Notes under the pieces: generated by a model | Seen by the model: the letters and a program-made list of their open reading frames with translations, nothing else | The model's database searches: none | Told to the model about the DNA's origin: nothing | Part shown: in pieces, positions 1-33,375 of the stretch | How positions within the stretch are numbered: the stretch's first letter is position 1 | How the letters are laid out: every line of letters starts with the position of its first letter | Position numbers and translations under genes: made by a program | From: a virus | Strand: one strand, 5' to 3' | DNA: 33,375 bases | Virus record (IMG/VR): IMGVR_UViG_3300003323_000602 | Coordinates: 1-33,375 of that record

Positions 1-6
1 TAAACG

Positions 7-681
7 ATGTTCACACACCTAAACCTAATATCTCCCATCGAACTTAATACGATTGAAGGCGACTCCGGTCGCTTTTACGTTACGCCTGAAGGTAACCATT
101 ACCCATCAATCACCACCGTTCTTGGATATGGCGACAAGCCATGGCTGAACGAATGGAGAGCCAGCATGGGTGAAGAAGCAGCAGATGCTGAAATGCGCCG
201 TGCGGCAACGCGCGGAACTGCTGTGCATGATATGGCCGAAAAATACCTTAAAAACAAGCCTGACCCAACGGAAGGGCATGTTAAGGAGCATATTGCAGAC
301 TTCATGCAAATGCGGGTCAAGCTCAATCAAGTATCAAATATTCTAACGCAGGAAACCCCTCTTTGGAGCGATGTGTTGCGAGTGGCTGGTCGCGTAGACT
401 GTGTTGCTGATTACAAGAAGCGCCGGTGCATTGTTGACTTCAAAACGTCAACAAACAGCAAAAGCGAACAGATGATCAAGGATTACTTCCTTCAAACAAC
501 AGCATATGCACTGATGTTCCACGAACGCTACAACATCCAAATTGACGAAGTTACCATCATTATGAGTGTTGAAAAGGGAGCTGTGCCTTTGGTGTTTACT
601 GATACGATCGAATCCTACATTGAGCCGCTGCTGGTACGCATAAATAAGTACCACACAGACCACAAGGTACAACATGCTTAA
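7..681 (+). CDS. PD-(D/E)XK superfamily nuclease (RecB/MGME1-like exonuclease)
   Basis: Likely a DNA exonuclease of the PD-(D/E)XK superfamily, acting on phage or host DNA during replication, recombination or genome degradation. The 224-aa product has the typical core: GRVDCVADY (about residues 128-136) supplies the first acidic residue, CIVDFKTS (about 141-148) is the D-x-K motif, and the later QTTAYA segment (about 163-168) matches the conserved Q-x3-Y helix of RecB-like nucleases. The early ITTVLGY segment and the RGTAVHDMAEKYL helix also fit the Cas4/MGME1-like subgroup. The ATG lies just inside the window, so its ribosome binding site is not fully visible. The stop overlaps the next gene's start by 8 bases, suggesting translational coupling. 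Family assignment rests on motifs; the exact substrate is unknown. Confidence 0.8.
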   Translation: MFTHLNLISPIELNTIEGDSGRFYVTPEGNHYPSITTVLGYGDKPWLNEWRASMGEEAADAEMRRAATRGTAVHDMAEKYLKNKPDPTEGHVKEHIADFMQMRVKLNQVSNILTQETPLWSDVLRVAGRVDCVADYKKRRCIVDFKTSTNSKSEQMIKDYFLQTTAYALMFHERYNIQIDEVTIIMSVEKGAVPLVFTDTIESYIEPLLVRINKYHTDHKVQHA

Positions 682-1249
682 AGAACAATTGGAAGACGGA
701 CAACAAGGTTCTGTCCTATCAAACACAGCAGAAGTCAAGTTTGCTCAGTTCAGTGATCGCGCTGTGCAAGGTAAGGTTGACACAGGAGCAACAACATCTT
801 CACTGCACGCTGAGCGAATCACGATCAACCGAGAACAAGGCACTGTAACTTTTTACAGTAAAGCATTGTCAGATAACATGATTACGCTTGAATTGGACGG
901 TGCTCAAGAGGTACATTCTGCAGACGGAGGTGGACAAACACGCCCAATGATCAAACTGGATGTGTCAGTTGACGGAACACCCGTTCAAGGTGCAGTGTTC
1001 AATTTGAACGATCGCGGCAACATGGATAGCGATGTCCTTATTGGTCAAAACATCCTCAAGGCTGGCAAATTCACAATTGACCCAAGTCGTCCAGATCCTG
1101 ATCCTGAAGGAGCTGTAACGCGTGTAACAAACGGTATGCGTGAAGCAGCAATTCTAGCTGCCGTTGAGGTATTGTCTGAGCATGATGTTTCCTTTTCAGA
1201 AATCGTTCGTTACATGCGAACGGTGGCAGTAAATCAGATTAAAGAATAA
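674..1249 (+). CDS. Retropepsin-like aspartic protease (family long labelled 'ATP-dependent zinc protease')
   Basis: Predicted aspartic peptidase of the bacterial retropepsin-like family (PF05618-type, RimK/RimB-associated). The 191-aa product carries the active-site motif VDTGATTSSLHA (about residues 35-46; D36 would be the catalytic aspartate, used as a homodimer in this fold), a central SADGGGQTRP segment, LNDRGNMDSDVLIGQ (about 112-126), which matches the family's conserved R-x2-M-x4-LIG block, and a terminal F-T-I-D-P. The C-terminal 50 residues look like a separate helical tail. The start overlaps the nuclease stop and the gene is followed three bases later by the oxygenase-like gene, so the three are probably one operon. 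The substrate in phage infection is unknown; proteolysis of a host or virion protein is inference. Confidence 0.75.
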   Translation: MLKEQLEDGQQGSVLSNTAEVKFAQFSDRAVQGKVDTGATTSSLHAERITINREQGTVTFYSKALSDNMITLELDGAQEVHSADGGGQTRPMIKLDVSVDGTPVQGAVFNLNDRGNMDSDVLIGQNILKAGKFTIDPSRPDPDPEGAVTRVTNGMREAAILAAVEVLSEHDVSFSEIVRYMRTVAVNQIKE

Positions 1250-1252
1250 CAT

Positions 1253-1876
1253 ATGACAACATCAAAATCGCCTTTCTACATAGTTCAGGACTTCATCTCA
1301 CCGCTTATGTGCGAGGATATGATTGATTTGTGTGACTTTACAGTACCAGATCAAGACAAGGACCTAAAATACGTAAAGACGGAAAAGACGTGTGAAGCTG
1401 CAGAACAGATCATCTATGAACGCTTCCTTGCTATTTCGCCAGCGGTACAGAAGTACTACGGAATTGAATACAAGGGAATGGAACGTTCTCATTTTGAATG
1501 GTTTACGGAGGGAACAAAAGGTGAACTTCGCAGCGAAAATAGTAAATACATGCACGGGAAATGGCTTCGCGTTTTCCCTGCAGATATTACGGGCATCCTA
1601 TTCTTGAGTGATTACCAAGATAAAGTGCCATTCGAAGATGACTATGAGGTTTACGGCGGGAAGTTAGAATTTCCACAACACAAGTTTGGATTCAACCCAC
1701 AACGTGGTACATTGATACTGTTTCCCAGCGATCCTCACTTCATTAACTGGACCGCACCGATCCAAGTTGGTGATCTATATCAAGCGCGCTTCAACATTGT
1801 TGCAAAGCAGCCACTTTTATATGACATAAAGCAATTCCCCGGTAATTACAATACTTGGTTTAAAGATTTGCTCTGA
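1253..1876 (+). CDS. 2OG-Fe(II) oxygenase-like protein, possibly degenerate
   Basis: A 207-aa protein with the C-terminal architecture of the prolyl-4-hydroxylase-like 2-oxoglutarate/Fe(II) oxygenases common in T4-like phages: a strand ITGILFLSDY (about 112-121), then YGGKLEFP (134-141), RGTLILFPS (151-159), and a final GDLYQARFNI strand in which R179 could bind 2-oxoglutarate. The usual iron ligands are not in their expected places: the HxD position reads around VFPAD (107-111) and the distal histidine position reads INW (164-166). It may be inactive, use other ligands, or be a fold-level relative. It is the last gene before a strong terminator. Its upstream signal (AAAGAA) is weak. The fold call is moderate; the activity call is low. 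Confidence 0.6.
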   Translation: MTTSKSPFYIVQDFISPLMCEDMIDLCDFTVPDQDKDLKYVKTEKTCEAAEQIIYERFLAISPAVQKYYGIEYKGMERSHFEWFTEGTKGELRSENSKYMHGKWLRVFPADITGILFLSDYQDKVPFEDDYEVYGGKLEFPQHKFGFNPQRGTLILFPSDPHFINWTAPIQVGDLYQARFNIVAKQPLLYDIKQFPGNYNTWFKDLL

Positions 1877-1898
1877 GAAAATCTCTCTTACGCTAACA

Positions 1899-1929
1899 AA
1901 AGACGGGTTAAATTCCCGTCTTTCTTTTT
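1899..1929 (+). terminator. Rho-independent terminator after the oxygenase-like gene
   Basis: Nine-base arms AAAGACGGG (1899-1907) and CCCGTCTTT (1915-1923) enclose a 7-base loop and are followed by CTTTTT. This ends the first three-gene unit. It sits only about 10 bases upstream of the next start codon, so it also lies in what would be the leader of the transglycosylase gene. Confidence 0.8.
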
Positions 1930-1938
1930 GGAAAATTT

Positions 1939-2562
1939 ATGAATACACGAACCATGTTAAAGTGGTGCGGGGGTATTGTTCTAGCTTTTGCTATTCTGTT
2001 TACGCTTGCACATCCACTCAGTTCTTATGCTGAGGAGGATATTAACGCACCACATACACCAGCTTACTATCTGAAACGCGTGTTTGAGATAGGCACAGAG
2101 ATTGGTAATCCTGAGACGCTACAAGCGATCCTCATGCAAGAATCAAAGGGAATAAAACACGCTGTGGGTAATCCCAAAGCTCCCTTGTCCCAACGCTCAT
2201 ATGGATTGATGCAAGTTCAGCTTGGAGCAGCACGTTCAATCCTGCAACGCCAGCCTGATTTGCTGAATGAGATCTTCCCCGATCGTACATTGAAATCAAT
2301 CAAAGACCCCGAATTGGCAGAAATGCTAATACACAATGACGAAGCCAACATTCGCATTGCAGCATATCATTTCAATCTGTACCTGAAGCTATGCAAGGGA
2401 AATTGGCACAAGGCTGTCGCAGCGTACAACGTTGGAATTGGAGGCGTACAAAACATCTCTAATCCTGCTGAATACTCGTATGTTAGAGAAATCAAGCGCA
2501 AGATGGATAGAATCATCAAGCCGTTCAATACCCGCAATGAATTGTTGTCGACAGCTAATTGA
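1939..2562 (+). CDS. Exported SLT-family lytic transglycosylase (endolysin candidate)
   Basis: Predicted peptidoglycan lytic transglycosylase acting in the periplasm. The N-terminus (about 1-31) is a signal peptide or anchor: basic start, a hydrophobic stretch from about residue 11 to 25, then SSYA as a possible cleavage site. The SLT domain follows: ILMQESKG with E68 as the likely catalytic acid, SYGLMQVQ (87-94) and AAYNVGIGGV (161-170), the three standard family motifs in order. A GGAA lies about 9 bases before the ATG. The signal peptide means export by the host Sec system, so lysis timing would not depend only on a holin pore. No lysozyme of the T4 gpe type is seen in the window, so this may be the main lysin, or a virion-independent helper. 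It lies among early-strand genes with no clear promoter of its own. Confidence 0.85.
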   Translation: MNTRTMLKWCGGIVLAFAILFTLAHPLSSYAEEDINAPHTPAYYLKRVFEIGTEIGNPETLQAILMQESKGIKHAVGNPKAPLSQRSYGLMQVQLGAARSILQRQPDLLNEIFPDRTLKSIKDPELAEMLIHNDEANIRIAAYHFNLYLKLCKGNWHKAVAAYNVGIGGVQNISNPAEYSYVREIKRKMDRIIKPFNTRNELLSTAN

Positions 2563-2597
2563 TCCCGTACCATTTATCTGTCGAACATAACAACAAT
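2541..2597 (+). promoter_or_regulatory. Long interrupted stem-loop ending at a ribosome binding site
   Basis: ATTGTTGT (2541-2548) plus CGACAG (2549-2554) pair with CTGTCG (2578-2583) and ACAACAAT (2590-2597), with a 6-base bulge on the right side and a 23-base loop. The structure spans the 3' end of the transglycosylase gene and ends directly before the GAGG ribosome binding site (2598-2601) of the 54-aa gene. It could protect the 3' end or tune translation; that role is inference. Confidence 0.45.
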
Positions 2598-2606
2598 GAG
2601 GTAATA

Positions 2607-2771
2607 ATGACCAAGCGAATGTATATGGCAACAATCTGGTTTCATTTTGCAGCTGAAGATGAAATGGAAGCTGACGAAGTTGCTGATCAGATCAAACAAG
2701 TCATTGGAGATCTCACCACCGAGCTACCAATAGGTGATTTCGGTATATCAGAAATTGAACCACTAGAATAA
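2607..2771 (+). CDS. Small acidic protein of unknown function (54 aa)
   Basis: I do not recognise this gene. The chosen start is the ATG at 2607 because GAGG (2598-2601) lies 5 bases before it; an in-frame ATG at 2559 overlaps the previous stop and has no binding site, and its extra 16 residues look non-coding. The 54-aa product begins MTKRMYMATIWFHF, alternates hydrophobic residues like a beta strand, then has an acidic helix (AAEDEMEADEVADQIKQV) and ends in another strand and acidic tail. This beta-alpha-beta pattern suggests a small folded protein, possibly a regulator or inhibitor. It lies between the transglycosylase and dsbA and is probably co-transcribed with dsbA, 11 bases downstream. 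Confidence 0.65.
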   Translation: MTKRMYMATIWFHFAAEDEMEADEVADQIKQVIGDLTTELPIGDFGISEIEPLE

Positions 2772-2782
2772 TAAGGAAAAAC

Positions 2783-3106
2783 ATGGCAGCAAATACAAAG
2801 AAGGAACTCGAAAACGTCATTGACGATACGGATCTGCGCAAGAAGTTCAAGGCAGCAATTTCTGCACGAACCGTATTGATGCGTACAGCAGACGACCATA
2901 AGGATATTCTACGAGAAAATCTCGCAGAGATTGCCGCAGAGTACAAAGTTGATAAAAAGATTGTCAGCAAGTTGGCACGTACAATGTACAAGAGCAATTA
3001 TGCGGATATTCTTGAGGAAAATCGCCACTTTGAACAGATGTATGAACAAGTAATTGAAGGCCGCCTGCGCGATCCTGACGACTTCGGTAATCCGTTGGAT
3101 GACTAA
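2783..3106 (+). CDS. dsbA: DsbA-like dsDNA-binding protein (T4 late-transcription regulator family)
   Basis: A 107-aa protein resembling T4 DsbA, a small double-stranded DNA-binding protein associated with late promoters. Shared features are a charged helical N-terminal half and the block AAEYKVDKKIVSKLARTMYK followed by an acidic ILEENRHFEQMYEQV segment, corresponding to the DELGVDGKMFNRL...EVVELYDTVF portion of T4 DsbA. It is slightly longer than the T4 protein (about 89 aa), mainly through a C-terminal RLRDPDDFGNPLDD tail. AAGGAAA precedes the ATG at good spacing. A bidirectional terminator follows the stop at once. Its presence fits the late-promoter-like sites found in front of the structural genes here. 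The assignment is from sequence resemblance; DNA binding is not shown. Confidence 0.7.
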   Translation: MAANTKKELENVIDDTDLRKKFKAAISARTVLMRTADDHKDILRENLAEIAAEYKVDKKIVSKLARTMYKSNYADILEENRHFEQMYEQVIEGRLRDPDDFGNPLDD

Positions 3107-3111
3107 TAAAT

Positions 3112-3137
3112 AAAAAGGCCTCATCGGAGGCCTTTTT
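3112..3137. terminator. Bidirectional rho-independent terminator between convergent genes
   Basis: Perfect 11-base arms, AAAAAGGCCTC (3112-3122) and GAGGCCTTTTT (3127-3137), enclose a 4-base loop. T runs occur at the 3' side on both strands. It separates dsbA (+) from the convergent fibre-like gene (-), whose stop codon is only 3 bases away. Confidence 0.9.
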
Positions 3138-3139
3138 CT

Positions 3140-3736
3140 TTATGTTACGTTTGCGACTACTTTCCAAACTACTCGTTTGTTTGGATCGCTTTGCACCATT
3201 ACTGCAATTCCACCCTTCGCTGAATTTGGCACGACAGCAACCTTCCATCGTGACACAGCATGATCAGAGCTGACTGTCGTAGTTGGATCTCCCACCACGC
3301 ACACAATGCCATTCATATGTTTCACAGTTAGATGAATAGTGGATGAAAACGCATCTCCCGTGGCAACATCATAACCCACAGCCATTATTTTAACGATTGA
3401 TACGTCTGCGCTTGGAATGTTGATATTGAGAATTCTATTCGGTATGAAAGTTCCCTGTGCTTCAGGGACTACATGGCGAATTTCGCTGCCAACAGCGAAC
3501 GCATTTTCAATTGCATCGTTCAATCCAATCACTTGATTCATAGTCAACATACATTGACTAATGTGATGGTCAATTATTGGCTCTAGCCCGGAGATTTCAT
3601 CCACTTCATGAGTGTGGTCAAACGGTGCTTTACGGTCAAGAGATTGCTCGAGTTCGTGCACCTGCGATACGTTAAAAGTTGTAGATCGTACAGCTGCATC
3701 AACTGCAGAGCAGAATTCTGGATCAGAAATATTCAT
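3140..3736 (-). CDS. Fibre-like virion protein candidate (198 aa)
   Basis: An isolated late-strand gene of unknown exact function. The segment DHTHEVDEISGLEPII (about residues 40-55) resembles the collagen-free linker repeats typical of tail-fibre and head-fibre proteins, and the C-terminal half is beta-rich (IHLTVKHMNGIVCVVGDPTTTV, then WKVAVV and VVWKVV), as expected for a small trimeric structural domain. The ATG at 3736 is preferred over an in-frame TTG at 3742, because GGAG (3744-3747) lies 7 bases before the ATG. A GATAAATA late-type promoter lies 24 bases upstream. It converges with dsbA across a shared terminator and its promoter region abuts that of the polymerase gene. The structural role is inferred from the motif and promoter type. 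Confidence 0.6.
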   Translation of the reverse strand: MNISDPEFCSAVDAAVRSTTFNVSQVHELEQSLDRKAPFDHTHEVDEISGLEPIIDHHISQCMLTMNQVIGLNDAIENAFAVGSEIRHVVPEAQGTFIPNRILNINIPSADVSIVKIMAVGYDVATGDAFSSTIHLTVKHMNGIVCVVGDPTTTVSSDHAVSRWKVAVVPNSAKGGIAVMVQSDPNKRVVWKVVANVT

Positions 3737-3759
3737 GGACAAGCTCCAAAGTGCTCGCT

Positions 3760-3767
3760 TATTTATC
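3760..3767 (-). promoter_or_regulatory. T4-type late promoter box for the fibre-like gene
   Basis: The minus strand reads GATAAATA, close to the T4 late consensus TATAAATA. Transcription would start about 6 bases downstream, leaving a leader of roughly 18 bases that contains the GGAG ribosome binding site. Confidence 0.65.
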
Positions 3768-3787
3768 AGCTAAAAGGGAAAGCGATG

Positions 3788-3816
3788 TTGAATGGTGAAA
3801 GCCACTCACGTACACT
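3788..3816 (+). promoter_or_regulatory. Candidate sigma70-like promoter for the DNA polymerase gene
   Basis: TTGAAT (3788-3793), a 17-base spacer and TACACT (3811-3816), each matching the host consensus at four of six positions. It is located 25 bases before the chosen polymerase start. The spacing is ideal but the boxes are only moderate matches. Confidence 0.35.
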
Positions 3817-3841
3817 GATGAACGAGATTACAAGGATAACA

Positions 3842-6643
3842 ATGAGCTACATCTCAGCTATAACAAAAAATAACAAGGTATATGTGTGGGAACGAAACGG
3901 AGACGATCGCGTGATGATCGATTACCCAGCGCCGTATCATTTCTACTTTGATGACCCTGAGGGTGAATATACTACAATTTTCGATACGCCTGTATCGAAA
4001 CTAGAATTCCGCACGCAAGCAGAATACAGCAAGGCTCGAAAGGAGCTAATTCAACAACGTGTTCAGACATGGGAAAGTGATATCCCACCTGAAATTCGAC
4101 TGCTGTCGCAAGCTTACTACGACAAGCCAGCACCCAACCTTAACGTCACATTCCTCGATATTGAGGTCGACTACGACCCAAACATTGGCTACTCCACTAT
4201 TCAAGATCCATACGCTCCTATCAATGCAATTGCACTGGTGCACGAATGGACAAAGACGATCGTTGTTGTAGCTGTGCCACCAACAGACGATTGGACTCCA
4301 GCAAAATTACTGGAGGGATTGCAGCGTGAAGCTCCAAACGCTCCGATCGCAGACAAATACACTCTGGATATTGTCTTATGCAAGACGGAAGCTGATCTCC
4401 TCAAGCGCTTCCTTGCAGAAATCCATGACAGCGACTTGCTCGCTGGCTGGAACAGTGACTTCTTCGATATGCCAATGATTGCGCAACGTATTGCACGCGT
4501 ATTGGACGGTGTTACGCTCGATCTATCAACACGCACAGACATTGACGATCGCGGCAAGCCAAAGGTATCTTTCGTTAACAATCCAAACCCAATTGCAGCA
4601 AAGTGCAAGTGGCTCAAGAAGCTTGATTTTGCTGAGCACGCTAACGTAACGTTCAGACCTGTCGGTACTGAAAAAGGCAAGCTGATGGGTATCACGATCG
4701 ATATGGTTGGCCGCGTTAAGGTTGACTATATGAATTTGGTCAAGAAGTATGAACCAGGTGAACGTCAGTCATATAAATTGAAAGTAATCTCGGAATCCGT
4801 TTTAAAGGACGATAAGACTGGCGAACCGCTTCTCCCTAAGTTGGAATACGAAGGCAGTTTGGCAGACTTATATCGCGATAATTTCGCGTTCTTCATTCGA
4901 TATAACATCCGTGACGCTGAAATCCTCTCGGGCTTTGAAGCAAAGTTGGGTTATGTAGCCTTGGCTAACCTGAACGTCCACATGTCAACGGCTCTGTTCT
5001 CGCACGTACAAGGTACGCTGAAGCTTGCTGAGCTTGCACTAATCAACTACTGCCACCATACTCTAAAGCGCGTCGTCAAGAACATTACGGCTCCTGAAAT
5101 TGATCGAGCCATCGATGGTGCTCTGGTGCTGTTGCCTCAGGCGGGTATGCATGAATACCTAGGATCAATTGACATCAATTCGCTGTATCCATCAGCAATT
5201 CGTGCATTGAATATTTCAATTGAAACAATCAGAGGACAGTTCACAAATTACGGTGAAGATGCGGCAGCCATTGCTGCGGGATCTGATGTTGAATGCACGC
5301 TTGTGTTGGAATCAACAAAGCAAGAAGTTACAGCAACAGCTGCTGACTGGCGCGAATGGCTATTACAAAAGAAGTGGGCTGTGTCGGGATATGGCACTGT
5401 ATTTGATCAGAATAAACAAGGGTTTATTCCTGCTATTCTGACGGAATGGTTTGCGCTGCGTAAGAAATACCAAGCACTCAAAAAGCAAGCACAGGAAGCT
5501 GGCGATGATGAAAAGTTTGGCTACTATGACCGTCTACAGTATGTGTTCAAGATCAAATTGAACAGTCTTTATGGTGCTCTAACCAACCTTTACTTCCGCT
5601 TCTACGATCTGCGAATGGGTGAATCAACTACAGGAACTGGACGAGTAATTCTGAAGCATCAGTGCCGAGTAGTTGCAGAAACATTAGACGGCAAGTATGA
5701 CGTTGATTTCCCTCTGTATGACACGATTGCTGCAGCTACCGACAAGGAAAAGCATACGCTGGAAGAAGCGAAAGCTATCACGCTGCACGGCCCGAAATTC
5801 AATGGCCAGTTCCAGACGGAATCTGTGATATACGGTGACACTGACTCCTGCTATTTCAAGACACACGCAACCAATGTTGCTGATGCAATCAAGATTGCTG
5901 ATGCGGTAGCTGCCAAGGTTAACGCTTCGTTTAAGCCATTCATGCGCAAAACGTTCTTGTGCAATGACGGGTACGATGACATCATCAAGGCTGGACGTGA
6001 AGTGGTGTCAGATCGTGGAATTTTCGTTGAAAAGAAACGCTACTTCCTGCACTTAGTTGACCTCGACGGTAAACCTGTTGATAAGATCAAGGTGATGGGT
6101 CTAGATACGAAGAAATCTACTTTGCCAGCAGAAGTGTCTGAAAAGATTAACGGTTTTGTTGAGCGCTTGCTCAAGGGTGAGACATGGTTTGAGATTTCTC
6201 AAGACGTCGTCGACTACAAGACATCTTTGTCGGATGCTACAGACGTCATGACGCTTGGCTTACCTAAAGGTGTCAATGGCATTGAAGATTACGCAATTGA
6301 ATACGAGCGCAACCCAGCGTGCAGACTGCCGGGACACGTTGCAGCTGCAATTTACTACAACAAATGCATTGCTGAATACAAGGATGAACGATCGGGTGAA
6401 ATCTATTCAGGCATGAAGATCAAGGTGTTCTACTTGCTCGGAAAGCATGGTAAATTCAAGAGCATTGCAATTCCATCAGACATTGAAGTCGTTCCTCAAT
6501 GGTTCCTCGATAATTTCAGCATTGATCGCGAAGCACACGTTAAACGACTTGTTGACAATCCATTGGAGAACATTATCCGTGCGATTGGTGAGAAGTCACC
6601 CTCCAAGCAGAGCCTGTACGTTGCCAGTACTGTTGAATTTTGA
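3842..6643 (+). CDS. 43: Replicative DNA polymerase, family B (T4 gp43-like)
   Basis: Replicative DNA polymerase with 3'-5' proofreading exonuclease. Using the ATG at 3842 (AAGGA at 3832-3836) gives 933 aa, close to T4 gp43 (898 aa). Exonuclease motifs: FLDIEVDYD with D106 and E108, GWNSDFFDMP with D206, and YNIRDAE with D358. Polymerase motifs: DINSLYPS starting at D444 (motif A), KLNSLYGALTN starting at K572 (motif B), YGDTDSCY with D666 and D668 (motif C), followed by VEKKRYF. All catalytic residues are present, so it should be active. The reading frame stays open upstream to 3608, but that extension overlaps the opposite-strand gene and its promoter, and lacks gp43 character. The clamp gene follows directly, while the T4 genes regA, 62 and 44 are not in between. 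Confidence 0.95.
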   Translation: MSYISAITKNNKVYVWERNGDDRVMIDYPAPYHFYFDDPEGEYTTIFDTPVSKLEFRTQAEYSKARKELIQQRVQTWESDIPPEIRLLSQAYYDKPAPNLNVTFLDIEVDYDPNIGYSTIQDPYAPINAIALVHEWTKTIVVVAVPPTDDWTPAKLLEGLQREAPNAPIADKYTLDIVLCKTEADLLKRFLAEIHDSDLLAGWNSDFFDMPMIAQRIARVLDGVTLDLSTRTDIDDRGKPKVSFVNNPNPIAAKCKWLKKLDFAEHANVTFRPVGTEKGKLMGITIDMVGRVKVDYMNLVKKYEPGERQSYKLKVISESVLKDDKTGEPLLPKLEYEGSLADLYRDNFAFFIRYNIRDAEILSGFEAKLGYVALANLNVHMSTALFSHVQGTLKLAELALINYCHHTLKRVVKNITAPEIDRAIDGALVLLPQAGMHEYLGSIDINSLYPSAIRALNISIETIRGQFTNYGEDAAAIAAGSDVECTLVLESTKQEVTATAADWREWLLQKKWAVSGYGTVFDQNKQGFIPAILTEWFALRKKYQALKKQAQEAGDDEKFGYYDRLQYVFKIKLNSLYGALTNLYFRFYDLRMGESTTGTGRVILKHQCRVVAETLDGKYDVDFPLYDTIAAATDKEKHTLEEAKAITLHGPKFNGQFQTESVIYGDTDSCYFKTHATNVADAIKIADAVAAKVNASFKPFMRKTFLCNDGYDDIIKAGREVVSDRGIFVEKKRYFLHLVDLDGKPVDKIKVMGLDTKKSTLPAEVSEKINGFVERLLKGETWFEISQDVVDYKTSLSDATDVMTLGLPKGVNGIEDYAIEYERNPACRLPGHVAAAIYYNKCIAEYKDERSGEIYSGMKIKVFYLLGKHGKFKSIAIPSDIEVVPQWFLDNFSIDREAHVKRLVDNPLENIIRAIGEKSPSKQSLYVASTVEF

Positions 6644-6649
6644 TATATT
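6621..6649 (+). promoter_or_regulatory. Candidate sigma70-like promoter for the sliding clamp gene
   Basis: TTGCCA (6621-6626), a 17-base spacer and TATATT (6644-6649), each matching consensus at five of six positions. The -35 element lies within the last codons of the polymerase gene and the -10 starts at the base after its stop. Predicted transcripts would start near 6656 with a leader of about 20 bases containing AAGGA. Confidence 0.5.
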
Positions 6650-6676
6650 GTTACAATAAGAATAAGGAATAACTCC

Positions 6677-7396
6677 ATGAAGATAGACGCGCAAGCGCTC
6701 TCATATATCAACAACGTACTCAAAGTTGCAGATATTGCTAACCTCAACCATATAGCCATTGAATCCAATCGGGTTCGTGGCATGGATGAAAATCAACGTG
6801 TATTTTTGCTGCAAACAGATGGCATTCCTGAGTTTGCGTTTGGATCAATTGGGTTGAATCGCTTGCCGCAGTTCGTGTCGCGGTACGATATGACACGAAC
6901 TGGAACAAACTTCTCAATGGAAGCAACCGTTGAGGCGAACAATGGTAATCCATTTGTTCGGTCTCTAACGATGAAGAGCAAAGGTCTCAAGGTAGATTAC
7001 CGATGTGCAAATCCACTTTCGGTGATTGCGCCTAAGTCGATTGGTAAGCCATTTGTATATCAATTCACAGCCAGTGAAGAGATTGCCTTATACTTGCAAA
7101 AAGGACAGGCGGCATACAACACAGAGCATGTGACATTCATTGGCACAGAAGAAGGTGTTGTGATGGAAATGGCAGACATCAACAACGATAAAATGCAATT
7201 TGATGTTGCTGATTCCGTTGAAATTCTCACGAATGATGTATCGGTCACCACCGTTGATTTCCGCCATAAGTACCCTATTAAATTGCTGCTACCAATTATC
7301 AAAGCAGCAAATGGTGCTCCATTTACCATTAACACGCAAGGGATTGCTCGTATCGCTATTGCTGGATTCAGCGTGCACCTATGGGCCGTTCAATAA
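6677..7396 (+). CDS. 45: DNA polymerase sliding clamp (T4 gp45-like)
   Basis: Likely the trimeric processivity clamp that encircles DNA, tethers gp43 and, in T4, also activates late transcription through gp33 and gp55. The 239-aa length fits T4 gp45 (228 aa). The sequence has the clamp pattern of alternating amphipathic strands and two helical stretches: it starts KIDAQALSYINNVLKVADIA, has a central FVYQFTASEEIALYLQK helix-strand junction that begins the second half, and ends with the strand FSVHLWAVQ. Immediate placement after the polymerase supports the call. AAGGA precedes the ATG. The clamp loader genes are not in this window. The late-type promoters elsewhere in the window make a dual replication and transcription role plausible, but that is inference. 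Confidence 0.78.
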   Translation: MKIDAQALSYINNVLKVADIANLNHIAIESNRVRGMDENQRVFLLQTDGIPEFAFGSIGLNRLPQFVSRYDMTRTGTNFSMEATVEANNGNPFVRSLTMKSKGLKVDYRCANPLSVIAPKSIGKPFVYQFTASEEIALYLQKGQAAYNTEHVTFIGTEEGVVMEMADINNDKMQFDVADSVEILTNDVSVTTVDFRHKYPIKLLLPIIKAANGAPFTINTQGIARIAIAGFSVHLWAVQ

Positions 7397-7405
7397 GGAA
7401 ACAAC

Positions 7406-7822
7406 ATGTTCAAAGCTATATCAAATTGGTGGAATCGCGACAAAATCAGAATGCAACAATTGGCAGACAAGATTGCTGCCATTGAAGCCGAATCTAAAGC
7501 AGCAATCGCTGCTGCTCACGAAGAAACGCAACGTGCAGCAGCAGAAGCTGAAGAATTGCGAGCAGCAGCGGATCATTCAACTAGCACTGAACCTTGGGTT
7601 GAAATCAAAAGCGACAGGATTGATCCAATCAAGGGTCTTGTAATTGAGCTTGACTGGAATGATGCCTTCATTCAATACCTCAAGGACAACGGCATTACTG
7701 GTAGAGATCCAGAGACGGCAGTGCAAAAGTGGATCGCTATGCTTTACCAGAACATTCTAGGTGAGCTGGAAGAGATAGCAATTGAGAAAACAGAAGAACA
7801 TTCAAAGGGAGATTTTGAATGA
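7406..7822 (+). CDS. Conserved T4-like phage protein of unknown function, coiled coil N-terminus
   Basis: Function not recognised. Residues about 10-55 form an alanine- and glutamate-rich coiled coil (ADKIAAIEAESKAAIAAAHE and on), after an N-terminal FKAISNWWNR amphipathic stretch that might touch membrane or a partner. The C-terminal domain begins at about residue 63 (PWVEIKSDRIDPIKGLVIEL) and continues DWNDAFIQYLKDNGITG, then a helix AVQKWIAMLYQNIL; it reads like a compact conserved domain of T4-like phages infecting aquatic or soil bacteria. AAGGAAA lies at good spacing. The gene ends in an ATGA overlap with the next start, so the two are translationally coupled within the replication operon. 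Confidence 0.7.
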   Translation: MFKAISNWWNRDKIRMQQLADKIAAIEAESKAAIAAAHEETQRAAAEAEELRAAADHSTSTEPWVEIKSDRIDPIKGLVIELDWNDAFIQYLKDNGITGRDPETAVQKWIAMLYQNILGELEEIAIEKTEEHSKGDFE

Positions 7823-8004
7823 TTACATACCGGCCTGTGCATCAAGCACTCGAAAATGCTGATCGCATTCGTGAAGAATTACCGTTCCTCATCCAGCCAT
7901 CTCAATCCAATTTTGACATGGTAACATTAGCTGCTGAAGTTAGAAGACTACGAAATATCCTATCAAGCATTTCATATGAAAAAACAGAAGACCCTCATCT
8001 TTGA
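7819..8004 (+). CDS. Small hypothetical protein (61 aa)
   Basis: Not recognised. The start overlaps the preceding stop by four bases and has an excellent GGGAG (7807-7811) seven bases upstream, which is the main reason to accept so short a frame. The product is helical: a first amphipathic helix HQALENADRIREELPFL and a second VTLAAEVRRLRNILSSI, giving a helical-hairpin prediction. Its last 29 bases overlap the start of the RNase H gene in another frame, so ribosomes finishing here would be close to the RNase H start, which itself has no evident binding site. That coupling could be its practical role in expression. Confidence 0.6.
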   Translation: MITYRPVHQALENADRIREELPFLIQPSQSNFDMVTLAAEVRRLRNILSSISYEKTEDPHL

Positions 8005-8917
8005 TATCAGCAACATGCTGCATCGCACGTTCTATGGCAACACAGCTGAAGACGATACGACAATCGCTGGACTTGCGAGCCACCAAGCGTTAGTTACTTT
8101 ACAGAAGTATTATCGCATGCATAAACCCGATAAGGTCGTCATGGCTTTTGATAGAAAGTCGTGGCGAAAGGAATTTACTGCAAGCGAAGAGTGCATTTCT
8201 AAGATGCCCTATAAGGGCAATAGACGTCAGGGAATGACTCCGAAGCAAGAGGAAAAATACAAGCGTTTCTTGGGCCATATCAAGGAATTTGAAGCTCTGA
8301 TTACGGAACACACGGCAATCATCACGCTCGCTGCACCTCACTTGGAGGCTGATGACATGATCGCAGGATATGTTCAGCGGTTTTGCACAGAAGAGGAAAT
8401 CGTGATCATCAGCACTGACACGGACTATCTGCAGTTGATGCGCTACGAAGATGTGTTGATCATGTCGCCAGCGACCGACAAGATTCAAGAATTGAGCGAA
8501 TACGACGGAGATCCATTATTCTACATCTTCGTTAAGTGCATTCGTGGGGATAGTTCAGATAATGTTAGGTCTGCATTCCCAAGAGTGCGTATGGCACGTC
8601 TCAAGAAAGCCTACACGGATCCATTCGAGTATGAAAACTTAATGAAGGAAACGTGGTCTGTAACTGAATTGGAAGACGGCAAGGAAGTCACGCGAAACTT
8701 TGTCGTCGGGAAACTGTTCCAGGAAAATCAAAAGTTGATTGATCTGTCCAAGCATCCCGAAGATATTCGTGAACTATTGGATTACTCGCTGGACAAGTGT
8801 TTGAACCGAGAACGCAAATTTTCAATGATGTTCATCATGCGGTTCATTGGGAAGTACGATCTCAATCGCATTCGCGAGAATATTGATACGTACATCCCCC
8901 TACTAAGTTGTACTTAA
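7976..8917 (+). CDS. rnh: RNase H / 5'-3' exonuclease (T4 Rnh, FEN-1 family)
   Basis: Removes RNA primers and flaps from lagging-strand fragments, as T4 RNase H does. The 313-aa product is close to T4 Rnh (305 aa). PIN-domain metal ligands are visible in order: D10 in IFDISN, D59 in MAFDRK, E124, D126 and D127 in HLEADDM, D148 and D150 in STDTDYLQL, and D192 and D195 in RGDSSDNV, which leads into the DNA-binding helical region. The KMPYKGNRR segment (77-84) is the conserved arch-side motif. No ribosome binding site is visible before the ATG, and translation is probably coupled to the overlapping 61-aa gene. Its TAA overlaps the stop codon of the convergent membrane-protein gene inside an inverted repeat. 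Confidence 0.9.
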   Translation: MKKQKTLIFDISNMLHRTFYGNTAEDDTTIAGLASHQALVTLQKYYRMHKPDKVVMAFDRKSWRKEFTASEECISKMPYKGNRRQGMTPKQEEKYKRFLGHIKEFEALITEHTAIITLAAPHLEADDMIAGYVQRFCTEEEIVIISTDTDYLQLMRYEDVLIMSPATDKIQELSEYDGDPLFYIFVKCIRGDSSDNVRSAFPRVRMARLKKAYTDPFEYENLMKETWSVTELEDGKEVTRNFVVGKLFQENQKLIDLSKHPEDIRELLDYSLDKCLNRERKFSMMFIMRFIGKYDLNRIRENIDTYIPLLSCT

Positions 8918-8928
8918 AACTTAGTAGG
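8899..8928. repeat. Perfect inverted repeat across two overlapping convergent stop codons
   Basis: CCTACTAAGTT (8899-8909) and AACTTAGTAGG (8918-8928) are perfect 11-base arms around an 8-base loop containing both TAA stops (8915-8917 on +, 8914-8916 on -). No T run follows on either strand, so it is not a canonical terminator, although it is placed where one would be expected. Confidence 0.75.
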
Positions 8929-9357
8929 CGTTGAATCGTCCGCAGGAGGGGCCGTTGTAGCCGATGTCTGTATCACAGTAGTCTCTACGCGATCACGCAC
9001 TCCCTCTTTTGCCTTGACAAAAGAGTTAACACCAGCACCTGTAACGAGATACGTCAAATACATACCGAGTATGTCGAAGTTTAGCGTTTGACGGTCTGCA
9101 AATCGAATAACAATCCACGTTGAAACAATCACCCCAATGATGTAGCCGAGCTTATAAGGTGAAGCTCGGTTATTTTGGGAATCAATTATCAAGTGTTCCC
9201 ATTTGATGGGATTGAGTGGGTCACGGCTAGCTTTAGCGAAGACCCATGTGAAAAACACGAGCGTGCCGATCGTAAACCATGTAGCTCCCGAGAATGGTAT
9301 GGCAGCGAAGACTGATGATATGCGGGTGAGGATGGTTTCGAACATGATAACAAACAT
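8914..9357 (-). CDS. Membrane protein, holin candidate
   Basis: A 147-aa protein (143 aa if it starts at the second ATG, 9345) with three likely membrane segments: about residues 23-40 (ATWFTIGTLVFFTWVFA), 69-85 (LGYIIGVIVSTWIVIRF) and 96-113 (LGMYLTYLVTGAGVNSFV). A charged stretch KAKEGVRDRVETTV and a Pro/Thr/Ala tail follow. Size and topology fit a class I-like phage holin, but no sequence signature proves it. It lies under a late-type promoter divergent from the PAAR-peptidase gene. No Shine-Dalgarno sequence precedes either start, and the predicted leader to the first ATG is only about 6 bases. It could instead be another membrane or virion protein. Confidence 0.6.
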   Translation of the reverse strand: MFVIMFETILTRISSVFAAIPFSGATWFTIGTLVFFTWVFAKASRDPLNPIKWEHLIIDSQNNRASPYKLGYIIGVIVSTWIVIRFADRQTLNFDILGMYLTYLVTGAGVNSFVKAKEGVRDRVETTVIQTSATTAPPADDSTPTKF

Positions 9358-9368
9358 TTGCGTGCATT

Positions 9369-9376
9369 TATTTATC
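9369..9376 (-). promoter_or_regulatory. T4-type late promoter box for the membrane protein gene
   Basis: The minus strand reads GATAAATA. The box ends 11 bases before the first ATG, predicting a nearly leaderless transcript. It is back to back with the plus-strand TCTAAATA box at 9386-9393. Confidence 0.6.
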
Positions 9377-9385
9377 CAAATGACC

Positions 9386-9393
9386 TCTAAATA
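9386..9393 (+). promoter_or_regulatory. T4-type late promoter box for the PAAR-peptidase gene
   Basis: TCTAAATA keeps the TAAATA core of the T4 late consensus. It is embedded in the inverted repeat ACCTCTAAATAGAGGT (9383-9398; arms of 6 bases). Transcription would start near 9399, just upstream of the AAGGAG ribosome binding site (9402-9407). Confidence 0.55.
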
Positions 9394-9416
9394 GAGGTAA
9401 TAAGGAGCAATATTTC

Positions 9417-10481
9417 ATGCTATCAATCCTGCGCCTCGGCGACATTGCAACATGTGGGCACGTACCAATCACTGGTAGTCCTAACGTATTTGCTAACGAT
9501 CTTAACGTAACACGAGCTTATGAAGACATTCTCAATTGCCCAGTTCCGCCGCCTTTCGTCCGCTATCTTGAAGGCTTGCATACAGTATTTGTCAACGATT
9601 TGCCGCTAGTTCACATCGGCGATCTTAACATGCACGGTGGCGTTGCAGTTGATGGTTCGCCGGATGTGTTCGGTGATGACTTTAGCTTTGGTTCTACTGG
9701 CAAACCACCAGATCCACTGGGCGTTGCTATTATTGAAGGTCCAGGCGAAGGCAATACTGACTTTATCAATTCGTTCCAACCGGGCGTGGACCGCGTAACT
9801 GCAGCTCAATACATGGCTGATGACACAAACGTGGACGGGCCTAATACCGGCAGCGATCCAGTAAACCGTACAGTACAGCGATATGAAGAGCGTGCGGTTG
9901 GTACAACAGAAAAGATTGAAAAAGTAGTAGCCACAGCACCTCCTCCAACAGGTGTACCGCCACCAACGGTATCGCCAAACTGTCAAGAGATCATCGACAA
10001 GGGAGAGGATTTCGATTTCTATGATCCTCCGTTCCAACTATCGCCAAACTTTACCTTGGCTCAAGTATCTCGCAACACATTAGTTAGCAAATACGATGTT
10101 AAAGCGCAGGTAGGGCTGTCAAAAGTTGACATTATCTGCAATTTGCGCACGCTATGCTACAACGTTTTGGAACCGATGTTGGCTAGATATGGTTCAACCA
10201 TGCGCGTGAACTCTGGTTTCCGCACAGGACGTGGAACATCTCAACACTATCGCGGTGAAGCGGTTGATATTTCTTTCACGGATACCCCTAATGCTGATGC
10301 TAGTTTTGCACGCGCTCAGGAGATAACAAATCTGTTCAATTACGATCAGTACATCTACGAACAGAACAATAGCATTTGGCATCATGTTTCCTACAAGGCC
10401 TCCGGCAGCCTCCGCCGCAATATTCTAACGAAACCTCGTGGCAACAAGTACCTGCAAGGATTGCATAAGGTTGCATTTTGA
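9417..10481 (+). CDS. PAAR-like spike-tip protein fused to an M15-type peptidoglycan peptidase
   Basis: A 354-aa two-domain protein. Residues about 1-90 look like a PAAR-repeat spike tip: GDIATCGH (8-15) with TGSPNVF (19-25), then HIGDLNMHGGVAVDGSPDVF (66-85), offering C13, H15, H66 and H73 as candidate metal ligands. A linker of about 80 residues ends in a Pro-rich stretch (175-187). Residues about 205-330 resemble zinc D-Ala-D-Ala carboxypeptidase/endopeptidases of the M15 group: VNSGFRTGRGTSQHYRGEAVD gives H277 and D284, and WHHVSY gives H322 or H323 as the third ligand. The protein probably caps the tail spike and cuts peptide cross-links on entry. AAGGAG precedes the ATG. Tail location is inferred from PAAR family behaviour; a lysis role is the alternative. 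Confidence 0.8.
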   Translation: MLSILRLGDIATCGHVPITGSPNVFANDLNVTRAYEDILNCPVPPPFVRYLEGLHTVFVNDLPLVHIGDLNMHGGVAVDGSPDVFGDDFSFGSTGKPPDPLGVAIIEGPGEGNTDFINSFQPGVDRVTAAQYMADDTNVDGPNTGSDPVNRTVQRYEERAVGTTEKIEKVVATAPPPTGVPPPTVSPNCQEIIDKGEDFDFYDPPFQLSPNFTLAQVSRNTLVSKYDVKAQVGLSKVDIICNLRTLCYNVLEPMLARYGSTMRVNSGFRTGRGTSQHYRGEAVDISFTDTPNADASFARAQEITNLFNYDQYIYEQNNSIWHHVSYKASGSLRRNILTKPRGNKYLQGLHKVAF

Positions 10482-10521
10482 TCTGGGGACCGGAACGATT
10501 GGTTTGTCCGTTTTAACTGCA

Positions 10522-10529
10522 TCTAAATA
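10522..10529 (+). promoter_or_regulatory. T4-type late promoter box for the 130-aa gene
   Basis: TCTAAATA on the plus strand, identical to the box at 9386-9393. It predicts a leader of about 37 bases that includes GGAG (10561-10564) before the ATG at 10572. Confidence 0.5.
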
Positions 10530-10571
10530 TTTCCACGGTCATAACAAACAACCCGATTTAGGAGATAATAT

Positions 10572-10964
10572 ATGTCAACAGTACCAGTAAGCTACCGTGC
10601 AGAAAAGAGCCCACATCACCACCACGTTGAGTGGTTGGAATTGAACAAGGACGGCATGCTGTACGAATGCGCAATCATGAAGCGTGACCAATTTGGTAAC
10701 GTTCTGTTCTTTAAGATGAACGACTTGGATGAAATCGATAAGCGTCGTCTTGGTGGTATTCTAGCTAACCGTAACGCTGCCAATATGGAATTGTGGGATT
10801 TGATGATGAACACAACTCTACGCAACGGTGTTAATGCTCTTGCATACTTCAACCAGCTCGTCAAACAACTAACACCACTTGGTAAGATCGTCGATCCACG
10901 CCAAGGACAGTTTGGTGGTGCTCACGTTGGTGCTGGTCAAGTGAATACAAACGCTGCTGAGTAA
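10572..10964 (+). CDS. Conserved myovirus protein, probable virion component (130 aa)
   Basis: Function not established. The protein has an N-terminal natural histidine run (SPHHHHVEW), then a compact region YECAIMKRDQFGNVLFFKMN with beta character, a helix DEIDKRRLGGILANRNAANM, and a second helix around NGVNALAYFNQLVKQLTPLG. The C-terminal 20 residues are Gly/Gln/Ala-rich and likely disordered. I associate this pattern with an uncharacterised protein widespread in T4-like marine and soil phages, but cannot name it. It has a good ribosome binding site (GGAG) and its own late-type promoter, consistent with a structural or assembly protein expressed late. The next small gene starts 2 bases after its stop. 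Confidence 0.7.
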   Translation: MSTVPVSYRAEKSPHHHHVEWLELNKDGMLYECAIMKRDQFGNVLFFKMNDLDEIDKRRLGGILANRNAANMELWDLMMNTTLRNGVNALAYFNQLVKQLTPLGKIVDPRQGQFGGAHVGAGQVNTNAAE

Positions 10965-10966
10965 TC

Positions 10967-11170
10967 ATGTCGGACGTAACGCCAATCGTCATTGGAAAAC
11001 TCACTTCCGATTCAACAGTTGTGCTACGTGTTGATGTTGGTAATTTACCAAAAGCGCGTGCAGAAGCTTTACTTGACGAAGTAAAGCAAAAGGCTGCAGT
11101 TTCATTTGCACCTGCAAAGGTGGTGGTGTTGTCTAAGACTTGCGAAATAGTTGCACTGCTTGAACGCTAA
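10967..11170 (+). CDS. Small hypothetical protein (67 aa)
   Basis: Not recognised. A 67-aa product with a beta-alpha-beta feel: IVIGKLTSDSTVVLRVDV, a helix LPKARAEALLDEVKQKAAV, then AKVVVLSKTCEIVALLE. The pattern resembles small modified ferredoxin-like folds, but that is only a secondary-structure impression. It is tightly linked to the upstream 130-aa gene, with only 2 bases between stop and start, and shares that transcript. The only nearby purine-rich signal is a weak GAG, so expression is probably coupled. A bidirectional terminator follows. Confidence 0.6.
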   Translation: MSDVTPIVIGKLTSDSTVVLRVDVGNLPKARAEALLDEVKQKAAVSFAPAKVVVLSKTCEIVALLER

Positions 11171-11186
11171 CTTCATTAGCAAAAAG

Positions 11187-11212
11187 AAAAGGGCTCCTAG
11201 GAGCCCTTTTTT
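11187..11212. terminator. Bidirectional rho-independent terminator
   Basis: A 16-base perfect palindrome GGGCTCCTAGGAGCCC (11191-11206) is flanked by AAAA on the left and TTTTTT on the right. It works on both strands and separates the 10572-11170 unit from the end of the minus-strand tail cluster. Confidence 0.9.
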
Positions 11213-11228
11213 ATTGCCTGACTATTTG

Positions 11229-12446
11229 TTAGTGAGGTGTACGTGCAACGGAGATTGTTAGCGTGTACGTAATTGAGATTGTACGATTCTTCGACTTCAG
11301 CACTGGAGAGAAGATGATGTGCGTCAACAAACGTTCACGTTCTTCTGCAGGCGTAGAAGGAGAATTTTGAAAACCTGCTGCTGATCCAGCAACGCGTGTT
11401 GCCAACGTTGCACCTAGTGGTGGATTAAGAGATGCAATGAATGAAGTTGTCTGCGTTCCAGCAAGATCAATCGCTGATGTTACACCTGACGTTGGCGATT
11501 CAAATTTCAAGAAGCCAAATGTCTGAGCACCAGCAATCGTTGGGAACGTTCCTGCTGTTTGATCGGAGATCAATACTCGAGCACCGCCCGGCAGTGGAGT
11601 TGAGCCTGTCATCCCCCATGCTGGTGATCCTGTGTTAATAGCTTCACAGAAGTCACCGTATAGAACCTGACCACCTGCGCCAGATCCGCCAGACGACGGA
11701 ACCGTGAACGTAACGGTAACAGGAGATCCACCGTCAACGGCGATGTTGAATGAGTAAGACAAACCAGGCAAAAGTCCAGAGTCGTCTGTAGAAATACGTG
11801 TTCCAACGTCAATGTACTGGTATCCCTTTGTTGGAATTGCTTGAGCTCCGCTTGTATACAAGCCGATTTCATCAAACACAAACTGAGATTCAGTATTTTG
11901 TGTGGTAGGAAAAGTATCACTTGCAAACTGGCTGCGTGGTTCGTCACCGTTCAGTGTTGAAGAAATGATAACCTGAGACAACAGGCCTAGTTCTTGGGAG
12001 CGAACGCCAGGTCCTGAGATGTGCGGTGTTGATGGAGGATCACTCGAAGGAACTGCACCGCCACCTGGACGAACGCCTGTGCGATAGTCAGCTGAACCTG
12101 GGTCTGTACCAAGCAGCGGATTCAATGTTGTTTGTCCTTCATCAATGATTTCAGAGTATGTTTCGTAGTACAAGCGACTATCCCACGTATTCGTATCAGG
12201 TGATTGACCGTCATTTGGCGTCTTGTATGTCACAGTAAACGCAGCATCAACCAAGGTACCACCATTACCAAAAGCAATGCGATTGATGAAATAGTTTGGT
12301 TCATTAGCAAGCGCTCGTGCAAAAATACGTGCCATGTTTTGTGGATGGACAGCGTTATACTGATCGACGAGTGTGTTTCCCAAGTCATCTACAGCATGCA
12401 AGTGGCCTACGATGTTTACAGGAATGTGTGCGTTAATTTGTGTCAT
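11229..12446 (-). CDS. Conserved T4-like virion structural protein (405 aa)
   Basis: The last gene of the tail cluster. The 405-aa sequence has the conserved front block of an uncharacterised structural family of T4-like phages: NYFINRIAFGNGGTLVDAAF, then TWDSRLYYETYSEIID, a proline/glycine-rich loop with SSDPPSTPHISGPGVRSQ, and QVIISSTLNGDEPRSQF. The rest is Ser/Thr/Gly-rich beta structure, with a middle insertion (about 215-330) containing PGLSYSFNIAVDGG and GGSGAGGQVLYGDFCEAIN. The N-terminus suits a peripheral baseplate or tail protein. By order after gp6 it falls where T4 genes 9-11 would be, but I see no specific similarity. It has its own GATAAATA promoter. Its ribosome binding site (GGAA, distant) is weak. 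Confidence 0.7.
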   Translation of the reverse strand: MTQINAHIPVNIVGHLHAVDDLGNTLVDQYNAVHPQNMARIFARALANEPNYFINRIAFGNGGTLVDAAFTVTYKTPNDGQSPDTNTWDSRLYYETYSEIIDEGQTTLNPLLGTDPGSADYRTGVRPGGGAVPSSDPPSTPHISGPGVRSQELGLLSQVIISSTLNGDEPRSQFASDTFPTTQNTESQFVFDEIGLYTSGAQAIPTKGYQYIDVGTRISTDDSGLLPGLSYSFNIAVDGGSPVTVTFTVPSSGGSGAGGQVLYGDFCEAINTGSPAWGMTGSTPLPGGARVLISDQTAGTFPTIAGAQTFGFLKFESPTSGVTSAIDLAGTQTTSFIASLNPPLGATLATRVAGSAAGFQNSPSTPAEERERLLTHIIFSPVLKSKNRTISITYTLTISVARTPH

Positions 12447-12471
12447 GTTTAGATAATTTCCAGTGTAGGGA

Positions 12472-12479
12472 TATTTATC
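12472..12479 (-). promoter_or_regulatory. T4-type late promoter box for the 405-aa gene
   Basis: The minus strand reads GATAAATA. Its first bases overlap the TGA stop (12478-12480) of the upstream 75-aa gene. The predicted start near 12466 gives a leader of about 20 bases. Confidence 0.65.
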
Positions 12480-12705
12480 AAAGAATTCGACGGACAGAAG
12501 TCGTCAAAGATTTGATGGCGTTGTTAAACGCAACTGGCTCAACGCGAGCTTTCCCCAGGTCATATTCTGTTATAAGAGCGTCAGATACTTGTTCAAATAC
12601 GAAAGTGCCTTTCTGACCCTGCTTCTCAATTCCTGACATTTGGCAGCTATTCATCTTCAAGAATGCGGCCAGCACAATGTCAGAAGTCTTGTAAATGCTG
12701 TGCAT
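12478..12705 (-). CDS. DUF5659-like small protein (75 aa)
   Basis: A short protein resembling the DUF5659 group found in phages and bacteria: it starts YKTSDIVLAAFLKMN, continues with KGTFVFEQ, and has an EYDLGKARVEPVAFNNAIKSL block; hydrophobic positions and the FxFE-like strand fit that group. The function is unknown. The start at 12705 is supported by AAGGA about 7 bases upstream. A TAAATA-core promoter lies 28 bases upstream and overlaps the end of the 503-aa gene, so this gene has a promoter of its own inside the tail cluster. The DUF name is from memory of the pattern; treat it as tentative. Confidence 0.6.
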   Translation of the reverse strand: MHSIYKTSDIVLAAFLKMNSCQMSGIEKQGQKGTFVFEQVSDALITEYDLGKARVEPVAFNNAIKSLTTSVRRIL

Positions 12706-12732
12706 AGATATCCTTTATGTAACGTGCTCTCT

Positions 12733-12740
12733 TATTTACT
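12733..12740 (-). promoter_or_regulatory. Variant late promoter box for the 75-aa gene
   Basis: The minus strand reads AGTAAATA, which keeps the TAAATA core but differs from GATAAATA at the first two positions. It overlaps the stop of the upstream gene (12736). Spacing to the gene start resembles that at the other late boxes. Confidence 0.4.
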
Positions 12741-14247
12741 GAGAGTACAGTGTCCTGCCGTGGTTTCTCGTGCTAGTTTCTAAAGTTTCATCCATGCCAC
12801 CAATATCAAAAAGTGCCACATCATAGCCAGTTGGTAGAAGCAACATTGCCGGTGGCGTCGGAGCAGTGAAAGGAAACACTGTTTCCGAGTGAGTTCCATA
12901 CGGCGAACTCATTGCATCAGCACCCCACGGCATCACACCCCAGCCTTCCGTTGCATTTTCGATCACTTCTGCATCAATGCGATCGAAGGCATCGATATCG
13001 AAAGCAAACTTCAACACTTCGTGAATGAACGTGTCAGCGTGGACATCCGGCGCAGAAGCAACAGCACAGTACGAAGGTTCATCGTATCCACCGACATTAA
13101 GGGAGATCAAACCATCCGTTAAAGCTCCAACGGGTGATGTGGCAGGAATTGTCTCGATTACTACCAATCTATAGTTATTTCCTTCGGGAATAACTGCACC
13201 AATTACATATTGGCCATCATTTCGATTAAGATAGCTACCGATTACATTGACAGTTTGTCCTGGAATGAACGGTTCCAGACGTTTAATCGTCAGTTGTCCT
13301 GTTCCCAAACCTGTAATATCAATGTACTCAGAGTATTCTTGTGGATAGCGTTTAAACGATATGTTGAAAATCCCTGGTATTGCTGTTGGAACAAAGTAAT
13401 AATCGCGACCATTGATGATGCCATCAGGTAGTGTGCCCGTGGATGCCAACTGAACCTTCATTCCAGCGTCCCAGTAAGGGATATCATCGAATGATTGTGG
13501 CACGTTTGCAGTACCTGTTGCAGTCGCCAGCAGCGAAATTGATTCTTCCACAACGATATTAGTCACACTACCTGCAGGAGATATTGCTGCAACTGTGTAT
13601 TGTTTGTTTACGCCAGGACCTGTATTGGAGTTGACGTAAAAATGCATTCCAACTGTTAGAGGATATGAACCTGCGGTAAGATCCCCAAGAACTGTCCACG
13701 TCTTAGTATATGGATTGACGCCGGTAATTGCATGAGGTGTCGCAAACATCAACTGATTGGATTGCGTGTTGATTACAACGCAATTGAATGTTTGCGACGG
13801 CACGCCCTGCACCAAAAATGAGTTAGTAGCGCATACCGTACCCATGATTGGATTGTTGGGATCCTGTGACGTTGGATCGTCGGGGCAAGGCTCCGTATCA
13901 GCTCGAATGATTGTGGTAGATACTGTAGCTTCGGGCGAAACTAATCCAGCTTCACTCCATTTGTGGCCGTATCCGCATGCATAAATGACGTCTGCACGAG
14001 CATCTGAAACCAGCAAATCATATGGCGGAATTGAGAATGGATCATGATACTTAACGTCAACATTTGTACGCGCCAAGCCAATGAGAAACTTCCATCTGTC
14101 GAGCACTGTAGCGTTAACATTTTCCCCATAGACGTACTCGACCAATACATCCAATACTTTGGTGTGGTATGGTTTAATTGCTTGGACGTATTCAACTAGA
14201 CCCTCTGTGGGGTCTACTCGAAATAGCGCTGAGGTTAGATCTGCCAT
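12736..14247 (-). CDS. Tail/baseplate structural protein, paralogous to parts of the giant protein (503 aa)
   Basis: Probable baseplate-associated protein. The N-terminus VEYVQAIKPYHTKVLDVLVEYVYGE (in two parts, about 19-43) is a motif seen in structural proteins of T4-like aquatic phages. The middle holds repeated beta modules shared with the 3313-aa neighbour: a module around LPDGIINGRDYYFVPT ending YIDITGLGTGQLTI (about 257-321), and a second type around NRNDGQYVIGAV with RLVVIETI (about 335-360). In T4 order (5, 6, 7, 8) its place matches gene 8, but no direct gp8 likeness is visible. An endonuclease gene separates it from the giant gene. It has no good ribosome binding site, and no late box lies directly upstream in the 14-base gap. 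Confidence 0.7.
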   Translation of the reverse strand: MADLTSALFRVDPTEGLVEYVQAIKPYHTKVLDVLVEYVYGENVNATVLDRWKFLIGLARTNVDVKYHDPFSIPPYDLLVSDARADVIYACGYGHKWSEAGLVSPEATVSTTIIRADTEPCPDDPTSQDPNNPIMGTVCATNSFLVQGVPSQTFNCVVINTQSNQLMFATPHAITGVNPYTKTWTVLGDLTAGSYPLTVGMHFYVNSNTGPGVNKQYTVAAISPAGSVTNIVVEESISLLATATGTANVPQSFDDIPYWDAGMKVQLASTGTLPDGIINGRDYYFVPTAIPGIFNISFKRYPQEYSEYIDITGLGTGQLTIKRLEPFIPGQTVNVIGSYLNRNDGQYVIGAVIPEGNNYRLVVIETIPATSPVGALTDGLISLNVGGYDEPSYCAVASAPDVHADTFIHEVLKFAFDIDAFDRIDAEVIENATEGWGVMPWGADAMSSPYGTHSETVFPFTAPTPPAMLLLPTGYDVALFDIGGMDETLETSTRNHGRTLYSQ

Positions 14248-14261
14248 CTATGCACTTTCTG

Positions 14262-14990
14262 TTATACTGTAAGTTTATCAAGTTCCTGCTTCAAGATTGA
14301 TAGCATTGATATGGGAAAACATTCTGTCCATCCATATACGTTGTTCTCTCTTAACTTATGAGCTCGATACCGATGTGTTGCGTACTTATCCAATAATTGT
14401 TGTTCAATCTGATATGCTTGTTTGAGAGACATCTCCACCACTTTAATACAGCATATTCCACGTCGAGAAAATCTGCGCTCAATAGTATTCTTTGTGATTC
14501 CTATTTTGCAAAATTGATCGTTGATTGTAACAAGGTACACAATCCCACGCGTTTGCTTTTCACATAGACGCCGTTCAAAGTATTTATCTGTGTACATACC
14601 CTTCGTTAAATCGCCGCACTGAGGACATCCCCTACCATCTAAGTGGTCAGCGGGTCGTTGGTCAAATGAACCATGGATGGCACATACAATGGAAACCTTC
14701 GTGTTCATATTCACCAGTTTTACACATGAATAATCATAGATATCACCGTGTTGACGTCGAGCTCGGCTAATGAATTCGCTCAATTCAATCTTTGCAGTTC
14801 CACCACATTGTGGACATCCGTACCCATGCATATGATCTTTCGGCGTCTGCAGAAACCACCCATGAATAGGACACGTAATATTCACTTTAGTGGTTACGTT
14901 CGTGTAAGAAACAGCTTCATATGTGTACTGACTTTTGTGGATCGCCAGTGAACGATCCACAAAAGTTGCTAAGTTAAGTCTTGCTCCCAT
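14262..14990 (-). CDS. Free-standing GIY-YIG/T5orf172-type endonuclease with two zinc-binding repeats
   Basis: Likely a homing-type DNA endonuclease. Two tandem zinc-binding repeats of about 55 residues form the N-terminal DNA-binding half: ligands C40, H43, C59, C62 in the first (CPIHG, GCPQCG) and C103, H106, C122, C125 in the second (CAIHG, GCPQCG). The C-terminal half (about 148-240) resembles GIY-YIG or T5orf172 domains: GIVYLV (149-154), KIGIT (162-166), R169-R172 region, IEQQLL with E196, and a final YGWTECF. It fits tightly between two tail genes, 14 bases after one and 6 before the other, with no good ribosome binding site. It also carries an internal GATAAATA. Whether it still cuts, and where, is not visible. 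Confidence 0.8.
   Translation of the reverse strand: MGARLNLATFVDRSLAIHKSQYTYEAVSYTNVTTKVNITCPIHGWFLQTPKDHMHGYGCPQCGGTAKIELSEFISRARRQHGDIYDYSCVKLVNMNTKVSIVCAIHGSFDQRPADHLDGRGCPQCGDLTKGMYTDKYFERRLCEKQTRGIVYLVTINDQFCKIGITKNTIERRFSRRGICCIKVVEMSLKQAYQIEQQLLDKYATHRYRAHKLRENNVYGWTECFPISMLSILKQELDKLTV
14581..14588 (-). promoter_or_regulatory. Late-promoter-like box inside the endonuclease gene
   Basis: The minus strand reads GATAAATA, in frame over codons for D-K-Y near residue 136. It could serve the 503-aa gene about 330 bases downstream, which has no box of its own. It may also be chance, since the gap to the gene is far larger than at the other sites. Confidence 0.3.
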
Positions 14991-14996
14991 ATTGGA

Positions 14997-17900
14997 TCAA
15001 TCAAATAGGCCGCCTACTTCCAAAACTCTTATCCCGTGAAGGGCAACCCAAGACGTCTTCAACAACTCTGCATATTTTGCCTTAGTAGAGAGAGCATCCT
15101 GCAGCGTACTGAACCAAATAGCATTCACGTGTGTAGAGGTGAACGAGGTGTAAATTGCGTCCATTGCTTCAACAATTCTCGCTGGAGTATCGAATCCATA
15201 GCGATCAAAGAATGCATTGATATCTGTAGGGGTGAAATCCTTGGTAGGATCACGCAAATACGTCAACACAGTGTTGATTGCCAACGTCTTATCAACAAAG
15301 GCCTGATCTACACCAAGACCGAAACGTGTATCTGTACCGTTTCTTGCATCGTACAATTCGCGCGTCGAAGATGGTACGCGAATCGTTGGATCAGCCAATG
15401 TGTATCCACACATTGATTCTGTCAAACGATTCCACAGCTTACGATCAATTGTACCTGGCTGTTCTTGACGGAACAAGAACCACTCTTCGTGCTTATTCTT
15501 CAAATTCATTTGACGTCCATTTGCAGTAATGTCATCACGCAATGTTAAGTCGCGTGTGAACTGTACAACATAACGGTTGTCATCTGTCAAGTAGTTTGAA
15601 ACCTTACGCACGATTGCGTCGCGATACATGATTGGTGTCGCATAACGAGCATCGGATGTAATGCCATATGGATCTGGATAGGATCTGTCAACATCGTCCT
15701 TTGGTGTTTGGAAAACGATGTGTGACGTTGGAATAACAGCCAATTGTTGTGCGATCTCTTGTACAGAGATACCAGAATTACCAGTGCGACGTGTGGTCAT
15801 ACCTTCGACCCAGAAATAGTAGTACGTCGTTGGCGTCTGATTCGTAGTGAAATCACCATTTGTTACAGTACGTACTGTATATTCGTAATCACGCGTCCAT
15901 TGGATCAATGTTGTACCATCATCCTCCAAGTCTGGATTGAAAGCCAGTTCTTCTGAAGTTGGAATGCGTTCTGGACGAACGATATCAATCGTATCGAATT
16001 CATTCAAAACGAATGGTGATGCAACAGATGCTTTGTACAAACCTGTTGCTGTATCGATAGAGACCAACACAGCTGTATCACGCAGTTGACCGTTAACATA
16101 CACGTCAACAGTATCACCAAATGGTTCAACGCCAATTGTCCATTGCGATGGTTGTGATGGTGCCCATGCGATTACTGATCCAGGCAATGTATATCCATTG
16201 GTCCAGTTGATCGTGGAGCTATCATTAGCAATTGCGCGGGCGTTTGCAGCTGCAAACGGACCACTGATACGATCAACAACGAGGATTTGCTTGTGCCAAT
16301 CGGTTGCATCAAAAGCAGGTGTGAGTTTGACGTTAGTACCCGCATCGGATATCGTCACCAATTGTTCCGTCTGAGGATCCGTCAATTGGAAAGTATTACC
16401 AACAACATTGGTTACAATATACTTGATGCTTTGAGCAATCCCTGTTGCTGGGAACACATCAGCATTGAGCAACACTTCATCCAATTCACTTACGATGAGT
16501 GGTGTCATTGTTACACGTGATGTTAGTGGATCCAGTGTTACAGGAACTTGAACACGCTGACGACGGAATGTTGTCATGCGTGGTGTACCTGTAGCTTTTT
16601 CTGATTGCGCAATAGGAGCATTCATTTGTGCCAACACAATTCCGTCCCATTCTGATGGTGGAACTGTTGATTGAACCCATTCAAATGCACGCACTGTGCT
16701 CCATGGAGCAAGCTTGCCCCACTGGAACAGACGATCATTGATCGTTGGGAATACCTTGGAGTCGTAGTATGGAACATAGCCCATTGACGAAGTGTCAAGC
16801 CATGAAATACCAACTTCTGCATTGTTCCAAGGATTAACCTTATGCCATGCAATTGATGGATCTGTATCCAGTGTAGTTGTGTAACGTGCAGGATCAGATT
16901 CATGCTGCAAGTCCACGTTGTGGATAGCAATGTACGAATGAACGCCAATTGCTGGATGCCACATAGGCAATTCCGTAACAACGGTATTAGCTTTCGTATC
17001 AATCAACTTTGCAGGATTGATACGAGTTGCAGATGGGTTGATAGCGTAAATGTCAATTATTCCTGTAAAGTCAGCAACATTCAAGCTGACCGTTTCAGAA
17101 TTGACGCGCATATACTGCTTTGCACCTGTTCCAATTGTAAATTGGTCAGTGGTGTAATTCGTCAGTGAACCGCTGAGTGGATTGCGACGGAACAAACGAA
17201 CGTCGTCACTAATCACACCGTGGTTGAAGTATACTGTCGATCCCGTCGATAGTGGTTGAACTGTGATGTGATCAGCTGTAACATCAATTGTCCACGTACC
17301 AGCTGATGAATCGTAAGCAAATAGCTTGGATGTGGAAGTGTTGTAGAAATAACGGACAACGTTTTGAGCTCCTGCGGGAATTGTTGTACCAATCCACGTA
17401 GAGACAACATCTGTTACTTCACCATCCAAGAATAGCGGCGAAAGAATACGAGCACGTTGCTCTGGGAATGCATCCCAGCGTGTTTCATCAGCAAAGCTAA
17501 CTAGGTGGAAGCCATTTTCTTGCGCATCCGTGAATTCAATTGTTGTTGGATCATCTGTTTGCGAGAGGAACTTCAAGCGAACGTCACCCAATGCACTGTC
17601 TGTGGACAACAACTTGATACGTGGGTAGAAGCGAGGACGCGCATCGCCAAATTCAGCCAACTTGTAAGCCCAAAATTCATCAATCTTTGCATCGACGAAG
17701 CGACGAGAATTGATATATGCCTTAACAGAATTAATCGAGCCCTTCGTTTGAATCATGCCCTTGTAGAACAAGAACTGAGTCTTAGCGTTGGTATTCAACC
17801 AATCCAAGAAAGGCATATCGCCATTGTATCCGAGTAGCTTACGTGAACGACGAGCAACTTCCGTGGTTTCAGATAGAGCAAACGTATCGTAGTAGTTACG

Positions 17901-20900
17901 CATATCGTCTACTGCGCCTTCAATATTGCGGTGGAATTCGTTATCGAGCAAGTAGAAGCCACCGAGTGTAGGACGCAGTGTGTAGTCTTCCTTTTCGAAG
18001 TAGTCCATATCGAAGCGCTTTGTACTCAAACCAAGGAATGGATTGTAGATCAAAGAGCCGCTAACTGTGCTGTCATTGAAGATCAAGAAGTGTTCGTATC
18101 CTTCTGTAAAGAAGTGTCCGCCACCAATGTGAATATAGTTGTATGGATCATCATCAAAAATGATGTCTACGTCATTAGGAATCTCTGGACGAACAGCGAT
18201 ATGGCTGCGGCGATCTTGACGATAAACCGTCAGACGATCAGGGCCCATTGGACGGTTGTATTGGTCGTAGATTGTTTGCTGGATGCGGATGTCAGTGTAT
18301 GGACCTTCGATAACATTCGACAACACGCCAAGAGGTGTATCGATCCATACATTATCGCGCGTTGGGTTCATTTCAAAGTGAGGGAATGTTCGTTGTACAT
18401 CCTTCAATGCTAGAGCCAATTGACCAACACCAGATGTTTCAAATTGAACATACGACGTAGTGTCCGTTGAAGAAGCAGAAGTAGACAAACGCACATAACC
18501 TGGCACACCAGTCAATACGATATGATATGGTGATCCAGCAATGATCGGATCTGGCAACACTTGCGATGAAGACATCACAACAGATGTGCCATTCTTCCAC
18601 ACTGGTTCCGTTTGAGTGAAGAGCAAGCGATCAGTTGTCGCTGTGATCACGCCTGAGCCAGCATTCGTGAAGTTGACAGGCACTGTTGGTGTTGTTTCTG
18701 TGCCGAGCTGGAATGTATTAGGAGTAGGCGTACTGATTAGGTAGTATGTCAAACCAGCTACGATTGGTGCTGGTGGTGTACCCAATAGACGTACTGCTTG
18801 TCCGTTAGTCCAGTTTGTTCCAACAACTGAAATTGTGCTCGTTGGAACATCTACAGATACCAACGACGAATCAATCTTAACAGGATATGCATCGTTAACC
18901 TTTACGTTAACGTTACGCATACCAAAAGCCCAGTCCATGAAACGTTCTGTTTCTGACTGCCAATCTGTCAGACGACCCGTCAATGGATCGAAGTCATTCG
19001 AATCGGCAGTTCCCAGCATCAATCCCATATCCTTTTGGTATGCAGAATAGCCGTCAATGATGTTGATCAACGTTTGCATACCACCAACGATAAACGGTGG
19101 TGTGAATGTGCGAATATCGCTCTTATCGATCACATAGTGGAACCACAAATCAGCTGTATTGCCTTGTCCACCATATACATTGAAGGACGTTTGCAGCTGC
19201 GCAACAGTCAGATTACCAACGCCAGCAGATGTAATGTCAATGTAAATTCCATTAATTGCTTCGTCTGGAGTTTCAGCCAACTTAAATGTACGAGCTCCCG
19301 TGCGGATGATGTAGTATACTGTGTTTGTGAACAGCGGTGCTGGCAAGAATTTAGTTGTGCTCAACACAACTGGATCACCAGTATTCCAAGATACGCTACG
19401 GCTACCGAGTTCGATCATACCAACATTGGAAGAGCTTACGATTGGCTCTTGCACCACAACGCGTGTTTGATTCAACGTTGAATCAAACAATGAGGACACT
19501 ACTGTATAGTTTCCGTTATTGGACGGCGATGCAGTGATCGACATGATAATTCCAGGTGTAAATGCACCCGTTTGATCACCGTCAACAAATATACGACGCG
19601 CTGCAGCATTGATCGCAACGATCGAGTAGCGGAACATTGAGAATTCATTAGAACCAACGTTAGCCGTGAAAGGATATGCCTTCACACCATAGTAACTAAT
19701 CGAACGTGCAATAGACGAAACCGTATCGATTTCCATCTTCCATGCAGATTGGTTATTGTATTGAATGATTGCTGGTGGAATGTGCAGCAAGCTTACGTTA
19801 AACGAATCAGCCCACAAATCACGAATCACGCCGTTGTTAACCAACAGGATGTTGTAGTCTTGACTGATTACATCGAAGTACTTGTTTGAAATTTCAACCG
19901 TACCAGTATCAACAATACCAGCAAATTGGTACGTCAAATGTGGATTCCAACCAACCCACAATTCTCGGAATTCACCGTTTGTGTCGAAGTTGTTGTAGCG
20001 ATTCAAGTTAACGTACCACTGATTCAAACCACGGACGTGGTAAACTTGATCTGTGTCGTATACGTCGCCGTGGAATAATGCGTCTTCGTGGCTATACACT
20101 TGATGGAATGTTGTTTCTACTTGAAGGCCATCCACTAAGGTGTACTGTGGGCCGAATGTGTAGTGCAACATACGTGCTGGTTGCATTTCAAATGCAATCA
20201 CAGGATTGTCATACGGATAACGTGTCGATACTGTCCATTCCCATTCCGTAGGACCAACTTCACCAAATGCAAAGTCGGCATCAGGTGCAACAACTTCTGC
20301 AGAATAAGATGTGTAGATTGAACGAACCAATGTGTCCAGTACTATCGCTGAATTATCGTAATACGGTGGCAACAATGCATCCGGAGCGTATCCGCCCGCG
20401 ATTGTGTTGTCAGAAATGTTGACGGAGAAATAGTTGTACGTTGTCGTGGCATTAGGTAGACCAGTAGCTGGAGAACCATCTGGGTTTGTTCGGCCAACTG
20501 GAATCACACCATTACGAATATTTTGCCACATACCCGTTTGAGTTGCGTGATTGTATTTCCAGCGACGTGCAGCGACAGTCTCCAAATACTCCGCATCCCA
20601 CCATGTAGGCTTATCGTGGAAACCTTGCAGCTTCCATGGTTCGAGGTGAGGATATGGTGTACCGTAGCAGTTTGTGTATAGAGCTTGCCACGATCCAGCA
20701 GCAGCTGGCGTAGAACCATTAGCTGGTGGTGTAGATATCAAACTTGCTGCGTAGTTCCACGAGAATGCATTCGCGGCTGTGTAACCAACGTTAACCATTG
20801 GAGCGGCAATTTCACGTTCTGCAACGTATTGCAAGAATCGATCTTCGTACAAGTCTTCATACACATTTGGTTCTGCGTGTAGCGTTGAGTAGTCGAATGC

Positions 20901-23900
20901 CAACTCCGTGCGGTCTGGCGTAACGTCATACAAACGCGTTTCAACTTCAAGCAATACTTCACCCAATAGCTGTGAGAAATCAACAATCTGCCATAGCGAT
21001 GAAATATCACCTGCACCTGTAGCAGACGTTTCGATCCATGCCAAACCTTGCTTAGTCCACACGGAGTTGGATGACAAGTTGAAGTACATCGTACCGTCAG
21101 GAATCTGAGCTCCCGTTGAATCGTAGAACGATGGAGCTACAGGCGTGATATCGTATGCAGCTAGCTTATACAGACGGCGTGCACCACCCCCCAACTGATA
21201 CCAGAATACGCCAACGCGCATTGGACTGTTATATGCAGTAGTGAAGGCGCTGCGAGTTGCAGGCGGTGGTGTCGTCTTTGTTAAACCGAGAATACCACCG
21301 GTACGTGGGTCTGGTGTCTTGACGATTGCCTTAGCAAGTCTATCCTGTTCACCAGGAGTATATGCAATTGTCGAACGGTGGCCATCGTGGTGGAACAATG
21401 TAACAGTTGTTCCGTTTACGTTCAAATGCGGACGGAATTTATCCGATAGACCAAACATTGGAGCTGTAGCAACCCAATTCTTGATACCCTTGCCAGTAGT
21501 TTCATCGTATGCTGATGTGTCAGCGAACACTTGGGAAGCAAAGTCATTCGATTCGTATGCGTCAATAACAGCATTTGCTACAAATGTTGACAATGATGCA
21601 AGAGCTGGCCGGCCAAACTGTGAAGCTACAGTTGGTACATATTGGTTAAACAATTCGCGGATAGTAGTCAAACACGTCGCATATTGTTGCGATGCAAATT
21701 CGATAACGTTGATTGGTGTAGTATTTGTTACATTGACAGCAGAGATCAACGTATCAAAACTATCGTTATGTTCTTTAATCGTGCCACCCAAGCCGTAATC
21801 ATAATCATCTTGCGACAACGCATAGATGCCACCACCAAGCAATCCAGGGATCTTTGGCTGTGCATCTAGAATCGTGCTAAAGTGTGTGATCAACTGCGTG
21901 TACTTGACAACTTGCTTGTTTTGGTGTTCCGGGTTGAACATCCACTGATCAACCAACTCCCAATCACCAGCAGGACTTCCTTGGACGATTGGCTGACGAT
22001 CCTTATCAACATATTGTGGAACATATTCATTTGTTCCGTGGCGCCAAATTGTGCGCAGTTGTGGATCGGATCCATTGACTACAATGTTTGGTTCCACAAC
22101 CCACGTCGAACCAGTACGTTGGCGTAGAATCTTGGATACTGGTTCGTACCACAAATCACCACTCAGCGTATATGGATTTGCTGGATCTAGTCTAGACACA
22201 ATCGCAACGCGGACTGCAACACCATTCGATGTTGCAACAAGAATCTTGTTTGTCCAACCAGTACCATCCCAAAACTTAACTTGGTTGGTGATTGGACTAT
22301 ACCAGTACCGTGTAGCTGCTGATACTGTTCTGTATCCGTAGAGAATATTGTCATCACGATCCAACAAGTACTGTTCAAAGTCATATTCGCGGCCGTCACT
22401 TGACACCACAATTCTCTTGCCAGTATTACTGTCTACAGGATATGAAGGATCTTCGCGATATGCAAAAATTGGTGATGCCTTAACAACATCTGACGTAACT
22501 ACGTCATATACGTTGAACAATGGATACTGATTGGGGCTAAGTTTCACTTGTTCGAGCAACAAGTCTTCTGACAAGCTGCGATATACGGGCTGTGTGCCGT
22601 TAGCGACAGCGATAGCAAATGCTGTTTCATCTTCGATAGTACGCACAGGCACAGCATATACACCCATATCATCAAATGATGCTGGGCCAACTTCGATACG
22701 AAGCGTTGCAAATTGTGGAAGTGGTAGATCAAACACCACGCCAGTTACATAGTTCAGTGGCACGTTTGTATGTGCAGCCGTGCCAATTACAGTATAATCA
22801 GGAACTACAGTTGAAGTTGTTTCCGTGTAGTTGCCGTATTGACGAATACCATTAACATATACACGCAAATCATCAGAGTCTGGAGTAGCGTATGTGTTCG
22901 TTGCACCGTTATATTGCAATGCTGACTGGAGCATTACAGTTGTTAACGTAGTAGATAGAACCGTCAATTCTTGGTATGTACGGCCAACAGTTACTGCATT
23001 GTAATGCGGTAGATTTCCCGGTGTTGGCGTAGCAGAAATTGAGGAAGCAGCATCACGCTTCTTGTATAGATTAGATGGCACCGTTGCACTAGCTGTCGTT
23101 GTTGTTTCAATGTCACTCAACAACCAATGAATGTGATATCCCAGCCACGTATCACCGTAGGTAGTCGTAACAGGAACAATTCGTGTGTTAAGTGGATCAC
23201 CAGAACCACCACCAACTAGTGGTGCCGTATAGATTGATCCTTCCAAGCGCAAAACCGTAACCATCTGGTTTGAACCGATAGTTGCTGCCATAGGATCACT
23301 TGATAGAATTTCGCGGAATTCAGCCGATGCGACAGTGTACACTTCGGACAAGATTCCATCGTCTGTGAATCGAATCTTAGATCCAGCAGGGAATGCATCT
23401 GTGTAATCAATGTTACGATTCATGTCAGCCGCATCATTGTGTAGGTACACGTACCATGAACCCAGCACATTTGTCGTCGCAAAGCCCTTAATTGGCTCAA
23501 GTTCAAAGCGAGCTGGTGGAGTGTCTACGCGCTTGAACGCAGCGTCTGCTGTTGCACGATAGAACCATGCAAATGTTCGCTTGGACCACTTATTGAGTTC
23601 GATCGATGAGCTGTATTCAATGATAGGCACTTGAGCACGGCGTGCGTTTGGGTGAGATTGAACTTCAGACTTGTGAATCCATTCGTTCTGTTCTGACCAC
23701 TGATTAGCCTCTTGCGGTTCGCAACCAATTGTTTGGTCCCAACGTGAATTACCCGTAGACAATGCTACGATTGCTGAGAAATTGTTAGCAGCAACTTTCC
23801 ATTCTGCTGCTGAGAAGTCATATTCCTTCAGCTGATTGTTGGTTGTATCGTTCCAGATCTTGTATTGGGTGTTGTCGCTAGGGTTTGGAAAACCGTTCGC

Positions 23901-24938
23901 AGTAACCCATTCTGCTTCAGTCGCAAACGAGATAGCTGCCAATACAGCTGTATTCCAGATTGCAATGTTTGAAGGTAGCAGTTGGTTATCGTCCCATGGC
24001 TTTACGTCCCAGCCGTAGTCTTGGTTACATGCGCAATTAGCATCAGTCTGATAGATTGTGCCAAGTTCTGCCAGTGAGATTTGAACTACAGGCTGTTGAA
24101 CAGTAATAACCCAAGCAGTGCCACTCCAGCTCTTCAAACGATTAACAGAAGTATCAAACCACCACTGTCCTACACGCACAGGTACAGGAGGAGTTGCAGC
24201 AACTGTCGCCAATGGCTCGACCAAAGTGATTTGAGTCGTATTGGAGTCGAGAATATATGTGGATGATGCTACTGTCCAGAATTTGTCCGATAGGTTAGGC
24301 TCTGCACTCTTAGTGAAGAATACAAATCCTTCAATGAACAAGTCGTTGTTCAAACCATCAACGAACATCGAATTTGACACGTAATCAATTTGAGTTACGT
24401 TGAATGCTGTGCCGCGTTGGTTCAAGATTTCCTGATAGGACTTTACTTTGCTGGTTGCCTTGTTGCAACGATTTTCAATCGTAAAGTATTGTGCAGGAGC
24501 TGTTGGATCGGCTGGACTCCAGAAATAATCCTGATAGTTAACAATCATATCAATGTTAACTGGAGGAACCCAGTTAAATTGCATTGTGTTTGCCCAAAGA
24601 GGCAAACGATCAATGTTAACTCCCATTAGCTTCAATTGAGCTTGGAAAGCCTTGTAGGATAGAGCCGATGTTACAGTACCAACTTGAGCAACCATTGTAG
24701 GTGCTAGTTGATATGCTTGGCGGTGCGGCGTTGATTCCTTGATCTGACGATCAACGAGTGTGCCAGTATTCTTTTCACCAATATACCCAGCCACGCGCGA
24801 TGTGTCATCCTTCGTGAGGTGACGATTCAACGCTGCATCAAATACACTTTGATTGATATCTGACTTGTATACCTCTGGTAGGTAATCTTTCAGATCCGTA
24901 AAAGGCTTCTTGTGGTCCGAGTACTGGTTGTTGCTCAA
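14997..24938 (-). CDS. Giant tail/baseplate structural protein (3313 aa)
   Basis: A single uninterrupted 9.9-kb gene, nearly 30% of the window. The N-terminus (FTDLKDYLPEVYKSDINQSV, then NRHLTKDDTSRVAGYIGEK) resembles very large structural proteins of T4-like aquatic phages. By order after gp25 and gp6 it occupies the place of T4 gene 7 (baseplate wedge, 1032 aa), so it may be an expanded wedge component; direct homology is not visible. The start is TTG, supported by AGGAG (24945-24949) six bases upstream; the next ATG is about 80 codons in. The protein contains at least six copies of a short aromatic beta motif such as WWFDTSVNRLKSWSGTAW (259-276), and about four larger beta modules at roughly 1846-1911, 2036-2099, 2109-2175 and 2813-2876. 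A GATAAATA promoter precedes it. Confidence 0.8.
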   Translation of the reverse strand: MSNNQYSDHKKPFTDLKDYLPEVYKSDINQSVFDAALNRHLTKDDTSRVAGYIGEKNTGTLVDRQIKESTPHRQAYQLAPTMVAQVGTVTSALSYKAFQAQLKLMGVNIDRLPLWANTMQFNWVPPVNIDMIVNYQDYFWSPADPTAPAQYFTIENRCNKATSKVKSYQEILNQRGTAFNVTQIDYVSNSMFVDGLNNDLFIEGFVFFTKSAEPNLSDKFWTVASSTYILDSNTTQITLVEPLATVAATPPVPVRVGQWWFDTSVNRLKSWSGTAWVITVQQPVVQISLAELGTIYQTDANCACNQDYGWDVKPWDDNQLLPSNIAIWNTAVLAAISFATEAEWVTANGFPNPSDNTQYKIWNDTTNNQLKEYDFSAAEWKVAANNFSAIVALSTGNSRWDQTIGCEPQEANQWSEQNEWIHKSEVQSHPNARRAQVPIIEYSSSIELNKWSKRTFAWFYRATADAAFKRVDTPPARFELEPIKGFATTNVLGSWYVYLHNDAADMNRNIDYTDAFPAGSKIRFTDDGILSEVYTVASAEFREILSSDPMAATIGSNQMVTVLRLEGSIYTAPLVGGGSGDPLNTRIVPVTTTYGDTWLGYHIHWLLSDIETTTTASATVPSNLYKKRDAASSISATPTPGNLPHYNAVTVGRTYQELTVLSTTLTTVMLQSALQYNGATNTYATPDSDDLRVYVNGIRQYGNYTETTSTVVPDYTVIGTAAHTNVPLNYVTGVVFDLPLPQFATLRIEVGPASFDDMGVYAVPVRTIEDETAFAIAVANGTQPVYRSLSEDLLLEQVKLSPNQYPLFNVYDVVTSDVVKASPIFAYREDPSYPVDSNTGKRIVVSSDGREYDFEQYLLDRDDNILYGYRTVSAATRYWYSPITNQVKFWDGTGWTNKILVATSNGVAVRVAIVSRLDPANPYTLSGDLWYEPVSKILRQRTGSTWVVEPNIVVNGSDPQLRTIWRHGTNEYVPQYVDKDRQPIVQGSPAGDWELVDQWMFNPEHQNKQVVKYTQLITHFSTILDAQPKIPGLLGGGIYALSQDDYDYGLGGTIKEHNDSFDTLISAVNVTNTTPINVIEFASQQYATCLTTIRELFNQYVPTVASQFGRPALASLSTFVANAVIDAYESNDFASQVFADTSAYDETTGKGIKNWVATAPMFGLSDKFRPHLNVNGTTVTLFHHDGHRSTIAYTPGEQDRLAKAIVKTPDPRTGGILGLTKTTPPPATRSAFTTAYNSPMRVGVFWYQLGGGARRLYKLAAYDITPVAPSFYDSTGAQIPDGTMYFNLSSNSVWTKQGLAWIETSATGAGDISSLWQIVDFSQLLGEVLLEVETRLYDVTPDRTELAFDYSTLHAEPNVYEDLYEDRFLQYVAEREIAAPMVNVGYTAANAFSWNYAASLISTPPANGSTPAAAGSWQALYTNCYGTPYPHLEPWKLQGFHDKPTWWDAEYLETVAARRWKYNHATQTGMWQNIRNGVIPVGRTNPDGSPATGLPNATTTYNYFSVNISDNTIAGGYAPDALLPPYYDNSAIVLDTLVRSIYTSYSAEVVAPDADFAFGEVGPTEWEWTVSTRYPYDNPVIAFEMQPARMLHYTFGPQYTLVDGLQVETTFHQVYSHEDALFHGDVYDTDQVYHVRGLNQWYVNLNRYNNFDTNGEFRELWVGWNPHLTYQFAGIVDTGTVEISNKYFDVISQDYNILLVNNGVIRDLWADSFNVSLLHIPPAIIQYNNQSAWKMEIDTVSSIARSISYYGVKAYPFTANVGSNEFSMFRYSIVAINAAARRIFVDGDQTGAFTPGIIMSITASPSNNGNYTVVSSLFDSTLNQTRVVVQEPIVSSSNVGMIELGSRSVSWNTGDPVVLSTTKFLPAPLFTNTVYYIIRTGARTFKLAETPDEAINGIYIDITSAGVGNLTVAQLQTSFNVYGGQGNTADLWFHYVIDKSDIRTFTPPFIVGGMQTLINIIDGYSAYQKDMGLMLGTADSNDFDPLTGRLTDWQSETERFMDWAFGMRNVNVKVNDAYPVKIDSSLVSVDVPTSTISVVGTNWTNGQAVRLLGTPPAPIVAGLTYYLISTPTPNTFQLGTETTPTVPVNFTNAGSGVITATTDRLLFTQTEPVWKNGTSVVMSSSQVLPDPIIAGSPYHIVLTGVPGYVRLSTSASSTDTTSYVQFETSGVGQLALALKDVQRTFPHFEMNPTRDNVWIDTPLGVLSNVIEGPYTDIRIQQTIYDQYNRPMGPDRLTVYRQDRRSHIAVRPEIPNDVDIIFDDDPYNYIHIGGGHFFTEGYEHFLIFNDSTVSGSLIYNPFLGLSTKRFDMDYFEKEDYTLRPTLGGFYLLDNEFHRNIEGAVDDMRNYYDTFALSETTEVARRSRKLLGYNGDMPFLDWLNTNAKTQFLFYKGMIQTKGSINSVKAYINSRRFVDAKIDEFWAYKLAEFGDARPRFYPRIKLLSTDSALGDVRLKFLSQTDDPTTIEFTDAQENGFHLVSFADETRWDAFPEQRARILSPLFLDGEVTDVVSTWIGTTIPAGAQNVVRYFYNTSTSKLFAYDSSAGTWTIDVTADHITVQPLSTGSTVYFNHGVISDDVRLFRRNPLSGSLTNYTTDQFTIGTGAKQYMRVNSETVSLNVADFTGIIDIYAINPSATRINPAKLIDTKANTVVTELPMWHPAIGVHSYIAIHNVDLQHESDPARYTTTLDTDPSIAWHKVNPWNNAEVGISWLDTSSMGYVPYYDSKVFPTINDRLFQWGKLAPWSTVRAFEWVQSTVPPSEWDGIVLAQMNAPIAQSEKATGTPRMTTFRRQRVQVPVTLDPLTSRVTMTPLIVSELDEVLLNADVFPATGIAQSIKYIVTNVVGNTFQLTDPQTEQLVTISDAGTNVKLTPAFDATDWHKQILVVDRISGPFAAANARAIANDSSTINWTNGYTLPGSVIAWAPSQPSQWTIGVEPFGDTVDVYVNGQLRDTAVLVSIDTATGLYKASVASPFVLNEFDTIDIVRPERIPTSEELAFNPDLEDDGTTLIQWTRDYEYTVRTVTNGDFTTNQTPTTYYYFWVEGMTTRRTGNSGISVQEIAQQLAVIPTSHIVFQTPKDDVDRSYPDPYGITSDARYATPIMYRDAIVRKVSNYLTDDNRYVVQFTRDLTLRDDITANGRQMNLKNKHEEWFLFRQEQPGTIDRKLWNRLTESMCGYTLADPTIRVPSSTRELYDARNGTDTRFGLGVDQAFVDKTLAINTVLTYLRDPTKDFTPTDINAFFDRYGFDTPARIVEAMDAIYTSFTSTHVNAIWFSTLQDALSTKAKYAELLKTSWVALHGIRVLEVGGLFD

Positions 24939-24944
24939 GGTGAG

Positions 24945-24949
24945 CTCCT
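24945..24949 (-). promoter_or_regulatory. Ribosome binding site supporting a TTG start
   Basis: AGGAG on the minus strand, six bases before TTG at 24936-24938. It is one of the best Shine-Dalgarno sequences in the cluster and decides the start of the giant gene. Confidence 0.75.
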
Positions 24950-24968
24950 AATATGTGCTATGTTGACA

Positions 24969-24976
24969 TATTTATC
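24969..24976 (-). promoter_or_regulatory. T4-type late promoter box for the giant gene
   Basis: The minus strand reads GATAAATA in the 67-base gap after gp6. The predicted start near 24963 gives a leader of about 25 bases that includes the AGGAG site. A small palindrome (TATGT/ACATA) overlaps the box and start region. Confidence 0.65.
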
Positions 24977-25005
24977 GGAGCTACCTCTCAGAAATTTACA
25001 CGGTT

Positions 25006-28000
25006 TTACCCATTCAAGCGCAAATTCGTAGCTGTATAGCCTGCAACAATGTCGATATCCCCCACGGAAATGTCCGGATAGAAGATTTCATCTTCGCGTG
25101 CTGGAACTTCAAACATGTCACCAAATTGGGTTGCAGCAGCACTTGGGACCAACACTACAGAGCTGATTTCTGTTGGCAATGCAGCGTGAATAACTGCAGC
25201 AAGTTCGGTATAGAAGAAGGTTTCTCCAAATTCCCACAGCGTAATATCGAAGAAATTACGAATTGCAGTTACCGCTATCGTCTTGATTTGGTTATCTGTC
25301 AGTGTGCGATCAGCTGATCGCACAATCTTGAACGAAGCACGCAGCTCTGGAATAGCTTTCATACCAAACAATAGCTTGATTCGGCCAGGATGCAGCACTA
25401 ACGTATCGGAAATCATCTTGTTATCCAGCAGATAACCATAGGAAGTGCGCAAGTCTAGAGGTGTTGGCAGAGCAGGTTGAACTGCCAACGGATCTTCCAA
25501 CCAACGCTTCAAAGAAGTGTAATAGCCCTTTGGAATGATGAAGCTGTCAATGATATTGGACGGCGATGGATCAACAAGGTGGTAGCGTGATGAGCGATGC
25601 ATCCACATGAAGTTTAGATTTCCCTTGCCTTCTTGACGCGACCACAAACCATCTTGCAAGATGGAAACTGAACGTACATACGATTGCATGTTATCCACTG
25701 TTCCAGCCACTGGTAGCCAATCATCTGTTACTGCCAAACGATTAAAATACACATATTCCTTTTGAAGGATTTGGATATTGGTGCCAATTGGAGCCTTTGT
25801 TGCGTTCAACAAACGGATGGTTGATGTCACAAATACACCCGAGCCACCAACTGTTACGTTGCGAGCTTCCCACTCTGTACTTGATAGTGTGCCGCCTTGT
25901 CCGATCAAAGTAACATCGCTTGTTTTTAGTGTGACAGGGTCAACAACAAATGGCACACGCAGAACAATATCAACACCAACACCAGGAGATACTACTTGGT
26001 ATTTTGGATTGATCAGATCAGCAATTCCCTGCGGATTAGTATAATCATCGGGGTCGAGATTATCCGGAACACCGTCACCATTAGCATCTTGTGGAATCAA
26101 CGACAAGCGGTGGATATCTGGTAAACCATCTTGGGTCGTTTCTTGTCCGAGAACGTCAAAATTGACGTTTGCCTTCAAAATGCCGTCCAAGCTGTTGTTT
26201 GGATTAGCTTGCAATACTACGATCATGTCGTAGTTTGATCGCAGCGTATCGTAATCAACTACGCGACTTGCATCATTGGTGTTCCAGAATGATGTTGTTA
26301 CACTCTGGCAGATCAAGCGGCGGGCCGTACGCGTAACATCATATGCAAGTTCGAGATTGCTGAATTGCGTAACGCGGATTAGTGGATACGGAATGAATTG
26401 ATTGAGTGCAGGATCAGAATTCCAGCCAACCAGTGCAAGACCTGTTTCTGTACCACCTGAACCTGAAGGTGTATCTCCAGGTGATGCGCTTTCCAACAAA
26501 GCATACCATTCAAAGGTTACCTTGTTGTAGTACAGTTCGATCTTAGACGGAGGTTGTCCGCTTGTAAGAGCTGTTGTAATTCGAGTCTTTTCAGCGGTGT
26601 TAAACACACGGCGATATGAACTCAATGGAACACCAAAGCTTGTGATTTGCAGGAAAATGTCCGTCGATGACAGCAATGGTTCAATGTACGTAGAAATTAA
26701 CGTGCTAGCGTCAACCACCGGTGTTGTAACTACAGTATCGCGATTTTCGAAGTAAATCATTCCATCATCACTGAACAATTTTACGTTCTCATACGTTCCC
26801 GAAGCATCGTGCCACGTAATGTACTTTGAATCACCAGCAAATGTGCGATTAATTGCACGCAACTTCAAAATCGAAGGATCTTGAAGCATGAATACGTTGT
26901 AGTCTTCGCCGTTGACCATACGGTCTTGCGAATAGTAGACAGACGGCGCTGTGACGCGAACGTGCTCCATGTCTTCTGCTGCAGATGCATTCTGCAGCGA
27001 ATTGATCAACGTAAACGTGAACGTCAACGTCTGAACACGACCGTAGGAGTCAACGTACGTGAAAGATGCAGACGTATTTGTAACGGCAGATTGCTGAACT
27101 ACAATATCTTGATCTAACGAACTACGAGCCCAAATGTCAAACGTACCACTCGGAATATCAGCAAATTCACCATCACCAAATACGATTCGAGCACGATTCT
27201 TGTCGCGTGTTTCGATTTCGTACTTGTTTCGCTTTGGGTTGGTGTTAAAGATAACGTTCTGAGCGTGAGCTAAGTCAACTTGAACCCATTCACCAGATTT
27301 GCCTGCAGTTGTTTCACGACGGTACGGTAACAATGATGGTTCATCAAGAGTTTCACCCGTAGCTGGATCAACATTATTAACCCATACGTCCGTATCGTTT
27401 ACGTTGTCAGCATTAATGTCATACGTTTGGTTTGGTGTAATGCCGTCAAATGTTGCACGGAAGCGCTGCAATTGTCCTTGCTTCGTAAACAGGAAGAAAC
27501 CAGTCGTATCAGACGCATCTCCGAGGCCGTCTTGTCCGTACAGCAAGGTAAATCCAGAATTTTCGGCAGGGCGACGTTCAACAATACCGAGTTTTGTATC
27601 GTATGCAACGGGAACTAATTCCATTGGTACGCTTTGTCCACTCACAGACGCCGTATAAGTGAATACGCCAGTAGATAGTGGAGTCAAGTTCCATGCATAC
27701 AATTCAAACAATACGTCCTGAATCTGGAAGCGATCAGTAGGACCAACAGTACCGAAGTCTTGTTGCAGTACGCGGTTCATGATCAAGATGAACTGATCTT
27801 TCCAGTCAACGTTTGTAACGTCGCTCCAACGAATTGTACGACCTCCCAAATCGAGACCGTTAGCATCAATGATCGATTCTGTTGTAGAAATTGATGTAAT
27901 CTTTACCAAGCCGCGTGCTGGCAATGGTCGTGCAGCTGTGTATGAGACGAGCTTAGCAAGTCTCAGGATTGATTCTTTACGTTGAGCTGACGATATGAAA

Positions 28001-28242
28001 TTTTCATGAGCATTGACGTCAAGACGATATGCGGTTAGTTCCGCAATATATGCAAAAATTTCAATGATCGCAATGAATTCCGACGTTTCGATGTAGTCAT
28101 TGAAAGTCTCTGGAAAATACAATTTCATGTAATCCAACAGACTTTGCTTTACTGTGTTGTAATCAAATGCCGCAAAATTAATGGACTGAAACGCTTCGTA
28201 CGCGCGTTCCCATGTCTCTGACCGTGATACTAATCTGCTCAT
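25006..28242 (-). CDS. 6: Baseplate wedge protein, gp6/baseplate J-like, enlarged (1078 aa)
   Basis: Wedge protein that forms the inner baseplate ring and links wedges in the T4 model. The N-terminus shows the gp6 pattern: FDYNTVKQSLLDYMKLYFPE, then DYIETSEFIAIIEIFAYIAE, YRLDVNAHENFISSAQRKES and LRLAKLVSYTAARP, followed by baseplate-J beta domains. The C-terminal part (about 960-1078) has the helical DNQIKTIAVTAIRNFFD segment and the WEFGETFFYTEL motif. At 1078 aa it is much longer than T4 gp6 (660 aa). Extra material includes a calcium-binding-like loop DANGDGVPDNLDPDD (719-733), preceded by QDGLPDI. Its start overlaps the gp25 stop (ATGA), with AAGGA 5 bases upstream, showing coupling. Confidence 0.85.
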   Translation of the reverse strand: MSRLVSRSETWERAYEAFQSINFAAFDYNTVKQSLLDYMKLYFPETFNDYIETSEFIAIIEIFAYIAELTAYRLDVNAHENFISSAQRKESILRLAKLVSYTAARPLPARGLVKITSISTTESIIDANGLDLGGRTIRWSDVTNVDWKDQFILIMNRVLQQDFGTVGPTDRFQIQDVLFELYAWNLTPLSTGVFTYTASVSGQSVPMELVPVAYDTKLGIVERRPAENSGFTLLYGQDGLGDASDTTGFFLFTKQGQLQRFRATFDGITPNQTYDINADNVNDTDVWVNNVDPATGETLDEPSLLPYRRETTAGKSGEWVQVDLAHAQNVIFNTNPKRNKYEIETRDKNRARIVFGDGEFADIPSGTFDIWARSSLDQDIVVQQSAVTNTSASFTYVDSYGRVQTLTFTFTLINSLQNASAAEDMEHVRVTAPSVYYSQDRMVNGEDYNVFMLQDPSILKLRAINRTFAGDSKYITWHDASGTYENVKLFSDDGMIYFENRDTVVTTPVVDASTLISTYIEPLLSSTDIFLQITSFGVPLSSYRRVFNTAEKTRITTALTSGQPPSKIELYYNKVTFEWYALLESASPGDTPSGSGGTETGLALVGWNSDPALNQFIPYPLIRVTQFSNLELAYDVTRTARRLICQSVTTSFWNTNDASRVVDYDTLRSNYDMIVVLQANPNNSLDGILKANVNFDVLGQETTQDGLPDIHRLSLIPQDANGDGVPDNLDPDDYTNPQGIADLINPKYQVVSPGVGVDIVLRVPFVVDPVTLKTSDVTLIGQGGTLSSTEWEARNVTVGGSGVFVTSTIRLLNATKAPIGTNIQILQKEYVYFNRLAVTDDWLPVAGTVDNMQSYVRSVSILQDGLWSRQEGKGNLNFMWMHRSSRYHLVDPSPSNIIDSFIIPKGYYTSLKRWLEDPLAVQPALPTPLDLRTSYGYLLDNKMISDTLVLHPGRIKLLFGMKAIPELRASFKIVRSADRTLTDNQIKTIAVTAIRNFFDITLWEFGETFFYTELAAVIHAALPTEISSVVLVPSAAATQFGDMFEVPAREDEIFYPDISVGDIDIVAGYTATNLRLNG

Positions 28243-28619
28243 TGCGATCCTTCGAATGTAATATGAATGTCCAAGTTACCCGTCAAATCCAATTCTATGT
28301 AGAGCAATTCAACTATAGCTTGCACGCGATTTTCATCATAGAATGGTATGATTTGAAGTTTGAGTAGCTGCACACGTGGATCGAAATCAATTACTGCTCG
28401 CAAATCCTCTTCAAGGATCGTCAATGTAATTTCATCCAGAGGCTCAAACGGCAGATCGGGAATCCTTGTACCAAAATTAGGCATCATTACACGTTCACCG
28501 CGGCGCGTGTAAATGTGACTTAGGAGGTCGAGCTTAACCAATTCAACATCGTTAATGCTGAATGTCTTAGCGCGTTGATACTCATAAGAGCTAAATCCTC
28601 GATAAATGCCTGGCGTCAT
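28239..28619 (-). CDS. 25: Baseplate wedge protein gp25 (GPW/gp25 family)
   Basis: Short wedge protein that joins the baseplate to the sheath in contractile tails and type VI secretion systems. The 126-aa length is close to T4 gp25 (132 aa). Family features: an N-terminal FSSYEYQRAKTFSINDVELV, the central HIYTRRGERVMMPNFGTRIPDLPFEPLDE block, which is the most conserved part of the family, and a C-terminal EITLTILEEDLRAVIDFDPRVQLLKL helix-strand pair. Its ATG at 28619 has only a weak AGG signal. A GATAAATA promoter lies 26 bases upstream. It is followed by the overlapping gp6 gene, so these two wedge proteins are produced together. Confidence 0.9.
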   Translation of the reverse strand: MTPGIYRGFSSYEYQRAKTFSINDVELVKLDLLSHIYTRRGERVMMPNFGTRIPDLPFEPLDEITLTILEEDLRAVIDFDPRVQLLKLQIIPFYDENRVQAIVELLYIELDLTGNLDIHITFEGSQ

Positions 28620-28644
28620 TGGATAAACCTAGTTTGGTGCTCTG

Positions 28645-28652
28645 TATTTATC
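28645..28652 (-). promoter_or_regulatory. T4-type late promoter box for gp25 and gp6
   Basis: The minus strand reads GATAAATA in the 57-base gap between the gp5 and gp25 genes. The predicted start near 28639 gives a leader of about 20 bases. The gap also holds a 12-base palindrome ATGATTTATCAT near the gp5 stop. Confidence 0.65.
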
Positions 28653-28676
28653 AGGAGGGTAGCTCATGATAAATCA

Positions 28677-30203
28677 TCAGCGTCTCCAGTACATGCCACG
28701 ATCATATGTTGTACCGCGCTCTTCGCGGTTCACCTTTGGATCGGTATACTGGAATTCTGGTGCGTGAGTGCTGTCAGAGGCAGTTGCTGTGCGAGCCCAT
28801 GGTTCGTGATCTGGCACGCGGCTAGTCAAGTATGCAATCGTTGCTTCTGTTGCCTCAGCTGCTGTTGCAGCACCTGCTGCGGGTGCACTCATTGAATTGA
28901 AGTGAATTGTACCAGCCGTAGATCTGAAAGACGATGCAGCAAGTGCATTCATAATTCCACCAGAATCGAGGTTCAAGTCTCCCGAAGCTTTCAAATCCAT
29001 TGTAGCGCCCGAGGTGATCTTCACGTTACTGCCACCCTTGACGTCAATGCTCGTACCAGCTGTAACCTTTACCGACGTTCCACCCTTGATGTCCACGCTT
29101 TGCGAGGCCGTTAATCTAATTAACTGGCTCGACTTGACGTGAATATCGTTCTTTGCTGTGATCTTAACTACATCATCAGATGATAGGTGGATTCCCTTTT
29201 TAGCAGTCATTCGAATCGTTTCATCAGACGTGAGATTCAAATCATTCAGTGAGTGAATATTCACGCGATTCGCTGAATACATATCAATTGTACCGTTCTG
29301 ATCAAATTCAATCCAATTATTTCCCTGCGCAGTAGCAATGTAGATACGTTCATTGGTATCATCGAGGATGATCTGATGTCCTGAAGTAGTACGAATACGG
29401 ACTCGGTTGTTTTCCTGACGATCATCCATTGCAAAAGCATGGAATCCCGGAGAAACTATCGCATACACATGCGAATCGTAATTGCGATCTGTTGTTCCTG
29501 TTTGTGCATTGGGATCAGAACGGCTGGTTTGATATCCTTGCGTACTTGTCCACCCATCGTGCACCGTATCTTGATCATCCTGAACGCTAGAAAATGTCTT
29601 ACCGAGGGAATCAACACTAACTCCACTTGCTGTATAATCAGCACCACGGGTACGATATTCGTAATTTGGTTCAGACTTATGGCCGAATGCTCTCTTTTGG
29701 TTAGTATTCAACGGCTCAATGAATTTTTCCATTGAAGTGTACGGGCCATACGGAGCTGCGTCCGTACCATCTTTTTGCAATTCAGGGTGATCATCATACA
29801 TGTATCGACCATGTGGCATCGTATGCGGTGTGAATTGGTCAAAAATGCAGCCGATGTAGATTCGTGACATAGGATCGCCATCGACGCACATCACAACTGC
29901 TTGTGCTCCAACCTTAGGTATCCACCAAGCACCGTAGGCGATTCCACCTTCTGATGTTTGAATCCCCGGACCGCGTGCAGCTACCTGAGATTGACCACCA
30001 AATGGCGCCATATAGATTGCCCATGGCAAATCCTCTACCGCCATTTGCATGGTATCACCCCATTGTGGACATACGATTCGTACTCGGCCCATTTCTTGAG
30101 GGTCGTTTGTATCCACAACAGTACCAATGGTGACGTTTTGTTGTACAGTGCTTTGAGGATGTCCTTGCTGAAACAAGCGTTGCTGATTTGTAATTGTTGG
30201 CAT
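28677..30203 (-). CDS. 5: Baseplate hub spike protein, gp5/VgrG-like, without a lysozyme domain (508 aa)
   Basis: Central spike of the tail. Residues about 22-120 match the gp5 OB-fold: NVTIGTVVDTNDPQEMGRVR, PWAIYMAPFGG, and GAWWIPKVGAQAVVMCVDGD followed by IYIGCIFD. Residues about 305-415 are the trimeric beta-helix: repeated eight-residue-like units such as VKITAKNDIHVKSSQLIRLT and SVKVTAGTSIDVKGG. T4 gp5 has a lysozyme between these domains; here the intervening region (about 125-300) contains a charged, tyrosine-rich linker and a strand-rich section, with no visible lysozyme motif. A C-terminal tail (about 440-508) extends beyond the helix, ending DRGMYWRR. The gene begins 11 bases after the hub gene's stop with only a weak GAGA signal. 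Confidence 0.88.
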   Translation of the reverse strand: MPTITNQQRLFQQGHPQSTVQQNVTIGTVVDTNDPQEMGRVRIVCPQWGDTMQMAVEDLPWAIYMAPFGGQSQVAARGPGIQTSEGGIAYGAWWIPKVGAQAVVMCVDGDPMSRIYIGCIFDQFTPHTMPHGRYMYDDHPELQKDGTDAAPYGPYTSMEKFIEPLNTNQKRAFGHKSEPNYEYRTRGADYTASGVSVDSLGKTFSSVQDDQDTVHDGWTSTQGYQTSRSDPNAQTGTTDRNYDSHVYAIVSPGFHAFAMDDRQENNRVRIRTTSGHQIILDDTNERIYIATAQGNNWIEFDQNGTIDMYSANRVNIHSLNDLNLTSDETIRMTAKKGIHLSSDDVVKITAKNDIHVKSSQLIRLTASQSVDIKGGTSVKVTAGTSIDVKGGSNVKITSGATMDLKASGDLNLDSGGIMNALAASSFRSTAGTIHFNSMSAPAAGAATAAEATEATIAYLTSRVPDHEPWARTATASDSTHAPEFQYTDPKVNREERGTTYDRGMYWRR

Positions 30204-30214
30204 ATAGATCTCTG

Positions 30215-33200
30215 TTATGCTATATTAATTGGATTTGCTTGTCCTGGCATCGGTCCTGTGGTGGATTGAGGGGTAGCAGCTTCAATAGCAGCTGCATTCT
30301 CCATCTTGCGAATATCACCCTGACGAATTGCATCATTGCTTAATGTTGGACGAGGACCGCAAGGTGTTGCTGCCTCTGCTTTCTTAGCTTGCGCTTCACA
30401 ATTATTCTGTGCTGCAATCGCATTCTCTGCCTTACGCACGTCTGCTTGATCTGCCGTTCGTGGAACGGACACAGGCACTGCAGCCGTTTGAATCGATTGA
30501 GTTGTAGCTGGCTTGTTGGTGTTAGTGGTTTTCGTACCACCTTTGAGCAATTTTGCCATTGCCACAGATGCCCAGCCCCGTAGATTGCCAACAGTCGTTC
30601 GTGAATTGACAATCGTTGGATTTGCGCGAGCGATTCCAGCTGCTGTTGATGCTCCTAATGCTGTAGACAACAGTTGGCTACCACTGGATGCACGATCAGC
30701 ACTGATTACCTTTGCTGCAGTTGCAGGTCCCAAGAAGTGAGCAAGATACAAATCACCGGGATCTGTAGAACCAATTGCGCGACTATTGTCACGTAAGAAG
30801 TTCGCACCTGCGATCGCATTGTTGAATGGGTCAAAACGAGGATCGTTAGGTTGAGGAGACGTTCCTGGAGATGTCACTAGCGTTTGCGCCTTGCCTTGTT
30901 TTACCATTCCATTCCACGTTGACTTAATGAATTGGAATAAACCTGTAGCAGAAGAAGCAGGTGATGCTGTTGCTCGAGCACGGAATGAGGATTCCTTCGC
31001 AGCAAACATTGCCATCAAGATTGGATCAACGCCAACTTGGTTTGCAGCTTGGACGATCGCGCGTTGAACTTCTGGAGCTGCTTTATCCCAACCTGTAACG
31101 TCTGATAGTTGATACTTACCATTAAGCACTGTAACAGCATCTGGACGTGTTGTTGGCTCAATAGCACCTGATGGAGGTGTAACTGGAACTGGATCCAAAG
31201 GCTTGAACGATGAAGAGCTACCGTTACTTGTCGTTGAGCTGACACAGCCAACAGCATTGTCATAGCAAGACAATACACCAGAACTAATATTGATTTCTGA
31301 GCCGCTACCCGGTCGCGTCGACTGAAAGGCACTCTTCTTTGGTAACCCAATCATGTCGAGTGTTTGTGAAAATTCACCATTATCAAAGATGTGATCTATG
31401 CCGCAAACATAGTAGTATCCATCGAACCAAAAATCGCGCGCATAATCTGCAAATCCAACTTGGTTAATATCCGTATTCCCGTCGATTCCCTGCCCCGTAA
31501 ACAATGAAAAGTCATCATTGTTTCTCGGCATCTTAATACGAACCTTCGCAAACGCTGGAACGCGTGACCAATCGTGGAAATTAGCAGAATCAGGAGTATT
31601 TGAAGCTACAAATGGTGCATCCTTTGTTTCATTCAACGAACGAATCATCTGCTCAGGTGACGAAGTTTTATTGGTACTACGCAATAGTTCCGTGTTGCCA
31701 ACAATTCGCATCTTCGCTTCTGCAACTTCAAGAGACGCATGCTTTGCCAGTGAATACCCACTTTGGATCGATACGTTTGCGTCTTGTGCGTTTAATTGGC
31801 CCGGTGTCTTGATCTGCGATCCAAAATACACAGGAATCTGCATCAAACCACCACCAAAACGATTGAACATGTTATTAACGTCTGCAGTACTTGCAGATGT
31901 TTGTCGATTTGGGCCGCGTTCCAGTTGACTCTTGAAGGTATTTGCCAACGTAGCTGTCTGCAGATACGCTAGACCCATGTTGACCTTCATGTCAAACTCT
32001 AGGATGTCAATGTTTTTACCAGTATAGATGTAGTCAAATTCGATGATGTTACGTCGTATTGTATCGTACATCGGATTTGCCTTTAGCTTATCATCATCGT
32101 CTTGCAACGCTGCAAACTGGCTATCGTAAGACACAGTCTTTGGAACCATGAATCGTTCGACTCGATAATATACCGTATAATCAAGTTTGGAACTATCTTG
32201 ACCTGACTGTGGAGCTGAACGCAAAGCTGTATGAATCTTGTAATCGTACTTGACGCCGTTACTGTCACCAGTTGCAGCATCGCGTTGCACTTGATTACTC
32301 ATCGACATAATCTGTCGGATGGCGCCTTCAATACTGGTAGATGATGGGAATGTAACATGAACGGGATCGTCACAATTAGCTCCCGTTTTGTATTGTTCGG
32401 GCTGGTCTGTGACTGTATAGCTATCATTTTGATAGTCTGTGCCCACTTCAATTACGTAATTTACGCGGCGTAACGAATCAATCAATGGTTGTGGATCAAC
32501 GCCTTGCGATCCACGAATTTGATCTACGACGCACTGAAAGTACTTGTCGTAATTGATGTTGATATTGTCTTGCAGGCGTGCCAGTGTCGATTGGAGACTG
32601 TTACCAGCTGTAATGCTCATTGCATTTACAGCTTTTGCATATTGCGGTAAACGCGCTGCGCCGTGGCCAGCTGCAACAAATGACATTTCATAACTGCCAC
32701 CTGCCTCTGTGAATGAACCAGTGACGTCGTAGCAGATGAAATTTAGCGGCGGAATGTCGGTTATCTGCTCATACACATCGTTATTTGATGTTGTTGGATC
32801 AAACCCATGCCCTACGAAGAACGTCTTCAGTACGTATACTACTTGAGAGCTATCGACTCCCAACGCAATACTACACTTCACTACTTGGTCCAAGAATGCT
32901 ACACCTTTAGGCTCAGAAATCGACATTGATCCTTCGATCGCAAGAGATGTATTCATATCTCCCGGCACAGCTCCTGCTGCAGTAGCAGTTGTCCATTGCG
33001 CTCGAGTGATAACAAACGATGCATCTGTTGCACCATTGATCAATATGATATACTTACCAACAGGATTACCTGATCCATCCTTGACTAACTTTGGACTGTA
33101 TCGTCCAAGGTTTTCCGTGCCAGGAGCAGGATCAATGTATGCTGTTTCTGTAGTTGCATGATTCCACGTATCTTCGTATGTGCTAGCCGCAAGCATATCT

Positions 33201-33286
33201 GCAGTTGCTGTGCAATCACACATTGCTAGGACGTGATAGTAGCTGTATGAGCGATACGACGCTAGGAGGTTTGGAGGATTTGACAT
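30215..33286 (-). CDS. Large baseplate hub protein with a C-terminal lytic transglycosylase domain (1023 aa)
   Basis: First gene of the visible tail operon and neighbour of gp5, where the T4-like hub would be expected. Residues about 1-690 are beta-rich structural sequence with no motif I can name. Residues about 745-880 are an SLT-type lytic transglycosylase: VGVDPILMAMFAAKESSFRA puts the catalytic glutamate at E765, followed by ATGLFQFIKSTWNGMV, NNAIAGANFLRDN and GDLYLAHFLGPA. The last 80 residues are Ala/Gln-rich and contain two related units, DVRKAENAIAAQ and DIRKMENAAAIEAA. The domain would cut glycan strands during entry. The ATG has no Shine-Dalgarno sequence in its leader of about 17 bases. 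A hub role comes from position; the enzyme domain is from motifs. Confidence 0.8.
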   Translation of the reverse strand: MSNPPNLLASYRSYSYYHVLAMCDCTATADMLAASTYEDTWNHATTETAYIDPAPGTENLGRYSPKLVKDGSGNPVGKYIILINGATDASFVITRAQWTTATAAGAVPGDMNTSLAIEGSMSISEPKGVAFLDQVVKCSIALGVDSSQVVYVLKTFFVGHGFDPTTSNNDVYEQITDIPPLNFICYDVTGSFTEAGGSYEMSFVAAGHGAARLPQYAKAVNAMSITAGNSLQSTLARLQDNININYDKYFQCVVDQIRGSQGVDPQPLIDSLRRVNYVIEVGTDYQNDSYTVTDQPEQYKTGANCDDPVHVTFPSSTSIEGAIRQIMSMSNQVQRDAATGDSNGVKYDYKIHTALRSAPQSGQDSSKLDYTVYYRVERFMVPKTVSYDSQFAALQDDDDKLKANPMYDTIRRNIIEFDYIYTGKNIDILEFDMKVNMGLAYLQTATLANTFKSQLERGPNRQTSASTADVNNMFNRFGGGLMQIPVYFGSQIKTPGQLNAQDANVSIQSGYSLAKHASLEVAEAKMRIVGNTELLRSTNKTSSPEQMIRSLNETKDAPFVASNTPDSANFHDWSRVPAFAKVRIKMPRNNDDFSLFTGQGIDGNTDINQVGFADYARDFWFDGYYYVCGIDHIFDNGEFSQTLDMIGLPKKSAFQSTRPGSGSEINISSGVLSCYDNAVGCVSSTTSNGSSSSFKPLDPVPVTPPSGAIEPTTRPDAVTVLNGKYQLSDVTGWDKAAPEVQRAIVQAANQVGVDPILMAMFAAKESSFRARATASPASSATGLFQFIKSTWNGMVKQGKAQTLVTSPGTSPQPNDPRFDPFNNAIAGANFLRDNSRAIGSTDPGDLYLAHFLGPATAAKVISADRASSGSQLLSTALGASTAAGIARANPTIVNSRTTVGNLRGWASVAMAKLLKGGTKTTNTNKPATTQSIQTAAVPVSVPRTADQADVRKAENAIAAQNNCEAQAKKAEAATPCGPRPTLSNDAIRQGDIRKMENAAAIEAATPQSTTGPMPGQANPINIA

Positions 33287-33308
33287 TATTGTGTATGGTA
33301 TGGGTTGC

Positions 33309-33316
33309 TATTTATC
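33309..33316 (-). promoter_or_regulatory. T4-type late promoter box for the hub operon
   Basis: The minus strand reads GATAAATA, with a predicted start near 33303. It would drive the hub protein and gp5, which has no box of its own. Confidence 0.65.
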
Positions 33317-33375
33317 ACGTTTTACGCGTGAGAAGTTCCCCAAATAAACGGTTCTTGGTTGGGACAACGATCTTT
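33317..33375 (-). other. Window edge, possibly the end of an upstream minus-strand gene
   Basis: All three minus-strand frames are open from the window edge to stops at or next to the late promoter, so I cannot choose one. The frame ending in a TGA that overlaps the GATAAATA box (reading KNRLFGELLTRKT at its end) would repeat the stop-promoter overlap seen at 12478. A small inverted repeat CACG/CGTG is at 33317-33331. Confidence 0.3.

Follow-up and report, generated by a model that had tools for sequence, protein, structure and literature searches.

A phage gene joining a PAAR spike-tip domain to an M15 zinc peptidase, a putative enzyme-bearing tip of the tail needle

In phage T4 the tip of the tail spike is gp5.4, a PAAR protein present as one copy per gp5 trimer (PMC7600766; PMC4576200). 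This protein of 97 aa caps the gp5 β-helix and carries no enzyme, the lysozyme of T4 being located inside gp5. According to a personal communication, gp5.4 is reportedly not essential for plaque formation (PMC9024508). In type VI secretion systems (T6SS), PAAR proteins with C-terminal effectors are common (PMC8651086); these tips are likewise fused to an enzyme but they form part of a secretion weapon, while the phage protein analyzed here apparently serves for entry. A survey of 224 jumbo phages described their PAAR proteins as stand-alone, with no effector fused (PMC7824862). The solved structure compared here with the catalytic half, the Zn DD-peptidase of Streptomyces (1LBU, family M15A), is a free enzyme.

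In this work we analyzed a virus record of 33,375 nucleotides (IMGVR_UViG_3300003323_000602, hereafter the window), which is probably a fragment. The jumbo myophages XacN1 and RAS14/CM1 have the nearest counterparts of its wedge protein gp6, its gp5 and its polymerase, with 31-46% identity. A preliminary description of the window had proposed that one of its genes joins a PAAR tip to an M15 peptidase, in contrast to the enzyme-free gp5.4.

Domains and predicted structure of the product

The gene and the domains of its product are the following:

9417..10481, + strand: PAAR-linker-M15 peptidase gene, 354 aa (profiles, model and fold matches)
9417..9680, + strand: PAAR spike-tip domain, residues 1-88 (Pfam PF05488, PHROG 281, structure matches)
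9681..9941, + strand: predicted disordered linker, residues 89-175 (pLDDT below 50 throughout)
10029..10469, + strand: M15 zinc-peptidase domain, residues ~205-351 (Pfam PF08291, PHROG 894, 1LBU match)

The open reading frame of 354 codons is present as had been claimed; it starts with ATG, and a ribosome-binding-like AAGGAG lies just upstream. The presence of a PAAR tip and an M15 peptidase in a single gene was borne out by the Pfam and PHROG profiles and by the predicted structure, and given that both parts share one open frame, the enzyme is covalently part of the tip.

The PAAR domain was matched by PF05488 in the protein scan with an E value of 1.3e-5 and 25.7 bits, slightly below the 27-bit cut-off, and in the DNA scan with 28.8 bits, above it; PHROG 281 (PAAR) matched with an E value of 5e-9. 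A profile built from 20 relatives also matched solved PAAR chains (4jiw, 8e-13; T4 gp5.4, 3e-9). The product was modelled with AlphaFold2 on a 20-sequence alignment, and the pLDDT was ~70-80 in the PAAR part and above 90 over most of the length of the M15 part. The lack of a PAAR fold in residues 1-90 had been named beforehand as the structural result that would speak against the proposal; in the model the conical fold is present, and residues 2-87 match six PAAR chains (4jiw, 4jiv, 6p1z, 9f4b, 4ku0 and 9vyi) with Z scores of 12.3-13.7 and rmsd of 1.6-1.9 Å over 85-87 residues (VIA-align 2). The structure matches include tips of T6SS proteins and of the phages T4, phiKZ, P1 and a Klebsiella phage, that of T4 being gp5.4 (4ku0, Z 12.5).

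The PAAR part, which ends near residue 88, is separated by ~120 residues from the M15 part. The latter was recognized by PF08291 (Peptidase_M15_3; E 1e-5, 26.1 bits, above the curated cut-off of 23.2) and by PHROG 894 (E 2e-18), a family that bears the label 'endolysin'. Residues 180-351 of the model match 1LBU with a Z score of 11.4 and rmsd of 3.0 over 122 residues (VIA-align 2). The zinc ligands had been assigned to H277, D284 and H322/H323. Among the 20 sequences H277, D284, E315 and H323 are invariant, representing the His-Asp-His zinc ligands and the catalytic Glu; H322 in turn is not a ligand, because the relatives have I, F, L or V at this position.

Genomic address of the gene and a late-promoter-like box

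The surroundings of the gene include these features:

7976..8917, + strand: RNaseH/5'-3' exonuclease, conserved left neighbour (profiles, synteny)
8914..9357, - strand: small membrane protein, conserved opposite-strand position (PHROG search, synteny)
9386..9393, + strand: TCTAAATA, late-promoter-like box with a TAAATA core, 31 nt upstream of the PAAR-M15 gene
10572..10964, + strand: conserved right neighbour, homologue of XacN1 ORF336

The gene had been described as far from the tail cluster and on the opposite strand. The distance to gp5 is indeed 18 kb and the strands differ, but the nearest opposite-strand gene with a late box (11229-12446) is only ~750 bases away. The suggestion drawn from this location, that the gene is a recent or mobile addition, was not supported. 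In five IMG/VR contigs (L101-L104 and L107), whose polymerases are 48-51% identical to that of the window's phage, the same slot includes RNaseH, the opposite-strand membrane gene, PAAR, and the homologue of 10572-10964. At this slot L101 and L104 have a PAAR gene with M15 fused to it; in L102, L103 and L107 the PAAR gene stands alone and encodes proteins of 96-98 aa that are 37-45% identical to the PAAR of the window. From its presence at the same slot across five related contigs it follows that PAAR is a settled resident of the lineage, whereas what varies is the enzyme half.

A recent or mobile insertion in the window's genome would be in line with the complete genomes of XacN1 and RAS14, in which neither PAAR nor M15 was found by profile; the Pfam M15 profile alone had missed the M15 domain of L101, and therefore this absence was rechecked with the A2 profile. 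A different, unrelated gene occupies the slot in XacN1, RAS14 and L106, and the gene may thus have been gained or lost within the wider group. On the same side, the M15 domains of the window and of L101/L104 need not share one origin (p-AU 0.19 in the tree described below). In contrast, PAAR is found at this site in the five related contigs, in two of them with M15, and the GC content of the gene is just slightly above that of its flanks (0.46-0.50 vs 0.43-0.47). We consider an insertion of this kind unlikely, and for the PAAR part it is largely refuted.

Two further observations were made at this locus. Directly 3' of the lone PAAR, in place of the M15 half, there is a gene for a protein of 235-243 aa (L102:9349-10056, L103:10060-10791, L107:11968-12678), for which no significant Pfam or PHROG match was obtained; the structure prediction of the 235-aa ORF reached a pLDDT of 36. 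In L102 and L103, in both of which PAAR lacks M15, small proteins encoded near the PAAR locus (L102:10680-11222 and L103:11389-11943, both on the - strand) have by eye the look of an NlpC/P60-type peptidase.

The box at 9386..9393 is one of several in the window, and we take it to resemble the late promoters of the T4 type. A TAAATA core, often within GATAAATA or TCTAAATA, is located 17-48 nt before the starts of nine window genes (33286, 28619, 24938, 12705, 12446 and 9357 on the - strand; 674, 9417 and 10572 on the + strand), which include those of the hub, gp25, a 3313-aa protein and PAAR-M15; the box is absent upstream of the polymerase, clamp and RNaseH genes of the window. Nine of the 13 TAAATA cores fall within 70 nt upstream of genes, a space that represents 2.2% of the sequence (p 8e-13), and in XacN1 the same is true for 13 of 19 (p 1e-16). 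The T4-type TATAAATA, with one mismatch allowed, showed no enrichment over the whole window. The TAAATA box is thus a candidate late promoter common to the window and XacN1, and its position suggests that the gene of the PAAR-M15 tip may be expressed late, amid replication genes. A late box does not discriminate between a virion protein and a lysin.

Related proteins in other phages and the lytic enzymes of the window

A scan of viral contigs with the single protein yielded no close relative, but relatives were found when an alignment was used as query. Full-length PAAR-M15 proteins are encoded by the Pseudomonas phages Milchi and Illi-2, the Vibrio phages 1.244.A and 207E48.1, and the Pseudomonas phage PA5oct and its kin; the contrast drawn with T4 gp5.4 is correct, but the architecture is not unique to the window. 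In Milchi, Illi-2, 1.244.A and 207E48.1 the proteins have 328-335 aa and, unlike that of the window, the gene is inside the gp5-gp25 tail group, with the arrangement gp5, X, PAAR-M15, gp25 or one that is off by a single gene. Likewise, in the IMG/VR contigs L013-L015 gp5 is just upstream of PAAR-M15, and gp25-gp6 are downstream. The protein of PA5oct (gp239) and of the MIJ3/Paride group shows the same PAAR-linker-M15 arrangement (28.7% identity over 99%); in PA5oct and its kin the gene is also away from the tail cluster, but it adjoins nrdB instead of the polymerase/RNaseH site.

The annotation in PA5oct uses the terms 'PAAR', 'tail lysozyme' and 'muramoyl-pentapeptidase'. The PA5oct relative carries the note 'ESI-MS/MS', as do gp5, gp6 and gp25 of the same phage; the ribonucleotide reductase bears this note too, and hence it is a hint, the only experimental one on virion location, and no proof of a structural role. 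The published virion analysis of MIJ3 named only four abundant proteins, and PAAR-M15 is not among them.

In Caulobacter phage Cr30, Pseudomonas phage pf16 and Methylophilales phage Melnitz a related M15 domain is placed at the needle by fusion to gp5, and in Cr30 and Melnitz PAAR is a separate small gene. Among 80 IMG/VR loci, 15 encode PAAR-M15 and most of the others gp5-M15. Taking isolates and contigs together, gp5 lacks M15 in all eight PAAR-M15 loci with both genes visible, and 11 loci in which M15 forms the end of gp5 encode PAAR separately, as a protein of ~86-98 aa; M15 on both carriers was never seen among these sampled loci (8 + 11). In one contig (L030:9658-10537) PAAR and M15 pieces are placed in two overlapping frames, possibly representing a frameshifted or split PAAR-M15 gene.

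In a tree of M15 domains, eight stand-alone lysins and one unlabelled contig protein were separated from all the needle-linked domains, including that of the window (branch support 100/99). On this tree the carrier label changed at least twice overall, with six or seven changes as the simplest account, in a sample that is not neutral because its needle-side rows were collected with a PAAR-M15 query. The M15 domain of the window is on a long branch, and a topology joining it to the stand-alone lysins was not rejected (p-AU 0.41).

The tail genes of the window encode gp25, a gp6 of 1078 aa, the 3313-aa virion protein, a gp5-like spike and a hub-like protein. Those relevant to the tip and to lytic activity are:

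28677..30203, - strand: gp5-like spike with OB domain and β-helix, presumed partner of the PAAR tip
30215..33286, - strand: hub-like virion protein, SLT transglycosylase domain at the C-terminus (residues ~744-866)
1939..2562, + strand: candidate signal-anchored endolysin, an SLT transglycosylase whose N-terminal segment is hydrophobic

Neither Pfam nor PHROG revealed a lysozyme or any other enzyme domain in the gp5-like protein, which ends after the β-helix, and no M23 domain was found among the scanned tail proteins of the window. The N-terminal part of the hub-like protein is weakly related to XacN1 ORF320; the shorter counterparts in XacN1 and RAS14 (615-627 aa) stop before the SLT domain. 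In these two phages gp5 has a long C-terminal extension that looks like a lysozyme-type domain by reading of the sequence and not by a profile match, and a separate gene is found at the gp5-gp25 junction, for which Pfam gave an M23 peptidase match in XacN1. A pair formed by a glycan cutter and a peptide cutter thus seems to have been kept while its carriers changed, considering that the window has SLT on the hub and a peptidase on the PAAR tip, compared with the gp5 extension and the separate gene of XacN1/RAS14.

In a two-sequence comparison, the last 60 residues of the window's gp5 (28677-28860, - strand) are similar to the C-terminal tail of ORF322, the M23 peptidase of XacN1 (E 1e-6), as might be expected after loss of an M23 gene or fusion of its tail. 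An endonuclease gene (14262-14990, - strand) with T5orf172 and DUF723 matches, perhaps of the homing type, separates the 3313-aa virion gene from 12736-14247.

These data bear on whether the PAAR-M15 product could be a lysis enzyme (an endolysin), with the PAAR half as a leftover or a targeting piece. The label of PHROG 894 agrees with this idea, as do the existence of stand-alone M15 lysins adjoining holins and the small membrane protein gene next to PAAR-M15. Nevertheless, that membrane gene has the opposite orientation and is retained even at loci that lack M15, the PAAR fold is intact, the closest architectures sit between gp5 and gp25, and the stand-alone M15 lysins are on a separate branch of the tree. 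In addition, the SLT protein at 1939-2562 is a separate candidate lysis enzyme; L103 has a homologue at the same place, and no tblastn match at 1e-5 was obtained for it among 50,697 phage records. Compared with the features of an endolysin, i.e. a stand-alone or signal-bearing enzyme in a holin cassette, the product of 9417-10481 is fused to PAAR, shows no N-terminal hydrophobic signal, and has no same-strand holin adjoining. A role in lysis is accordingly improbable.

Proposed function and significance

The product of 9417-10481 is very probably the tip of the tail needle, in which PAAR caps the gp5-like spike and M15 cuts peptidoglycan peptides during entry. The folds, the conserved catalytic residues, the relatives in tail operons, the lack of a recognized enzyme domain in gp5, the stable address and the late-like box come from computation, while we infer that the protein is incorporated into virions, attaches to gp5 and is active as a peptidase, as well as the bond that it cuts and its role in entry.

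The PAAR domain would cap the blunt end of the trimeric β-helix of the gp5-like protein (28677-30203), as gp5.4 does in T4, and the flexible linker of ~90-120 residues would tether the zinc peptidase to it. Upon sheath contraction the tip would be first to cross the outer membrane and would carry the peptidase into the periplasm, where cleavage of peptide bonds in the peptidoglycan may open a passage for the tube; the SLT transglycosylase of the hub (30215-33286) probably cuts the glycan strands. That there is one PAAR per gp5 trimer and that it enters first is proposed by analogy with T4, and there would be one peptidase per virion if the 3:1 spike to tip ratio of T4 holds. Since T4 gp5.4 is reportedly dispensable for plaques, the tip enzyme may be helpful but not required.

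The peptidase could also be conceived as a specialized effector of the T6SS kind, delivered mainly to harm the host or its rivals and not for DNA entry, given how frequent such C-terminal fusions are on T6SS PAAR proteins. This is very improbable: M15 is also fused in many relatives to gp5, which is the carrier of the entry lysozyme in T4, and no immunity-like partner of PAAR-M15 was noted.

Beyond the window, it is about an even bet that a single M15 module is the entry enzyme of a broad set of contractile-tailed phages, with a carrier that changed several times (gp5 or PAAR, never both), a place at the needle point that was kept by selection and, in the window's phage, one tip-borne copy per virion.

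The PAAR-M15 architecture is already in deposited genomes, where it is widespread and partly annotated, and no paper describing it in phages was found in the open-access library searched. The survey statement that the PAAR proteins of jumbo phages are stand-alone (PMC7824862) has exceptions in the gene of the window and in its relatives, among them those from the jumbo phage PA5oct and its kin. In these phages the wall-cutting enzyme would have been relocated from the spike to the foremost point of the needle, as in the PAAR effectors of T6SS. Related phages with a fused or a lone PAAR at one site represent natural pairs, with which the need for a tip enzyme in crossing the peptidoglycan, and its copy number, become testable.
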